A program made the position numbers and the translations under genes. Positions 1 to 64,000 of a stretch of DNA of 64,000 bases are shown here, one piece after another. The notes under the pieces were generated by a model that did not search any database, was not told the DNA's origin, and saw nothing but the letters and a program-made list of their open reading frames with translations. Position 1 is the first letter of the stretch. Every line of letters starts with the position of its first letter. The stretch is taken from positions 211,986 through 275,985 of the forward strand of contig JALVOT010000014.1 of the NCBI GenBank assembly GCA_027026255.1, written 5' to 3'. Origin of the DNA: Caldifarciminota bacterium. Its GTDB lineage: Bacteria; Hydrothermota; Tepidihabitantia; SM23-42.

Positions 1-151
1 ATATCAACCCGACCATATTGAAGGTATGGAAGCGGCAACCTGGGTGCTCATCGACTTCTTTGATATCATCGTCCATCTATTCCAGCCTGATACAAGAGAA
101 TTTTATGGATTAGAACGGCTCTGGGGTGATGCCCCGAGGGTGAAATTTTAA
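1..151 (+). CDS. rsfS: Ribosomal silencing factor RsfS, C-terminal part
   Basis: The frame is open at the window edge (first full codon at base 2) and stops at 149-151, so only the last 49 residues are visible. They fit the RsfS/Iojap (DUF143) fold, with [15 protein letters not shown] followed by [16 protein letters not shown], which is the typical end of the family. RsfS binds ribosomal protein L14 and blocks subunit joining when nutrients are short. argS starts 2 bases after the stop, so the two are probably cotranscribed. The N-terminus lies outside the window. Confidence 0.88.
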
Positions 152-153
152 TT

Positions 154-1725
154 ATGATTCGTAATAAATTAAGAGAACTGCTTTCAAAAAAATTCCCCGA
201 AGAAAAGATAATTATCGACTATGTTCCGAAGAACAAGAAAGGTGATTATTCCACCAATCTTGCCTTTAAAATCGCCTCCCGAACCGGTAAGAATCCGCTC
301 GATGTTGCAAAAAATATTGTCCAATCAATCAATGACCCACTCATCGCTGATACTATAATCTACCCACCGGGCTTTATCAATTTTATTATATCAAAGGAAT
401 TTTTATTGAATTGTCTGCTCGAACCGCCAGAAATCAATCTCGGGACTCATAAAAAAATATTGATTGAATTTGTCAGCGTCAATCCCACCGGACCGATCAA
501 TATCGTTAATGCGCGTGCGGCGGCAATTGGTAATAGTTTGATTAATGTTTTAAAAAAAACCGGCTTCAAGGCTGAAGCAGAATATTACATTAATGATCAG
601 GGACGTCAAACAAAGCTTCTGGCGGTAAGCATCAAAGAAAGGATAAATGAACTGACGGGTATCAAGCCCAGGATTCCTGAAGATGGATATCACGGTGAGT
701 ATCTTATTGAACTTGCCCGGGAGCTTAAAGCACTGGGAATCAGCGATATTGAGAAAATCCGGGAGTATGCGGTTAACTATTTTATCAACGAACACAAAAA
801 TACCCTGAAAGACTTTGGTGTCGAATTTGATAACTGGGTAAGGGAATCTGAAATTTATCAGCAGGGATTGGTTGATAAGGTTTTAAAAATCCTGAATGAT
901 AAAGGCTTAACCTATAAAAAGGATAACGCCCTTTATTTTCGTGCTACGGAGTTCGGCGATACTGAAGACCGGGTCATTATTACATCACAGGGTCGACACA
1001 CCTATCTCCTTCCTGATATCGCATATCATCTTGATAAATTATCAAGGGGCTATGACCGATTGATAAATATCTGGGGACCCGACCATCACGGATACATAAA
1101 GAGGCTGATTGGTGGAATCAGGGCGCTTGGTTACCCAGAAGAAGCCATTACGGTTATTATTGTCCAGGAGGTAAAATTAAAAAAGGGCGGTGGATATGTA
1201 AAGATGTCAAAACGGGCTGGGACATCCACGGCTCTGGATAGACTGCTTAAGGATATACCTAAGGATGTCGTCAGATTTTTCTTCTTGATGCGTTCCTGTT
1301 CCCAGCATCTTGATTTTGACCTTGACCTTGCCCGGGAGGAATCAGAGGATAATCCGGTTTATTATATTCAATATGCCTATGCAAGAATCAGAAGCATTAT
1401 CCGCTTTGCTGAAGAGAAAGGATTAAAGTGCCCGCCCCATCCAGAACTTTCACTTATAAATAAAGAAGAAGAACTCAATCTATTAAAATCGATTGTAAGA
1501 TTCCCTGAGGTGCTTGAGGATATTGTTAGGAATCTCGACCCTTACCCTATTACCTATTATTTAATTGACCTTGCGCGCAATTTTCATTATTTCTACCAAA
1601 AACATCGCGTGGTTGGTGATGATAAAGAATTATCATATGCCCGGCTATTTCTGGTAAATAAAGCAAGCCGGATAATAGCCGACGGGCTAAATTTAATTGG
1701 TGTATCATGTCCGGAAAGGATGTGA
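154..1725 (+). CDS. argS: Arginyl-tRNA synthetase
   Basis: This is a class I synthetase that charges tRNA-Arg in the cytoplasm. At 523 residues it is slightly short for the family (about 550-580). Visible parts are the N-terminal additional domain (about 1-85), the catalytic Rossmann domain, KMSK as YVKMSKRAGT near residue 350, and a C-terminal DALR anticodon-binding helical domain ending in Met. The HIGH signature is unusual: after VNPTGP, where HxGH is expected, the protein has Asn116-Ile-Val-Asn119, so both histidines are replaced. Its ATG lies just after the rsfS stop, which suggests one operon. No second argS is seen in the window. Confidence 0.93.
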   Translation: MIRNKLRELLSKKFPEEKIIIDYVPKNKKGDYSTNLAFKIASRTGKNPLDVAKNIVQSINDPLIADTIIYPPGFINFIISKEFLLNCLLEPPEINLGTHKKILIEFVSVNPTGPINIVNARAAAIGNSLINVLKKTGFKAEAEYYINDQGRQTKLLAVSIKERINELTGIKPRIPEDGYHGEYLIELARELKALGISDIEKIREYAVNYFINEHKNTLKDFGVEFDNWVRESEIYQQGLVDKVLKILNDKGLTYKKDNALYFRATEFGDTEDRVIITSQGRHTYLLPDIAYHLDKLSRGYDRLINIWGPDHHGYIKRLIGGIRALGYPEEAITVIIVQEVKLKKGGGYVKMSKRAGTSTALDRLLKDIPKDVVRFFFLMRSCSQHLDFDLDLAREESEDNPVYYIQYAYARIRSIIRFAEEKGLKCPPHPELSLINKEEELNLLKSIVRFPEVLEDIVRNLDPYPITYYLIDLARNFHYFYQKHRVVGDDKELSYARLFLVNKASRIIADGLNLIGVSCPERM

Positions 1726-1775
1726 TAACTTGAATAATTAATTTATGCTTGAGTTCAAAAATGAAAGGAGGTTGG

Positions 1776-2246
1776 ATGAACTTATCAAGCTTATTATCTA
1801 AGGAGCGGATAAACCTTTCTTTAAAACCAAGTAAGAAAGACGATGTAATTAAAGAACTGGTTTATTCCATAAAAAAAGGGGATGATGCAGACCTTATTAT
1901 TTCCACCCTGTTAAAACGAGAAGAATTGGGCTCGACCGGTATCGGGAAGGGTATTGCGATACCACACTGCCGTTCACTCGCGGTCGAGAGATTGGAGATT
2001 GCAGTCGGTCGAACATTGAAACCGATTAACTTCAAGTCGATCGACAAAAAACCTGTTTCACTCATCTTCCTTATTATCGCCCCACCTCAAGACCCGGGTA
2101 ACCAGTATCTGATTACCCTGGGGAAAATCGTCCAGATTGCAAAAGAGATAACTAAAAAGAATATGATACAAAAGCCCAAGACACCCGAAGAATTCATTTC
2201 AATGATTAATGAAATTGAAAAGGGACTTAGAAAAAGGAAGTTATAA
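1776..2246 (+). CDS. PTS EIIA domain protein, PtsN/fructose type
   Basis: This 156-residue protein is a single PTS_EIIA_2 domain. The phospho-acceptor His64 sits in GIGKGIAIPHCRS, the family's active-site motif. Such proteins take a phosphate from HPr-like partners and act in sugar uptake or, as PtsN, in nitrogen and potassium regulation. No EIIB, EIIC or HPr gene is nearby, so a regulatory role is more likely than transport (inference). The ATG at 1776 is chosen because AAAGGAGG stands 4 bases upstream; in-frame TTG 1749 and ATG 1761 lie before or over that site. The stop shares a base with the next ATG (TAATG), which suggests translational coupling. Confidence 0.82.
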   Translation: MNLSSLLSKERINLSLKPSKKDDVIKELVYSIKKGDDADLIISTLLKREELGSTGIGKGIAIPHCRSLAVERLEIAVGRTLKPINFKSIDKKPVSLIFLIIAPPQDPGNQYLITLGKIVQIAKEITKKNMIQKPKTPEEFISMINEIEKGLRKRKL

Positions 2247-2590
2247 TGGCGGAAGATCTTATACAACTTCACTTAAAATTACTCTTTGACCTTGATAATC
2301 TAATTGATGATATGGAAGAGCCGAAATATCAGAAGATTGGATTTAAGATAGATGATGAAGCCCGTCTCCATCTGCTTAAGAAACGGAATGAACTCTTGAA
2401 GAAAATACCCGGAGAACTTGCTGAAATCTATGAAAGGTTGAAAAAACGCTATCATCAAGCCATCGCCCCGGTGGAAAACGGCTTCTGCCTCGGTTGCTTT
2501 CAACAACTTCCCACTCAACTACTCACCCATTCAAAAGAAATTATAACCTGCCCGAATTGTGGAAGGATCCTCTACTGGCGAAAAAGATAA
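2246..2590 (+). CDS. Small C4 zinc-ribbon protein with helical N-terminus
   Basis: This is a 114-residue protein. Residues 1-75 are rich in Lys, Glu and Leu and should form a helical hairpin or coiled coil. The C-terminus holds four cysteines in two CxxC pairs (81/84 and 102/105), as in the C4 zinc ribbon ending DUF164/YbgI-like proteins, but the coiled-coil part is much shorter than in that family. It overlaps the previous gene by one base and the next by about 30-100 bases. A DNA-, RNA- or protein-binding role is possible, but no specific function can be read from the sequence. Confidence 0.7.
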   Translation: MAEDLIQLHLKLLFDLDNLIDDMEEPKYQKIGFKIDDEARLHLLKKRNELLKKIPGELAEIYERLKKRYHQAIAPVENGFCLGCFQQLPTQLLTHSKEIITCPNCGRILYWRKR

Positions 2591-4074
2591 ACAAGATAAA
2601 ATATCCCGTTCATATTGTAGTATTAGCGCTGCTCGTTTTCGGTATAGTAAAAATAAATAATGTAAACCTCATTGATTGGGATGAAGGTGTATTTGCCCTC
2701 CAGGCAAAATGGTTCGCAACCGGTGGTGTCTTAGGTAAACCATACAATTTCCAGACCCCTCCCCTGTTTCCGGCAATAATTGCCCTGTTCTTTAAGCTGT
2801 TCGGTCCCAATGATACAATCCCCCGGATTATTTCGCTGATAGTTTCACTTTTCACCGTTTATCTTGTTTATTTTGTTACACGAAGGTTATATACAGAAAA
2901 AGAGGCGGTCTATGCTGCCTTACTGACGGCAGTCAGTGAATTTATGCTCTTCTTTTCTTGCTCCGGGCTTAGTGAAGCATTCTTTTTGGTTTTATTTCTG
3001 CTCTCAATATTCACATTCTTCACTGCACTGAAAAAGAATCTTGCCAGATACTATCTATTAACCTCACTGTGGATTACGATTGCCCTATATACAAAATACT
3101 CTGCCGTGACGCTCATTTTTATTATTTTAATCATTGGAATAATCGATAAGAAAAGCAGCAAAAAATGGCTGGCGGTCTCCTGTCTGCTGCCTCTGATTTT
3201 TTATATCCCTTATCTCTATATCTTTATAAAACTGATTGGTCTTCCCGGACTCTCTTCAAGGCACCTTCATCTTTTAGGATTCAATCATCTGAAATTTCTT
3301 TATTATATATTCGCCTTTGCCCCATTCGCCGCCCTATTTACCCTTGGCTATCTCCTATCGCCTTTTAAGAAATTTAATCTTGATGATCAAAATATTCTTA
3401 CAGTCTTATTGGTATACTTTGCAGCCCTCGGCTTCTATTATCCATATTTTCGGCTTGCCTATCCCCTGATACCATTTCTCTCAATAACAGCTGCAAGATT
3501 CTTCACTTCCATAAATCGAAGATATCGTCCGCCGATTATTATAGTCTCAATAATTATCAGTCTCGGCTTATCATTAGATACAATCACCTACAAATCACAC
3601 ACCCCGGAAACGGTGGCAAGAGTCTCCCAACAATATGCCCGACAATACCGAACAAACTATATTATGACCCTTGTCCCGCCCAATATAGATTTCTATTATT
3701 CCGGTTTGGTTGTAATTCCTCAAACAAGTGATTGGTATAAAATAGGAAGGAGATTTCCCGGGGTTCTAAAAGGCCATAAGGTTTTAAAGGAAAAGCCGTC
3801 TCTTTTTGAAAATCAGAATAGTGTTCTCTTTGTTTACTCCACGATATTTGACCCGCTGAAAGAAGAAATTTCATCTGTTATTGGAAAAGGAAAACCACTC
3901 AATGAAATGGAATTCATTGATGCCCCAATCTATTATAAAGATATATTCAACCCGTTGAGACATAAAAAGCAGAACTATCAACTTTATCTATTAGAAATTG
4001 AAAAAACCGGGCTAAACCAGATTAATACTATCGGTCTTCTACCTGAAGTTACAGTATTTTTCTATAAATATTAG
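2494..4074 (+). CDS. Glycosyltransferase family 39-type integral membrane protein
   Basis: This polytopic membrane protein has about 10-11 hydrophobic segments and a soluble C-terminal part from about residue 370. After the first segment comes DWDEGVFALQAKWFATG; an acidic pair in this first extracytoplasmic loop is the catalytic hallmark of GT-C enzymes of the ArnT/PMT group, which use polyprenyl-phosphate sugars. It probably glycosylates a lipid or protein on the outer face of the inner membrane. The start is uncertain: no ATG precedes the first segment, and TTG 2494 and TTG 2557 both overlap the zinc-ribbon gene. The acceptor and sugar cannot be predicted. Confidence 0.78.
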   Translation: MLSTTSHSTTHPFKRNYNLPELWKDPLLAKKINKIKYPVHIVVLALLVFGIVKINNVNLIDWDEGVFALQAKWFATGGVLGKPYNFQTPPLFPAIIALFFKLFGPNDTIPRIISLIVSLFTVYLVYFVTRRLYTEKEAVYAALLTAVSEFMLFFSCSGLSEAFFLVLFLLSIFTFFTALKKNLARYYLLTSLWITIALYTKYSAVTLIFIILIIGIIDKKSSKKWLAVSCLLPLIFYIPYLYIFIKLIGLPGLSSRHLHLLGFNHLKFLYYIFAFAPFAALFTLGYLLSPFKKFNLDDQNILTVLLVYFAALGFYYPYFRLAYPLIPFLSITAARFFTSINRRYRPPIIIVSIIISLGLSLDTITYKSHTPETVARVSQQYARQYRTNYIMTLVPPNIDFYYSGLVVIPQTSDWYKIGRRFPGVLKGHKVLKEKPSLFENQNSVLFVYSTIFDPLKEEISSVIGKGKPLNEMEFIDAPIYYKDIFNPLRHKKQNYQLYLLEIEKTGLNQINTIGLLPEVTVFFYKY

Positions 4075-4078
4075 ATTT

Positions 4079-4186
4079 TTATTTTAAGATCACCGACCGG
4101 TTCAGGACTTGTCCGGTTCGACCTGCGGCATCATAAATATCGATGGCTTCATAAACACCAATCAGACCACTAAACTGCAGCGAATG
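4079..4186 (-). pseudogene. Possible remnant of a type IX-like C-terminal sorting domain
   Basis: On the minus strand this intergenic piece has an open frame that reads LQFSGLIGVYEAIDIYDAAG, continues through GRTGQVLNRSVILK, and ends TAA at 4079-4081. The spacing from GVY to the terminal ILK resembles the end of the secreted protein at 9918-11453 (GIY ... VVLK). A stop codon at 4187-4189 cuts the frame upstream and no start or body remains. I read it as the tail of a decayed secreted-protein gene; chance similarity is possible in a piece this short. Confidence 0.35.
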
Positions 4187-4216
4187 TTATAAATAAATAA
4201 GACCTACATCCTTCAT

Positions 4217-5911
4217 CTATATCGGTTTAATAATTTTCAGTCCCCTTATTCGATTAAGGACAAAGGCAAAATCAAGTATCCTGAATTCAGCAAGATGCGG
4301 AGGATGGGACTGGTAAGAGATTGATTCCAGCCCTTCTTCAGTCAATTTCTGCTTAATCATCTGAAATATCTGATTCAGAGTGATTTTTTTATCTATTAAA
4401 TACTGATATATATAAACAAGTGTCCGGGCAATCGCCTCGACCTGGCCTAATTCTTTAATCTGCTCGACCTGTGAGATATCAATCTCGGTTCTGCCCAGAA
4501 TCAGCCTTCCTGCTCCCTTTGCCTTTGCCTGAATTCTGCCCGGTCGCTTTTCAGGATTGAGGCCTGATTTCAATGGAATCCTTGAATCAATCTTGCCAAA
4601 TTTTTGGATATGCGGTTTTTCGGTTATTAATTTTTTTACCCGGTCGGTATAATCGAGCGCTTGATAATTTTGCATAAAAATTACCCTGTCTGCGACATTG
4701 AGGTATTCTCCTGAACCTCCTGTAACAAGAATTGTAGAAATATGATAATCATTAAACAGCGGTCTTACCTTATCAATAAATGGGGTTATCGGCTCTAAGG
4801 CATCAGGAACAAGCCTGCGCATCTTACTATCGCGAATCATAAAATTTGTCGCTGATGTATCTTCATCAATAAGTAAAAGCTCTGCCCCGGCTTCAATCGC
4901 CTCAATAATGTTCGCCGCCTGTGAGGTAGAACCACTTGCATTTTCTGTGGTAAAATTTGCGGTATCAATATCCTGAGGAAGGTTATTGATAAATGGAGAT
5001 ATATCCACGCCGGCGATACTTCTTCCATCCTCAGCCCTTATCTTTATCGCATTTTTCACCGTAATGACAAACTCACGACCATCACCAGGAATATGATTAT
5101 AGATACCATCCTGGATTGCTCGAAGCAGGGTGGATTTACCATGAAATCCACCGCCGATAATCAATACGACGCCTTCAGGAATACCCATCCCGGTAATTGA
5201 ACCCAGATTGGGCAGTTCAATAGTGCATTCCAGTTCTTTTGGTGCAATAAAAGGGACCGCCTTTTTCGCGTCCATAGGACGGTCATCCACCCCGCTTCTT
5301 CTGGGTAGAATACTTCCATTCCCAACAAAGCAGGTAAGGCCGAGTTCTTTCAATCTATTCCTTAAAAATTCTGCTGCCTCAATCGTCTTTATATGAAGTT
5401 CCAAATCTTCAGATACAAGGGATTCGTATAAAAGACTCATTGTTATGAGCCTTTTAAGGTCATCTAATAACATCACCTCAGCTTGCTGGCCAAGAATCCT
5501 CCTTCCCCGGGATGGAAGCCCGATAAAGAAACATGCCTCTAAGAAATTTTCCTTTTTTCGGATTGCACTTCTCTCAATTACACATTGTGATGGCTGATAA
5601 CTGAAGATTGCACCGGATTTTCCCTCTCCCCTCTTTCTTGAAAATTTATGCGCTTCCCGGCTCAGCTGCCTTAAGAGAAAATCTTCCAGAGCAATCCTTC
5701 TTATCTTATTTTTGAATGTCCAATCAGGAAATTTTGCAAAGTCATCCGGTATTCTTACCCTTATCCTTGTCGCCGGTGCAAACGGGTCTTTCTGAACCTG
5801 ATCAAAAAACAGTTCAAAGAGAGAAGATTGAAACTGTTTACCCCTCAGCTCCTGATAAGCAGAATATCCGCGATGATCTATCCTTCTTAAGATTTCTTTA
5901 AGCCGTTGCAT
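4217..5911 (-). CDS. Predicted ATPase of the ABC class (PF09818-like)
   Basis: This 564-residue soluble protein matches the bacterial ABC-class predicted ATPase family. Walker A is GGGFHGKSTLL near residue 255, a Walker B-type strand is LLLIDEDTSATNFM near residue 350, and the intervening ENASGSTSQAANIIEAIEAG acts as the signature-like segment. Family members are stand-alone and have no membrane partner; their role is poorly known, possibly nucleic-acid related. Its ATG overlaps the stop of the macrodomain gene upstream (TGATG), so the two are probably translated together. Function beyond ATP binding is not assigned. Confidence 0.85.
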   Translation of the reverse strand: MQRLKEILRRIDHRGYSAYQELRGKQFQSSLFELFFDQVQKDPFAPATRIRVRIPDDFAKFPDWTFKNKIRRIALEDFLLRQLSREAHKFSRKRGEGKSGAIFSYQPSQCVIERSAIRKKENFLEACFFIGLPSRGRRILGQQAEVMLLDDLKRLITMSLLYESLVSEDLELHIKTIEAAEFLRNRLKELGLTCFVGNGSILPRRSGVDDRPMDAKKAVPFIAPKELECTIELPNLGSITGMGIPEGVVLIIGGGFHGKSTLLRAIQDGIYNHIPGDGREFVITVKNAIKIRAEDGRSIAGVDISPFINNLPQDIDTANFTTENASGSTSQAANIIEAIEAGAELLLIDEDTSATNFMIRDSKMRRLVPDALEPITPFIDKVRPLFNDYHISTILVTGGSGEYLNVADRVIFMQNYQALDYTDRVKKLITEKPHIQKFGKIDSRIPLKSGLNPEKRPGRIQAKAKGAGRLILGRTEIDISQVEQIKELGQVEAIARTLVYIYQYLIDKKITLNQIFQMIKQKLTEEGLESISYQSHPPHLAEFRILDFAFVLNRIRGLKIIKPI

Positions 5912-6444
5912 CAGGGAGAGAGTTCTGCCATTATATCCTCATATATCTTAAGGTCACTGCTGCTATAAAGAACAAGGCGAATCTTTTTGACTGTTTTTAA
6001 TGCAGGAATGGATTTAATAATGGTTTCCAGTGCGACCCTTGCTGCATCCTTAATCGGATAACCAAAGACCCCGGTGGAAATTGCCGGAAATGCGATTGAA
6101 TTAATGCCGTTCTCTTCGGCAAGTTTCAGGGCGTTTCGGTAACAGTCTGAAAGCAGTCTGTCAGCCGGTTTATCCCGGCCGTAAACCGGTCCTAAGCAAT
6201 GAATTACATACTTATTGGGCAGATTATATGCCTTTGTTATCACCGCCTGCCCGGGCTTGATCGGAGCAAGGTCTTTACATTCCTGGTAAAGTTCCGGACC
6301 GGCTGCGCGGTGGATTGCCCCGGCAACACCGCCCCCCGGCTTTAACCAGGCATTTGCCGCATTCACCACGGCATCGATATCCTCCTGTGCAGCAATATTA
6401 CCCTGGACACATTCCAATATAACATCCTGTATCTTTTTTTTCAT
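5911..6444 (-). CDS. Macrodomain protein, ADP-ribose/O-acetyl-ADP-ribose binding
   Basis: The 177 residues form one macrodomain. Diagnostic motifs are VDAVVNAANAWLKPGGGVAG, where the second Asn and the glycine-rich loop bind the distal ribose, VIHCLGPVYG, and AFPAISTGVFGYPI, the phosphate-binding loop. The set is that of the YmdB/MacroD group, which hydrolyses O-acetyl-ADP-ribose or removes ADP-ribose from proteins or nucleic acids. A GGAGG ribosome-binding site stands about 8 bases before the ATG. It is coupled to the ATPase gene downstream. No ADP-ribosyltransferase or sirtuin is seen nearby, so the substrate source is unknown. Confidence 0.9.
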   Translation of the reverse strand: MKKKIQDVILECVQGNIAAQEDIDAVVNAANAWLKPGGGVAGAIHRAAGPELYQECKDLAPIKPGQAVITKAYNLPNKYVIHCLGPVYGRDKPADRLLSDCYRNALKLAEENGINSIAFPAISTGVFGYPIKDAARVALETIIKSIPALKTVKKIRLVLYSSSDLKIYEDIMAELSP

Positions 6445-6478
6445 TTTGTTTACCTCCTGCCGGTATATAATCCCGGAA

Positions 6479-8164
6479 TTATGAAGTCTTGTTTACCCGG
6501 GACTTCTCAATCTTTGCCCAGGTATCCTTTAAAGTCTCAATACGATTAAATACAGGCGCCCCGGGTTTCGAATCAGAATCAACAGAAAAATATCCTAATC
6601 TTAGAAACTGAAATCGTTCCCCGGGTTTTGCATCTTTTAATCCTGGTTCAAGTTTGCAGTTTTGTAATACTTCTAAAGAATGGGGATTTAGATTTGCCGA
6701 AAAATCTTTGCCCGGCTCGGTATCCATCGGGTCGGGTTTTAAAAAGAGATGCTCATAAAGCCTCACTTCGGCATTAATTGCAAATTCAGCCGAAACCCAG
6801 TGCAGGGTTCCCTTTACCTTTTTCCCGGATTTTTTCTCTCCGCTCTTTGTCTCAGGGTCATAACTGCAGTGCACTTCAATAACTTCTCCGGATTTTTCAT
6901 CCTTGATAAAATTTTCACACTTCACAATATAGGCATGCTTTAATCTTACCTCTCGACCCGGAGCAAGACGAAACCACTTTTTTGGAGGGACCTCGCGAAA
7001 ATCATCCCTCTCAATATAAAGAACCCGGGAAAATGGAACCTTACGGGTTCCCATTCCCGGCTCTTCTGGATTATTCACGGCCTCAAGTTCTTCTATCTTA
7101 TCTTCTGGATAATTATCAATGATTAATTTTAACGGTCTTAAAACCGCCATCCTTCTCGGTGCCCTTTTATTTAAATCTTCGCGCAGACAGTGTTCAAGCA
7201 GGGCGATATCGACAACCGTATTATTCTTTGCCACTCCAATCCGTTCGCAGAAATTTCTAATCGCCTCAGGTGTATAACCACGACGCCGCAGCCCTGATAT
7301 TGTCGGCATCCTTGGATCATCCCAACCTCTTACATAACCCTCTTCAACAAGTTTGAGCAGTATCCTTTTGCTCAAAACTGTATAGGTTAGATTAAGCCGG
7401 GCGAATTCAATCTGTCGGGGATGATGAATCCTCAATTGTTCAAGGAACCAGTCATATAGCGGACGATGGTCCTCAAATTCCAAGGTGCAGATTGAATGGG
7501 TTATTCCTTCAATTGAATCAGATTGTCCATGGGCGAAATCATACATCGGATAGATACACCATTTATCACCGGTGCGATGATGTCGGGCATGTAAAATACG
7601 ATACATCACCGGATCGCGCATATTCAAGTTGCCTGATGTCATATCAATCTTGGCACGCAAAACCCTTGCCCCATCAGGAAATTTACCCTGACGCATCTGT
7701 TCAAAGAGTTTGAGATTCTCCTCTACGGAACGGTTGCGATATGGACTCTCCTTGCCCGGCTCCGTTAATGTCCCGCGATACCTCCTTATCTCTTCAGCAC
7801 TGAGGTCATCAACATACGCCTTACCCTCTTTTATTAATTGCACGGCGAACTCATATAACTTATCAAAGTAATCCGAGGCATAATATTCTCTGTCTTCCCA
7901 GTCAAAGCCGAGCCAGCGCACATCGCGTTTTATCGCCTCAACATATTCGGCCTGTTCCTTTATCGGATTTGTATCATCAAATCTGAGATTGCAGAGTCCA
8001 CCAAATTCCTTGGCAATTCCAAAATTGAGACAGATTGATTTGGCATGTCCAATATGAAGATAGCCATTGGGTTCTGGAGGAAATCTTGTATGGACCTTTC
8101 CTCCGTAACGATTTGTGTGAATATCCTCTTTGATGATTTCCCGGATAAAATCAGTCTTTTCCAT
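6479..8164 (-). CDS. glnS: Glutaminyl-tRNA synthetase
   Basis: This class Ib synthetase charges tRNA-Gln directly. It shows [18 protein letters not shown] with HIGH at residues 37-40, VLSKRIL as the KMSKS equivalent near residue 265, and the two C-terminal beta-barrel anticodon-binding domains. The 561 residues fit the E. coli enzyme (554). The ATG at 8164 gives the family N-terminus ([11 protein letters not shown]); a longer frame runs back to 8260 but its residues fit nothing. A TTGACA-16-TAAAAT promoter ends 5 bases before this ATG and there is no ribosome-binding site, so the mRNA is probably leaderless. Bacterial GlnRS is generally held to derive from eukaryotes by ancient transfer. Confidence 0.95.
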
Positions 8165-8169
8165 AGGCA

Positions 8170-8197
8170 ATTTTACCCAATTAGCCAATCCTGTCAA
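8170..8197 (-). promoter_or_regulatory. Sigma-70-type promoter of glnS, leaderless
   Basis: On the minus strand TTGACA (8192-8197) is followed by a 16-base spacer and TAAAAT (8170-8175). The glnS ATG begins 5 bases after the -10, so transcription should begin at or next to the A of ATG. No Shine-Dalgarno sequence lies between. Confidence 0.65.
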
Positions 8198-8236
8198 TAG
8201 GATGCTCCCCATTTCAGAAAACTCGGAAGGTTTGTA

Positions 8237-8265
8237 TTGACAACAACTTAGAGTACACATATAAT
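8237..8265 (+). promoter_or_regulatory. Consensus promoter of the methyltransferase gene, leaderless
   Basis: TTGACA (8237-8242), a 17-base spacer and TATAAT (8260-8265) make a perfect sigma-70 consensus. The ATG at 8274 is only 8 bases beyond the -10 and has no ribosome-binding site, so the transcript is leaderless or has a leader of one or two bases. Confidence 0.7.
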
Positions 8266-8273
8266 AAAGTTAT

Positions 8274-8909
8274 ATGATTAATCCCCGCGATTATTGGGAG
8301 GAGGGTTTCAAAAACCTCAAACTACAGGTCTATGATTTTTCTAAGTACGGGCCGGCAATATGTCTTGTTAAATTCTGTGATAATTATTTGGGATCAGGCT
8401 CTTCAATCCTTGACCTCGGTTGCGGTGCAGGTCGTAACGCATATTACCTCAGTCAGAGGGGTTATAAGGTTTATGGATTAGATATTGCCCATAGTGGACT
8501 CAGTTTTAGCAAAAAGTTATTTAATCGGCTCGGGCTTGACGGCATCTTTGTTCAGGGAAGTTTTGATACAATTCCATTTTGTAATCACTGCTTCTCTGGT
8601 ATCATCTGTATTGCGGCATTAGACCATGCCCTTTATAATACTGCCCGGTTAGCAATGTCTGAAATGCGCAGAGTGCTCAAACCGAATGGTGTAATCCTTT
8701 TGACCTTTGACCCGGAAGATACGGACGAAGATATTCTTGATGAGGCCAAAGTGCTTTCAGATGGCACGCTTGAATTTTTTAAAGGTAAACAGAAGGGGCT
8801 AATATTTCATAGATATAAAGACCTTGAAATCAATGAGTTGGTCGGCGAGGAAAATATTATTTCATTTGAACGAACAGAAAAGGGCACCAGAATTGTTATC
8901 TGTCGATGA
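8274..8909 (+). CDS. Class I SAM-dependent methyltransferase
   Basis: The 211-residue protein has the Rossmann-type SAM fold. Motif I is ILDLGCGAGRNAYYLSQRG, motif II ends in the acidic residue of VYGLDIA, and the post-motif strand is GIICIAALDHAL with a following region like Methyltransf_11 (MRRVLKPNGVILLTF). Its substrate cannot be told from sequence; small-molecule and tRNA/protein targets are all known in this superfamily. It is a single gene, divergent from glnS and convergent with the Spy-like gene, with its own strong promoter. Confidence 0.82.
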   Translation: MINPRDYWEEGFKNLKLQVYDFSKYGPAICLVKFCDNYLGSGSSILDLGCGAGRNAYYLSQRGYKVYGLDIAHSGLSFSKKLFNRLGLDGIFVQGSFDTIPFCNHCFSGIICIAALDHALYNTARLAMSEMRRVLKPNGVILLTFDPEDTDEDILDEAKVLSDGTLEFFKGKQKGLIFHRYKDLEINELVGEENIISFERTEKGTRIVICR

Positions 8910-8979
8910 TTTGGGTTTCAAATTTCAGGGAAAATCTTGGCAGATGGGCCGAGATGAGTTTGCCAATTCCGGGGTCCAA

Positions 8980-9019
8980 CTGATTAAATAATTCAAAACT
9001 TATTGAACTCTTTAATCAG
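8980..9019. terminator. Hairpin between convergent genes, possible bidirectional terminator
   Basis: CTGATTAAA (8980-8988) and TTTAATCAG (9011-9019) form a 9-bp inverted repeat, and inside it TTCAA (8992-8996) pairs with TTGAA (9003-9007) across small symmetric internal loops. It lies between the ends of the methyltransferase (+) and the Spy-like gene (-), where a shared terminator is expected. Neither side has a long T-tract, so termination is inferred from position and symmetry. Confidence 0.45.
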
Positions 9020-9025
9020 TAAAAA

Positions 9026-9490
9026 TTACCCCCCTGATTCCTTAAACCGGTGTCTACGTATTTCCTTTATCATCTGCTTTATCTCCTGTCGGAATTCCGT
9101 CTCAAATATCAAATATTTCGCCCTTTGAACCGGTGTAAGAATCTGCCACATCTCCTTAATCTTTTTTAACCGGACCCGGGCATGCTCTTTCAATACATCT
9201 TCATACTCCCTAAGCAGAGGGATGATTTTTTCTTCCGGCGCGGACTTTTTCAACAAATTTTTCAACTCATCAACAATTTCTGCCTTCTTTTCACGAAATT
9301 CCTTCTCTGTCTTCTGAAACTCGTTTAATCTGGGGAAGAACTTTGTTGCCTGGTCTGTAGTAAGGTCGAGTTCCCTGGTTAATTTGTAGATCCTGACCTT
9401 TTCAATGATTTCCCGAGGATCGCCTTCTTTTAACGGCCGGGCGGTTGAAAAAATTATCATACAGCCCAGAAAAATAAGAATCTTTTTCAT
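9026..9490 (-). CDS. Spy/CpxP-like periplasmic LTxxQ protein
   Basis: A signal peptide (MKKILIFLGCMIIFSTA) precedes about 135 highly charged, helical residues. Two LTxxQ-type motifs stand out, LDLTTDQATKFF and LTPVQRAKYLIF, spaced as in Spy, CpxP and ZraP. These proteins act in the periplasm as chaperones or metal-stress sensors. An AAAGGAG-type ribosome-binding site precedes the ATG. The rubredoxin gene lies about 190 bases upstream on the same strand; shared transcription is possible. No two-component Cpx/Zra partners are seen. Confidence 0.75.
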   Translation of the reverse strand: MKKILIFLGCMIIFSTARPLKEGDPREIIEKVRIYKLTRELDLTTDQATKFFPRLNEFQKTEKEFREKKAEIVDELKNLLKKSAPEEKIIPLLREYEDVLKEHARVRLKKIKEMWQILTPVQRAKYLIFETEFRQEIKQMIKEIRRHRFKESGG

Positions 9491-9680
9491 TATATCTCCT
9501 TTTAGATACCCCTGGTCTGAATTGACTTTTTATATCTTTCAGATAATTTTTCCGCTGCAGGGGCATCAATCCAATAAATCATCAAGATTTTCCCTGAGAT
9601 TTTCTTCCACCGGGAATGGTTTAATCTATTCGGCAAAAAATATTGGCCCGGAGGGCCTATATTAAGGCTGGATCCCGGGC

Positions 9681-9857
9681 TCAATATTCTTCCTCAACAT
9701 AGGGTTCAAATTGATCCCTTTCCGCACCGCATTCCGGACATACCCAATCTTCAGGGAGATTCTCAAATGATGTCCCTGCCGGGATACCATTATCCGGATC
9801 CCCGAAATCAGGTTCATAAATATATCCACATACGGTGCACTGCCATTGGCCTATCAT
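9681..9857 (-). CDS. Rubredoxin
   Basis: This short gene codes for 58 residues. [10 protein letters not shown] and [16 protein letters not shown] supply the two CxxCG knuckles that bind one iron, and the aromatic core and PDWVCP-like turn are present. It is a cytoplasmic one-electron carrier, commonly feeding rubrerythrin, superoxide reductase or flavodiiron proteins, all of which are coded elsewhere in this window. GGAGG stands 3-4 bases before the ATG at 9857. It is distinct from the rubredoxin domain of the Hrb protein at 34689-35384. Confidence 0.95.
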
Positions 9858-9917
9858 AAACCTCCTTTTTTAAGTGTTCTATTTTATTGAAAATCTAAGG
9901 GGTGTCAAGGCCAAAAA

Positions 9918-11453
9918 TCACTTAAGCACAACCAGATTTTTTCCTATCTGATAATCATTTTTCGTCCTTATAAAGTATATACCCGGACTCAATTCTACTG
10001 ATTCGGCCGGCGTAAAGATTTTCTTAACCCTCTGCCCGAGCACATTGAATATGGAGATCGGATATTCACCCGGTTCTTTAATTATCTTAGCGAATTGCTC
10101 ACCAGACCTTACAGGATTTTTAACCTGATAATACCGCCCGGAAGAATTTCTATGATTAATCCCTACTGCGGGATTCGGCTCGCCGGGGCTGATTACCTCA
10201 AAATTCTTAAAATCAACTGCATTATTATCTGTATCATCACCATCTGGATAACGGCCAAGACAATGTCCTGCCGAAACATCCTGGGCCGGCAGCCATTCTC
10301 CGCTGAATATCCAGCCGTCAGGACTACCATAACCCAGGGCATCTACAGGAATATTATTGATACACAACTGCACATTATCAGGGCCATTCTGTAAATCTAT
10401 TCCCGGCTTGATTAAATCAACATTGTTAACCCCGGCGCAATCGCCGATAACAAAAAAACCATCCTGGGGAATTGTATAACCATCTAAAGGGATTTCAGTA
10501 TATACATTACCACCATTGCCGTTGATACCAAGAATACTTATTCCATCAAGCGAGCTCCCTGGACTTCCATAGATTTCAACAAAGGTTGCCGAATCAGAAC
10601 CTGGTGTATCATAATAGACCTCATTTAAAAATATACCAACTCGGCCAACATAATAGGCATAGGTATCAGATGTTGCTTTAAGACTATCATCATCAAAAAA
10701 TTTCAGAAAGTAGAAAATTGTATCACCATCGCTGGCACCGGGAATGTGAAATCTGAATGTGTCATTGCGAACCGAATAGTGTATATGTTTAATGGGATTT
10801 GAAAGGGAATTGACGCCGTAAAATAATGTATCACCGACTATTGTGCCGTCATCGGTCACCCAGGCATAAACCTCTTCAGTTGTTCCCCGGGCTGGATTTA
10901 TCGGATTATGCCAGACTCTCAAGATCAAGGGTGGTTGTGTTGAGGGCGGCGCAAAATATGCATCATCAAAATAGAATACCGCCCCGCCATCCCAGTATGC
11001 GGATACATCATAGGCTCTGATAATAACCCGGGCGGATTCCGCATCTGTCGGTGAAATAGTAGTAAAACTTAATTCCTGCCAGCCTGAGGAATCGACTGAA
11101 TAATTTCCTGACCAGTAACTTCCTGATGGATACCATTCAATCCCGGGTCTGATTCTTCCTGCCGAGTCATTATCCCAGACCCAGATGTGAAAATCATACT
11201 GAATATTGGGTTGAACAGCGATATATCCCTGGAAAAGGTCCGCCCTCAACTGGGTCGAGGTGAATAGACTGTCCTTGAGACTGTAATTTCCCGTATGAAC
11301 AATTACATTATCCCGAAACAGTAAAATTGAATCATCACCCTGCCAGTGTTGAGGCTGACCCTGATACCAGTCCTCAAAACCGGGATTTTGCAGTAGATTC
11401 TGGGCGAACCCGGATAGAACAAAACCGACCATCAAAACTATATATATTTTCAT
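9918..11453 (-). CDS. Secreted lamin-tail-domain protein with type IX-like C-terminal domain
   Basis: The 511 residues start with a signal peptide (cut after GFAQ). About 20-170 is a jelly-roll, carbohydrate-binding-like region (NLLQNPGFEDW ... FYFDDAYF). A second beta region covers about 175-270. A lamin-tail domain follows (IFLNEVYYDTPGSDSATFVE, with GYTIPQDGFFVIGD). The last 80 residues (FNVLGQRVKKIF ... LSPGIYFIRT ... NLVVLK) resemble the type IX/Por C-terminal sorting domain of FCB and WOR-3 bacteria. It is probably exported to the cell surface. No catalytic motif is seen. AAAGGAGG precedes the ATG. Confidence 0.8.
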   Translation of the reverse strand: MKIYIVLMVGFVLSGFAQNLLQNPGFEDWYQGQPQHWQGDDSILLFRDNVIVHTGNYSLKDSLFTSTQLRADLFQGYIAVQPNIQYDFHIWVWDNDSAGRIRPGIEWYPSGSYWSGNYSVDSSGWQELSFTTISPTDAESARVIIRAYDVSAYWDGGAVFYFDDAYFAPPSTQPPLILRVWHNPINPARGTTEEVYAWVTDDGTIVGDTLFYGVNSLSNPIKHIHYSVRNDTFRFHIPGASDGDTIFYFLKFFDDDSLKATSDTYAYYVGRVGIFLNEVYYDTPGSDSATFVEIYGSPGSSLDGISILGINGNGGNVYTEIPLDGYTIPQDGFFVIGDCAGVNNVDLIKPGIDLQNGPDNVQLCINNIPVDALGYGSPDGWIFSGEWLPAQDVSAGHCLGRYPDGDDTDNNAVDFKNFEVISPGEPNPAVGINHRNSSGRYYQVKNPVRSGEQFAKIIKEPGEYPISIFNVLGQRVKKIFTPAESVELSPGIYFIRTKNDYQIGKNLVVLK

Positions 11454-11470
11454 AATTCCTCCTTTGAATT

Positions 11471-11899
11471 TTACAGATATTTTTTTATTGTCTTCAACCT
11501 TGAACCGGATAAAAATTTTTCAAAGGATAGAACCTGAATTAATGTTTTACCGTCTTTTATTACACCTTTCAGAAAATTTTTAGGTTTAACCAATTCAGGA
11601 AACGGTCTTAATTCACTTGATGCTACTATACCAAGCACTCTATTTACCCTGAAGCCAATCAGTTTTCCTCCAATTGCTGTGACGATAACCTCAAATCGGC
11701 TGTCGTTATTGAGCTTCAGAAAAGAAACAAGGTCATAGAGTAAAACCCGCTGTTTACGCAAACGAAAATAGCCGATAAGATTCCTCGGCAACGACGATTT
11801 TTTAGTTATCTGTTTGGGCCGGGCAATCTCTTTTACATCCTCGATAGGGGTTGCAAAGATTACTTTACCAATGGAATATTTCAGATAATAGTTTTCCAT
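11471..11899 (-). CDS. CheW-like chemotaxis coupling protein (short)
   Basis: The 142 residues fit one CheW domain, with the strand pattern YSIGKVIFATPIEDVKEIAR, RVLLYDLVSFL and GFRVNRVLGIV. CheW bridges chemoreceptors and the CheA kinase. It overlaps the receptor gene by one base (TAATG), so it is translated with it. It is shorter and more divergent than the CheW at 13457-14002, and its middle region lacks the usual GxxxLRGxxxPV wording (SLPRNLIGYFRLRKQRVLLY). A role as an alternative coupler for the neighbouring receptor is inferred. Confidence 0.75.
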   Translation of the reverse strand: MENYYLKYSIGKVIFATPIEDVKEIARPKQITKKSSLPRNLIGYFRLRKQRVLLYDLVSFLKLNNDSRFEVIVTAIGGKLIGFRVNRVLGIVASSELRPFPELVKPKNFLKGVIKDGKTLIQVLSFEKFLSGSRLKTIKKYL

Positions 11900-13470
11900 T
11901 ACAATTTTTCTAACAACTGGTTCAACTTTATAACTACATCAGAAAGCAACTGGGCGGTAGAACTGAACTGTTCCATTGAAGCCGTCTGTTCCTGTACTGA
12001 AGCCGAAACCTCTTCGGTCGACGCCGCCGTATCAGAAGCCACCTGGGCAATCTGCTCAATCTGTTTAACCAACGCCTTAGTATGTTCTGCCTGTTCTACT
12101 GCCGCCTGATTAATCCTTGCAATCATATCGGTAACCAGGTCAACCGCCTTAACAATACCGGTAAACTGCTCCTCGGTTTGTGCGGCAAGTTCATTTGATT
12201 CTGTAATACGCTCCTTTTCCGAAGTCAAAAGTTGACTCAGTTCCTGAATTGTGTTATTGATTTCAATAATAATGTTTTCTACAGTGGCTGAAGAACTCTT
12301 GGTTTCGTTTGCGAGATTTCTAATCTCATCAGCAACCACGGCGAAACCTCTGCCCTGCTCACCGACCCGGGCTGCCTCGATTGCGGCATTAAGTGCCAAA
12401 AGGTCGGTCTGTTCCGTAATCCCGGTTATGATGTCGAGAATCTTCTTAATTTCGTTTGACTGGATTAAGAGACGAGCCATCTTATCTTCGATAAACTTTG
12501 TCTCTTCAAATATCTTTTTTGTAATATCCGCCTCTTTCTCAGAAAATTCCATCCCCTGTTTTGCTGAATCGGTTGTGCGTCGGGACGAGACTGAAACCAT
12601 CTTCACCTGAGAAGAGATGGAAGTGGTAAGGTTATTTAATTCCTCAATTGAATGGGCGATGGCTGTAATCGAAGAGGATTGGTCCTGGGCGCCGCTGGAG
12701 ATATGCTGAATTGTTGATGAAACCTCTTGCAATGATGCATTCATCTGAACTGCCGCAGTAGAGAGGTCTTCAGATGATTTTTTAATTTCACTGCCCAGAT
12801 CGAGAATATTATTAAGCGTCTCCTTAATTGTTGTAAAGACATTATTTAATTCAGCAGCAATCCGGGCCGTGAAAAAGCTGCCGCCGGTAGAGAATTTTTC
12901 AATACTCTGCCAGTTGCTGAGTTCCTTTGTTAGTTTTTGCTGCACCCGGTTGATTGGTAAAACAAGCACTAATCCAACCAACCATGAGATTACAAAAAGA
13001 ATCCCGGAAATGATGTATGCAAGGGTTGGGTCCTTCGGGATAAAGAAAAGAACCGGATATGCAGTCGCCGGAAAGATGGTTAATGTAAATTCATAAATGT
13101 GATGAAAACCTTTATCTTCAATGTTACATATTATCACCCGTGTGATATGATACATAATTGAACCACAGAGAAAAGCAACCATCAATCCATAGAGGAGTAT
13201 CCATTGAAAATGGGCTGCCAATAATCCCGTGAAGATTCCAGCCAGAATTGATATCAAAAATGTTCCGATGAAATAGATAAAATAGATTTTCTGTAATTTC
13301 ATCACCGCTTCAAGGAATATGACATACAGGAAGTTAATTATCGAAAATGCAATAAGATAAAATAGAATTCTATTTACGGAACCGGGTGCAAGTTGTCCCA
13401 TAATAAGGACAAATGGAAATATTTGCAAAGGCACCGCAATTAATGTAATCGGTAATTTATATTTTATCAT
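11899..13470 (-). CDS. Methyl-accepting chemotaxis protein with multi-pass membrane N-terminus
   Basis: The 523-residue receptor opens with about six hydrophobic segments (residues about 5-190) and little extracytoplasmic loop, so there is no classical periplasmic sensor domain. The rest is the long signalling coiled coil. The hairpin tip is [20 protein letters not shown] followed by [15 protein letters not shown], the CheA/CheW contact region. The ATG at 13470 is chosen because GGAGG precedes it; an upstream TTG/GTG-type frame reaches 13500 without support. It overlaps the upstream cheW by 14 bases. Membrane state or energy could be the signal (inference). Confidence 0.9.
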
Positions 13471-14002
13471 TGTTTTGCCTCCATTCAGTAAGGGTACCAA
13501 TCAACGCCCCGACTCTTAATATACCTATAAATCTGTCCTGAAACCAGAAAATTCCGGCCAGGAATTCCGCCTCGTCTTTTGTATAAACATCGGGTAAAGG
13601 AAAAAATCTTCCCTTACTGAAGTCTATGATTTCAATCTCGGTATCGGCAAGCAATCCGATTTTCGTATCATCAATCACGGTAATCAGACAGGGCCGCGTC
13701 GGGGTTTCAATTTCATCTTCTTTAAGTAAATTTCTCAAATCAACAATCGGAATAGATTCTCCCCTCAAATTTACAACTCCAACAAATGAAACTGGTAAAT
13801 GGGGAACTGATATAAGTTGATAGGTGTGAAGAATTTCCAGAATTGTATCAAGTTCAATTGCAAACCATTCTTTTCCCACACCAAAGATTGCAAGGCTTTT
13901 CTCTTCTCTTGCCGTTTTTTCTTCTCTCTTTTGCTGAGCCTTGTTTTTAACCTTTTTCAAAGGCCCATCCGGTTTATAAAACTGTCGGGACTTGAGTGCC
14001 AT
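13457..14002 (-). CDS. cheW: Chemotaxis coupling protein CheW
   Basis: This is a 181-residue protein. A Lys/Arg-rich N-terminal tail of about 35 residues is followed by a CheW domain with [20 protein letters not shown], the signature [20 protein letters not shown] and [11 protein letters not shown]. It should link the receptor coded next to it to CheA. The start overlaps the stop of the small upstream gene (TAATG) and the end overlaps the receptor start, so the group is tightly coupled. No cheA, cheY, cheB or cheR is present in the window. Confidence 0.9.
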
Positions 14003-14229
14003 TATTGAACCAGCTCCTTATAGGCTTTGTTTATTATTGATTCATCACCGTCCTTAATCTCTCTCAGGTTAAAGACTGTTCTTCCCATCGCCTCAATAAA
14101 ATCTTCAGACTCATATCGATACTTTGTATCCGGAGTATTGAGAAACGACCGCCCCTTCAGTCTCCGGTATGACTTAATGTTCATATTTCTAATTCTCTTC
14201 AGATTTTCTGGTTTGTCAAGTCCGAACAA
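14002..14229 (-). CDS. Small protein of unknown function upstream of cheW
   Basis: I do not recognise this 75-residue product (MFGLDKPENLKRIRN ... DESIINKAYKELVQ). It is basic, probably alpha/beta, with no signal or membrane segment. It starts at TTG 14229 with a weak GAGGT upstream, and its stop overlaps the cheW ATG. The frame is open further upstream to 14265 (TDRYKGIEVSQV), next to the end of the 43-codon frame at 14252-14383 in another phase. The two may be one gene split by a frameshift. Confidence 0.5.
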   Translation of the reverse strand: MFGLDKPENLKRIRNMNIKSYRRLKGRSFLNTPDTKYRYESEDFIEAMGRTVFNLREIKDGDESIINKAYKELVQ

Positions 14230-14251
14230 AACCTGACTGACCTCGATGCCT

Positions 14252-14383
14252 TTATATCGATCTGTTTAGCCGAATCTCAAACTTTCTAAAACCTGAGGCG
14301 ATTTTATTAACAAGTTCATTAATATCAAAAACCGGGTTTGTTGTCTCACCCCTGGATATCACGATGAACTTCACAGAATACAT
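14252..14383 (-). CDS. Short frame coupled to the TPR gene, possibly the 5' part of a frameshifted gene
   Basis: This is a 43-residue frame (MYSVKFIVISRGETTNPVFD ... FRKFEIRLNRSI). Its ATG shares a base with the TAA of the TPR gene (TAATG), the same coupling used throughout this operon, so it looks like a genuine start. It ends 22 bases before the TTG of the next frame, which is in a different phase. Either it is a tiny independent gene or it is the N-terminus of a roughly 125-residue protein whose second half is at 14002-14265. No family is recognised. Confidence 0.45.
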   Translation of the reverse strand: MYSVKFIVISRGETTNPVFDINELVNKIASGFRKFEIRLNRSI

Positions 14384-16011
14384 TATCGCTGTATTGAATA
14401 CAATTTCTTTTTTAATTTCTTATTGCCGGGGTCTTTTTTTAAGGCCCTTAAATATGCCTGACGCGCATCCTCGAATCTTTCTAATTTCACATATACATCA
14501 CCAAGATGCTCAAGTATGATCGGATCCGGGGTCAGCTCAACCGCCCTTTTCAACTCACTCAACGCCCGGTCAAGTTTTCCCATCCGATAATATACCCAGC
14601 CACGCGAATCGATATAATAACCATTATTTGCATCGATTGCGAGTGCCTTATTTATCAATTCAAGGGCATATTCTAAACTATCATTTTTCTCGGCAAATGT
14701 ATACCCCACATAGTTCAGGGCATTGGCATTTGTGCTGTCAATTTTGATAATTCGTCTAAAGATATTAAACGCCTCCTCCTCACGATTAAGTCGTGCACAG
14801 AGATTGGCAAGGGCATCAAGTGCCGAGATATTTTTGGGTTCCTTTCTTAATGATTTTCTGTAATAGCAATATGCCTTATGGTAATCCTCCGATATTTCTG
14901 AAACTACACCCATAAGATAGAACATCTGACCGAGATCTCCACCCCGATGAATCGCTTCGGTAAATGCCCATTCCGCAGTCTTATAATCCCTGGTATTAAT
15001 CGATATCAGACCCAGATATAACCAGAGTTCGATAAAATCCGGGTCTAATGAGATCGCGGAAAGAAGTTCCTGTTTCGCCATCTTATATTTACCCATATCA
15101 ATATAGATACGGGCGATATAAAATCTTGAATAGGAATCCCGGGCGTCAAATTCTGCCGCAAGGATAAACTGATTCAGTGCCTGCTCGGGCTTCTTCAGTT
15201 TATAAAGGGCATAACCAAGACTTCTTCTTACATCACCATCCAAGTAGTCTTTTTGCAAAAGCATTTCGGCAACGGGAATAACTTTCTTATAGCGGTCAGT
15301 ATCAATATAGAGTTCAATCAATCGCTTTGCCAGATTGGCGATTGTCGTATCCACCGACAGGGCATGTTCATAATAGTAGATTGCCGAATCCTTTATCCCG
15401 AGAATATCAAAACCGGTTCCGATACCAATCAATGCCCGGATATTTGTAGTATCCATCATATATCCCTTGCGATAGTATTTAATCGCCTCGGTATGATGAT
15501 TCGCTTTACCCTCAAGGGTTCCCAAACGGACAAAGATTTCTGCATTCTTGAGACTATCAGGGATTTCTTTTAATACCTCAACCGCCCGGGATGGATGACC
15601 GGTTCCTTCATTCAAAATGGAAAGGGCAATATAGATTTCGATATCTTCCGGGTTTATCCGTTTTGCCTTCTTATAATACTCGATCGCTTTTTCAAAATCC
15701 TTCTTACCGATATATCCGACCGCTATCGTAGTATAAAATTTAATCTCCTCAGGTATTAGTAGTATTCCCTTTTTGAGTACCGCTATTCCATCATCAAAAC
15801 GATTAATTCTGTAGTATGCATTGGCAAGGGATATATATAATTCTCGGGCAAGGGGGTCCTTTTCCAGCGCCATCTTATAATAATCTATCGCCCTTTCATA
15901 CTTTTCGGTAAGTTCCATCTGACAGCCCATACTATAAAGTTCGTAAGAACCCTGGGGACTGGTGAACAAAAATGCGGTTACTAAAATTCGATAAATATTG
16001 ATGATATCCAT
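14383..16011 (-). CDS. Tetratricopeptide repeat protein
   Basis: The 542 residues begin with a short hydrophobic stretch (YRILVTAFLFTSPQG), perhaps a signal or anchor, and continue as about 14 TPR units. Typical lines are YERAIDYYKMALEKDPLARE, FEKAIEYYKKAKRINPEDIE and LEYALELINKALAIDANNGY. TPR superhelices bind other proteins; in diderms such proteins often help outer-membrane assembly or secretion. It overlaps the outer-membrane-type gene upstream by 31 bases and is coupled to the small frame downstream. No enzymatic domain is seen. Confidence 0.88.
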   Translation of the reverse strand: MDIINIYRILVTAFLFTSPQGSYELYSMGCQMELTEKYERAIDYYKMALEKDPLARELYISLANAYYRINRFDDGIAVLKKGILLIPEEIKFYTTIAVGYIGKKDFEKAIEYYKKAKRINPEDIEIYIALSILNEGTGHPSRAVEVLKEIPDSLKNAEIFVRLGTLEGKANHHTEAIKYYRKGYMMDTTNIRALIGIGTGFDILGIKDSAIYYYEHALSVDTTIANLAKRLIELYIDTDRYKKVIPVAEMLLQKDYLDGDVRRSLGYALYKLKKPEQALNQFILAAEFDARDSYSRFYIARIYIDMGKYKMAKQELLSAISLDPDFIELWLYLGLISINTRDYKTAEWAFTEAIHRGGDLGQMFYLMGVVSEISEDYHKAYCYYRKSLRKEPKNISALDALANLCARLNREEEAFNIFRRIIKIDSTNANALNYVGYTFAEKNDSLEYALELINKALAIDANNGYYIDSRGWVYYRMGKLDRALSELKRAVELTPDPIILEHLGDVYVKLERFEDARQAYLRALKKDPGNKKLKKKLYSIQR

Positions 16012-16763
16012 AGTTTATCCGGGTTTTTAATTGGGTCATTATTATAAAGATGATAGGCCAATTCAGTACCAATTCGATGAGTCATACTTTTGTAATATAA
16101 TTGGAGCCGCATAAGATGTTGATGATAGAAACAGGTATCACCACGGGTAAAATGAAATTGTGGTGCCAGTTCTATCCCGAATAGTCTATTTTTAAAGAGT
16201 ATAAAGCGCGGCCGAAGCAGTAAATCATAATGATAATCCGCTCCGGCATTTATATCCCAGCTGTGATATTTCCAGTGGGGATACGCTCCCAGATCTAAGG
16301 ACCATATAAATCGTTTATTGCTCTTTAATCGCTTTATAAAATAGTTATCCGGACTGGCAATCCTCAGTCGAAAGCGGTTGAAAACCGGAGTTCCCTCAAC
16401 ATCAAAATCAATATCATGGATGCAGTCATGGATTAAATATCCAGCAATATATATTATTTTATCAAAATAATGTAATCCGGCGGTAATGTAGTAATGGGCA
16501 TATCTCGGGTCCAGGGAAACCCCACCGGTCTGACGCGCCATATCAAGGTCATCCTGGTAATTGATAAAGAGTGATAATGATTTATATTTCAATACCTGAC
16601 AATAGAGTTTAACCGATGCATCCATATTATAACGCGATGTATCACTATTCAGATATTTACCAAGAAATACCCGGCCATTAAAACTTAAAGGTATTTCTAA
16701 TGCATAGGCAAAAAATGCGAAGATAACAATTGTTAGAAGTTTGTATATATTTTTAGATTGCAT
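15981..16763 (-). CDS. Predicted outer-membrane beta-barrel protein
   Basis: A signal peptide (YKLLTIVIFAFFAYA) is followed by alternating aromatic/polar strands such as SLSLFINYQDDLDMA, HYYITAGLHYFDKIIY and HRIGTELAYHLYN, ending in IFIEF. A terminal aromatic residue after a strand is the signal recognised by BamA. No family name is recognised. The size (about 240 mature residues) would suit a barrel of 10-12 strands. It overlaps rimO upstream and the TPR gene downstream, and may be a partner of the TPR protein (inference). Confidence 0.6.
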   Translation of the reverse strand: MQSKNIYKLLTIVIFAFFAYALEIPLSFNGRVFLGKYLNSDTSRYNMDASVKLYCQVLKYKSLSLFINYQDDLDMARQTGGVSLDPRYAHYYITAGLHYFDKIIYIAGYLIHDCIHDIDFDVEGTPVFNRFRLRIASPDNYFIKRLKSNKRFIWSLDLGAYPHWKYHSWDINAGADYHYDLLLRPRFILFKNRLFGIELAPQFHFTRGDTCFYHQHLMRLQLYYKSMTHRIGTELAYHLYNNDPIKNPDKLWISSIFIEF

Positions 16764-17997
16764 AAAGGTTGGCTCCTGAAATTCTCGTTATTCTGAGCTT
16801 GTAAATCTTTCCCAATGCCTTTTCCCGGGAACGGACCCTTACCTGACCGTCAATATCCGGGGACTGGAATCTTGTATGGCCGATCAGGGTCTTTGCCTTA
16901 TGATGAATAAGCACGGGCAACTTTCTGTTCAGATATCGCCTGTTTTTTGTCCGGATTAATCTTTTCTGGAGTCTTAAGAGTTTTCTATATCTTGAATCTA
17001 TAATCTCTTCGGGTAACTGCTCCATAATAAATGATCTGGTTCCTGGTTCATTATAATAGGGAAAGATGCCAAGCCAGTCAAAATAACCATTATTCAAAAA
17101 ATTGTAAAGTTCCTTGAACTCATCAGCAGTTTCAGTGGGAAAACCGGTTATAACAGTAGTTCTTAAAGAAATTCCTTTAATCTTCAGTAATTCGTGTAAT
17201 ACAGATTCAATCTTCTTTCGATTTACTCCCCGGTTCATAAGTTTTAGAATTCTATCGTTGATATGCTGAATCGGCAGGTCAAGATACTTACAGACCTTTT
17301 GATTATCAGCAATTTCGTTAATTATTTGCGGGTCGATAGATTTCGGATGCGCATAAAGAATCCTGATCCAGGCGATATTGCGCAGTTTTGAAAGTTCTCT
17401 GAGCAAAGGCACCAACATCTTTTCACCATACCGATCAACACCATAATTTGTCGTATCCTGACCGATAAGAATCAGTTCTTTGATACCCAATCGTGAAAGT
17501 TCATACGCCTCTTTTATTATCCGGTCAAAATCTGCACTCTTATATTCACCCTTGATTGACGGAATGGTGCAGTATGAACAGTGGTTTGAACAACCATCGG
17601 CAATTTTCAGATAGGCATATCCATAGGTGGAACAGAGACGGGCACAGACTGAATTTTTTTTTGATATTGTCTGAACAAGTCTTTTCTGTTCTTCCAGTCT
17701 GAACCAACCTGCTACCCTTTTAAATTTCTTTTTTAATTCAGCCTCAAATCGATTTACCGCACATCCTGTAACATAGACCCTAAGCATTGAATTTTTCTCA
17801 GAACCGAGCAGCTCCTTTATCACATTCTCGGTTTCATCAAGTGCCGGTTTAATAAAGCCGCAGGTATTGATTATAACACACTCACTATTCCGGGGGTCAG
17901 GACACAACTCTATATCGGCACCGGCAAGGCAACCAATAATCTTCTCGGAATCAACAAGATTCTTTGGACAGCCCAGTGAAACGAGTGCAAGTTTCAC
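16753..17997 (-). CDS. rimO: Ribosomal protein S12 methylthiotransferase RimO
   Basis: This radical-SAM enzyme adds a methylthio group to an Asp of ribosomal protein S12. The N-terminal UPF0004 domain carries three cluster cysteines (SLGCPKN, INTCGFI, VTGCAVN). The radical-SAM CxxxCxxC is CSNHCSYC near residue 145, followed by IPSIKGEYKS. LILIGQDTTNYGVD is diagnostic of RimO rather than MiaB, and a C-terminal TRAM-like domain covers the last 65 residues. Length 414 is normal. It overlaps the thioesterase gene by 4 bases (ATGA). Confidence 0.95.
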   Translation of the reverse strand: MKLALVSLGCPKNLVDSEKIIGCLAGADIELCPDPRNSECVIINTCGFIKPALDETENVIKELLGSEKNSMLRVYVTGCAVNRFEAELKKKFKRVAGWFRLEEQKRLVQTISKKNSVCARLCSTYGYAYLKIADGCSNHCSYCTIPSIKGEYKSADFDRIIKEAYELSRLGIKELILIGQDTTNYGVDRYGEKMLVPLLRELSKLRNIAWIRILYAHPKSIDPQIINEIADNQKVCKYLDLPIQHINDRILKLMNRGVNRKKIESVLHELLKIKGISLRTTVITGFPTETADEFKELYNFLNNGYFDWLGIFPYYNEPGTRSFIMEQLPEEIIDSRYRKLLRLQKRLIRTKNRRYLNRKLPVLIHHKAKTLIGHTRFQSPDIDGQVRVRSREKALGKIYKLRITRISGANLYAI

Positions 17998-18404
17998 CCC
18001 GTCTCCTCAAGCAACTTAAATAACTTCACCTCGGCCCGGGCAATCTGGACATTGTCCTTATCCCGAATCTCCGCCCGGGCAGTCACAATTCTGTTTTTTA
18101 CCCCCAAAAGCCATCCAGAGGCGATATATTCTTCATCAACAAACATCGCCTTTTTTAGACGAATCTTTAACTCAACCGTGGCTGATTTATGGCCCTTCGT
18201 TATCGCAGCCCAGACCGCCATCTCATCGAGGATGGTTGAAACAATTCCGCCGTGGACAATCCGACGATACCCCTGGGTCCATCCCGGTAGGATAATCTTT
18301 GATTCCACTCCATTTTCCGTTTCTACTATTTTAAGTTTCAAGCCGTTTTTATTTTCCTTACCGCAGGCAAAACAGCAGTCGTCGATAAAAAATTTAGTAC
18401 TCAT
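17994..18404 (-). CDS. Hotdog-fold PaaI-type thioesterase
   Basis: This 136-residue protein has the 4HBT hotdog fold. The substrate-side motif is RIVHGGIVSTILDEMAVWAA, where the HGG and the following Asp/Glu in the long helix form the active site of acyl-CoA thioesterases. A short N-terminal CFACGKENKNGLKL stretch, common in this subgroup, might bind a metal. The substrate is unknown. It overlaps both lolA and rimO by a few bases, so the three genes form an operon. Confidence 0.82.
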   Translation of the reverse strand: MSTKFFIDDCCFACGKENKNGLKLKIVETENGVESKIILPGWTQGYRRIVHGGIVSTILDEMAVWAAITKGHKSATVELKIRLKKAMFVDEEYIASGWLLGVKNRIVTARAEIRDKDNVQIARAEVKLFKLLEETG

Positions 18405-19011
18405 CTATACTGGTTCCTTCAGGAAGTTCAATCTTGAATAATTTTTTGGGGATATTTTTATTCAGTTTAATATGGTGAAACTCATACTTACTCTCAGAAC
18501 CCACTTCATTTTCAATCGAGATTGCTTTAATATAGTAATCTTCCGGATCAATCGCCACGATTATCTTCTGGTATAATTCATTGCTGTCCTTTGGTGTTAG
18601 AATGACCTCATATCCGGAGTCTTTCTTCGATAACCGGGCATAAAATTTTTCTTTATAATCCTTTAGAAATAAATCCGGATTAATGGAAAACGGCACCTGA
18701 CTCAATGATTGTTTGATTGCCCGCTTCTTTTCCGGTAAATAGATTATCAGCGCGGAAGAATCTCCGACATAAATCTGGTGTGGTTTATCAATCTCCATTC
18801 TGAAGAAATTGGGTCTGGCAAAATAGATCCGCCCGGTATAGTTCCGGCAGGTTCCAGAAACCTCATCGCAGTAGTATTGATCAAACTCAGCATAGAATGT
18901 CTTAATGCTGTCATATTTTTTAAGTGTCGTGTTGATAACATCATCTAAATCACTGGCAAAAAGGCATAAAACCGCCGCTGCCATAATGCCAAAAAAAATC
19001 TTTCGGTTCAT
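18394..19011 (-). CDS. lolA: Outer-membrane lipoprotein carrier protein LolA
   Basis: The protein has a signal peptide (cut near LFASD) and 205 residues overall. It shows the LolA fold markers: KKYDSIKTFYAEFDQYY at the N-terminus, then GRIYFARPNFFRMEIDKP, the conserved strand with proline-aromatic turn, and later beta strands with YEVILTPKDSNELYQKI. LolA ferries lipoproteins across the periplasm to the outer membrane. An AAGGAG ribosome-binding site precedes the ATG. It is the first gene of the lolA-thioesterase-rimO operon. LolB and LolCDE are not in the window. Confidence 0.85.
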   Translation of the reverse strand: MNRKIFFGIMAAAVLCLFASDLDDVINTTLKKYDSIKTFYAEFDQYYCDEVSGTCRNYTGRIYFARPNFFRMEIDKPHQIYVGDSSALIIYLPEKKRAIKQSLSQVPFSINPDLFLKDYKEKFYARLSKKDSGYEVILTPKDSNELYQKIIVAIDPEDYYIKAISIENEVGSESKYEFHHIKLNKNIPKKLFKIELPEGTSIDEY

Positions 19012-19032
19012 CGCTTCTCCTTTATATAACCA

Positions 19033-19060
19033 ATATTATACATAAAATAGTGAAAGTCAA
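19033..19060 (-). promoter_or_regulatory. Promoter of lolA
   Basis: On the minus strand TTGACT (19055-19060) is followed by 16 bases and TAATAT (19033-19038); an overlapping TATAAT (19035-19040) would give a 14-base spacer. The lolA ATG at 19011 follows with a normal leader and an AAGGAG site. Confidence 0.5.
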
Positions 19061-19073
19061 GAAGCAGTCAGGG

Positions 19074-19187
19074 TAAAAACGCTTCACTGCACAAAATGCG
19101 CAGTGCGCTGTAATATAAAGTTTGCAGATTTTCCAAAAAGTTGAGAACCAGGACAAACCGGATAAACAAAATAAACCAGCGATGCGG
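19074..19187. repeat. Dispersed intergenic element, copy A
   Basis: This segment resembles 32606-32718. Both have GCTTCAC at the left, then a 6-bp inverted repeat (here CACTGC 19085-19090 with GCAGTG 19100-19105), an A-rich patch, and a right part of the form CCAGGACAAACC then AAACAAAATA then a GCGATGC/TCGCTGC box. The stem differs between copies by a paired change. It ends just upstream of the promoter at 19192. Function is unknown. Confidence 0.45.
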
Positions 19188-19191
19188 ATGC

Positions 19192-19219
19192 TTGATTTGC
19201 TTGAAAAATTTAGTATAAT
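19192..19219 (+). promoter_or_regulatory. Promoter of the alpha-2-macroglobulin gene
   Basis: TTGATT (19192-19197), a 16-base spacer and TATAAT (19214-19219) precede a GGAAGGAGG ribosome-binding site and the ATG at 19245. Confidence 0.65.
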
Positions 19220-19244
19220 ATACTAATTCTGGAAGGAGGCAATA

Positions 19245-22200
19245 ATGAAAAAAAAGAGAATAATAATATATACAACTGTAATTATCTTATCCGCCCTTGC
19301 AATCTTTATCTTTGCACACTTGTCAAACATCGTCCATCAAAAACCACCTGGTAAAGAATTGTTTGAAGTCAAGGTTCAACCCCGGGGTGAACTTGAATCC
19401 ATCCCCAAAAGTATGGTCTTTTACTTTTCAAAAACATACCCCGGTGTTGAAGGGATTATTATAAATAAAAATGAAATACCGAAATTTATCGCCATCTCCC
19501 CCCCGCTTGATGCCGACGGTATATGGATTTCCGAAAGGGCATTTGAACTAAACTTTAAAACTCTGCCCCGACCTGATACAAAATATATTGTCACGCTTTT
19601 AAGCGTTCCCCTGAATATCCCGGCTGAATCTATTCCGGTTGAAAAGTTTTCTTTCACGACCCCTCGCTTCAAGGTGAAGGATGTATCACTGCGCTCGTTG
19701 AGAAATAAAAGAGTAAAGTTGACCATAAAATTTAATTTCCCGCCGGTCTTTTCCCGGGTAAAGGAATACCTGAAGATTTATGATTCCCATAACAGACCGG
19801 TAAAGATATTAAAATATGAAAGTATGCCCGATTATCCCGAAAATATATTAATTACTGCACCGCTCGAAAAGGCGCCGACCAAATATCGGGTGGAACTAAA
19901 AAAAGGATTACCCAGCACCCTTAATGCCGCTCTCTATAAAGATTTTAAATTTACTGTTGCAATCGGCTTTACTGCCAAACCTTTAACAGTAAGTAAATAT
20001 AAGATTGAAGAATCTGAAGACGGCTATATGATAATGGTAAGATTCACCGCCCCCGGTGAGAGGAGATTAGCAATCGAAGAGGATGGCCTGAAATCACAAA
20101 TTGAAATCTCGCCCGAAATCCCTTTCCGGGTGTCGGCATCAAAAAATTTTATCTTTATCTTCGGTGATTTTATTCCCAATAAAGAATACAGTATTACACT
20201 CAACGCCGGAATCAAAACAAAGGCGGGAAGCCGACTGGCTCAGGACTATTCATTCAAAACCGCGATACCGGCAAAAAAGGAAAAACTGAAGTTTATCTAT
20301 CAGGGAAGATATTTTGGCCGCAGTGGAAGTTGGAAACTGCCCCTCAGAATATCAAGGCTCTGTTCTCTGTGGGTTGATATCCTTTATATGCCGCAGACCA
20401 ATGTGCTTTTCTGGCATCTTAAAGATTGGGGGGAAAAAAGAAATTTTTACCGACTTGGTGATAGGATAATATCACATCAAAGAATCCCTCTGGAAAGACC
20501 TGAAGAATCACAGGTCATCTGGCTTGACCTGAAGAAATTTCTTTCTCCACCTGAACCCGGCGCCTACCTTGTGCAGGCACGGGGAAAGACCCGGGATAAA
20601 AGATATCTAACCGACCGAATGGCGGTGGTCATATCCGATATCTCCTTGGTTGTAAAATGGAACAAAAATCGTGCCTGTGTCTGGGCATTCAATTCATCAA
20701 CCCTGCAGCCGGAAGGTAATGTTGCGATTGAAATAAGGGATTCCAGAAACTTTCTCTATGGTAAGGGTGCAACCGACCCGAACGGTTTCTGCAATGTCGC
20801 GGTGCAGAAACCAGGCCGAATCCCATACATCGTATTTGCGCGCAAGGGTGATGATTGGACCTATGCCCATCTTCCGACCTTAAGATTATCAAAAGAGGCT
20901 TATGATATATCGGGCGAGGACCCTTCAATAACCTATCTCGCCTACATCTATCCGGAAAGGAATCTATATCGACCCGGGGAAAGGGTCAACTTTGCAATTG
21001 TCGTCAGAAAACCCCATACATTTCAGGGAATCTCCCTTCCTGTAAGGATAAAGATTACCGACCCCCGGGGCAAGAATTATCTTAAACTGAGTGGTAAGAC
21101 CGGACCCTCGGGCCTTGCAGAATTTTCATTTCCCACCAATGCCTCTTCCCCGACCGGCAAGTATATGATTGAGTTATTCGCCGGTGAGCGGATTCTATAT
21201 ACTACTTCGGTATTCGTTGAAACATTTGTTCCCGAGAGGATGCGGCTTGAACTTACACTCCCGGAAAAGATGGATATTAAAAGACCATTCTCCTTAAAAA
21301 TTAATGCTGAATATCTTTTCGGCGCCCCGGCATCGGGTGAAGAATATACAATCAATGCTACAGCCCGGGAGACAGATTTTCGATGCCCCGGGTATTATGA
21401 CTATAACTTCGGTATAATGAGGACAGGGTCAGGGCGTAATGCAATCTGGAATTCTGCTCAGCGCAGAGGAAAACTCGATGCAAAGGGTAATGCAGCCATC
21501 ACCTTCCAGATAGATTCAGAGATTGTCTTTCAAAAACCGGTCCTTTTAACTGCCTACGCTACGGTATCTGAAGGCGGCAGCGGCAGGGTAACCTCACGGG
21601 TTGCAAAGAAGATTATCTATACCAGACCGTTCTATATCGGGATAAAATCGGACCAGCATCGTGTTGTCTCCGGGGTTCCTGTTCATTTCCGCGGCGTCCT
21701 TTTGAAACCAGACGGCAGCTACTATACCCGAAAGTCAAAAATCCATTACAAAATCTATCGTCTTACCTGGTCTTACAGCTACCGTTATTATGAAGATTAT
21801 TACTGGGATTCGCACCGGCTCAGAATTCCCGTAAGCGAAAAAAAGGCTGTGCGTGTAAAGAACGGTAAATTTTCCTTTACATTCACACCCAAGACAAATT
21901 ATAATGACTATTTGATTGAGGTCTTTGATGAAAAAACCGGAGCAGTATCCCATATAAAGGTTGCCGGGTGGGGCTGGTGGTATCGTGAAGAGGAGTCTGA
22001 ATCACCCGAAGTAATCACCCTGAGACTTGATAAAGAAGAGTATAATGAAAATGAACCGGTTACGGTCCAGGCACAACTTCCATTTGAAGGTAAAATTCTC
22101 TGGACCGTGGAACTGGATTCGGTCTATTATACAGCTCTGAAGGATGCCCGGGGGGAAATTGCAACCTGGAGTTTTCGTGCCCCGAAGGGTGTCTCTACAG

Positions 22201-24569
22201 TCTATATTAACGCCCTGCTCATAAGGTCCGGTGGTAATTATCTTGTCCAGCGCGGGCTTGGTATTACCCGGGTAAAAATCAGGCCGAAACGGTTGAAATT
22301 AGCCCTTAAACTGAATGCTCCGGATAATATACATCCGGGAGAAAAACTGGTCATCAAAATCAAGGGTAATCAGAAATTCAGGGGCACAATCGCAGTAGTT
22401 GATGAAGGTATACTACAGATAACCGATTTCCGCTCCCCGGACCCTTATCGGGAAATCTTAAGAAATATGAGTCTGATAATAAATTCTGCTGAATCGTTCG
22501 GCTGGATTGTGCGTCGGTTTCTTGAAAAACCCGGTGGCGGTTATGCAGAAAGGGAAAAGGAATTCCCTGAGGCACGCTTTGCCCGAATTGTTGCCTTCTG
22601 GAGTGGGATATTGGAAAGTGATAATAAAGGCAATCTACAATACAGGGTATCCATTCCCCAGTATCATGGAAAACTGAGGGTGATGGTCTGCGCAATGAAT
22701 GAAAAACTTCTTGGTTCAGCTCAAAAATATGTTACCGTGAAGAGTGATGTAATCGTATCTCCGACAATTCCCCGCTTTATGTATACTGAAGATGACTTCT
22801 CTTTTCCTGTTACCTTAATAAATACCACCAAACAGAAAAAGAAGACGGCTATTTCACTAAGGATTGACGGGGCAAAATTAAAGACCGGTTCAAATCACCG
22901 CTCGATTACACTTTCACCCGGTGCGGAAAAGACCTTATGGTTTAATTGTCAGGCCGACAATACACCTGGAGCAATCAGTCTGAAGGTTAATGGTAAGACC
23001 GGTAATGAAAGTTATTATGAAGAATTTACCATACCGCTTTATCCCAATGTGCCATATATTACAGCATCTGAATATATTACAATCAATCCGAATGAGAATA
23101 AAGACATAAAATCATATTTTGCTGATTGGTATCCCAGGGCGCATAAGGCGCACCTCGTGCTTTCAGATATACCGGGTCTTGCAAGGTTGAATCATATCCG
23201 TTATGCAATTCGCTATCCCTATGGCTGTATTGAACAGACATCAACCTCCACCCTGGTGCTGTTGAAATTCGGACCGCTTCTGCCGGTGCTTGCTCCCGAT
23301 ATCAAGAAAGAGAAGTATCTTGAAATGGTCAACTATGGTATCAATCGCATTATTACGATGCAGACAATCTCCGGAGGCTTTGCATTCTGGCCCGGTGGCG
23401 GCAGACCTCATCCCTGGGCAAGCAGTTATGCAACATTTGTCCTGTTGGAAGCAAAGGATGCAGGATTTATAGTGCCTCAGGGTGTAATAAATGCGGCGCT
23501 GAACTATTTAGAGACAAGACGCAAAAAGGATGGATTCACCTATTATGTGCTCGCCCGGGGCGGAAGATTACAGAAAAGGCCCGAGATGATTGACCGACTT
23601 GTTGCCCTTGCGCAGCGGGAAAGATATAAAAAGTTAAATGGTCTCTGGATTGCCGGCGCATTATACGAAGCAGGCAAGACCGCTGAGGCGAGAATGTTAT
23701 TTGAAAAGAGTTTCAGAATGGCGACCCCGGAATCGAGGCATTACTACGGTGATTTTTATTCACCCCTGAAATTAAAAGGGATTGAACTGTTTCTTATTCA
23801 ATCGATAAACCCGGGAACTGCAGAAGAACACAACCTTGTCCTCAATATCGCCCGACTCCTGAGCCGAAGGCGGAGTTATTATTACACCACCCAGGAACTT
23901 GCCTGGACCATGCTGGGACTTGGCCGCTGTGCCGAAACCGCCGGTGCTGGACAATGGGATGCAAGTTTAAAGATTAACGGCAAAATCATGAAGGGCAGGA
24001 TAAAAAAGCGGGTCTTATCCTGGGAATTAAAGAATGCGGCGCGTTATAATAGTATACATCTTGCCAACAATTCTACAAAACCACTCTTTCTCAACATTGA
24101 AAACATCGGATTCAATAAAAATGAAAGGACATTTAAGCCGTATAAGAATAACCTTTCTCTGGCAAGAAGCATCTTCGATTATAAGGGAAATCTGACCAAT
24201 AAAATTTCTACTGGTGAATTAATGGTTATGAAACTCATAATCTATCCATCTGGTCATTATCAGAATCTTGCCGTGGAACTGCCTGTCCCGGCCGGGGTAG
24301 AGATTGAAAACCCGAGATTGCGACAGGAAAATCTTCCTGTCTGGATAGACCGACACCATAAGTTATGGAAGCCGGATTATGTCGATATAAGGGATGACCG
24401 GGTGGTTATCTTCGGCTCAACCTCTTATGATACACTATTTTACTACACTCTAATAAGAGCGGTTACACCGGGCACATTCTTCCTCCCCCCGACTACAGGC
24501 TTTGTTATGTATAACCCGGATATTAATTGCCGCACCGATGCAGGGAAATTTGAGGTTCTTAAGAAATAA
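19245..24569 (+). CDS. Bacterial alpha-2-macroglobulin with thioester motif
   Basis: The 1774-residue protein has an N-terminal membrane anchor or signal (about residues 5-26) without a lipobox cysteine. A chain of MG domains follows, with a bait-like region, then the A2M signature around YGCIEQTSTS (Cys1328, Gln1331), which forms the internal thioester that traps attacking proteases. An alpha/alpha toroid (thioester domain) follows. Bacterial A2Ms such as YfhM guard the periplasm when peptidoglycan is damaged. The next gene is a PBP1C, the standard partner of YfhM, and the two overlap. A promoter and strong ribosome-binding site stand before the ATG. Confidence 0.93.
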   Translation: MKKKRIIIYTTVIILSALAIFIFAHLSNIVHQKPPGKELFEVKVQPRGELESIPKSMVFYFSKTYPGVEGIIINKNEIPKFIAISPPLDADGIWISERAFELNFKTLPRPDTKYIVTLLSVPLNIPAESIPVEKFSFTTPRFKVKDVSLRSLRNKRVKLTIKFNFPPVFSRVKEYLKIYDSHNRPVKILKYESMPDYPENILITAPLEKAPTKYRVELKKGLPSTLNAALYKDFKFTVAIGFTAKPLTVSKYKIEESEDGYMIMVRFTAPGERRLAIEEDGLKSQIEISPEIPFRVSASKNFIFIFGDFIPNKEYSITLNAGIKTKAGSRLAQDYSFKTAIPAKKEKLKFIYQGRYFGRSGSWKLPLRISRLCSLWVDILYMPQTNVLFWHLKDWGEKRNFYRLGDRIISHQRIPLERPEESQVIWLDLKKFLSPPEPGAYLVQARGKTRDKRYLTDRMAVVISDISLVVKWNKNRACVWAFNSSTLQPEGNVAIEIRDSRNFLYGKGATDPNGFCNVAVQKPGRIPYIVFARKGDDWTYAHLPTLRLSKEAYDISGEDPSITYLAYIYPERNLYRPGERVNFAIVVRKPHTFQGISLPVRIKITDPRGKNYLKLSGKTGPSGLAEFSFPTNASSPTGKYMIELFAGERILYTTSVFVETFVPERMRLELTLPEKMDIKRPFSLKINAEYLFGAPASGEEYTINATARETDFRCPGYYDYNFGIMRTGSGRNAIWNSAQRRGKLDAKGNAAITFQIDSEIVFQKPVLLTAYATVSEGGSGRVTSRVAKKIIYTRPFYIGIKSDQHRVVSGVPVHFRGVLLKPDGSYYTRKSKIHYKIYRLTWSYSYRYYEDYYWDSHRLRIPVSEKKAVRVKNGKFSFTFTPKTNYNDYLIEVFDEKTGAVSHIKVAGWGWWYREEESESPEVITLRLDKEEYNENEPVTVQAQLPFEGKILWTVELDSVYYTALKDARGEIATWSFRAPKGVSTVYINALLIRSGGNYLVQRGLGITRVKIRPKRLKLALKLNAPDNIHPGEKLVIKIKGNQKFRGTIAVVDEGILQITDFRSPDPYREILRNMSLIINSAESFGWIVRRFLEKPGGGYAEREKEFPEARFARIVAFWSGILESDNKGNLQYRVSIPQYHGKLRVMVCAMNEKLLGSAQKYVTVKSDVIVSPTIPRFMYTEDDFSFPVTLINTTKQKKKTAISLRIDGAKLKTGSNHRSITLSPGAEKTLWFNCQADNTPGAISLKVNGKTGNESYYEEFTIPLYPNVPYITASEYITINPNENKDIKSYFADWYPRAHKAHLVLSDIPGLARLNHIRYAIRYPYGCIEQTSTSTLVLLKFGPLLPVLAPDIKKEKYLEMVNYGINRIITMQTISGGFAFWPGGGRPHPWASSYATFVLLEAKDAGFIVPQGVINAALNYLETRRKKDGFTYYVLARGGRLQKRPEMIDRLVALAQRERYKKLNGLWIAGALYEAGKTAEARMLFEKSFRMATPESRHYYGDFYSPLKLKGIELFLIQSINPGTAEEHNLVLNIARLLSRRRSYYYTTQELAWTMLGLGRCAETAGAGQWDASLKINGKIMKGRIKKRVLSWELKNAARYNSIHLANNSTKPLFLNIENIGFNKNERTFKPYKNNLSLARSIFDYKGNLTNKISTGELMVMKLIIYPSGHYQNLAVELPVPAGVEIENPRLRQENLPVWIDRHHKLWKPDYVDIRDDRVVIFGSTSYDTLFYYTLIRAVTPGTFFLPPTTGFVMYNPDINCRTDAGKFEVLKK

Positions 24570-26850
24570 AAAAAGTGCAATTATCGGATTATATATTCTG
24601 ATAATTGTCTCTGTTCCGGGACTTTATCTCTTTCCCCTGCCCGAAAAGATTAATCCTTCCTGGTCAAAGGTTGTGCGCTTTCGCGACCATAGTGTGATGC
24701 GTATCTATTTATCTGATGATGAGCAGTGGCGCATCTTCTTACCCCTCAGCCAGATTGACAAAAGGTTCATCCAGACCACCCTGCTTTATGAAGACCGAAT
24801 ATTCTGGTTTCATCCTGGCTTTAATATCCTTTCAATGCTGCGTGCCCTTTATCAAAACATCCGTGCCGGCAGGGTTATCTCTGGCGGTTCGACCATAACA
24901 ATGCAACTGGCAAGAATCTGTGAGCCCAGACCAAGAAATATTTTTTCCAAGTTTCTTGAACTACTCCGTGCCTTACAATTTGAAATGCGCCTTGGTAAAA
25001 AAAGGATTCTTGAACTCTATCTCAATCTTGCCCCCTATGGTGGAAATGTTGAAGGAGTAGGCGCAGCAATGCTTGCATATTTTTCCCGGCTGCCTGAAAA
25101 TATGACCCCTGAAGAGATTGCATTTCTGGTTGCCCTGCCCAAATCGCCAACCCTGAGGCGACCCGCCGGTAAGGTATCAACCGTTCAGGGAAGAAATCAG
25201 GTGCTTCGGGTTATGTTCCATAACCACTGTCTGAGCCGTGCTGAATATAATCGGGCAATCAATGCTGCAGTACCCCGGACAAGAAGGCGATTTCCATTTC
25301 TTGCCCCCCATATCGCAGATTTTCTTATCTCAAAATATCCTGAACTGAACGATATCAAAAGCACAATCGATCCCGCGGTACAGAAAAAGGTTGAAAATAT
25401 CCTGTATTCATACAAGAAACGCATCTATGACCTCGGGGCGTCAAACGCCGCAGTAATTGTTATTGAAAATGGTTCACGAAAGGTGCGGGCCGGTGTCGGC
25501 TCCCTTGACTATTTCGATTTTGAACATAGTGGGCAGGTGAGGGGATTTTCAGCATACCGTTCACCAGGTTCAGCACTTAAACCATTCCTTTATATAATGG
25601 CGATAGAAGATGGTCTAATAAATCCCTTAATGTTAATAGAAGACGCCCCATATAAATTCGGCAGATTTAAACCGAAGAACTATTCAGGAACCTGGCGGGG
25701 TCTGGTAACTGCCGAAAAGGCGCTCTCCCTTTCTTTAAATCTTCCCTTTGTCTTAATCCTTAAAAGGTATGGATATCAAAAATTTATCCACCGACTCCAG
25801 AAGGCAAACCTGACCGGGCCGCTCGAATACAGTGAATATGGGCTTCCGATTATCACCGGTGGTATGGAAGTGAACCTGCTGGAACTTACAAATCTCTATG
25901 CAACCTTAGCCAGGGGCGGTATGCATGGCATGCCGATATTTCGGGCAGACAAAAAAGAGCTTGATGAATTTTCCCTTTTTCGTGCCGGTGCGGTATGGCT
26001 TACAATGGATGCATTATCAAAAAGGGACCGTCCTGATGCGCCAAAACTTGCGGCATTTACCCTGCCGCGTAAAAAGGTCTTCTGGAAGACCGGAACATCA
26101 TTCGGCCGCCGCGATGCCTGGAGTATCGGCTTCACTCCTGAATATACGGTCGGTGTCTGGACAGGAAATTTTTCCGGGGAAGGAGCCGATAGTATTGTCG
26201 GGGCGATTGCTGCAGCACCGATTATGTTCGATATCATAAAATCCCTGCAAACCGGCTCTGATAACTTCTCCTGGGAATCCCGGGCAAAGGCAGAGCTCGA
26301 ACCGGTTTCAGTATGCGCATTTTCTGGCTATCGGCCCGGTCCGAATTGTTTGCAAAGAAAAACCGTTTATGTATTAAAGGACGGCCATCCCTATAAGGCC
26401 TGTCCATTTCATAAGAAATTTATCATTGAAAAGAAAACCGGCTGTCGGGCAAACCCCTACCGAAAATATAAAGAAAATGAAATTGAAGAAAAAATATTTG
26501 TAATCTATCCTCCCCAGGTTCAAAAGATAATGTCGGGACAGGGTAAAGAACCGGAATTTCCTCCTGATTTTCGGCTTGCCGACCAGAACGCAACCTTGAA
26601 GATTATCAGTCCCTTAGATGGTGCAGTCTATTTTCTCCCCCGCGGGGTCAGGAACGCCGACGAAATTTCATTGCAGGCATACACATCCTCTGCTGACGAC
26701 CGTATCTACTGGTTCATCAATGACCGATATTACGGGTCAACCCGAAGCGGTGAGATAATGGAATTCATACCTCAGAACGATGAATTAAAGATTATCGCCC
26801 AGGATGCATCATCAAGTAAGATGATTCGAATTCAGATTGATCGAGAATAG
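24538..26850 (+). CDS. pbpC: Penicillin-binding protein 1C
   Basis: This is a bifunctional peptidoglycan synthase anchored by one N-terminal membrane segment. The GT51 glycosyltransferase has LLYEDRIFWFHPG with the catalytic Glu near residue 83, and GGSTITMQLAR. The transpeptidase has SPGSALKPF (SxxK near 345) and KTGTSFGRRDAW near 515. A C-terminal BiPBP_C-type domain covers the last 100 residues. Class A type 1C proteins act with the A2M coded just upstream to repair cell wall. The ATG at 24538 overlaps the A2M gene by 32 bases; TTG 24550 with AGGGA upstream is an alternative start. Confidence 0.93.
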   Translation: MQGNLRFLRNKKSAIIGLYILIIVSVPGLYLFPLPEKINPSWSKVVRFRDHSVMRIYLSDDEQWRIFLPLSQIDKRFIQTTLLYEDRIFWFHPGFNILSMLRALYQNIRAGRVISGGSTITMQLARICEPRPRNIFSKFLELLRALQFEMRLGKKRILELYLNLAPYGGNVEGVGAAMLAYFSRLPENMTPEEIAFLVALPKSPTLRRPAGKVSTVQGRNQVLRVMFHNHCLSRAEYNRAINAAVPRTRRRFPFLAPHIADFLISKYPELNDIKSTIDPAVQKKVENILYSYKKRIYDLGASNAAVIVIENGSRKVRAGVGSLDYFDFEHSGQVRGFSAYRSPGSALKPFLYIMAIEDGLINPLMLIEDAPYKFGRFKPKNYSGTWRGLVTAEKALSLSLNLPFVLILKRYGYQKFIHRLQKANLTGPLEYSEYGLPIITGGMEVNLLELTNLYATLARGGMHGMPIFRADKKELDEFSLFRAGAVWLTMDALSKRDRPDAPKLAAFTLPRKKVFWKTGTSFGRRDAWSIGFTPEYTVGVWTGNFSGEGADSIVGAIAAAPIMFDIIKSLQTGSDNFSWESRAKAELEPVSVCAFSGYRPGPNCLQRKTVYVLKDGHPYKACPFHKKFIIEKKTGCRANPYRKYKENEIEEKIFVIYPPQVQKIMSGQGKEPEFPPDFRLADQNATLKIISPLDGAVYFLPRGVRNADEISLQAYTSSADDRIYWFINDRYYGSTRSGEIMEFIPQNDELKIIAQDASSSKMIRIQIDRE

Positions 26851-26908
26851 ACGATTTACTATTTTCCATTTTTTGCATCTAATATTTAGAACCCATAAAT
26901 GTTTATAC

Positions 26909-26936
26909 TTGACAGATAAACAATTCTGGCTAAAAT
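26909..26936 (+). promoter_or_regulatory. Promoter of clpC
   Basis: TTGACA (26909-26914), a 16-base spacer and TAAAAT (26931-26936) lie in the 107-base gap after pbpC. A short leader with AAGGAGG follows. No CtsR-type heptad repeat or CIRCE element is visible. Confidence 0.65.
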
Positions 26937-26957
26937 GGGTTTAGTAAGGAGGATGAT

Positions 26958-29357
26958 TTGCAGGAACGATTTACTGAGCGGGTAAGAAAAATTTTACACA
27001 TTGCCCATGATGAGGCATTGAAATTTAAACATAATTTTATCGGTACCGAGCATCTCCTTCTTGCGATGATCAAAGAAGGAGAGGGCGTCGGTGCGATGGT
27101 TTTAATTAATTTAGGGATTGAACTCAATGAACTGCGCAAAAGTATTGAGAATTCAATCTCCGTCGGTCCGGGTGGGAAGATTGATGTTCCCCTGAGCAAT
27201 GAGGCCCGGGTCTGTCTCAATTATGCAATGGAGGAGGCAAAAAATTTCGGCCATTCTTATGTCGGCACCGAGCATCTTTTATTGGGCATCATAAGAACCG
27301 GAGGTAGCCTTGGCGCCCAGATTCTGGAATCAATCGGGATTGATTATGAAACAATAAAGAACGAGATTATCCAACTTCTAAAACCCGAAGGAGTGGTTAC
27401 CACTAAGGCGCGGGCAAAGCGCAGGGGTTCAGCACTTGACCTTTTTTCCCGCGACCTTACTCGCCTTGCCCGGGAAGAAAAACTTGACCCAATCATTGGA
27501 CGGGAAAAGGAGATCGAGCGGGTGATTCAGATTCTTTCGAGGCGCAAAAAGAATAATCCGGTTCTGGTCGGTGAAGCCGGGGTTGGTAAGACCGCAATTG
27601 TCGAGGGTCTTGCCCAGGATATTATTGCCGGTAATGTTCCTGATTCCTTAAAGAATAAAAGGGTTGTCGCCCTGGATTTGGCATCAATCATCGCCGGGAC
27701 AAAGTATCGGGGTCAGTTTGAAGAAAGGTTAAAGGCAGTCATCAATGAAGTAACAAAAAATAAAGATATTATAATATTCATTGATGAACTCCATACCATC
27801 GTTGGCGCCGGAGCAGCCGAAGGTGCGATTGATGCATCAAATATGTTGAAACCGGCACTTGCCCGGGGTGAAATTCAGTGTGTTGGGGCAACAACGCTTG
27901 AGGATTACCGGAGATATATTGAGAAAAATGGTGCATTAGAAAGACGATTCCAGCCGATTATTGTTAATCCTCCAACTGTAGAAGAGACGATAAATATTTT
28001 ACATGGTCTCAAAAAGAAATATGAAGATCATCATCAGGTAATCTACACTGATGAATCACTTGAGGCGGCAGCACGACTTTCCAACCGCTATATTACTGAC
28101 CGTTATCTTCCTGATAAGGCAATTGATGTGATTGATGAGGCCGGGGCGAAGGTAAAACTATCAAGGGTAGTTAAAGATGATACCGTGCTGGAACTTGAAG
28201 CCCAGCTCAATGAGATAAAATTGAAAAAAGAAAAGATGGTTGCGGAACAGAGATTTGAAGAGGCTGCAAGATTAAGGGATGAACAGCAGAAGCTTATGAC
28301 CGTGCTTAAAGAAAAAGGCGACACCGGACAATCTCCAAGACCTACTGTAAGGGTTGAAGACATCGCCTTTGTTGTTTCCCGCTGGACCGGTATCCCGGTA
28401 TCCAGGATTGAAGAGCGCGAATCAAAAAGGCTTCTAAAGATGGAAGATGAACTGAAAAAGAAGATTGTGGGCCAGAATGAAGCAATCAGTGCGATTGCCA
28501 AGGCGGTTAGACGCAGCCGTGCCGGAGTAAAGGACCCCAGGCGGCCGATTGGTTCCTTTATATTTCTTGGTCCGACCGGGGTTGGAAAGACAGAACTTGC
28601 CCGCCGCCTTGCGGAATTTTTATTTGGTGATGTAAATTCCCTGATTACACTTGATATGTCTGAATATATGGAAAAATTTAATGTCTCACGACTGATCGGT
28701 GCACCACCCGGTTATGTAGGATATGAAGAGGGGGGTCAATTAACCGAAAAGGTGCGAAGAAAACCTTATTCTGTCGTATTATTTGATGAAATTGAAAAGG
28801 CACATCCCGATGTCTTTAATATTCTCCTCCAGATCCTTGAAGATGGTCAATTGACCGATTCTTACGGACGAAAGGTTGATTTCAAAAACACGGTCATCAT
28901 AATGACATCGAATATCGGCACTGCGGATATTCAAAAAGGTAACGGCATAGGGTTCGCAAAGATTTCTGCAAATGTCTCTTATGAGAAGATGAAAACACGA
29001 CTGCTTGAGCAGGTGCGCAAGCTCTTCTCCCCTGAATTCCTCAATCGTATTGATGAGATAGTCGTCTTCAGGAAACTCACCAAAACTGATATGAAGCAAA
29101 TTGTCGGTATCTTAATTAAAGAAGTGGAAGAGCGCCTTACCGAGAAAAATATGACATTAGAACTTGATGAAGGAAGTAAGGAGCTCCTTGTTGAACAGGG
29201 TTTTGATCCGGAATTCGGTGCCCGACCCATCAAACGCACAATCCGCAGATTGATTGAAGACCCACTTTCCGAGGAAATTCTTAAGGGGAATATAAAAGAA
29301 GGTAGACATATCAAACTGGTAAGGTCAGGCGACAAAATAAAGTTCAAACAGAGATGA
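26958..29357 (+). CDS. clpC: AAA+ unfoldase ClpC
   Basis: This 799-residue Hsp100 protein feeds substrates to the ClpP protease. Two Clp-N repeats cover about 1-145. The first AAA module has Walker [14 protein letters not shown] near residue 208 and Walker [15 protein letters not shown]. The middle domain has a UVR-type motif, [17 protein letters not shown]. The second AAA module has [14 protein letters not shown] near 539 and [13 protein letters not shown], then the ClpB D2-small domain. The middle domain and length mark ClpC rather than ClpB or ClpA. The start is TTG 26958, five bases after AAGGAGG. The stop overlaps bamA (ATGA). Confidence 0.95.
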
Positions 29358-31546
29358 TATTTTTCCTATTAAGTCTGACCGTCGCTGATATTTCGGTCCA
29401 GGCACATTGGACCGATCCCCAGCTAATAATCCAGACCGCCGGTATAAAGGTGGGTGAAGAATTTCAACCATCTTCCATTCAAAATGCTATAGAAAATCTA
29501 AATCGTCTTCAACTATTTGACTTCATTGCAATCGATACCACAATCATGGCGGACGGTATTTTCATCAAAATCATTCTTGACGAGGCGCCATTCCTTAAAG
29601 GAAAACCGAAATTTATTGGTAACAAAAAGATAAAGACAAGGGATTTAGAAAAAAAGATTGGACTTCGTCCTGGTCAGGTGTTAACCCAGAAGACAATTTT
29701 TGATGCCACTACCAAGATAAAAGAATATTATAAAGAAAAACACTTTTACAATACCGTAGTGCACGACAGCCTCATAAAAGATACTACGAATAAGGCATAT
29801 CTCTATTTCATAATTAATGAAGGCAGCCAGCCCCGGGTTGGGAAAATAATAATTAATGGAAATGAGGCGATCTCGGATTCAAAACTTAAACGCAAAATGG
29901 CAACGAAGGAAAAAGGATTTCTCCGAAGTGGAAAATTGGATAGAAAGAAATTGAAAGAGGATATTGAAAAACTCAAGTCTTATTATGAAGAAAACGGATT
30001 TCTGGATGTGAAGATTGAGGACCCGAAGATTGAAGTCAAAGACAACAAATTTATAATCACCATAAATATTCAGGAGAATAGAAAGTATTATATTGGTAAA
30101 ATAACCTTTAAAGGTAATACAGTATTTGACACCACCGCCCTGAGGCATATGCTTGCATATCACCCCGGGGAGGTTTACAATCTGACCAGAGTGGAAAAGA
30201 CTTTACAGGCATTTAATACCGCCTACTGGGATGAGGGTTATATCTACTGTTCAATAATCCCCGATGAAACGGTTGAGGATAGTGTTATCAATATTGAATA
30301 TATATTTAATGAATCGACGCCGGCGAATATCAATCGGGTCATAATAACAGGAAACTATAAAACCCGGGAAAAGGTTATCCGCAGGGAAATTGTCACATTT
30401 CCCGGTGAGAGATTTCGTCGCTCCGCAGTTATACGCAGCCAGCGGGAAATTTTCAATCTTGGTTATTTTGAAGATATCGGAATTGATACAGAAAATCCTG
30501 ACAGCAGCGGCAATATCGATCTGGTTTACAATGTCAAGGAAAAAGAAGGGGTAGGAACAATTGGTGCTGGTATGGCATATTCTGCCCAGGATAAATTGAC
30601 CGGCTATCTGGAACTTTCCCATCCCAATCTTTTTGGCCGCGGCCAGAGAATCTACACCAAACTTGAGATTGGAGGAAGACTGACGAATTTCCAGATTGGA
30701 TTTGTTGAACCCTGGTTATTTGATACAAGAACAACTTTCGGTACCGACCTATACTATACAAATCGACTCTGGGATTTTTATACAAAAAGGGATATCGGTT
30801 TTTCCAATCGGGTCAGTTTCCCATTTTACTTAGATTACACCCGATTCAGCTACAGTCTTCGAACCGAGAGAACCCAGATACTCAATATTTCCAGTTCCTA
30901 TACCCCACCCGGCAGCGGGTACAGCCTTTTTGAAGACACCATCCCAAAATGGACGGTTGCCAATAGTTTTGGCCTTACCCGTGACACAAGGGATTATATA
31001 TTTAATCCATCAAGTGGTTCTTATATTTCGCTAAACACCGAGTTTGCGAAAAAATTTCTGTTTGCCAATGTTGATTATAATCGCTATACCTTTGAGATAA
31101 GGACATACTATCCGGTCTTCTGGAAATTCGTATTGATGACCAGACTGAAGGCCGGTATAGTAACAAGTATTGATGAAGTGCCGTTCTACAAAAGGTTCTA
31201 TGCAGGAGGAGTCGGGGTTGATGGCATCCGTGGTTATACAGACCGCTCAATCTCACCCGAGGTTGACGGTCGAAAGGTCGGCGGCAAGGCGATTCTCATT
31301 AATAATATTGAATTGAAACTCAAAATTTCCCAGCGTTTTGCCCTGCTTGCATTTTATGATGCCGGTAATGCATATCAAACTTTCAAAGATGTCAATCTCC
31401 ACGAACTGTATCGTGGGGCGGGGATTGGAATCCGGGTGGAAATTCCAATGATGGGTGTAGTGGGGTTTGACCTTGGATACGGCTTTGATCGGGAAAATCC
31501 CGGTTTTGAACCGCACTTCCAGATTAATCCCTTCGGGATGTTCTGA
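29354..31546 (+). CDS. bamA: Outer-membrane protein assembly factor BamA
   Basis: The 730-residue protein has a very short signal peptide, then five POTRA domains (about 20-390) and a 16-strand Omp85 barrel. The barrel lid motif is [15 protein letters not shown] near residue 625, equivalent to VRGF/Y, and the last residue is Phe. BamA inserts beta-barrel proteins into the outer membrane. Its ATG overlaps the clpC stop, an unusual coupling. The Skp-type gene follows 15 bases on, matching the common bamA-skp order. Confidence 0.93.
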
Positions 31547-31561
31547 TATGGAGGCGACAAT

Positions 31562-32500
31562 ATGAAAAAATATTTATTATTTATTTTATTGACCTTGAGT
31601 TTTACCTTTTCCAAGGAGACAAAAATTGGTTTTGTAGATTCTAAACGAATCTTTTCTGAGTATCAAGCAAGCGCAGCAGCAAGTGCCCAGTTTAATGAAT
31701 TTGTAAAGTCCTGCCAGGATTCGGCCGCGGTATTGCGTCAAAATATTGAAAAATTGCAATCCGAACTTGAAGCGCAGAAATTGGTTCTTTCTGAAGAGGC
31801 GCGATTAAAAAAATTAGATGAGATTGATGTCCTGACAAAGGCTTATAATAATTATCTTCAGGATGTCTTTGGAAGTGGCGGTAAGATTGAGCAGAAAAAC
31901 GATGAATTGATGGCTCCCTTGATAAAGAAAATAAATGAGGCGGTAGCGAAGATTGCTGAACAGGAAGGATTTAAGATTGTCCTTGACCTGTCAGAAGGGA
32001 TATATTATGCAGCGGGTGAACTTGACATCACCGACTTAGTAATAAATCAGTTGAATCTCGAATACGGACCGGCTGCAACCCCTGCGGGTGAAGTCAAAAA
32101 GACGATCGCAATCTTCCCCCTGCGTGAAGAGAATTCTGAGGCACAAAATGCTAAACTTGGAGAACGAGCCCAGGATGAATTGTATACAGCAATAAACACC
32201 TTCCGCACCCGATATAATATTATCGCCAAAAATATGGTGAAGGCTGAAATGCTTAAGCATAACCTGAGGAGATATATCGAAGATGACCAGGCATACAGAA
32301 TTGGCCGCACCCTGTTGTGCGATTACATCATCATCGGTAATATCAAAAAATCCGTCAATAAGATAAATTATACAATCAGTATCCGAAAGGTCGATGGGGA
32401 AAAGATAATCGCCCAGCGTAAGCGGACGGTTACTGAAGAGTTCAAACTTTCCGAATCATTAAATAATGACCTCCGGGCACTTTTGTCTAAAATAGAATAA
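31562..32500 (+). CDS. Skp/OmpH-like periplasmic chaperone fused to a TolB-N-like domain
   Basis: A signal peptide (YLLFILLTLSFTFS) is followed by an OmpH/Skp domain, about residues 20-165: KIGFVDSKRIFSEYQASAAA, a long coiled coil, and KIAEQEGFKIVLDLSEGIYY with DITDLVINQLN at the end. Skp holds unfolded outer-membrane proteins for BamA. The family normally stops there at about 160-170 residues. Here about 140 more follow (IAIFPLREENSEAQNAKLGE ... LLCDYIIIGNIKK), which look like the amino-terminal alpha/beta domain of TolB, FlgO or CsgG-type proteins. The second assignment is less sure. Confidence 0.8.
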   Translation: MKKYLLFILLTLSFTFSKETKIGFVDSKRIFSEYQASAAASAQFNEFVKSCQDSAAVLRQNIEKLQSELEAQKLVLSEEARLKKLDEIDVLTKAYNNYLQDVFGSGGKIEQKNDELMAPLIKKINEAVAKIAEQEGFKIVLDLSEGIYYAAGELDITDLVINQLNLEYGPAATPAGEVKKTIAIFPLREENSEAQNAKLGERAQDELYTAINTFRTRYNIIAKNMVKAEMLKHNLRRYIEDDQAYRIGRTLLCDYIIIGNIKKSVNKINYTISIRKVDGEKIIAQRKRTVTEEFKLSESLNNDLRALLSKIE

Positions 32501-32605
32501 AGCGAAAGTCAAAAAATAACCCCGGATAAAACAATGAATCACGACGATGGGACGCCTTGCGGTATTTAAACTACACAAAGTTCCGAAACGGTGCAAAGAC
32601 AGTAA

Positions 32606-32718
32606 GAATAAAAATGCTTCACGGCATTAAACGCCCGCCGTGTTGTGCCAAAAAATGATTTCCCGGACCATTCAAACCAAACAAATAAAATATCCCAAAC
32701 AACCATCGCTGCCGTATA
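32606..32718. repeat. Dispersed intergenic element, copy B
   Basis: This is the partner of 19074-19187. It has GCTTCACGGC, with CACGGC (32620-32625) pairing with GCCGTG (32637-32642) over an 11-base loop, then an A-run, CCCGGACC, CAAACCAAACAAATAAAATA and ATCGCTGCC. Relative to copy A the stem carries a compensatory T-A to G-C change. It lies between the Skp fusion and the Fur-type gene, 36 bases before the -35 of the latter. Confidence 0.45.
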
Positions 32719-32753
32719 ACGGATAAAAAACCTGCACCGGTGAACTAAAGTTC

Positions 32754-32781
32754 TTGACAAACCCGATATTCTGATTATAAT
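32754..32781 (+). promoter_or_regulatory. Consensus promoter of the Fur-family gene
   Basis: TTGACA (32754-32759), a 16-base spacer and TATAAT (32776-32781) match the sigma-70 consensus exactly. The ATG at 32791 is only 9 bases beyond the -10 and has no ribosome-binding site, so translation is probably leaderless. Confidence 0.7.
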
Positions 32782-32806
32782 GATTCCATAATGAAAATGA
32801 TTATAA
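32773..32806. promoter_or_regulatory. Possible PerR/Fur operator over the -10 and start codon
   Basis: TTATAAT (32775-32781) and ATTATAA (32800-32806) are exact inverted half-sites of the PerR-type box, but 18 bases apart instead of the usual 1. GATTATAA also occurs twice as a direct repeat (32773 and 32799). The site covers the -10 and the first codons of the regulator, so binding would shut off its own gene. Confidence 0.4.
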
Positions 32807-33249
32807 GTTATGACAAATTAAAAACCGAGTTGAAATCCCACGGACTAAAGCCAACCTTTCAGAGAATTAAAATTCTTGAGTATCTGGAAAATAATAAAAA
32901 CCATCCAACTGCAGAAATAATCTTTGATAAACTGAACCATAAGATACCGACGATATCGATTACAACAATCTATAACACCTTGAATACCTTTATTAAAAAA
33001 GGTCTGCTCTCGGCAATCACAATCACCGGTAAGGAAATAAGATATGAATACAACCCTCTGCCCCACCACCACTTTCTCTGTAAGCGGTGCGGCAGCATTA
33101 TTGATATCAATATCAACTGTCCGTTTACCAACGGCACAAAGAAAACGGTCGATGGACATAAAATCGATGAAGTGCACGGCTACTTCAAAGGTATTTGTAA
33201 GGACTGCCTCAAAAAAGAGGCTAAACATAAGAAGTCTAAGAATGTCTAA
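32791..33249 (+). CDS. Fur-family metal/peroxide regulator, PerR-like
   Basis: The 152 residues fit the Fur family: a winged helix (LKPTFQRIKILEYLENNKNH, then ISITTIYNTLNTFIKKGLL) and a C-terminal dimerisation and metal domain. HHHFLCKRCG and ICKDC give the two CxxC pairs of the structural zinc site typical of PerR. The downstream genes are nearly all for oxygen, peroxide and iron handling, so a PerR role is favoured over Fur (inference from context). It is the first gene of the island and seems to be leaderless. Confidence 0.88.
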   Translation: MKMIISYDKLKTELKSHGLKPTFQRIKILEYLENNKNHPTAEIIFDKLNHKIPTISITTIYNTLNTFIKKGLLSAITITGKEIRYEYNPLPHHHFLCKRCGSIIDININCPFTNGTKKTVDGHKIDEVHGYFKGICKDCLKKEAKHKKSKNV

Positions 33250-33268
33250 TAAATGAAGGAGGATTTAA

Positions 33269-33493
33269 ATGAGAGAAAAAGTGGAAGAAGTCCTTAACAA
33301 TATAAGACCTGCATTGCAGGCGGATGGCGGTGATGTAGAATTGGTCGATGTAACTGAAAACGGAATCGTGAAGGTAAAACTTACCGGTGCCTGTGGAACT
33401 TGTCCTATGAGCACCTTTACCCTCAAACTTGCGATTGAAAAAAAGCTGAAAGAAAAAATTCCTGAAGTTAAATCGGTCGAGCAGGTTTTTTAA
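33269..33493 (+). CDS. Nfu-type Fe-S carrier (NifU C-terminal domain)
   Basis: The 74-residue protein is a single NifU_C domain, with [20 protein letters not shown] and the cluster-binding CxxC in [14 protein letters not shown]. Nfu proteins carry a [4Fe-4S] cluster between subunits of a dimer and deliver it to apo-enzymes. It has a strong AAGGAGG site and sits right after the regulator. The island codes for several Fe-S enzymes (KorDA) and for the IscS/IscU-like pair, so it may serve as their carrier. Confidence 0.92.
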
Positions 33494-33510
33494 AAAAATT
33501 GAGGATGAAT

Positions 33511-34692
33511 ATGAATCCTGAGAAAAAAAGAAGATTAAAGGACCTAATCAGACGTCTGGATAAAGACGAGGACCCGTCGGTGATTAAAAAAGAATTTAAA
33601 GAATTAATAAAAGAAACGACAGCCGCTGATATATCACAAATTGAACAGGAACTCATCACCGAGGGTATGCCAGAAGAAAAAATTCATAAACTCTGTGACA
33701 TTCACCTTGAAGTATTTAGAGAAACGATTGAAAAACAGAAGATTGAAACTAAACCAGACCATCCAGTCAGCATTCTTATGAATGAACATAAGGCGATTCT
33801 GGATCTGGTTGATAATCTCCGGCGCCTGACAAATCACGCACTAAATGCTCAGGACCGCGCCCGGCTCCAAGAAATCATAGACAAATTGAAGGACTCATCC
33901 AGCCATTATATTAGAGAAGAAAATGTCCTTTTTCCCTTTCTTGAAAAATACGGTGTGGTCCAGCCGCCCAAGATTATGTGGAGCGAGCATGAACAGATCA
34001 GGGCTAAAGAAAAAGACCTGTTCGAGCTTTTTGATAAATCAAAAGAGACCGAAGATATTACAAAAGATTTGAATAACCTGATTATCGCACTTGCGGAGAT
34101 GCTCTCTAATCACTTTTATAAAGAGAATAATATCCTTTTCCCCACCGGCTTAAAGGTTATCCCGGAAAATGACTGGGTGGAGATTAGAAGACAGTTTGAT
34201 CAACTTGGTTACTGCTGTTTTATCCCTGCACCTCCGGCTTTGACTCCGACTGAGGAACAGACTCCGGTAAAATCGGCTCCGGATGGAAAAATTTCCCTTG
34301 AAATCGGTGAACTTTCCGCCGAACAAATAAAGTATATCTTTAATACACTGCCGGTCGATATAACCTTTGTGGATAAAGAAGACAGCGTCCGTTTCTTTAA
34401 TCAATCCGCGGCAAGAATCTTTCCCAGAACCTCGGCAATCATTGGTCGAAAGGTTCAGAACTGTCATCCCCACAAAAGTGTTCACATCGTCAATAAAATA
34501 ATTGATGAATTCAAATCCGGCAAAAGGGATGCCGCCCGTTTCTGGCTGGAAATCAATAACCGGCTTATCTATATTCAGTATTTTGCGGTTCGCGACAAAG
34601 AAAATCAATATTTGGGTGTCTTGGAGGTAACCCAGGATATTACAGATATCAAAAAGATAACTGGAGAAAAAAGGCTTCTGGAGGATGTATGA
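33511..34692 (+). CDS. DUF438-hemerythrin-PAS protein
   Basis: Three domains are seen in 393 residues. DUF438 covers about 1-75. A hemerythrin HHE domain covers about 80-225, with iron ligands in [30 protein letters not shown] and [14 protein letters not shown]-terminal PAS domain (about 270-390; [34 protein letters not shown]) ends in DITDIKKI. Hemerythrins bind oxygen or NO; PAS domains sense ligands or redox. A soluble oxygen/NO sensor or scavenger is likely. GAGG lies 6 bases before ATG 33511; ATG 33505 and TTG 33499 are in-frame alternatives. It overlaps hrb by 4 bases. Confidence 0.88.
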
Positions 34693-35384
34693 ACACAAGT
34701 GCACTGCATAAGATAAGTTATGGGCTCTATATTGTCTCTTCGATAAAAAATGATAAATTTAATGGTCAGATTGCAAACACATTTTTCCAAACAACATCAG
34801 AACCACCCACCTGTGCAATATGTATCAATAAAAAAAATCTCACCTATAATTACATTGAGGCAAGCAAGGTCTTTACGGTTTCCGTTCTGGAACAGGATAC
34901 ACCAATGAAATTTATCGGACAATTCGGATTCAAAAGTGGTCGGGATATCGATAAATTCAAAAACATAAAATATAAACTCGGCAAGACTGGAGTCCCCATC
35001 GTGCTTGAATATGCAGTCAGTTATTTTGAATTTGAGGTGATTGACTCGATGGATACAGGAACCCACACCCTATTTATCGGTAAACTGATTGACGCTGAGA
35101 TTATTCAGGATAAAGAGCCTATGACCTATGCATATTACCATAAAGTAAAAGGCGGGCTTTCACCAAAAAGCGCCCCTACCTACATAAAAGAAACAATAAA
35201 TAACAACAAAGGAGAAGATAAAATGATTAAATATCGCTGCACATTATGTGGATATATCTATGATCCAGAAAAAGGAGATCCTGATTCTGGTATAAAACCA
35301 GGAACTCCATTTGAAAAAATCCCTGAGGACTGGGTCTGCCCGGTCTGTGGAGCAAATAAATCGCAATTTGAAAAGGTGGGATGA
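34689..35384 (+). CDS. hrb: High-molecular-weight rubredoxin: flavin reductase domain plus rubredoxin
   Basis: Residues 1-160 are a flavin-reductase-like FMN domain ([18 protein letters not shown]-type loop, [14 protein letters not shown]), and 179-231 are a rubredoxin ([14 protein letters not shown] ... [14 protein letters not shown]). In Moorella the same protein, Hrb, passes electrons from NADH to the flavodiiron protein FprA for oxygen or NO reduction. fprA follows directly, 1 base after the stop. An internal AAAGGAG site 8 bases before Met179 could also give a free rubredoxin of 53 residues. Confidence 0.92.
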
Positions 35385-35385
35385 T

Positions 35386-36570
35386 ATGTCAACGATAGAA
35401 ATAAAACCGGGTATTCTTTATAGCGGAGTCCGGGACTGGGATCGAAGATTGTTTGATGAACTGATACCACTTCCGGATGGAACGACCTACAATACCTATA
35501 TCATAAAAGGAAGTGAAAAAACCTGTCTGATTGATACGGTTGATCCGGCAAAGACTGATGAATTTATTGAAATCCTCAATAAGCTGGGCATCAGAAAACT
35601 TGACTATTTGATTGCCAATCATGCAGAGCAGGACCACTCTGGTTCAATCCCGGCTATTTTAGAAAAATTCCCGGACGCAGTGGTTGTCACTAATACCAAA
35701 TGTAAGGGCCTGTTAATGGATATGCTTGGCGTCGCCGACGATAAATTTCTCGAGATAAAAGACGGCCAGTCCATCTCTCTGGGAGATAAAAACCTTCAAT
35801 TTATTATCGCACCCTGGGTCCATTGGCCCGAAACTATGCTCACCTATCTACCTGAAGACAAAACCCTCTTTCCCTGCGACTTATTCGGTTCGCATCTGGC
35901 AACAAGCAAACTTTATGCCGATCGAAATCCTAAGGTTTATGAATCGGCAAAACGCTATTATGCCGAGATAATGATGCCCTTCAGAAATAATATTAAAAAT
36001 CACCTGGAGAAACTTCAGAAGTTTGATATCGAACTCATCGCCCCAAGTCACGGGCCGATTTACAATCATCCGGAATTCATCCTGGACGCATACAGGGATT
36101 GGACATCGGATACAGTAAAGAATGAAGTCGTCCTGCCCTATGTTTCAATGCACGGCAGTGTTGAAAAACTCGTTCAGTTCTTTATCGATGCCCTTATCCA
36201 GAGGGATATTACCGTTCACCCCTTTAACTTAACTAAAACCGATATCGGTAATCTTGCGATATCACTGGTTGATGCCGCGACGATTGTCATTGGAACGCCT
36301 ACGGTTCTTACCGGACCGCATCCTTCAGTCATTTATGCAGCATACCTTACTAACGCCTTAAGACCAAAAACAAGATTTGCATCGATTATCGGGTCATACG
36401 GTTGGGGTGGCCGCACCAAAGAGGTGCTGATTTCTATGTTAAGCAATCTTAAAGTAGAATTAATTGAACCGGTGATGATAAAGGGTTATCCACAGGAAGA
36501 GAACCTGAAACAACTAAATATCCTCGCCGATGAAATACTGAAAAAACATAAGGACATTGGAATCGTCTGA
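35386..36570 (+). CDS. fprA: A-type flavodiiron protein (oxygen/NO reductase)
   Basis: The 394 residues contain a metallo-beta-lactamase-like diiron domain and a C-terminal flavodoxin domain. All iron ligands of the family are present: His79, Glu81 and Asp83 in NHAEQDHSG, His146 in VHWPETM, Asp165 in FPCDLFGSH and His222 in APSHGPIYNH. The FMN site has SMHGSVEKLVQ and GTPTVLTGPHPS. It reduces oxygen to water, or NO to N2O, using electrons from Hrb. The ATG at 35386 is used; an open frame upstream overlaps hrb without support. Confidence 0.95.
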   Translation: MSTIEIKPGILYSGVRDWDRRLFDELIPLPDGTTYNTYIIKGSEKTCLIDTVDPAKTDEFIEILNKLGIRKLDYLIANHAEQDHSGSIPAILEKFPDAVVVTNTKCKGLLMDMLGVADDKFLEIKDGQSISLGDKNLQFIIAPWVHWPETMLTYLPEDKTLFPCDLFGSHLATSKLYADRNPKVYESAKRYYAEIMMPFRNNIKNHLEKLQKFDIELIAPSHGPIYNHPEFILDAYRDWTSDTVKNEVVLPYVSMHGSVEKLVQFFIDALIQRDITVHPFNLTKTDIGNLAISLVDAATIVIGTPTVLTGPHPSVIYAAYLTNALRPKTRFASIIGSYGWGGRTKEVLISMLSNLKVELIEPVMIKGYPQEENLKQLNILADEILKKHKDIGIV

Positions 36571-36574
36571 TTTA

Positions 36575-36814
36575 ATGGGAACGAAGATAAATCCAGACTA
36601 TTGTAAGGGTTGTCACATCTGTATTATGATCTGTCCGCGTAAGGTATATGAGCATAATAAGTCCCTATCTAATTCCGGCTATCCGGTCCCGGTAGTGGCA
36701 CATCCGGAATCGTGCATCGATTTCAATAAAGGACCATCCGACAAAAAAAAGTGTGCGCTCTGTGTCCTTACCTGTCCGGAGCACGCAATTGACTGGGCGT
36801 ATGAAGATAATTGA
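36575..36814 (+). CDS. korD: 2-Oxoacid:ferredoxin oxidoreductase delta subunit, 2[4Fe-4S] ferredoxin
   Basis: This is a 79-residue ferredoxin with CKGCHICIMICPRKV and a second CALCVLTCPEHAID, separated by a longer linker than in clostridial ferredoxins. It precedes the alpha, beta and gamma subunits of a 2-oxoacid oxidoreductase and overlaps the alpha gene by 14 bases, so it is their electron-transfer subunit. ATG 36575 is preferred over TTG 36557. Like its partners it is oxygen-sensitive, which fits an island that removes oxygen. Confidence 0.9.
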   Translation: MGTKINPDYCKGCHICIMICPRKVYEHNKSLSNSGYPVPVVAHPESCIDFNKGPSDKKKCALCVLTCPEHAIDWAYEDN

Positions 36815-37922
36815 ACCCGGCACATATTTTATGCAGGGTGACGAGGCCTGTGTAGAAGGGGCAATCTATGCAGGATGCCGCTTCTTTGCTGGCTATCCGA
36901 TTACCCCGGCAACCGAGATTACAGAAAGATGCGCATTGCGTATGAAAGAGGTTGATGGAGTCGCAATCCAGATGGAAGATGAGATTGCCTCAATCGGTGC
37001 GATAATCGGTGCCTCCTGGACCGGCACCAAATCGATGACTGCAACGAGCGGTCCGGGTTTTTCCCTAATGCAGGAAAATCTCGGCTATGCCTGTATGACC
37101 GAAACCCCGATTGTTATCGTAGATGTCCAGCGCGGTGGGCCATCGACCGGACAACCGACCAGGGCATCACAGGGTGATGTTATGCAGTCGCGTTGGGGTT
37201 CCCATGGAGATTATGAAATCATCGCACTCGCCCCGAATTCGGTCCAGGAAATGTTTGATTTGACGATTGAGGCATTCAACCTTGCTGAAACCTATCGGGT
37301 GCCGGTAATAATTCTTTCGGATGCCGATATTGGTCATATGCGCGGAACATTTACCGTCTCCGACAATATCAAAATAGTAACAAGAAAATACCACACAAAA
37401 CCGGTAAAATATAATGCTTATGCATATGATGAAAATCTGGTTCCGAGATTTCCGAAATTTGGTCAGGGACACCGGGTGCATATTACAGGATTAACCCATG
37501 ACATATCAGGATATCCCAAAACGACATTTCCGGCAATTCATCAGGTTTTGATAACAAGACTGGTCGATAAGATAAGAAAAAATGAACAAAATATCTGCCG
37601 CGTCGAAATCATCAATCCCCGGGCCGAATATCTGGTTGTTGCCTACGGCTCACCATCAAATTCAGTATATGAACTGGCAGAGAAAAACAAAAATATCGGC
37701 TTATTTCGTCCCATTACGGTCTGGCCATTTCCGGAAGGACTATTTCGAAAACGACTCAAAGGTGTAAAAAAATGCCTGGTTCTGGAGATGAATATGGGAC
37801 AACTTTTCTGGGATATTGAAAGGACTGCGCTGAAATCAGGTTGCCGTAATACTGAACTCTTTACCAAACTCGGCGGTGATGTCCATGAACCCGATGAAAT
37901 AGTCAAAGAGCTTGGATTATGA
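36801..37922 (+). CDS. korA: 2-Oxoglutarate-type ferredoxin oxidoreductase alpha subunit
   Basis: The 373 residues match the KorA pyrimidine-binding and core domains: FFAGYPITPATEITE, QMEDEIASIGAIIGASWTG and TSGPGFSLMQENLGYA, then the transketolase-C-like part. KorABCD oxidises a 2-oxoacid, probably 2-oxoglutarate, to acyl-CoA with ferredoxin reduction. The enzyme could also run in reverse in a reductive TCA route; the substrate is not proven by sequence. The start at 36801 overlaps korD, and the stop overlaps korB by 4 bases. Confidence 0.92.
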   Translation: MKIIEPGTYFMQGDEACVEGAIYAGCRFFAGYPITPATEITERCALRMKEVDGVAIQMEDEIASIGAIIGASWTGTKSMTATSGPGFSLMQENLGYACMTETPIVIVDVQRGGPSTGQPTRASQGDVMQSRWGSHGDYEIIALAPNSVQEMFDLTIEAFNLAETYRVPVIILSDADIGHMRGTFTVSDNIKIVTRKYHTKPVKYNAYAYDENLVPRFPKFGQGHRVHITGLTHDISGYPKTTFPAIHQVLITRLVDKIRKNEQNICRVEIINPRAEYLVVAYGSPSNSVYELAEKNKNIGLFRPITVWPFPEGLFRKRLKGVKKCLVLEMNMGQLFWDIERTALKSGCRNTELFTKLGGDVHEPDEIVKELGL

Positions 37923-38722
37923 AATTCTTTGATCTTTATCGTAAAGACCGCTGGCCCCATATGTTTTGCCCGGGCTGTGGTATTGGAACAATTATGAATG
38001 CCTTTTATTATGCCATTGCAGAATCTGGCTTGTCGCAGGATAAGGCGGTCTTTGTCGCCGGGATTGGCTGCTCAGGCAGGATTCCCGGTTATATTCGGGG
38101 CGATTCTCTGCATACCACACACGGCAGACCACTAAGCTTTGCCTCCGGAATAAAACTTGCCGACCCTTCACTTAAAGTTATTGTCTTCAGCGGTGATGGA
38201 GACCTCGGGGCGATTGGTGGTAACCACTTTATTAATGCCTGCCGGCGCAATATCGACCTCACCGTAATCTGTATAAATAACTATAATTATGGAATGACCG
38301 GAGGCCAGGTATCAACGACAACGCCAGCCCATTTCAAAACCAGCACAACACCATCCGGCAACAAAGAATATCCTTTTGACCTTTCCGAAATTGCAGTCGC
38401 TGCCGGTGCAAACTATGTTGCCCGCTGGACAACATACCATGTAAAAAGTTTAATCCGCTCAATCAAAAAAGCACTCTTAAAAGACGGTTTTTCATTTGTT
38501 GAAGTCGTTTCCCAGTGTCCGGTGCACTTTGGTCGAAGGAATAAAATGACCGCCCCCACAAGACTACTTAACTGGATAAAAGAAAATTCTATCCCGCGTG
38601 CAAAGATTAAACAAATAACTGATGATACATTAGATTTAAATGTGCAGGGCAAGATAAGCATCGGTGAATTTATCGAACGGAACCGTATCGCCTACACCAA
38701 ACTTATCGGGGTGTGTAAATGA
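37919..38722 (+). CDS. korB: 2-Oxoglutarate-type ferredoxin oxidoreductase beta subunit
   Basis: This 267-residue TPP-binding subunit has FCPGCGIGTIMNAFYY, GIGCSGRIPGYI and THGRPLSFASGIKLADP. Its TPP/Mg motif is FSGDGDLGAIGGNHFINACR. In the KorB type no extra Fe-S domain is fused, as here. It overlaps korA and korC by 4 bases each, so the subunits are translated in a coupled row. Confidence 0.93.
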   Translation: MKFFDLYRKDRWPHMFCPGCGIGTIMNAFYYAIAESGLSQDKAVFVAGIGCSGRIPGYIRGDSLHTTHGRPLSFASGIKLADPSLKVIVFSGDGDLGAIGGNHFINACRRNIDLTVICINNYNYGMTGGQVSTTTPAHFKTSTTPSGNKEYPFDLSEIAVAAGANYVARWTTYHVKSLIRSIKKALLKDGFSFVEVVSQCPVHFGRRNKMTAPTRLLNWIKENSIPRAKIKQITDDTLDLNVQGKISIGEFIERNRIAYTKLIGVCK

Positions 38723-39300
38723 TAACAAGTGTCAGATTTGCCGGTTCTGGAGGTCAGGGCGCAGTGCTCAGCGGAATTCTTCTTGCTCAGGCTGCAGTGC
38801 TTTATGAAGATAAATATGTAACCCAGAAAGACAGAAAATTTGCAATTCAACTTCAAACCTATGGACCGGAAACCAGGGGCACGGTTTCTAAATCGGATGT
38901 AAAAATTTCCGACCGAAAAATAACATATCCCTATGTTGAAATACCGGATATTTTTGTGGTAATGTCGGAAATGGCATACAAAAAATATGAAGGTCAGATC
39001 GGTAAAGAGACAATCGTAATCCTGGAAAAAACCCTTGTCAATTCAAGGCCTGCTGTCCGATACTATGAAATCCCTGCGCGCCGGACTGCCGCCCAGGACA
39101 TCGGCAGTGAAATTGTTACTAATACGGTTATGCTGGGTGCATTATGCAGCATCACAAATATTGTTTCAAAAGAGGCATTAAAAAATGCCATACGAAAGAT
39201 TATACCGGAAGATAAAGTTACCATAAACTTAAATGCCTTAGAAAAAGGTTATCAACTGGGTCAGGATAAAAAGGAAAAAGAGAAAAAGAAAGGAGAATAA
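38719..39300 (+). CDS. korC: 2-Oxoacid:ferredoxin oxidoreductase gamma subunit
   Basis: The 193 residues match the POR gamma/KorC domain: VRFAGSGGQGAVLSGILLAQ, then QTYGPETRGTVSKSDV and EIVTNTVMLGALCSI. The subunit completes the KorDABC complex. The C-terminus is Lys/Glu rich and contains the ribosome-binding site (AAAGGAG) for the next gene, 1 base after the stop. Confidence 0.92.
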   Translation: MITSVRFAGSGGQGAVLSGILLAQAAVLYEDKYVTQKDRKFAIQLQTYGPETRGTVSKSDVKISDRKITYPYVEIPDIFVVMSEMAYKKYEGQIGKETIVILEKTLVNSRPAVRYYEIPARRTAAQDIGSEIVTNTVMLGALCSITNIVSKEALKNAIRKIIPEDKVTINLNALEKGYQLGQDKKEKEKKKGE

Positions 39301-39301
39301 T

Positions 39302-39775
39302 ATGGCGATTTTTAAACCCGATGAAATATTCCAGGTTGCAATAAAGATCGAAGAAAACGGGGAGAATTTTTATCGTGCAATGGCCGATAAATTTGATGAC
39401 CCCAAATTAAAAGAGATATTTAATTACCTTGCGGATGAAGAGATAAAACATAAAAGACTATATGAGGATATGGTATCCAACATCGAAAAATATGAGCCAT
39501 TTGAATCGTATCCTGAAGAATACTTTGCCTATATACGTGCCTATGCCGATAACCTGATCTTCTCTTCGGAAAAACTCAGGGAAAATATCGAAAAAATTTC
39601 TGACCCGATCTCTGCATTGGAATTTGCAATCGGGGCGGAACTCAATTCAATCCTCTATTATCAGGAAATAAAAAAATTCGTTGCCGAAAATAAAAGACAG
39701 GTCATTGATAAAATAATCGATGAAGAGAGAAGGCATTTTGTGAAATTAACCGATTTAAAAAAGAAAGGAGAATAA
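39302..39775 (+). CDS. Ferritin-like diiron protein (rubrerythrin superfamily, no rubredoxin domain)
   Basis: The 157 residues form a four-helix bundle with ExxH-type iron ligands (KIEENGENFYRAMAD, LADEEIKHKRLYEDM, FAIGAELNSILYYQE, IIDEERRHFVKL). It lacks the rubredoxin domain of classical rubrerythrin. Such proteins act as peroxidases or iron oxidases in anaerobes. It is followed after 2 bases by ferritin. Confidence 0.82.
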   Translation: MAIFKPDEIFQVAIKIEENGENFYRAMADKFDDPKLKEIFNYLADEEIKHKRLYEDMVSNIEKYEPFESYPEEYFAYIRAYADNLIFSSEKLRENIEKISDPISALEFAIGAELNSILYYQEIKKFVAENKRQVIDKIIDEERRHFVKLTDLKKKGE

Positions 39776-39777
39776 AA

Positions 39778-40272
39778 ATGATAAAAGAAAATATACAGGA
39801 TGCAATCAATAAACAGATAAACGCTGAATTATATTCAGCTTATCTCTATCTTTCAATGGGTGCATATTTTGCATCAATAAACCTCAAAGGATTTGCCAAC
39901 TGGATGTATGTTCAGGCACAGGAAGAACAGGAACATGCAATGAAGTTCTTTAACTATCTTCAGGAACGGGGCGGTCGGGTGAAACTTGAAACAATCCAGG
40001 CACCTCCTCTAAACTGGGAATCTCCATACAATGTATTCGAAGATGTTTATCAACATGAAAAAAGGGTAACCGCGATGATAAATACTCTCGTTGACCTTGC
40101 CCAATCTGAAAAGGACCATGCAACAAACAACTTCCTTCAATGGTTTGTTTCTGAACAGGTTGAAGAAGAATCTAATGCTGACGAAATTCTCCAGCGTCTA
40201 AAACTTGTTAAGGATACAAAAGCCGGTCTTTTTATGCTTGACCAAAAACTTGGCCAGCGTCCGGCGAAATAA
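39778..40272 (+). CDS. ftnA: Ferritin (non-haem, FtnA type)
   Basis: The 164-residue protein shows full ferritin features: INKQINAELYSAYLYLSMG, QAQEEQEHAMKFFNYLQERG with the ferroxidase Glu/His set, LDQKLGQRPA at the end, and conserved NAELYS and EEQEHA boxes. It oxidises and stores iron in a 24-subunit shell, keeping Fe(II) away from peroxide. It is embedded between two other ferritin-like genes in the same operon. Confidence 0.95.
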   Translation: MIKENIQDAINKQINAELYSAYLYLSMGAYFASINLKGFANWMYVQAQEEQEHAMKFFNYLQERGGRVKLETIQAPPLNWESPYNVFEDVYQHEKRVTAMINTLVDLAQSEKDHATNNFLQWFVSEQVEEESNADEILQRLKLVKDTKAGLFMLDQKLGQRPAK

Positions 40273-40287
40273 AAAGAAGGAGTAAAA

Positions 40288-40797
40288 ATGGCTGATGATG
40301 TGAAAAAGGTTGCCCAGGAGGCAATCAAACTGGAACTTAATGGTCGCCACCTGTTCGAGCAGGCATTACAGACAACCGATAATGAACTTGGTAAGAAGAT
40401 GTTCCGCAAACTTGTCCAGGATGAAATTAAACATCTGAAAAAATTTAAAGAACTTTTCAGTTCAATGATTGATAATGATGTATGGCAGACAATGGTGCGG
40501 GAAGGTGAGACAAAAAAATCTGCACTCATTGAGGAATTGAAGGCCGGTCTGACAAAGAAAGAGACAACAAGTGATGTTGAGGCAATCAGGATTGGTATGG
40601 AACTTGAAAGAAGAGCTATTGACATCTTCACCCGCTATGCAGAGCAGACCGAAGACCCCGCCGCAAAAAAGATTTTTCAGAGTGTCGCCGAAGAAGAAAA
40701 GTATCATTATGCACTACTTCAGGCGCAGTATGACCAGATTACGAATAGTGGTTTCTGGTTTGACCTTGCCGAGTTCAAAATGGATTCCCGATACTGA
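40288..40797 (+). CDS. Ferritin-like diiron protein
   Basis: This four-helix protein of 169 residues has two EExxH-type halves: KLELNGRHLFEQALQ with VQDEIKHLKKFKEL, and GMELERRAIDIFTRY with VAEEEKYHYALLQAQ. It belongs to the rubrerythrin/DUF2202-like ferritin family. It is a paralogue of the gene at 40866-41378, with the same layout and a similar aromatic C-terminus. A role in peroxide reduction or iron handling is inferred from context. Confidence 0.8.
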   Translation: MADDVKKVAQEAIKLELNGRHLFEQALQTTDNELGKKMFRKLVQDEIKHLKKFKELFSSMIDNDVWQTMVREGETKKSALIEELKAGLTKKETTSDVEAIRIGMELERRAIDIFTRYAEQTEDPAAKKIFQSVAEEEKYHYALLQAQYDQITNSGFWFDLAEFKMDSRY

Positions 40798-40865
40798 TAT
40801 TTTCTGTAGTAAATTTTTCTACGGATATGTTGTCTAAATTATAGAGGGCATTAAATGGAGGAAAG

Positions 40866-41378
40866 ATGGACATAAAAGAGGCAATTGACGGACTCAGAAC
40901 CGCACTTCAGACTGAATTGAATGGTTATCAATTCTATCGGATTGCTGCAGAAAAGACAGCGGATAAAAAAGCGAAAAAGGTATTTGAAAATCTTGCCGAT
41001 GATGAAAAAGAACATTTTAAAGAAATCCGGAAGCATTATAACGCATTGATTAAAGAAAACAGATGGGCTGATTCACTTCATTTACCGGATATTGAAAAAC
41101 TTTATTCAGGTGAAAGTCCAATCTTCAGTGAAGAGTTCAAATCCCGAATCAAGGATAAACATTTTGAGATGTCGGCCTTGAGTATTGGTGCCCTGCTTGA
41201 AACCAATTCAATTGAACTGTATCGTAAAATGAAAGAGAAATCGGAAAACGAAATAGCCCGACGACTCTTTGAACGCCTGATTAAGTGGGAGCAGAAACAT
41301 CTTGATGCAATAACCGCTCAACTCAATCTTGTTAAAGAGCAATACTGGGCGGAGCAGCATTTTGCCCCGCTATTCTGA
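40866..41378 (+). CDS. Ferritin-like diiron protein, paralogue
   Basis: The 170 residues repeat the same design as the previous gene: LQTELNGYQFYRIAAE with LADDEKEHFKEIRKHY, and GALLETNSIELYRKM with IKWEQKHLDAITAQL. The identity between the two looks moderate, so the duplication is not recent. GGAGG precedes the ATG. A 69-base gap holding a weak hairpin separates the two genes. Confidence 0.8.
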   Translation: MDIKEAIDGLRTALQTELNGYQFYRIAAEKTADKKAKKVFENLADDEKEHFKEIRKHYNALIKENRWADSLHLPDIEKLYSGESPIFSEEFKSRIKDKHFEMSALSIGALLETNSIELYRKMKEKSENEIARRLFERLIKWEQKHLDAITAQLNLVKEQYWAEQHFAPLF

Positions 41379-41391
41379 ATCGAGGCAAAAG

Positions 41392-41631
41392 ATGACTGAA
41401 AAACTGATTCCCGATAAAACCATCGATTGTGTCGGGCTCTACTGTCCCCAGCCCCTATATCTTACCCGTTCAACCATAGAAACCTTAAACAGCGGTGAAA
41501 TATTAGAAGTAATTGCTGATGATCCGGCAGCAGAGGAAGATATAAAGCGATTCATTAAAAGGACCGGACATAAACTCTTAAAATTCGAAAAAAGTGATGA
41601 TATATTAAAATTTTATATTAAAAAAACATAG
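41392..41631 (+). CDS. tusA: TusA-family sulfur carrier
   Basis: This is a 79-residue protein of the TusA/SirA fold. LYCPQPLYLTRSTI carries the persulfide cysteine in the CPxP motif, and VIADDPAAEEDIKRFIKRTG matches the family. TusA proteins accept sulfur as a persulfide and pass it on. A DsrE-type gene follows, and then the IscS/IscU-like pair, so it may hand sulfur to that system. GAGG stands before ATG 41392; an open frame upstream reads back into the ferritin-like gene. Confidence 0.9.
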   Translation: MTEKLIPDKTIDCVGLYCPQPLYLTRSTIETLNSGEILEVIADDPAAEEDIKRFIKRTGHKLLKFEKSDDILKFYIKKT

Positions 41632-41639
41632 GAGGAACT

Positions 41640-41996
41640 ATGAAAAACTCAATCCTTTATGTGCAAACCACGGATGCACCCGAGCGTCAATATTCACCAT
41701 TAGTCCTTGCCCAGACCGCAAAGGCGATGAATATTGATGCAAAAGTCTATTATTTAGGAACCGGGCTCAGGGTATTAGACCCGGAAAAAGCAAAGCAAAT
41801 CAAGATTGGTGATTTTCCCAGTATCTATGACCTGATTAAACAACTACTTGACTCCGGCGTAGAATTCTATGCCTGCGAGGCATCAAAACAGATGTTGGGT
41901 GAATCAAATATTGAACTGATTCCCGGAGTCAAGATAGTCGGGGCGGCAACCCTGAACGATCTGGTTCTTGATGCCGGAGCAACGATGTGGTTCTAA
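41640..41996 (+). CDS. DsrE-family sulfur-relay protein
   Basis: The 118 residues fit the DsrE/DsrF-like fold: YVQTTDAPERQYSPLVLAQT, then KVYYLGTGLRVLDP. The active cysteine lies in EFYACEASKQMLG, with a loop near VKIVGAATLNDLV. These proteins form complexes that accept or release persulfide sulfur, often with TusA, which is coded directly upstream. An AGGAGG site precedes the start. The IscS-like gene begins 4 bases after the stop. Confidence 0.82.
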   Translation: MKNSILYVQTTDAPERQYSPLVLAQTAKAMNIDAKVYYLGTGLRVLDPEKAKQIKIGDFPSIYDLIKQLLDSGVEFYACEASKQMLGESNIELIPGVKIVGAATLNDLVLDAGATMWF

Positions 41997-42000
41997 ACCT

Positions 42001-43158
42001 ATGATTTATTTTGATTATCAATCATCAAAACCTGTTGACCCGCGTGTCATTGAATCAATGCTGCCTTATTTTGATAAGAAATTTGGCAACCCATCTTCCC
42101 TGCACAAAATCGGCGATGAGGCGACTGAAATCCTCGACCACTCACGACAGGCAGTAGCAAAATTTATTAACGCAAAACCTGAAGAAATAATATTTACATC
42201 CGGAGCTACCGAATCGAATAACCTTGCCCTGATTGGATTTGCCCTCAGAAATAAACATAAGGGTAATCATATTATTATCTCCGAGATTGAACATATTTCA
42301 CTCCACAATATCGCAAAGTATCTTCAGAAAAATGGCTTTGAGATCACCCGGGTTCCGGTTGATTTTTATGGTCAGATTGACCTTGATGCCTTAAAAGACA
42401 GCATCACCGACAAAACGATTCTGGTATCAATAAACTATGCAAATAATGAGGTCGGGACAATACAGGAAATTGCTGAGATTGGTAATCTATGTCGAGAAAG
42501 AGGCATTGCATTCCACACCGATGCGGTTGCCGCAGAATCACAGATACACATCAATGTTGAAGATAACAAGATTGACCTGATGACCCTTTCCTCAAATGAT
42601 ATCTATGGCCCGAAAGGTGTTGGCGTTCTCTATATCAAAAAAGGGCTGCGTCTCAATCCAATAATTATAGGTGGTGGACAGGAATTTGGTCTGCGCAGTG
42701 GTACCGAGAATATTCCCGGCATAGTAGGGATGAAGACCGCGGCAGAGATTATGGAAAAAGAGATGGATAGCGAGATCGCAACCCTTAAGGTATACCAGAA
42801 AAAATTGATTCAGGGTGTGCTTGATAATATTCCTGATTCCTATCTGAATGGCCATCCTGAAAAACGGCTCGCCAATAATGTCCATTTCAGGTTTGACGGA
42901 ATTGAAGGAGAATCATTACTCCTCGCCCTGAAGGACAAAGATATTTCTGTTTCTACCGGTTCAGCCTGTTCTTCAAAGACATTGGAACCATCCCATACCC
43001 TGATTGCCTTAGGCCTTGTTCATGAAGAGGCACACGGTTCATTACAATTGACTATGGGCAGGTTTAATAAACCCGAAGACATTGATACACTTTTGAATCT
43101 TCTACCCGGCGTAGTCAAAAAGTTGAGGGGTTTATCCCCCCTTTATAAGGAGTCATAA
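42001..43158 (+). CDS. IscS/NifS-like class V aminotransferase fold lacking the PLP lysine
   Basis: The 385 residues align with IscS throughout (TSGATESNNLAL, EIEHISLHNI, GPKGVGVLYIKK, STGSACSSKTLEPS, GLSPLY), and the loop cysteine Cys323 is kept. The cofactor site is changed. Where IscS has SAHKIYGPKG, this has SSNDIYGPKG (Asn199-Asp200; GAT at 42598-42600), so the Schiff-base lysine is missing. The usual DA(V/T)Q has Ala177, and the carboxylate-binding Arg of SIRFSLGR is Gln349. His98 remains. Cysteine desulfurase activity is therefore unlikely. A lysine-less IscS that pairs with IscU is known from Archaeoglobus fulgidus. The stop overlaps the IscU gene by one base. Confidence 0.88.
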   Translation: MIYFDYQSSKPVDPRVIESMLPYFDKKFGNPSSLHKIGDEATEILDHSRQAVAKFINAKPEEIIFTSGATESNNLALIGFALRNKHKGNHIIISEIEHISLHNIAKYLQKNGFEITRVPVDFYGQIDLDALKDSITDKTILVSINYANNEVGTIQEIAEIGNLCRERGIAFHTDAVAAESQIHINVEDNKIDLMTLSSNDIYGPKGVGVLYIKKGLRLNPIIIGGGQEFGLRSGTENIPGIVGMKTAAEIMEKEMDSEIATLKVYQKKLIQGVLDNIPDSYLNGHPEKRLANNVHFRFDGIEGESLLLALKDKDISVSTGSACSSKTLEPSHTLIALGLVHEEAHGSLQLTMGRFNKPEDIDTLLNLLPGVVKKLRGLSPLYKES

Positions 43159-43916
43159 TGAAGTCTACAACATATTCAGAAAAGGTCCTTGACCATTTCC
43201 GAAATCCGCGAAATGTCGGGACCCTTGAGGGTGAAGATGTTTCAATGGGAAGAGTCGGGAATCCTGTCTGCGGTGATTTGATGGAAATTTATATAAGGGT
43301 TAAGGATAACATAATAACCGACATAAAATTCAAGACATTCGGTTGTGGTTCCGCAATTGCTACTGCAAGTATGATTACTGAACTGGCAAAGGGAAAATCT
43401 ATCGAAGAGGCGGAAAAGATTACCCGGGGTGATGTTGCAGATGAACTTGACGGCCTGCCTCCGATAAAAATGCACTGTTCAAATCTTGCTGCTGATGCAT
43501 TAAAGGCGGCAATAAAAAATTATCGAGAAAAGGGTCATCAGTCTGAGAAAGAAAAAAGAACCTTACAAAAGATTATCGGAATAGAGCGCTTCCAGGATGC
43601 CGGGGTCTACACAAAGATTAATGACCCGCAGCAATTAAAGGATAAAAGGATTATTATCTTAGATAAAGGCGAAGAATCCGTATCCCGTGCCTGTTTATTA
43701 AGAGAACTCAGCCCGAGGGTTGTCTTTATAACCCCGAATAAAGAATCTTTATTCAATGAAGAATTCAAACAGAAACTGCACAAGGCAAGGGTAAAGATAC
43801 TCTATGAAACAGAAATCTTGGAACTGCTCGGCAGAAAAAAGATAGAAAAAATCAAGGTTCATGACCTGAATGAAGATGAGGTCTATGAACTCTTTGCCGA
43901 TGCAATAATTTTATAA
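43158..43916 (+). CDS. IscU scaffold fused to a thioredoxin-reductase-like NAD(P)-binding half-domain
   Basis: Residues 1-125 are an IscU/NifU N-terminal scaffold with all cluster ligands: Cys38 and Asp40 in GNPVCGDLM, Cys63 in TFGCGSAIATAS and Cys107 in KMHCSNLAADAL. From about 130 a second domain follows: KDKRIIILDKGEESVSRACL, PRVVFITPN, KILYETEILELLGRKKIEKI and YELFADAIIL. This order matches the NAD(P)-binding subdomain of thioredoxin reductase, but its glycine loop is degenerate (LDKGEES) and the CxxC and FAD parts are absent. IscU alone is usually about 125-150 residues. The fusion could dock a reductase or act structurally. Confidence 0.82.
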   Translation: MKSTTYSEKVLDHFRNPRNVGTLEGEDVSMGRVGNPVCGDLMEIYIRVKDNIITDIKFKTFGCGSAIATASMITELAKGKSIEEAEKITRGDVADELDGLPPIKMHCSNLAADALKAAIKNYREKGHQSEKEKRTLQKIIGIERFQDAGVYTKINDPQQLKDKRIIILDKGEESVSRACLLRELSPRVVFITPNKESLFNEEFKQKLHKARVKILYETEILELLGRKKIEKIKVHDLNEDEVYELFADAIIL

Positions 43917-43938
43917 AATTTTATAAAAGGAGGTAATA

Positions 43939-44361
43939 ATGGCAATAACAACCGAGGAACTAATCAAATTATTAAATCATGACCTTGAACTTGAATATTC
44001 TGCGGCAATCCAGTATATCAATCATGCCGCAGTGATGACCGGTGCACAATACGGCGATATCATCAAAGAACTTAAGGTCCATGCCAATGAAGAGATTCAA
44101 CATGCACTTATTCTTGCCGACCAGATTGATTTTCTTGGCGGAAAACCGAGTGTCAATGTCGGTGGAATAAAAACATCAGACAACAATGTAGAGATGCTCC
44201 AGCAGGACCTTGACGGTGAAGAAGATGCAATAAAAAGATATAAGATCAGGATCGAGCAGGCTGAAGAACTGAAGGAATTTGCCCTTGCCCAGCAATTACG
44301 TGCGATCCTGGCGACCGAGCAGGAACATGCAATGGATCTAAAACAGGCACTGGGAAAATAA
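43939..44361 (+). CDS. Bacterioferritin/Dps-like ferritin-family protein
   Basis: The 140-residue four-helix protein has LLNHDLELEYSAAIQYINHA, VHANEEIQHALILADQIDFL, then DLDGEEDAIKRYKIRIEQAE and ATEQEHAMDLKQAL, which supply Glu and ExxH iron ligands in the bacterioferritin pattern. The haem-binding Met of bacterioferritin is not evident. It probably oxidises and stores iron. AGGAGG precedes the ATG. It lies between the IscU fusion and copA. Confidence 0.85.
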   Translation: MAITTEELIKLLNHDLELEYSAAIQYINHAAVMTGAQYGDIIKELKVHANEEIQHALILADQIDFLGGKPSVNVGGIKTSDNNVEMLQQDLDGEEDAIKRYKIRIEQAEELKEFALAQQLRAILATEQEHAMDLKQALGK

Positions 44362-44367
44362 TAATTA

Positions 44368-46809
44368 ATGCCTGAAAATCTTAAAAAGATTGAACTTAAG
44401 ATTTCTGGTATGACCTGTGCGATGTGCACAAAGACGATAAAACAGGCACTCGAGCGATTGAACGGTGTCCAGCAGGCAAATGTCAATCTCGGTAATGAAA
44501 CCGCATACATAACTTATAATCCGGGAAAAATTAAAATAAAAGACCTGCAAAGAGCAGTCGAGGATGTCGGGTATACGGTTTTAAACAGAAAGGCGGTTGT
44601 GAAGATTGGCGGGATGACCTGTGCTTCCTGTGTAAACACAATCGAAAAATCCTTAAAAAACACTGCCGGCACCATTAATGTCAATGTAAATCTGGCTGGA
44701 GAAAAGGCATATATCGAATACAATCCCCGGATTACATCTATTACAGAAATCAAAAAGGCGATTGAATCAGTTGGATACAAATACCTGGGTCTGGACCAGG
44801 AGGTAACTCCAGACTCAGAAAAACTTACCCTTAAAAAAGACCTTAAGGATAAGAAACTTCGTTTTTCTATCGGCTTTGCAGTGGGTATCTTCTTAATGAT
44901 ACTTATGTATTTTCCGCCGCCCCTCCCCCTGCCTCTCCCTGTTTTTATGCTCATTATCTCCACCCCGGTCTTTATCTATGTCGCCTATCCGATATTCCTC
45001 GCCGCATTCCGTTCCTTAAAAAACCGCACCCTCAATATGGATGTAATGTATACAATGGGTATCGGTGTAGCATATCTTGCCAGCATACTCGGCACATTCA
45101 ATATTGTCTTCACCCGGGAATTTATGTTCTATGAAACCGCAGTTTTACTCGGTTCGTTCCTGACCCTTGGTCGGTATCTTGAAGCACGGGCAAAGTCTAA
45201 AACATCCGAGGCGATTAAAAAACTCATTCAACTGCAACCGGACACCGCAACTGTTCTGCGCCGCGGCGAACCAGAAAAAATCTCCATAAACGATGTAAAA
45301 ATAGATGATATCATCCTTGTGAAACCAGGCGAACGGATACCGGTTGACGGCACGGTGATTGAAGGAAACAGCTATGTGGATGAATCGATGCTCACTGGAG
45401 AATCGACTCCCGTCCTCAAGAAAAAAGGCAAGTCGGTTGCCGCCGGCACATTGAATAAAAATGGGTTTTTAAAATTCCAGGCACAAAGGATTGGTAAGGA
45501 TACGCTGCTTGCTCGTATCATCAAACTTGTTGAAGAAGCCCAGGGTTCAAAACCACCAATCCAGCGTCTTGCTGATCAGGTGGTTGTCTATTTTATTCCT
45601 GCTGTGCTCTCCATTTCTTTATTATCCTTTGGAATCTGGCTTTTTTTGACCGACTATGGACTCCTCTTCGCCCTTACCCGATTGATTTCGGTTCTGGTGA
45701 TTGCCTGTCCCTGTGCCTTAGGTCTGGCAACCCCCACCGCGGTTACGGTTGGTATTGGTCGGGGTGCGGAAATGGGCATCCTCATCAAAAATGGCATTGC
45801 CCTTGAGATCTCAAAAAAATTGACGATGGTGGTCTTTGATAAAACCGGCACCCTGACCCGGGGAAGACCGGCAGTAACAGAAGTCATTCCATTCGGACTT
45901 GAACCTGAGGACCTCATTAAAATCACGGCAAGCGTGGAGATGAATTCTGAACATCCAATTGCCGAGGCGATTGTTAATGAGGCGGCGTCTCAAAAACTGA
46001 AATTGGATTCCTGCACCGATTTTGAATCCTATGAAGGTCTTGGCGTTGCGGCAAAACTAAATAATAAGGTTGTAACAATAGGAAATACCAAATTTCTCAA
46101 TAAAAAAAAGATAAAGATAGAACCCTCGGTTATGGAAATATTACAGCACCTTAAGGAACAGGCAAAGACCACAGTCCTTACCGCGGTTGATAAAAAAATC
46201 GTCGGGATTATCGCCATAGCTGATACATTAAGAGAAACTTCCAAACTGGGATTGAATGAGATAACAAAGATGAACCTCAAAACCGCAATGATAACCGGTG
46301 ATAATAGAAAAACCGCCCAATCCATTGCCCGGGAGATAGGAATCAAAAATATTATTGCTGAAGTCCTTCCGGGGACAAAAGCCCAAGAGATTAAAAAATT
46401 ACAGAATAAGGGTGAAATAGTAGCATTTGTCGGCGATGGAATAAATGATGCACCTGCCCTTGCTCAGGCCGACCTCGGGATTGCAATGGGAAGCGGCACC
46501 GACATTGCGGCCGAGAGCGGCGAAATCGTTCTGATGAATAACAGTATTATTGATGTTGCTGCGGCGATTCAGCTGGGAAGAAAGGTGCTTTCGAGGATTA
46601 AACAGAACCTCTTCTGGGCGTTTGCCTATAATACCCTGCTTATTCCGGTCGCTGCCGGTCTGTTTTATCCGCTTTTCCGGATTACATTCCGTCCTGAACT
46701 TGCCGGCCTGGCGATGGCGATGAGTTCAGTAACCGTCGTAACGCTTTCCCTCTTACTAAAAAAATATACTCCGCCGGCAAAAAATATTAATTACGCCAAA
46801 AGGAGGTGA
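44368..46809 (+). CDS. copA: Copper-exporting P1B-type ATPase CopA
   Basis: This is an 813-residue pump. Two N-terminal HMA domains have [11 protein letters not shown] and [11 protein letters not shown], then eight membrane segments follow. The actuator TGES is MLTGESTP, the ion-site motif is [12 protein letters not shown], the phosphorylation site is DKTGTLT, and the late motifs are [25 protein letters not shown] and MAMSSVTVV. The Cys-Pro-Cys, Tyr-Asn and Met-Ser-Ser set marks Cu(I) export. A YHS-domain gene, a common partner of such ATPases, follows 5 bases on. Copper damages exposed Fe-S clusters, which fits the island. Confidence 0.94.
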
Positions 46810-46814
46810 TAAAG

Positions 46815-46970
46815 ATGGCTGTCGATCCAGTATGTAAGATGGAAGTCGATGAAAAAACCACCCCGCTCAAAAGCGAATATCAGGGCAAGATTTACTACTT
46901 TTGTGCCCCTGGTTGCAAACACGAATTTGATAAAAATCCAGAAAAATATTTGAAAGATGAAAGGAGTTAA
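46815..46970 (+). CDS. YHS-domain protein
   Basis: This 51-residue protein has [20 protein letters not shown], then [21 protein letters not shown], which is a complete YHS domain with metal-type cysteines. YHS domains are found at the end of copper ATPases and as free copper- or heavy-metal-binding proteins. An AGGAGGTGAT site stands 4 bases before the ATG, and the gene directly follows copA. Its last codons form the ribosome-binding site of the Hsp20 gene. Confidence 0.92.
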
Positions 46971-46972
46971 AG

Positions 46973-47278
46973 ATGGGGTCATTAAATAAAATAAAGGTCG
47001 CGCCGGATGTCTGCGCCTATCCAGACGATGACCACAAAAAATTGACCATAGAAATCGCCCTGCCCGGGGTAAAAAAAGAAAATATCAAGGTCAGGGTGCA
47101 TGAAGACAGCCTCAGCCTGAATGCACCCCGCGAAGATATTGAATACTCAACCTCCCTGGCATTCTGCTGTCCAATCAAACCTGAGGCATTAACTGCGAAA
47201 TATGAGAATGGGCTGCTCCGAATTGAAGCCCCATTCAAGGATGAAGAGTCTGATACAAGAGAAATAAAGATAGACTAA
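46973..47278 (+). CDS. Small heat-shock protein (Hsp20/alpha-crystallin)
   Basis: The 101 residues are little more than one alpha-crystallin domain: LTIEIALPGVKKENIKVRVH, then the conserved AKYENGLLRIEAPF (usual AxxxNGxLxxxxP), and a short C-terminal tail without a clear IxI motif. It is short for the family (about 140). Such proteins hold unfolded proteins under stress. It starts 2 bases after the YHS gene, with the site AAAGGAG inside that gene's end. Confidence 0.85.
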   Translation: MGSLNKIKVAPDVCAYPDDDHKKLTIEIALPGVKKENIKVRVHEDSLSLNAPREDIEYSTSLAFCCPIKPEALTAKYENGLLRIEAPFKDEESDTREIKID

Positions 47279-47285
47279 AAAAAAG

Positions 47286-47906
47286 ATGCACGAACTGAAT
47301 GCATTGCTGATAATCGATGTCCAGAATGATTTCTGCCCCGAAGGAAAACTTCCGGTAAAAGACGGCGATAAGGTCATCCCGATAATCAACCGGATTCAGA
47401 ATAGATTCTACCGCATTATTGCAACCCAGGACTGGCATCCAGAAAATCATCTCTCATTCGCCAAAAATCATCCGGGTAAAAAAGTATATGATACGATTGA
47501 ATTAAATGGGATAAAACAGACCCTCTGGCCGGTCCACTGCGTTGCCGGGACAGAAGGCGCCCGATTCCATCCCGGACTTAACACCAATTCCGTCCATCTT
47601 ATTCTCCGTAAGGGATTTAATCCGCAGATCGATTCCTATTCCGCATTTATGGAGAATGATAAAAAGACCCACACCGGATTGGCAAATTATCTAAGAGAAC
47701 TGAATATCAACAAGGTTTATCTTTGCGGACTCGCAACCGACTACTGTGTATTTTATTCAGCACTGGATGCAGTAAAACTGGGTTTTGAAACCTATCTCTT
47801 AATTGATGCCTGCCGGGGTGTTGATTTTCCCGAAAACAGCATAAACAACGCCCTTACCACAATGAGGCGGCGTAATATAAAGATTATAAATTCTCACGAA
47901 TTATGA
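47286..47906 (+). CDS. pncA: Nicotinamidase
   Basis: This is a 206-residue cysteine hydrolase of the isochorismatase fold. LLIIDVQNDFCPEGKLPV carries the catalytic Asp, ATQDWHPENHLSF the metal-binding Asp and His residues, and GLATDYCVFYSALDA the nucleophilic cysteine. It deaminates nicotinamide to nicotinate for NAD salvage. The next gene, pncB, uses that product, and its ATG overlaps the stop (ATGA). NADH demand of the Hrb/FprA chain may explain the location (inference). Confidence 0.93.
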   Translation: MHELNALLIIDVQNDFCPEGKLPVKDGDKVIPIINRIQNRFYRIIATQDWHPENHLSFAKNHPGKKVYDTIELNGIKQTLWPVHCVAGTEGARFHPGLNTNSVHLILRKGFNPQIDSYSAFMENDKKTHTGLANYLRELNINKVYLCGLATDYCVFYSALDAVKLGFETYLLIDACRGVDFPENSINNALTTMRRRNIKIINSHEL

Positions 47907-49351
47907 AAGAAAATCTTGCCCTACTCACCGACTTATATGAGTTGACAATGATACAGGGATATTACTTAAGGTGTCCTGATGCCTATGCCGTATTTGATAT
48001 GTTCTTCAGACGCCAGCCCTTTGATGGCGGATTTACTATATTTGCCGGACTCCATCCCTTAATTGATAAAATCACCGACATAAGCTTTACTCAGGATGAA
48101 CTTTTGTATTTAGAGTCCTTGAATATTTTTCAAAAGGAGTTTCTTGATTACCTTTCAAAATTCAAATTCCAGGGCGATATCTTCGCCTTTCCCGAAGGCA
48201 GTGTAGTATTTCCCAATGAACCGTTAATCCGCGTTTCGGGCCGACTTATCGAAGCCCAATTAATAGAGAGTATGCTCCTCAATTTTATAAACTATCAATC
48301 CCTGATTGCCACCAAGACCGCAAGGATTGTTCTGGCTTCAAATGGAGGCAAGGTCCTGGAATTCGGATTGAGAAGGGCGCATGGGATAGATGGTGCTGTT
48401 TCGGCAACCCGGGCATCATTTATCGGTGGGGCGTCAGCCACATCAAATGTCCTGGCTGGGAAGATATATAATATTCCAGTCAGCGGCACTATGGCACACA
48501 GCTGGATAATGAGTTTTGAGGATGAAATTACCGCCTTTGAAAACTATGCTGACATATATCCGGAAAACTGTATTCTGCTCGTTGACACCTATGATACACT
48601 GAAATCTGGTGTCCCCAATGCAATTCGGGTATTCAAGAAATTAAAGAAGAAGGGCATAAAAAAATTCGGCATCAGGTTAGACAGTGGTGACCTTGACTAC
48701 TTGAGTAAAGAAGCAAGAAGACTCTTTGATGAACAGGGCTTAACCGAAGCAAAGATATATGCCTCAAACGAACTTGATGAATGGATTATAAATCAGATTA
48801 CAAAGAATAAGGCGCCAATCGATGCCTGGGGTGTTGGTACGAAAATTGTCACCGCTGATAAAGACCCATCACTCACCGGGGTCTATAAAATTGTTGCCAG
48901 GAGTCGACTGGGAAGAATGAAACCCTGTATCAAGATATCAAATAACCCTGAAAAGATATCAAACCCGGGTATAAAAAATATCTTAAGGTTCTATGATAAA
49001 AACAATATGATGCTTGCCGACCTGATCTATCTTGAGGACGAAAAAGAGATTAAAACATTGGTTGAAAATCGTGCTCCGATAAGATTCAATCATCCCCATA
49101 TCGACTATGCATCTTTTGTGCTCGACAACTATGACCGGGCTGAAACCAAACTTGAACCGGTAATTAAAAAAGGAAAAAGGATCAAACCCGAGCCGAAATT
49201 AAATGAGATTAAGGAATATGCGAAGAAAGAAATCAATGCCCTTGATCCAACATACCGGCGCCTGCTTAATCCCCATATATATAAAGTGAGTATCTCTGAT
49301 AAACTAAAAGATTTAAAACAGAATTTAATTAAGGAATATACATACAAATGA
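47903..49351 (+). CDS. pncB: Nicotinate phosphoribosyltransferase
   Basis: The 482-residue enzyme converts nicotinate and PRPP to nicotinate mononucleotide. Family marks are LTDLYELTMIQGYYL at the N-terminus, EFGLRRAHGIDGAVSATRAS, the phosphate-loop region with SGTMAHSW, and FGIRLDSGDLDYLSKEARR. It completes the salvage step begun by PncA. Length suits the bacterial type with a C-terminal extension (about 480). Confidence 0.94.
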   Translation: MKENLALLTDLYELTMIQGYYLRCPDAYAVFDMFFRRQPFDGGFTIFAGLHPLIDKITDISFTQDELLYLESLNIFQKEFLDYLSKFKFQGDIFAFPEGSVVFPNEPLIRVSGRLIEAQLIESMLLNFINYQSLIATKTARIVLASNGGKVLEFGLRRAHGIDGAVSATRASFIGGASATSNVLAGKIYNIPVSGTMAHSWIMSFEDEITAFENYADIYPENCILLVDTYDTLKSGVPNAIRVFKKLKKKGIKKFGIRLDSGDLDYLSKEARRLFDEQGLTEAKIYASNELDEWIINQITKNKAPIDAWGVGTKIVTADKDPSLTGVYKIVARSRLGRMKPCIKISNNPEKISNPGIKNILRFYDKNNMMLADLIYLEDEKEIKTLVENRAPIRFNHPHIDYASFVLDNYDRAETKLEPVIKKGKRIKPEPKLNEIKEYAKKEINALDPTYRRLLNPHIYKVSISDKLKDLKQNLIKEYTYK

Positions 49352-49410
49352 AGAGAATCAATCTTAGAACTCTTAGTGGGGATGAAATTAAAAAAATTGA
49401 AAGGAGGTGA
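49348..49410 (+). CDS. Doubtful 20-codon frame between pncB and desulforedoxin
   Basis: The ATG at 49348 overlaps the pncB stop (ATGA). It reads [20 protein letters not shown] and ends inside the ribosome-binding site of the desulforedoxin gene. It may be only a device that carries ribosomes across the 64-base gap, or chance. No homologue is recognised. Confidence 0.25.
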
Positions 49411-49415
49411 TTAAA

Positions 49416-49541
49416 ATGTCTAAGGTCCAGAAAGTCGGTGAAATCTACAAATGTGAAATTTGCGGCAATGTTGTTGAGGTAAAAGAAGTAGGCGGTGGTG
49501 AACTTATCTGCTGTGGCCAGCCTATGAAATTGGTTCAATAA
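49416..49541 (+). CDS. dsr: Desulforedoxin
   Basis: The 41-residue protein has [20 protein letters not shown] and ICCGQPMKL, so the CxxC and CC pairs that bind one tetrahedral iron in desulforedoxin and in the N-terminal domain of desulfoferrodoxin. In many anaerobes this domain is fused to superoxide reductase; here it is a separate gene 27 bases before it. It may dimerise as in Desulfovibrio gigas and serve as an electron carrier. AAGGAGGTGA precedes the ATG. Confidence 0.94.
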
Positions 49542-49568
49542 ATTTAATATAAAAGAAAGGAGAAAAAG

Positions 49569-49961
49569 ATGCCAGAACTATCAAAGATTTTCCAATCCGG
49601 TGATTGGAAAAAAGAGAAGCATGTTCCGGTAATTGAATTACCGGGAACAATTAAAAAAGGTGAAAATCTAAAAGTATTAGTCAGCGTCGGGAAAGAAATA
49701 CCCCATCCTAACACAACTGAACATCACATCGCCTGGCTCGATATCTATTTCCTTCCTGAAGGAGAAAAATTTCCGATAAACCTGGGAAAATTTGACCTTT
49801 CCGCACATGGTGCATCAAGCCAGGGGCCCAATACAAGTACCCTTTACACCCAGCCCGATGTCAGTTTTACATTCAAAACCGACAAACCAGGAGAAATCAT
49901 TGCCTTCTCATACTGCAATATCCACGGATTATGGAATAATTCTCTGAAAATTTCATTTTAA
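49569..49961 (+). CDS. sor: Superoxide reductase, 1Fe neelaredoxin type
   Basis: This 130-residue protein matches superoxide reductase. EKHVPVIELP contains the catalytic Glu and the first His, then come HPNTTEHHIAWLDIYF with two His ligands, and SYCNIHGLWNNSLKI with the axial Cys and last His. It reduces superoxide to hydrogen peroxide without making oxygen. The peroxide can then go to the rubrerythrin coded 10 bases downstream. There is no N-terminal desulforedoxin domain. Confidence 0.95.
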   Translation: MPELSKIFQSGDWKKEKHVPVIELPGTIKKGENLKVLVSVGKEIPHPNTTEHHIAWLDIYFLPEGEKFPINLGKFDLSAHGASSQGPNTSTLYTQPDVSFTFKTDKPGEIIAFSYCNIHGLWNNSLKISF

Positions 49962-49971
49962 GGAGAAAAAA

Positions 49972-50478
49972 ATGAAAAAAATGACTGAAAAAGCACTCTA
50001 TGATGCATTTGCCGGTGAATCAATGGCACATTTAAAATATCTTATATTCAGCGAAATTGCGGAAAAATCAGGGTTAAAAAATATTGCCCGTATTTTCCAG
50101 GCAATCGCCTATGCAGAATTTGTTCACGCTAAAAACCATGCCCAGAACCTGAGAATTCAGAGTGAAAAAACCGAAGAAAACATCCAGTCCTGTATTGAAG
50201 GTGAAACATACGAAGTGGAAGAGATGTATCCAGCATTCAATGCCATTGCCCAGTTACAGGATGAAAAGGGCGCCCAAAAATCCATCCATTATGCACTTGA
50301 GGCTGAGAAGATTCACGCCGAAATATATAAAAAGGCAAAAGCTGAAGCCGAGAAAGGAAATGATATGGAGATTACCGAAATTTATATCTGCCCGGTATGC
50401 GGCTACACCCATATCGGAAAACCACCCGATCACTGTCCGGTCTGCGGTTTGACCAGCGACAAGTTTAAAAAATTCTAA
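49972..50478 (+). CDS. rbr: Rubrerythrin
   Basis: The 168 residues comprise a ferritin-like diiron domain (ALYDAFAGESMAHLKYLIFS, AIAYAEFVHAKNHAQNL, AFNAIAQLQDEKGAQKS, ALEAEKIHAEIY) and a C-terminal rubredoxin-type domain (ICPVCGYTHIGKPPDHCPVC). It reduces hydrogen peroxide with electrons from rubredoxin and NADH. It stands between superoxide reductase and the VOC gene in the same operon. Confidence 0.95.
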   Translation: MKKMTEKALYDAFAGESMAHLKYLIFSEIAEKSGLKNIARIFQAIAYAEFVHAKNHAQNLRIQSEKTEENIQSCIEGETYEVEEMYPAFNAIAQLQDEKGAQKSIHYALEAEKIHAEIYKKAKAEAEKGNDMEITEIYICPVCGYTHIGKPPDHCPVCGLTSDKFKKF

Positions 50479-50488
50479 AGGCCTTAAA

Positions 50489-50893
50489 ATGAGTCACAAT
50501 CACATTCCTGTCTGTGACCACATCGGTCTATTCACCAATGACCCAGAGAGGCTGCTTGACTTCTATACCCGAATAATGGAATTTGATAAAATAAGCGATA
50601 GTATACTTGATAAATCGATTATGAAATCGATCTTCGGGATCAATATAAAGTGTCGCTTCATAAAACTATCCAAAGGCGAATTGATGCTCGAAATATTTAC
50701 ACCAATTGAACAGAAGAGTCAGGTACAAACTAAGATCGGAATTAATCACTTCGGTTACAAACAGAATAATAAAATAAAATTTGTTCAGAGGCTTAAAGAG
50801 CAAGGACAAAACTTAATCACGATTAAAAAAAACAACCATTCCATCTACTTTATTAAAGACCCCGACGGCAATCTGATTGAGCTGCGTGAATAA
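50489..50893 (+). CDS. VOC-superfamily (glyoxalase/dioxygenase fold) protein
   Basis: The 134 residues make two beta-alpha-beta-beta-beta units. CDHIGLFTNDPERLLDFYTR opens the first, KLSKGELMLEIFTP gives its metal Glu, and IYFIKDPDGNLIELRE closes the second with the last metal Glu. INHFGY could give a His ligand. Reaction is unknown: lyases, isomerases and resistance proteins all share the fold. Confidence 0.8.
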   Translation: MSHNHIPVCDHIGLFTNDPERLLDFYTRIMEFDKISDSILDKSIMKSIFGINIKCRFIKLSKGELMLEIFTPIEQKSQVQTKIGINHFGYKQNNKIKFVQRLKEQGQNLITIKKNNHSIYFIKDPDGNLIELRE

Positions 50894-50911
50894 TTCCAGG
50901 AGATAAAGATA

Positions 50912-51472
50912 ATGAAAGTGAAGACCGCAATTCAAAAAAGAAGGGCGTATCGTTCATTAAAGAAAATAGCAATCACCAGGCATTTGATAAATGACCTTTC
51001 TGAAAGTGCTCAACTATTCTGTTCCTGCTTCAATAATCAACCCTGGCGTTTTGTCTATGTCTATAAACAAAAAGTGCTCAGGAAACTACACAGTGCCCTA
51101 TCCCCCGGCAACGAATGGGCGAGGAACGGCTCTTTAATCATCGCAGTATTCAGCAAACCTGACTTTGATTGTGTAATAAAAGACCGTGAATACTATCTCT
51201 TTGATACAGGAATGGCGGCGGCGGCAATAATCCTTCGGGCGACAGAACTTGGACTTGTTGCCCATCCTATTGCCGGTTTCAGCCAGAAAAAGGTAAAAGA
51301 AATTCTCAATATCCCCCGGGATATGAAGGTAATCGCCTTGATAATTCTTGGAAAACATACCAGAAAACTCGAAAGGTCATTATCAGAAAAACAGATTCAG
51401 GCCGAGAAAAAGAGACCGAAAAGAATCCCGATAAAAAAGTTTGTCTTTCATAATCGGTGTGGAAAAAAATAA
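50912..51472 (+). CDS. Nitroreductase-family flavoprotein
   Basis: The 186-residue protein matches the nitroreductase fold. [12 protein letters not shown] is the FMN phosphate site (usual RRSxRxF), [20 protein letters not shown] is the S-x-x-N-x-Q-PW segment, and [20 protein letters not shown] leads to [14 protein letters not shown]. It likely uses FMN and NAD(P)H to reduce an organic substrate, or to supply reduced flavin. It overlaps the DUF255 gene by 14 bases. Confidence 0.88.
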
Positions 51473-53474
51473 AAGACCAAACCGTCTGATTAAAGAAAAG
51501 AGCCCTTATCTACTTCAGCATGCCTATAATCCTGTTGATTGGTATCCCTGGTGCTCCGAGGCTTTTCAACGGGCAAAAGAGGAAAATAAACCGATATTCT
51601 TATCCATTGGTTATTCTACCTGCCACTGGTGTCATGTTATGGCGGAAGAATCATTTGAAGACCCGGAAATAGCAAAAATACTCAATGACTACTTTATCTC
51701 AATAAAGGTCGATAAAGAAGAGCGCCCCGACATTGACAACTACTATATGACAATAGCCCAGGCCTTAACCAATAATGTTGGCTGGCCCCTGACAATAATA
51801 ATGACACCGGACAAAAAACCATTCTTCGCCGCGGCATACATCCCAAAAACAAGGACATATAACCAAATTGGCCTTATCGAACTATTACCATATATACACC
51901 AATTATGGCAGGAAAATAGAGAAAAGATACTACAGGCAAGTGATGAATTGATACAAATAATCGATAATTTGATGCAAACTCAAACTGCGGAAAATATAGA
52001 TTATACAATACATAATGCGGCATTTAATGAATTGGAAAAGCGTTTTGATGAAAAGTTCGGAGGTTTTGGAACTGCCCCGAAATTTCCTGCGCCGAATAAT
52101 CTCTTTTATCTTGCACGATTTTACTACTATACAAAAAACCAAAATGCCCTGAAGATTATGACAAAGACGCTGCGGCATATGGCGTGGGGTGGTATATTCG
52201 ACCAGTTAGGGGCCGGTTTTCACCGCTATTCCACGGATCAATACTGGATTTTACCCCATTTTGAAAAGATGCTTTATGACCAGGCACTTTTGATAATCGC
52301 CTATGCGCAAACTTACCAAATTACAAAAGATGGTTTATTCATCAAAATCGCCCAAAAAACCGCCGACTTTGCATTAAGGGAGATGTATACAACTGATGGC
52401 GGTTTCTGTTCGGCACTGGATGCAGATACAAAAGATGGGGAAGGCAGTTATTACCTATGGACGGCCCGGGAATTAAAGAATCTAATACCTGAATCAGATT
52501 TTAAGATATTTTCTCAAGTTTACAACATTAATGAACAAGGTAATTGTGCCATCCCGGGAATGAATATTCTATATTCAGGTAACTCAATGGAATATTACGC
52601 CCGGAGCTTAAAGATGGAACCTGCCGAATTAGAAAAAAATATTGAGAGAATAAACCGGGTTCTTTATAAACATCGTCAAAAAAGGGAACCGCCGGCCCGC
52701 GACAAAAAAATAATGACCTCCTGGAATGGGCTGATGATTTCAGCACTTGCAAAACTCGGCAAAATAATCTCCCAGGCAAAATATCTTGACGAAGCAGAAA
52801 AAACTGCAAACTTCATAAGAGAAAAACTTTTTGTTAACAACTCCCTCTATCATTACTATCTTGACGGAGCGAATATCGAAGGATTCTTGGACGACTATGC
52901 CTTCTTTATCCGGGGATTAATCAATCTATATGAGGCAACATTCAACAAAGAATACCTCAATTTCGCAACCAGCCTTGCAGCCCTGACAATCGATAAGTTC
53001 TGGGATTCGGATGATAAAGGGTTCTATACGGTATCAGCAACAACTGAATCCCCCCGGCGCATAAAAGAATTCCATGATGGTGCAATACCCTCGGCAAATG
53101 CAATAATGGCTTTAAATCTTATAAAACTCGGCACACTCGAAAATCATACTGAATTTAGCGAACTCGCCGATCAGACAATAAAGGCAAACAGCAAAAATAT
53201 AAAATCATCTCCCCTGCCCTTTCTTACAATGCTCAGCAACATCTTTCTAAGAAAGAATATATCTGAAGTGAAAATCAGGGGTGATAAAAACCAGTTAACT
53301 CCAGTATTAAACCATCTTGGTAAAGAATTTATACCTGACACGGTATTCTCTTATACACCCGCTCCGGAGGAAAATATTCAATTTCACCTATGCAAGAACG
53401 GTGCCTGTCTTGCTCCAATCAAGAATACGGCGGAACTTTTAGAAAAATTGCACGGGACAATAAACTATAAATAG
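51459..53474 (+). CDS. DUF255/YyaL-type thioredoxin-like protein with six-hairpin domain
   Basis: The 671 residues begin with a thioredoxin-like DUF255 domain: [20 protein letters not shown], then [14 protein letters not shown] with a CxxC, and [14 protein letters not shown] long alpha/alpha six-hairpin domain like N-acylglucosamine epimerases follows ([45 protein letters not shown]). This matches bacterial YyaL and human SPATA20. The biochemical role is not established; a redox link is plausible. GTG 51459 is chosen over TTG 51441 because it gives the smaller overlap. Confidence 0.88.
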
Positions 53475-53506
53475 ATGAGATTGTCTAATTTATATAAGGA
53501 GGTAAT

Positions 53507-54166
53507 ATGCCACTACTTGAAGAAAAGGTTAAACAAGAAGTGCAAGAATTTTTAAAGGGTCTCAAGGATCCAGTAAAATTAGTCGTTTTCACCCAGGATT
53601 CATTATTGACTGCACCGGGTATGGAGTGTCAGACCTGTCGGGATAATCGGAAACTAATCGAAGAGGTTGCCGCACTTTCGGACAAACTAAATATTGAAGT
53701 ATACGACTTTGTAAAAGATAAAGAAACAATTGATAAATATGGTATTAAAAATATCCCCTGCACGATTATCCAGAGTGATACTGATTATGGTATAAGGATA
53801 TACGGTTTACCTGCCGGGTACGAATTTGCCACTTTATTAAATGCGATAAAAATAGTATCGAATAAAGATTCTGAATTAAACAACGATACGAAAGAAAAAC
53901 TAAAAGAAATTAATAAACCGATTCACATTCAGGTATTCATCACCCTTACCTGCCCCTACTGTCCGAATGCGGCATCAATGGCGCACAAATTTGCTTTAGA
54001 AAACGCTAATATAACTGCCGATGTGATAAATGCCCAGGAATTCCCCCAGCTTGCCCAGCGCTATAATGTCTTTGCCGTTCCCAAAATTGTCATCAACGAA
54101 ACAGTCCAATTCGAGGGCGCCCTACCGGAAAACAACTTTCTCCAGAAAATACTGGAGGCCCACTAA
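53507..54166 (+). CDS. Protein disulfide oxidoreductase, tandem glutaredoxin fold
   Basis: This 219-residue protein has two thioredoxin/glutaredoxin units: GMECQTCRDNRKLIEE with CQTC, and LTCPYCPNAASMAHK with CPYC, each followed by a cis-Pro loop (IPCTII and VPKIVI). The design is that of the Pyrococcus/Aquifex PDO, found mainly in thermophiles and anaerobes, which transfers disulfides in the cytoplasm. It usually works with a thioredoxin reductase; only the half-domain in the IscU fusion is seen here. It is the last gene of the + strand island. Confidence 0.92.
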   Translation: MPLLEEKVKQEVQEFLKGLKDPVKLVVFTQDSLLTAPGMECQTCRDNRKLIEEVAALSDKLNIEVYDFVKDKETIDKYGIKNIPCTIIQSDTDYGIRIYGLPAGYEFATLLNAIKIVSNKDSELNNDTKEKLKEINKPIHIQVFITLTCPYCPNAASMAHKFALENANITADVINAQEFPQLAQRYNVFAVPKIVINETVQFEGALPENNFLQKILEAH

Positions 54167-54168
54167 CC

Positions 54169-54260
54169 TTCCACTTACGAAGTGGAAATATAGTCTAAAA
54201 AATAACAGGCAGAAAGTTTTGTAATTTCATAAGATTTTTAGTTCCACTTACGAAGTGGAA
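54169..54260. repeat. Left REP doublet flanking the transposase gene
   Basis: There are two copies of TTCCACTTACGAAGTGGAA (54169-54187 and 54242-54260), each a perfect 8-bp inverted repeat around an ACG loop, both in the same orientation. The 54-base insert between them resembles that of the right doublet (shared TCTAAAAAAT/TCTGAAAAACA, CAGG, TTTGTAATTTCAT/CTTGCAATTTCAT). Such hairpins are the normal substrates of REP-associated transposases. Confidence 0.85.
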
Positions 54261-54266
54261 ACTTGA

Positions 54267-54917
54267 TTACTCTAATATTAGACGTTTACACTCGGAAAGG
54301 AACTTCTGGTAATCCTTTCGGCTTTCCACGAAATCCTGGTACTCACCAGGCTTGAGCGTAATATACGAAGAAAAATTGCATAGACCATAAATTGTAGAAT
54401 TAATATATTCCCGGTATGATGAATAAAACCAATCTTCCGGCCTCTCGACCAGATTATCAGAAACAGGATTAAGATGAATATATCTTGTAAGATGTAAAAG
54501 ATACTCATCATTATCCACAAGGACGCTCTTGAATCGACTCTGCCACAACGGACCCTTCCGTTTGTTCTTGATATTGAAATATCTTGTATAACTATCGAGC
54601 AAAAGTTTTAAATAGTTTGTAATACCATCCTCCTTCAATTGCTTCAGAATCAAATGAATATGCGTGGGCATAATACAATAGGCGATTATCTCAACACTGC
54701 ATGGTTTCGGTTTTATTCTTGTCTCGTAAAAGATATTTTTATCATCCAATTTAGCATAATAAGAAAATTTGACCGGCAACGACAGATGGCGATAAAATTT
54801 TAGCATTTCAACAAATCGATTAAATTCGTGTTTGGTTCGAAAAACTTTGTAGCCGGCTATGCTTTTAGTGAAAATATGATAAAAACAACCTTCAACCAAC
54901 GGCTCTTTTCTCATCAT
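54267..54917 (-). mobile_element. REP-associated tyrosine transposase (RAYT, Y1/IS200-like)
   Basis: The 216-residue protein is a single-strand DNA transposase of the Y1 HUH group. EIIAYCIMPTHIHLILKQ gives the His-x-His metal site, LLLDSYTRYFNIKNKRKG carries the tyrosine nucleophile candidate in the family YxxxxN setting, and KGPLWQSRFKSVLVDNDEY and LTRYIHLNPV are typical RAYT boxes. The gene lies between two matching REP doublets. RAYTs are single-copy, vertically kept relatives of transposases that act on REP hairpins. The frame is complete, so activity is possible. Confidence 0.9.
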
Positions 54918-54932
54918 AACTCCTTAACCACA

Positions 54933-55030
54933 ACCATCTTTCCACTTACGAAGTGGAAAGATGGTCTGAAAAACACAGGTGAAAAGTCTTGCAATTTCAT
55001 TATGTTTTCAGTTCCACTTACGAAGTGGAA
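54933..55030. repeat. Right REP doublet flanking the transposase gene
   Basis: It repeats the left doublet: TTCCACTTACGAAGTGGAA at 54940-54958 and 55012-55030. The first palindrome is longer here, with perfect 15-bp arms from 54933 to 54965 around the ACG loop. All four palindromes in the locus keep the same loop orientation. The second one covers the last codons and stop of the WecG-like gene. Confidence 0.85.
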
Positions 55031-55788
55031 ATTGGGATGTGGGTAATTTTTTTGATTAACCAGATTTTAATGACTTTGATGATGAAGTGCCAGATTTTGA
55101 TATGGCGTTTGATTCTCTGAGGTTGTTTGATTAATCGATAAATCCATTCGGTCCCGGTCTTTCTGAAAAATACCGGAGCCCTCTTTACATTACCAGCAAT
55201 CGTATCCAGAGTCCCTCCTATACCTTGGCAGATATTAACATTTAATCTGGATAAATATTTACTAATCCATATCTCCTGCTTTGGACTTCCTAAAGCAACA
55301 AAAAGCACCTGGGTTTTAGAATCATTAATCTGTTTAATAAGGCTATCCATATCCTCAGAACTAACATAACCATTGGATCTCCCTACAATATTAATATTCG
55401 GAAAGCTCTCTTTTAACTTCTCTACTGCTTTTTTGTTGACCTCTTCTTTGGCTCCATAAATAAAAATTTTATATCCTTTTTCAGCAGATAATCTACAAAT
55501 ATTGAGCATTAAATCGGCACCAGGAATACGCTCGGTCTTTATAGAATGAATTACTTTTAAAGCTACTGTGGCTCCTGCGCCATCAGGGATCAAAAAACTG
55601 GAATTTTCCAGACATTTTAAGAGAAACTGGTTTTTTTGTGCATACATTATCTTTTCTGCATTGACTGCCATTATATTATTGCCCTTGCTATCTTTTTCAA
55701 TCAGGTATGTAATCGTATCCAATATTTTATCAAGATTAACAATATTAACCGGCACACCAAAAACTCTTTTTCTATCGAATAATAGCAT
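55018..55788 (-). CDS. WecG/TagA/CpsF-family glycosyltransferase
   Basis: The 256 residues match the family, with NAEKIMYAQ, FLIPDGAGATVALKVI, ERIPGADLMLNI and the signature FVALGSPKQEIWISKY, then GIGGTLDTIAGNVKRAP and EWIYRLIKQPQRIKRH. WecG/TagA enzymes add a second sugar (ManNAc-type) to an undecaprenyl-linked GlcNAc at the membrane, early in surface-glycan assembly. Its last residues, ISTS, and stop codon are coded inside a REP palindrome, so insertion of the repeat probably replaced the original end. It follows the gene at 55794 by 5 bases. Confidence 0.92.
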   Translation of the reverse strand: MLLFDRKRVFGVPVNIVNLDKILDTITYLIEKDSKGNNIMAVNAEKIMYAQKNQFLLKCLENSSFLIPDGAGATVALKVIHSIKTERIPGADLMLNICRLSAEKGYKIFIYGAKEEVNKKAVEKLKESFPNINIVGRSNGYVSSEDMDSLIKQINDSKTQVLFVALGSPKQEIWISKYLSRLNVNICQGIGGTLDTIAGNVKRAPVFFRKTGTEWIYRLIKQPQRIKRHIKIWHFIIKVIKIWLIKKITHIPISTS

Positions 55789-55793
55789 AGAAT

Positions 55794-56975
55794 TTACGAA
55801 TTTTTATTTAATGCATATACTGTCAACGCATAAAATGCCCAGGCCTGGGACCAGCGGATATAAGGAATTTTATTGGTAAAAAATCTGCCCATTTGATAAT
55901 AAAAGTAACCTTTTTTATCATCCCACATATTTTTAATCATCCAGTTAAGCACCTTATTGCATAATTCCGTATCTGCGCCATATTCTCTGAGTTGAATTAA
56001 AGTAATAATCGCCTGGCAGGCGCTATGGATGTCTAAGGGATAGACCTTATTATAAAAATATTTTGGTGAACCATCTTGTAGAAAAAAATTACTCTGATAA
56101 AATTTAAGCCCTTTTTTTATACATTCATCAAAACTATAGTCTCCTGTAGCAGAGGCATAAATCTTTAGACTCTCAAGCACAAACCCGGTATGGAAATTGT
56201 CAATACCAGTTTTTTGAGCAACTTCATCTTCACCATAGCGCCAGCTTCCATCAGGCTGCTGATGATTGGCTACATATTGCAACGATTTTTTTGCCGAGTC
56301 GTACAACTCCCTCTCCCCTGTTTTCTCATAGACAAGGCTTAATAAAGAAGAGGCAAGGGCAGTTGCATTATGGACAAAATATTTATCAATTGGTGTATAA
56401 GAAAAACAGAATGAAGATCGCGAATTTCCATCAGCAGAATTTGGGGCTGATAACCTGTTTAAATCTTTTAAAATAAAATTGCAGGCACTCCAGGCAATCT
56501 CCAGATATTTTTTTTCTTTAAGGATATCAAATGCTTTAACAAATGTTCTACCAATAAAACTTGTATTAACAACGGTTGGAGTAAATTTTGGTAAAAAGAA
56601 TGCACGACTTTGCCAGTCAAAATTATATCCCCAGCAATATCCCGCATAACCTGGGCTATGATTATCAATTAGCCAATTTAGAATTTCAATTGCTTTTTCT
56701 GCATATTTTGAATCTTTTGTATGTTCATACAAGTTTAAATATCCATAGGCAAAAAGCCCCATCCCTTTCGGGTTTCTTTCTTTTGAAATCCTGAGCAATG
56801 GCCGAAAGTTTATTAAACTCCGACGCATCAATTGTATGGCAAAAAGTCTCAGTAATTTACTACCAAGGGTCAGGGTATTCAACAACCCGCTATTCAAAGC
56901 ATCGTATGGATCATAACCTTTCCAATGGTTTTGTTCAACAGTCTGTTCCAGTTTTAATAATACATCCTTTTCCAT
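55794..56975 (-). CDS. Alpha/alpha-toroid protein of a polysaccharide cluster, VpsJ-like
   Basis: The 393 residues are a chain of helical hairpins like those of glycan lyases and epimerases: AYGYLNLYEHTKDSKYAEKA, GYAGYCWGYNFDWQSR, NATALASSLLSLVYEKTGER, YVANHQQPDGSWRYGED and NFHTGFVLESLKIY. Proteins of this kind (VpsJ in Vibrio) sit in exopolysaccharide clusters and are sometimes mislabelled as delta-aminolevulinate dehydratase. Catalysis is not known. ATG 56975 is chosen; the frame extends two codons to a TTG. Confidence 0.7.
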   Translation of the reverse strand: MEKDVLLKLEQTVEQNHWKGYDPYDALNSGLLNTLTLGSKLLRLFAIQLMRRSLINFRPLLRISKERNPKGMGLFAYGYLNLYEHTKDSKYAEKAIEILNWLIDNHSPGYAGYCWGYNFDWQSRAFFLPKFTPTVVNTSFIGRTFVKAFDILKEKKYLEIAWSACNFILKDLNRLSAPNSADGNSRSSFCFSYTPIDKYFVHNATALASSLLSLVYEKTGERELYDSAKKSLQYVANHQQPDGSWRYGEDEVAQKTGIDNFHTGFVLESLKIYASATGDYSFDECIKKGLKFYQSNFFLQDGSPKYFYNKVYPLDIHSACQAIITLIQLREYGADTELCNKVLNWMIKNMWDDKKGYFYYQMGRFFTNKIPYIRWSQAWAFYALTVYALNKNS

Positions 56976-57003
56976 TATCAAGATTTATTCTTGTTGCAAA
57001 TAA

Positions 57004-57282
57004 TTACTTAGAGGCTTCAATAAGTTTTAAGATTGTGAGATGAAAAGGCTCATCTTTGTTCGCATTAATACTAAAATTGATCTCTAAGCCGTCGCGTTTT
57101 TGTTTAACCAGGTTTACCGCAGCCAATATCTTCAAATGGCGTTCAACAGTTTTGTATGGAAATGAAGTATAATCCGATAATTCGTTAATTGTCATATCCT
57201 TAAATTGGAGGGCCTTAATTATCCTAATTCTTTTCTTATTCGACACTGCGCGGAAAAGTCGTGACAATAATTCATATTTCAT
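57004..57282 (-). CDS. ArsR-like winged-helix transcriptional regulator
   Basis: This is a 92-residue DNA-binding protein: LLSRLFRAVSNKKRIRIIKA, MTINELSDYTSFPYKTVERH and LKILAAVNLVKQKRDGLEIN form the helix-turn-helix and wing of the ArsR class. There are no metal-binding cysteines, so it is not a classical metal sensor. AGGAGG precedes the ATG. It lies at the head of the two genes downstream and may control the polysaccharide cluster (inference). Confidence 0.82.
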   Translation of the reverse strand: MKYELLSRLFRAVSNKKRIRIIKALQFKDMTINELSDYTSFPYKTVERHLKILAAVNLVKQKRDGLEINFSINANKDEPFHLTILKLIEASK

Positions 57283-57396
57283 GTTTTTCAGCCTCCTGTT
57301 TTATTTTCAGCTTTATTTTCTCATTTATATTCATGAAGTCTATTGGCTGTTAGATATATCCGGTATTCTTAGTAGATCATGGTTTTTCTGCCCCGG

Positions 57397-57420
57397 GTTT
57401 TCTCATTTTCTCGAGAAAAC
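57397..57420. promoter_or_regulatory. Palindrome cluster upstream of the ArsR-like gene
   Basis: GTTTTCTC (57397-57404) and GAGAAAAC (57413-57420) form an inverted repeat, and inside it TTTTCTCGAGAAAA (57406-57419) is a 14-base perfect palindrome. It lies about 120 bases upstream of the regulator start in a 270-base gap and could be its operator. The remaining gap is AT-rich with TATATCTTTATATC runs and shows no gene. Confidence 0.35.
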
Positions 57421-57552
57421 GGCGAGGCATTGTTAAACTAAGTATGTAGCGGGCTCTCGTATGCTAATTGGTATACTTTCAAGTCTTTGTATTCCTTTTA
57501 TATCTCTTTATATCTTTATATCCTCGGTATTTCACTGCTTAGTGATCACTGG

Positions 57553-59742
57553 CTACTGACTACTAATCCTAGGTATATTTACCGGTTTTTCTCTCTGCAG
57601 GGATTCATTTATCGCAAAGGTTGCCAGGGTTGTTTCAATAATTTCTGAAAATGGAATGGGCGATGTGCCGCCATTTCTTATCGCATCAAAAAATGCCCTG
57701 ATTTCATTAGCATATCCTTTATCCTGATTTTGCTTTATCTCTTTTGTTTTTCCATCCTCAGAAAATAATAGTTTCTTAAAATCATCAATAATACAAACTT
57801 CCTGGTCACCGAATATTTCTATTCGCTCTTTGGCAAAGTCCTTATCCCCTACTGCAAAATATGATATTGTACCAGCTGAGCCGTCCTGATATTTTAAAGA
57901 AATAACTGCATTATCTTTGGTGCTTTCTTTAGGACCAGTTATCGGTTGGGCATATACCTGTATCAATGGGGCTTGAATAAATGCCCTTATTAAATCTATA
58001 AAATGACAGACCTCCCCGATAATTCTACCTCCTCCCTGTTCAGGGTCGAATAGCCAGTGGTCCGAAGGCAAGACTCCTGCATTTACCCGGTAATTGATAT
58101 AATACGGACCTATTTTTTCTTTCAAAAATTTCTTTGCCATTATGGTTAATGGAGAAAAACGGCGATTGAAACCAATCATTACAAGAGGAGTCATTGAGCC
58201 ACCGGTTATCTGGTCATTATGTACTTTAATGATTTGCTGTAGTTCCTTTCTGTTCACACACAGAGGTTTTTCACAGTAGACATTCTTGCCCGCCTTAAGC
58301 GACTCAATGATTAAACGGGAATGGAGGTTATGCCGGGTAGCAATAAAGATTGTATTGATTGATTTGTCATTTAAGATTTCTTTGTAATCAGATGTACAAT
58401 AATTAAATCCATACTTTGTTCCGATATGCCGGACAATATGTGCCTGGGCATCGGCAACGCCAACAAGTTTTGCTGAAGTTCTTTTGAAATGTGGTAATAG
58501 CGAAGTCTGAGCAAAACTACCAACTCCGATGAAACCAATAGTAATTTCGGATTTCGAACTGCGAATTTTGCGTATCTCCGAAGTATCAGAAACCATTATT
58601 TTAGTCACATATTCCTTTGAAGTATCATATTCAAATAAGACACCAAGAAATTTTTCTTTCTTTTTACCCAAAATCAAGTCATACGCCTCTTTCGCCTGTT
58701 CAATCTTGAAACGATGGGAAATGAGTGGTTCAATATTCAATTTTTTTTCTGACATAAGTTGCAAAACTGCCTCCATATTCCTCTTCTCTGTCCAACGCAC
58801 ATATCCGATTGGGTAATCTATTCCTTTTTCTTCATAAATTGTATCGTATCTACCTGGTCCGTAGGAACGGGAAAATATGACTGAAATTTCCTTTCGATAA
58901 TAGGATTCCCTTGAAAAATCTATCTTTGCAACACCAACAAGAACAACCTTTGCCCGATCCCGGGCGATTTTTGGCGCCAAAAGAAACGGATCATTGGATG
59001 AAGTCGCGGCAGTAATTATTACTGCATCTACTCCCCTGCCATCGGTAAATTGGAAAATAACCTTTTCTGGATGCCCACTTCTCAATATCGCCTTATCAAC
59101 TCCACTCTTTTTTGCTAATTCTATCTTATCCTGGTCTAAATCGATACCAATTACACGACAACCAGATGCCTTTAGAATCTGGACTGTGAGTTGACCCAAT
59201 AGCCCCAAACCGATTACGGCAACACTCTCTCCTAACTTTATATCTGCCTGTCTGACACCCTGCAGGGCAATAGAAGCGAGCGTGGTAAATGCAGCCCATT
59301 CTAATGGCACATTTTCAGGCACTACTGCGCAGAGATTTTCTGGTACTAAAATAACTTCACTATGATTTGCATAGCCTGCACCAGCACAGGCAACCCTATC
59401 TCCGGCTTTTATTGAACTGATATCTTTGCCAATTTGAATCACAGTGCCCGCACTGCTATAACCTAAGGGAGTTGGAGTATCCAGCCTTGCCATCGCAGTC
59501 TTATAGGCACTTAAAAATCCCTGTTTCTTAGCAAGGGCCAAAACCTTTTTCATATCTGCAGGCCGTGACTTCGCCTTTGCCAAAAGATTTTTTCTGGCAA
59601 GTTCAACACTGGACCGCTCAGTCCCTGCACTGATCAATGAAAAAGCATTCTTCACCAGTATCCTTCCCGGCATAATGGTCGGCACCGGCACCTCAGCAAT
59701 CTCTAACTTCCCTGTCTTATAATTCTGAACAATTTGTTTCAT
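57553..59742 (-). CDS. Bi-domain oxidoreductase: zinc-type alcohol dehydrogenase plus Gfo/Idh/MocA
   Basis: The 729 residues hold two enzymes. About 1-365 is a medium-chain dehydrogenase: EIAEVPVPTIMPGRILVKNA, SLISAGTERSSVELARKN and the NAD site SVAVIGLGLLGQLTVQI. About 385-720 is a Gfo/Idh/MocA oxidoreductase: TIGFIGVGSFAQTSLLPHFK, KNVYCEKPLCV with the catalytic Lys-Pro, and GGGRIIGEVCHFIDLIR. The same fusion occurs in many surface-sugar clusters and may make a modified sugar; the substrate is unknown. AGGAG precedes the ATG. The last residues (RISSQ) and stop lie in a repeat-like stretch. Confidence 0.9.
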   Translation of the reverse strand: MKQIVQNYKTGKLEIAEVPVPTIMPGRILVKNAFSLISAGTERSSVELARKNLLAKAKSRPADMKKVLALAKKQGFLSAYKTAMARLDTPTPLGYSSAGTVIQIGKDISSIKAGDRVACAGAGYANHSEVILVPENLCAVVPENVPLEWAAFTTLASIALQGVRQADIKLGESVAVIGLGLLGQLTVQILKASGCRVIGIDLDQDKIELAKKSGVDKAILRSGHPEKVIFQFTDGRGVDAVIITAATSSNDPFLLAPKIARDRAKVVLVGVAKIDFSRESYYRKEISVIFSRSYGPGRYDTIYEEKGIDYPIGYVRWTEKRNMEAVLQLMSEKKLNIEPLISHRFKIEQAKEAYDLILGKKKEKFLGVLFEYDTSKEYVTKIMVSDTSEIRKIRSSKSEITIGFIGVGSFAQTSLLPHFKRTSAKLVGVADAQAHIVRHIGTKYGFNYCTSDYKEILNDKSINTIFIATRHNLHSRLIIESLKAGKNVYCEKPLCVNRKELQQIIKVHNDQITGGSMTPLVMIGFNRRFSPLTIMAKKFLKEKIGPYYINYRVNAGVLPSDHWLFDPEQGGGRIIGEVCHFIDLIRAFIQAPLIQVYAQPITGPKESTKDNAVISLKYQDGSAGTISYFAVGDKDFAKERIEIFGDQEVCIIDDFKKLLFSEDGKTKEIKQNQDKGYANEIRAFFDAIRNGGTSPIPFSEIIETTLATFAINESLQREKPVNIPRISSQ

Positions 59743-59832
59743 AGAATGCTCCTGATAATTCTATTATCTTCTCATTTTTTCAAAATAAATAAATTCATAA
59801 TAAAATCCGGCGAACGAAAATAATATGATTAT

Positions 59833-60003
59833 TCAAATCTCACTCCAGAAGAGAAAATTCCCAGCGATCAATATGCTTAACAAAGTATAAATCGTTAAGG
59901 AATAGCGAAAAACTGCTAATACAGGTGGATATATAAAATCTATCAATAATATAACCCCGATAAAAAATATTATATGTTTCTTAAAATCAGTTTTAATTAA
60001 CAT
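59833..60003 (-). CDS. Possible small membrane protein, or end of a decayed one
   Basis: A 56-residue frame, MLIKTDFKKHIIFFIGVILL then IDFIYPPVLAVFRYSLTIYT and LLSILIAGNFLFWSEI, contains two hydrophobic segments around a Tyr-Pro-Pro turn. The ribosome-binding site is weak. The same frame continues upstream through stops into the stretch at 60055-60219. AT-rich DNA gives hydrophobic frames by chance, so coding is uncertain. Confidence 0.3.
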   Translation of the reverse strand: MLIKTDFKKHIIFFIGVILLIDFIYPPVLAVFRYSLTIYTLLSILIAGNFLFWSEI

Positions 60004-60054
60004 GAAAAATTTCCAAAAAATTTTCTCAAGTTAGTATCCTGTTTCTATTCCTAT

Positions 60055-60219
60055 CTAAATGAAAATCGTACCAGAAATTAAATACTTGAAAAGTCTAAAT
60101 AGAGATAAAACGATGAGTGCAGAATATATAGGAATCTTCCGTTGATTTACAGGAAATTATCTTAATGTCATCCAGTACAGTAAAACGGCAGTTAATGATA
60201 GAAATGTTAATAAAATTAA
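60055..60219 (-). pseudogene. Possible decayed membrane-protein gene; rest of the 59743-60490 gap empty
   Basis: In the phase of the small frame at 59833, the minus strand reads LILLTFLSLTAVLLYWMTLR, a stop, then IPIYSALIVLSLFRLFKYLI and a stop, so hydrophobic segments broken by in-frame stops. This could be the rest of a flippase or polymerase gene, a function missing from this cluster. Outside these pieces the 748-base gap is very AT-rich and I see no gene, RNA or clear promoter in it. Confidence 0.25.
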
Positions 60220-60490
60220 TTATTTTTAATTATCAAGCTTTTTATTCCTTCTAAATGGCTTAAATCGAAATTTAATAATTCCAGATACATAGAAATTCAG
60301 TTATAGTTGTGTTTTTTATATAAAATACACGAGAATAAAATATTTTTTTTAATAAAATGATATCCTCAACTAATTAAATAGGAAAATTATATTTGCCATA
60401 CCCATAGATATTCTAAACAATATCTGAATTACAGGATAATCGCTTTAAAACCTCTCTATTGCCAATAAAATAGGTTATAAGTTAAACGTA

Positions 60491-61888
60491 TTATTTAAGG
60501 TAGTTTTTAATGTAATCAGCCGATACATTACTAATTATCCATCGAAATTTACCAGTTGGAAGACGTGAAATTGACTTTACCGTTTCAATATCAATTTTGG
60601 TATTTTCCCCCAATATGGCACGCAGTGAAAAACATAAATTCATTAACTCGGATTCGAGTTCCGATGTTTTAATATTAGTCCAGGGAATTATTTTTAATGT
60701 TATGTGATTTGGCGATTTTTGGACAATTTGTGTATCTTTAATTGTTTTTAAATCTTTGAAAGGAAATGTAATAACAGCGGGTGATATCGGAACACCATCA
60801 GTTGTAATAATAAAATCTTCTAATCTGCCTTCAACCGAAGGAAATATTGGAAAATGAGCCCGCCCGCATTGAGGACAGAAATCGGTGACAGGAGATGATA
60901 CAATATCTGTGGTACGGTAACGAACAAATGGATTAGCATAATTGAGAAACCCCGTTCCAATAATTTCATTATTATCCTTATCAATTTCAACTATGCCATA
61001 TTGCGGCAGACAATGATAATTGGATATTTTTTCACAGGCACCTGCTAACACTACTTTCTCAGCCATGCCGTAGTGATTGAATATTCTACAATTAAAAACT
61101 TCTTCAACAATTTCTTTCTCCCAGGAATAAATTGTTTCTGAAGCAAAAAATACCGCCTTCAGTCTAAAAGGTACTATAAAATTATATTTTTTTATAGTTA
61201 AAGCAAATAACGCAATGGCACTGGGATATCCATGTAAAAACTGACCGCCAAACTGAGCCATCTTCTGTAGATAATATTTCACTAATCTTTTACCATCGAA
61301 CTTAGGAGTGAAATTGAGAGTATTTGTTATTGCGTCATAGAAAATAAGTTTATCGGAAAGTAATGTGCCCCTTAAACGCATTAAAGAATCTCCTGGTTTA
61401 AATCCAACTCGGGACCAGAGATGGTAAATGAAAGCATGCTCCATCTGTATAGTCCAGAAATGTTCATAAAACTGTAAAGGTTTGCCGGTGGTACCACTGG
61501 TATGATGACGGCGAACTAACTTATGGTCAAGGTTAACAGCAACAAGGTCTTTAAATTTTTTTTTGTATATATCCTTCGTTAAAACCGGCAAAGATTTTAA
61601 ATCATCAATATTTTGTATGTATTTTGGTTTTAATCTTCTTTCATTAAAAATGCGTTGGTAATATGGAATATTTTTATAGGCATAGTTTAATAATTCACGT
61701 AACTTTGCAATTTGATAATCCTCAAATTTCTTTTTATCCCACCACTCTGATTTTTTAAGAAAATTATATGTTTTCCAAAACACCTTTCCATATTTCACGC
61801 GAATTGGAGCAAGCCGACCGGCAAACGAAATAAATGATTTTAAGAATCGTGGGCCATTTAAATACCATCTAATAATATTAGTATGCAT
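60491..61888 (-). CDS. PaaK/CapK-type adenylate-forming enzyme
   Basis: This 465-residue protein is like phenylacetate-CoA ligase. HHTSGTTGKPLQFYEH is the ATP-binding P-loop of the AMP-forming superfamily, IFNHYGMAEKVVLAGAC matches the YG-x-x-E motif, and YRTTDIVSSP the adenylate Asp. The zinc-like pair CPQCGRAHFP is also seen. CapK homologues are common in capsule clusters, where they may activate an acyl group for glycan modification. The acid used is unknown. Long AT-rich DNA lies downstream. Confidence 0.87.
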   Translation of the reverse strand: MHTNIIRWYLNGPRFLKSFISFAGRLAPIRVKYGKVFWKTYNFLKKSEWWDKKKFEDYQIAKLRELLNYAYKNIPYYQRIFNERRLKPKYIQNIDDLKSLPVLTKDIYKKKFKDLVAVNLDHKLVRRHHTSGTTGKPLQFYEHFWTIQMEHAFIYHLWSRVGFKPGDSLMRLRGTLLSDKLIFYDAITNTLNFTPKFDGKRLVKYYLQKMAQFGGQFLHGYPSAIALFALTIKKYNFIVPFRLKAVFFASETIYSWEKEIVEEVFNCRIFNHYGMAEKVVLAGACEKISNYHCLPQYGIVEIDKDNNEIIGTGFLNYANPFVRYRTTDIVSSPVTDFCPQCGRAHFPIFPSVEGRLEDFIITTDGVPISPAVITFPFKDLKTIKDTQIVQKSPNHITLKIIPWTNIKTSELESELMNLCFSLRAILGENTKIDIETVKSISRLPTGKFRWIISNVSADYIKNYLK

Positions 61889-61902
61889 GAATGTTATTTA
61901 CG

Positions 61903-63021
61903 CTATGCTAAATTATCATAGAGATCTTCAATTTTTTTGATAATTATTTCTCGTTGATATTGCGTCCTAACTTTCATATAATTACGAATACCAATTTTTT
62001 CACGTTGCTTCCTATCTTTTATCAAAAGTAATATTTTTTGAGCCAATTCGTTGTAGTCACCAGGTGCAATGAGATATCCATTTACACCTTCTTCAATTAT
62101 TTCAGGTATAGCTCCAACAGTACTTGCAATTACAGGTAGTCGAGCAGCCATAGCCTCTATAATAACATAAGGAAGACCTTCGTTATATGACGGCAGTAAA
62201 AGAATATCAGCCGAATTATACAATTTTACTTTTTCATTCTCACTAACCCAGCTTAAAAAAATTACATGTTTATGGATGTTTTTAATTCGATATTCTGACA
62301 GAACTTTTTTTACAGTTAAACTACCAGTAAATATATATCGTACATTATTAACTTTATTCGTAACGATAGGAATAGTTCTAATGATATCCCTTAATCCTTT
62401 ACGTAAAGGATCTGCGCCTCCTACAAAAAGAAGGTTAATCATTTTATCATCTGGAAATAGCACATCTGTTTTTTTTCGAAAAAATGAAATATCAACCCAA
62501 GTCGGGATAATCGTTATTAACTCTTCTTTCATAAATTGATTCATAATAGATTTAGCTTTTTTAGAAAGAACACTAATTTTATCCACCTTCCTTAAAATAT
62601 ACTTAATAAAATATTTCTCAAATTTATTACTTAAATCGTAAAATATATCGAAAGCACCCAAATAATGAAGTAGCACAGGCTTATGGAAAAATTTAGAAAT
62701 CACTATATAATACGCGTTTTCCCAAAATCCACTAAAACTTACACCGGTGATATGGACAATGTCCGGCTGTCTAAATATCATTATTAAAGGGAAAGAAAGG
62801 AGATGTTTAATTGTTATAAAAATTGCTAACAAAAAACGACCAAAACCTGCGTCAAAAATCGCGCGATAACCTACATCAGCAATTGATGTTGTATGTTTAA
62901 TAGGACGAGCAGTATTGAAATGAATAATTTTATATTTTAATTGGGAATTCAATAAATCCGTAATATATTTGGATATTCCTCCAACGGATTGGCATGGACC
63001 CACCAACAAAACTTTTTTCAT
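61903..63021 (-). CDS. Glycosyltransferase family 4
   Basis: The 372 residues have the GT-B fold. The N-terminal glycine loop is LLVGPCQSVGGISKYITDLL. The donor-binding half has LLFVGGADPLRKGLRDIIR, ADILLLPSYNEGLPYVIIEA with the EGxP and E7E acidic pair, and NGYLIAPGDYNELAQKI. It transfers a nucleotide-sugar unit in surface-glycan synthesis. The codons are AT-rich like those of its neighbours. The gap to the CapK-like gene is 14 bases. Confidence 0.92.
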   Translation of the reverse strand: MKKVLLVGPCQSVGGISKYITDLLNSQLKYKIIHFNTARPIKHTTSIADVGYRAIFDAGFGRFLLAIFITIKHLLSFPLIMIFRQPDIVHITGVSFSGFWENAYYIVISKFFHKPVLLHYLGAFDIFYDLSNKFEKYFIKYILRKVDKISVLSKKAKSIMNQFMKEELITIIPTWVDISFFRKKTDVLFPDDKMINLLFVGGADPLRKGLRDIIRTIPIVTNKVNNVRYIFTGSLTVKKVLSEYRIKNIHKHVIFLSWVSENEKVKLYNSADILLLPSYNEGLPYVIIEAMAARLPVIASTVGAIPEIIEEGVNGYLIAPGDYNELAQKILLLIKDRKQREKIGIRNYMKVRTQYQREIIIKKIEDLYDNLA

Positions 63022-63029
63022 TTAGAAAA

Positions 63030-63974
63030 TTATTTTATTTGGCTATTAAACCATTTAAGTGTATTTCTTATTCCATCTTCAAGTGAATATTTAGGGAAGA
63101 AACCAATTTTCTTTAAATTATTTATGCAAACAACCCATTGCTGTGCATCGCCAGGTCGGAGATTTTTAGTATATGATAAAACAGGATATTTAGCCATAAC
63201 TCGCGCTACTATCGTGGCAATTTCCTTTGTGGAATAACTATTACCCGTGGCAACATTATATACGTTACCATTAAAATTACTATTTTGTAGAACCTTTAAT
63301 ATAGCACGGACAACATCTTTCACATATATCATATCTCTTTTTTGTGTTCCATCACCGATTATTGTTAATTTATGTGGATTTTTCGATAACTTAGTAATAA
63401 AATCGTAGATTATCTGTTTCTTTTGACGGGGGCCATACACTGAAAAGAAACGTAACGATACAGTTTTAAGACCATAAATTTTATGAAAAACATAAGTATA
63501 AAGTTCAGAGGTTAATTTAGCAACACCATAAGGTGATATTGGAACTGTTGGGTCGTCTTCACATATGGGTAATTTTTTAGGATTTCCGTAAACTGCCGCA
63601 GAAGATGCATAAATAAAACGGCAGTTTGACCTCACTTTTCTAAGTGTATCAAGTAAAACCAATGTTGCATATGCAGTATTTTTAAAATTAGAAGAAGGAT
63701 TACGAACTGAAGGCGGAACATAAGCAGGCCCCGCAAGATGCAAAATTGCATCATACTTCTCCGTTTTAATCATTCGTCGAAAGTCACGTGATAAAATGTT
63801 AGATTTTACTAGTCTAATTTTACTAACTATACTCCTTAAATTAAATAATGAACCGGTCGATAAATCATCGACTATTGTAACATCAACATTATGATCTACC
63901 AATGCTTCGCTAAGATGGCTTCCAATAAAGCCGGCACCGCCAGTTATTAGTACTTTTTTTCGGCTGAGACGCAC
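63030..63974 (-). CDS. NAD-dependent epimerase/dehydratase, UDP-sugar 4-epimerase type
   Basis: This 314-residue extended SDR has the NAD site KVLITGGAGFIGSHLSEALV, the catalytic Ser-Ser in YASSAAVYG, YGVAKLTSE with Tyr-x-x-x-Lys, and LRFFSVYGPRQ. It resembles UDP-glucose/GlcNAc 4-epimerases and UDP-glucuronate relatives; the exact sugar is not clear. It is the first gene visible in the cluster, but the cluster probably continues past the window edge; the 26 bases after its ATG show no other gene. Confidence 0.88.
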   Translation of the reverse strand: MRLSRKKVLITGGAGFIGSHLSEALVDHNVDVTIVDDLSTGSLFNLRSIVSKIRLVKSNILSRDFRRMIKTEKYDAILHLAGPAYVPPSVRNPSSNFKNTAYATLVLLDTLRKVRSNCRFIYASSAAVYGNPKKLPICEDDPTVPISPYGVAKLTSELYTYVFHKIYGLKTVSLRFFSVYGPRQKKQIIYDFITKLSKNPHKLTIIGDGTQKRDMIYVKDVVRAILKVLQNSNFNGNVYNVATGNSYSTKEIATIVARVMAKYPVLSYTKNLRPGDAQQWVVCINNLKKIGFFPKYSLEDGIRNTLKWFNSQIK

Positions 63975-64000
63975 CGTTTTATTGCTCCATTTACCAACCT

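Follow-up and report, generated by a model that had tools for sequence, protein, structure and literature searches.

REP/RAYT systems have been described mostly from Proteobacteria, Cyanobacteria and Bacteroidetes, with REPs that carry a GTAG foot. In the E. coli REPtron (TnpAREP/RAYT with REP/BIME; subclass 2.2), a single-copy HUH-Y1 enzyme with a Y---NP motif is flanked by palindromes that are also dispersed in intergenic DNA. Among other TnpAY1 subclasses, members of subclass 2.1 carry the motif Y[IV]HLNP and are described as having a C-terminal HTH and no REPs, and those of subclass 2.6 have NH[LIV]H and YIH[QN]NP motifs and footless, weak structures (PMC6006769). Subclass 2.1 is also known as TIRYT, the enzyme of TIRtrons (Quentin 2018, Di Nocera 2013). 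A further related unit is the REPIN, an inverted REP doublet. A search of openly accessible literature turned up no publication on RAYTs of Omnitrophota or of candidate phyla.

Here we describe a locus within a 64,000-nt stretch of DNA (the window) from a 2.1-Mb genome of the phylum WOR-3/Caldifarciminota. We conclude that it is very probably a REPtron, in which a single-copy domesticated HUH/Y1 RAYT and its cognate palindromes would seed dispersed REPs. The kind of system is known; the branch to which it belongs looks previously undescribed.

A RAYT gene between two REP doublets

The RAYT gene (54267–54917, minus strand) is an intact open reading frame of 216 amino acids with all catalytic residues present, in agreement with an earlier note on this DNA that had described it as full length. 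Its product matches Pfam PF01797 (Y1_Tnp) with 32.4 bits, over the cut-off, and NF047646 (REP_Tyr_transpos) with 68.2 bits (E = 7e-19), below the model cut-off of 80, and its sole match in the Protein Data Bank is E. coli TnpAREP (4er8; E = 6e-5). The catalytic residues are H86-x-H88, W125 and Y146...N150-P151 (Y146-IHLN-P151), within the motifs THIH, GPLWQ and YIHLNP, with 60 amino acids between HuH and Y; the HUH, W and Y---NP motifs are conserved throughout the RAYT subfamily, which has one copy in this genome. The predicted protein is a class-2 Y1 HUH enzyme of the TnpA-REP type, and it is probably domesticated. Its motifs and copy behaviour, together with the bracketing and dispersal of the palindromes, class the locus as a RAYT with its REPs. 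A Pfam search gave only Y1_Tnp and no C-terminal HTH domain. An AlphaFold model built from four sequences reached a pLDDT of 50 and was left unused.

The 19-mer TTCCACTTACGAAGTGGAA occurs exactly four times in the window, at 54169, 54242, 54940 and 55012, and every copy has an ACG loop when read on the plus strand; with as many as 3 mismatches allowed, dinucleotide shuffles of the window gave 0.01 matches. As had been noted earlier, the four copies share one orientation and form two doublets, each of about 92 bp and here annotated, with their palindromes, on the minus strand. The doublet downstream of the RAYT gene (54169–54260) comprises a palindrome at 54169–54187, which reads TTCCACTTCGTAAGTGGAA on the RAYT sense strand, and another at 54242–54260, 6 bp beyond the RAYT stop codon, with a 54-bp spacer between them. 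The upstream doublet (54940–55030) has a 53-bp spacer between palindromes at 54940–54958 and 55012–55030. Its RAYT-proximal palindrome extends to 54933–54965 (ACCATCTTTCCACTTACGAAGTGGAAAGATGGT), with the 15-bp arms seen before and ACC...GGT ends, and its outer one overlaps the 3′ end of a WecG/TagA-type glycosyltransferase ORF (55018–55788). Because the two spacers are identical at only 39 of 53 positions, we regard the doublets as homologous but old copies; the proposal that they are copies of one unit holds as to homology, with the qualification of age.

The locus resembles the E. coli REPtron in its single-copy HUH-Y1 enzyme, its Y---NP motif, its Protein Data Bank match and the intergenic dispersal of its flanking palindromes. 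It differs in having THIH and YIHLNP rather than DHLH and YIHYNP, in its length of 216 amino acids with a longer tail, and in its REPs, which have near-perfect stems, a 3-nt loop and no bulge, and lack a 5′ GTAG/GTGG foot. A GT[AG]G foot 5′ of the hairpin is absent on either strand for all 18 copies in the genome; copies in the same-genus genome G001 have GTAG/GTAA on the 3′ side only.

Dispersed copies of the palindrome

A genome-wide count, as proposed in the earlier note, yielded 17 exact 19-mers and one copy with 1 mismatch, where composition predicts about 2e-5 copies; a control pattern searched alongside gave no matches. Together with the shuffles of the window, this expectation excludes chance as the source of the copies. 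Fourteen copies, 13 of them exact, lie outside the window. The earlier description of the locus, as a REP/RAYT system that is compact and apparently complete in the genome of a candidate phylum, is supported. The dispersed copies are mostly intergenic, and several lie no farther than 15 bp from stop codons at which convergent genes end. In 11 of the 14 the palindrome is followed by related 24-nt tails (consensus ATCAACTTACATACGAAGATTTGA), with an 11-nt insert in three, and the remaining 3 are bare 19-mers. The dispersed unit measures 43–45 bp, has a 5′ edge that is sharp at the palindrome, and in single-stranded DNA forms a pair of hairpins. Across the genome, 17 of the 18 copies of the 19-mer are without any change, in variable surroundings.

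Outside the 19-mer, the dispersed units are unlike the doublets that flank the RAYT gene. Like a REPIN, each of those doublets consists of two REPs about 50–55 bp apart; unlike a REPIN, each has the same loop orientation throughout, and the dispersed copies are single. Solo doublets, which the earlier note suggested seeking, were not found in the rest of this genome but do occur in G023 and G024, two genomes from another family of the same order that are without this RAYT. These doublets are homologous to those in the window, with inverted, REPIN-like loops and a related spacer, and occupy a common site. They look like an inheritance from a RAYT-bearing time or the remains of a transfer.

Two further observations concern the same genome. 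The REP copies at G000:C17:137087 (L012) and G000:C18:161855 (L017) have a common 352-bp flank that is 95% identical, so they may have been copied within a larger duplication. A second, unrelated REPtron is present at L021 (G000:C8:128000-131251; RAYT match 1501-1752), with a RAYT in a 185-aa frame and GC-rich flanking palindromes such as GCAGGTCGGGACGACCTGC and GCTGGCGGCGGGGACGCC.

A RAYT subfamily common in Omnitrophota

Protein searches found close relatives of the window RAYT in WS2, WOR-3 bin77 and Omnitrophota. G148 belongs to a phylum recorded as Omnitrophota, in which 149 of 384 genomes gave a match at E ≤ 1e-25; judged by score, roughly 80 of these seem to be full members of the subfamily. 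Strong members were found in only 4 of 147 genomes of the window's own phylum. The subfamily is common in Omnitrophota and patchy elsewhere, and no members, nor the 19-mer, were found in viral contigs; phages and plasmids likewise yielded no members. In a tree of 45 members and outgroups, the subfamily is monophyletic (support 100/97), and the window RAYT pairs with that of WS2 (95/96) within a mostly Omnitrophota clade (96/90). The RAYT of WOR-3 bin77 is placed apart from it, a pattern that points to two or more transfers into WOR-3. The nearest RAYT by identity (64.5%) is that of G141, which was found later and stands outside the tree.

By published motif descriptions, the subfamily appears to match no TnpAY1 subclass exactly, because Y[IV]HLNP belongs to the HTH-tailed, REP-less subclass 2.1 and footless structures to the motif-distinct subclass 2.6. 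The likeness to subclass 2.1 extends to inverted repeats that bracket the gene in some relatives, whereas this locus has palindromes, which are also dispersed, and Pfam detects no HTH. With subclass 2.6 the locus shares flanking structures that lack a GT[AG]G consensus and have copies elsewhere in the genome, but the palindromes in the window are strong and the HuH-to-Y distance is 60 rather than about 82 amino acids. We tentatively propose, as a suggestion that could almost as readily prove right as wrong, an undescribed RAYT subclass (THxH / Y[ILV]HLNP, about 220 aa) that is centred on Omnitrophota and common to WOR-3 and WS2. Its enzymes would recognise footless palindromes with a CAC-YK-CGK-RR-GTG-like core (and CACCCC and AACC variants) that tightly bracket and co-evolve with the gene, and its REPs would spread in a fixed orientation relative to the replication fork.

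Palindromes co-vary with the enzyme

We scored bracketing palindromes with one fixed threshold in the 45 subfamily members. A palindrome lies upstream of the RAYT gene in 32, downstream in 29 and on both sides in 24; at the same threshold, palindromes appeared in 19 of 421 control windows (4.5%) and 7 of 900 shuffles. Within a locus, the palindromes on the 5′ and 3′ sides have a median similarity of 0.98; between different loci the mean is 0.34. Loci with more distant proteins also tend to have more distant palindromes (Mantel r = 0.22, p = 0.0002), and the G141 RAYT has TTCCACTTCGTAGGTGGAA, one base from the window REP, on both sides. The subfamily palindromes have a CAC..CG..GTG core in common, of which common types are CACCTACGAGGTG, CACCGCGTAGGTG, AACCTACGAGGTT and CACCCC(A/C)GGGGTG; the core in the window is CACTTACGAAGTG. 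Dozens of such footless protein–palindrome pairs are natural material for studying the way in which hairpins are read by HUH enzymes.

Dispersal varies among the relatives. The whole 29–33-bp palindrome occurs as solos besides the RAYT copies in WS2 (4) and G148 (9). In the one-contig assembly G004, the palindrome of a 51%-identical RAYT is found only at the RAYT flanks; there (L042, 1266-2600), partial copies of the 3′ end of one host gene stand on either side of the gene and its doublets, as though the insertion had hit a duplication or had produced it. At L150 in G272, the RAYT flanks are nested multi-hairpin palindromes of up to 77 nt, formed from repeated CACCTCGTAGGTG cores.

Alternative explanations

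The locus might be an insertion sequence of the IS200/IS605 type, whose gene and ends move together and whose subterminal hairpins would be the four palindromes. Hairpins do border the gene on both sides in tandem, homologous doublets, and the subfamily is patchy across phyla, with the window protein nested among Omnitrophota ones. Same-genome IS200 copies are reported to be 99% identical (PMC6006769). Here, however, the RAYT is single-copy with no identical multi-copy unit seen, paralogues within one Omnitrophota genome are 47–57% identical with differing palindromes, and the Y motif is Y---NP, not Y---Q; we consider this explanation highly improbable. The earlier conjecture that the whole may have moved as a block is not supported, given the same single copy and paralogues of about 50% identity, the diverged spacers and the lack of a clean empty site. 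The thioredoxin neighbour is present in 24 of 27 genomes searched, a count that takes in the genome of the window, and its G001 counterpart is 80% identical, but in relatives neither the WecG neighbour nor a RAYT stands beside the thioredoxin gene. The locus is thus rearranged in relatives, and the empty-site comparison envisaged in the earlier note has no clean counterpart among them. G001 (53% complete) has nothing that corresponds to a 6-kb stretch carrying two solo copies, and in the one alignable G001 REP locus the alignment leaves the REP uncovered.

That the 19-mer is instead a host regulatory or terminator-like palindrome, a binding site or RNA hairpin with the RAYT nearby by coincidence, would fit the copies directly after stop codons between convergent genes, and the hairpins could act in RNA. 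Yet no T-run follows them, the 19-mer is missing from 144 of the 147 genomes of the phylum, and the palindrome varies with RAYT lineage while matching on the two sides of the gene, all of which leaves this account with hardly any credibility. An unlikely but more serious contender is a relic, an old REP population kept by drift with a RAYT that no longer acts: the spacers have diverged, copy number is low, and G023 and G024 retain orphan doublets at a common site. Against it stand the intact reading frame with every catalytic residue and the near-invariant 19-mer. The REPtron reading has its own difficulties in the unlike dispersed units, the confinement in G004, the few skew clusters and the missing empty site.

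REP orientation and GC skew

If the locus is a REPtron, its palindrome would fold into a hairpin in single-stranded DNA, and the RAYT would recognise this hairpin, most likely by its stem and CG-containing loop and not by a GTAG foot. The RAYT tyrosine would then nick and rejoin the strand, and intergenic DNA that is exposed at replication forks would thereby gain new solo copies.

On every informative contig, dispersed REPs are in plus orientation where GC skew is negative and in minus where it is positive, and the strand with the ACG loop is the C-rich strand on C6, C7, C9, C14, C15 and C18. The sample consists of these six clear-skew contigs with about nine separated clusters (C17 is uninformative); clusters that share a contig are not independent of one another, the genome skew is noisy and there is partial confounding with gene direction. 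Provided that GC skew marks the leading strand, the REP version with the CGT loop lies on the lagging-strand template, the known site of action of IS200/IS605 enzymes (PMC6006769). The fixed orientation suggests spread on replication-linked single strands, an idea that orientation statistics in the subfamily can test directly. We also considered transcription direction as the cause of the bias; in this small sample, the directions of neighbouring genes show no rule.

Among the related sequences, a Y1-like protein (IWTTTKDCVEI...) has its HUH replaced by MPDSFY or MPESFY (L023:1447-1953, L068:1273-1851 and L070:1282-1851). In three genomes of the order its gene adjoins one and the same peptidase-like gene, and the protein is a possible domesticated, catalytically dead relative.
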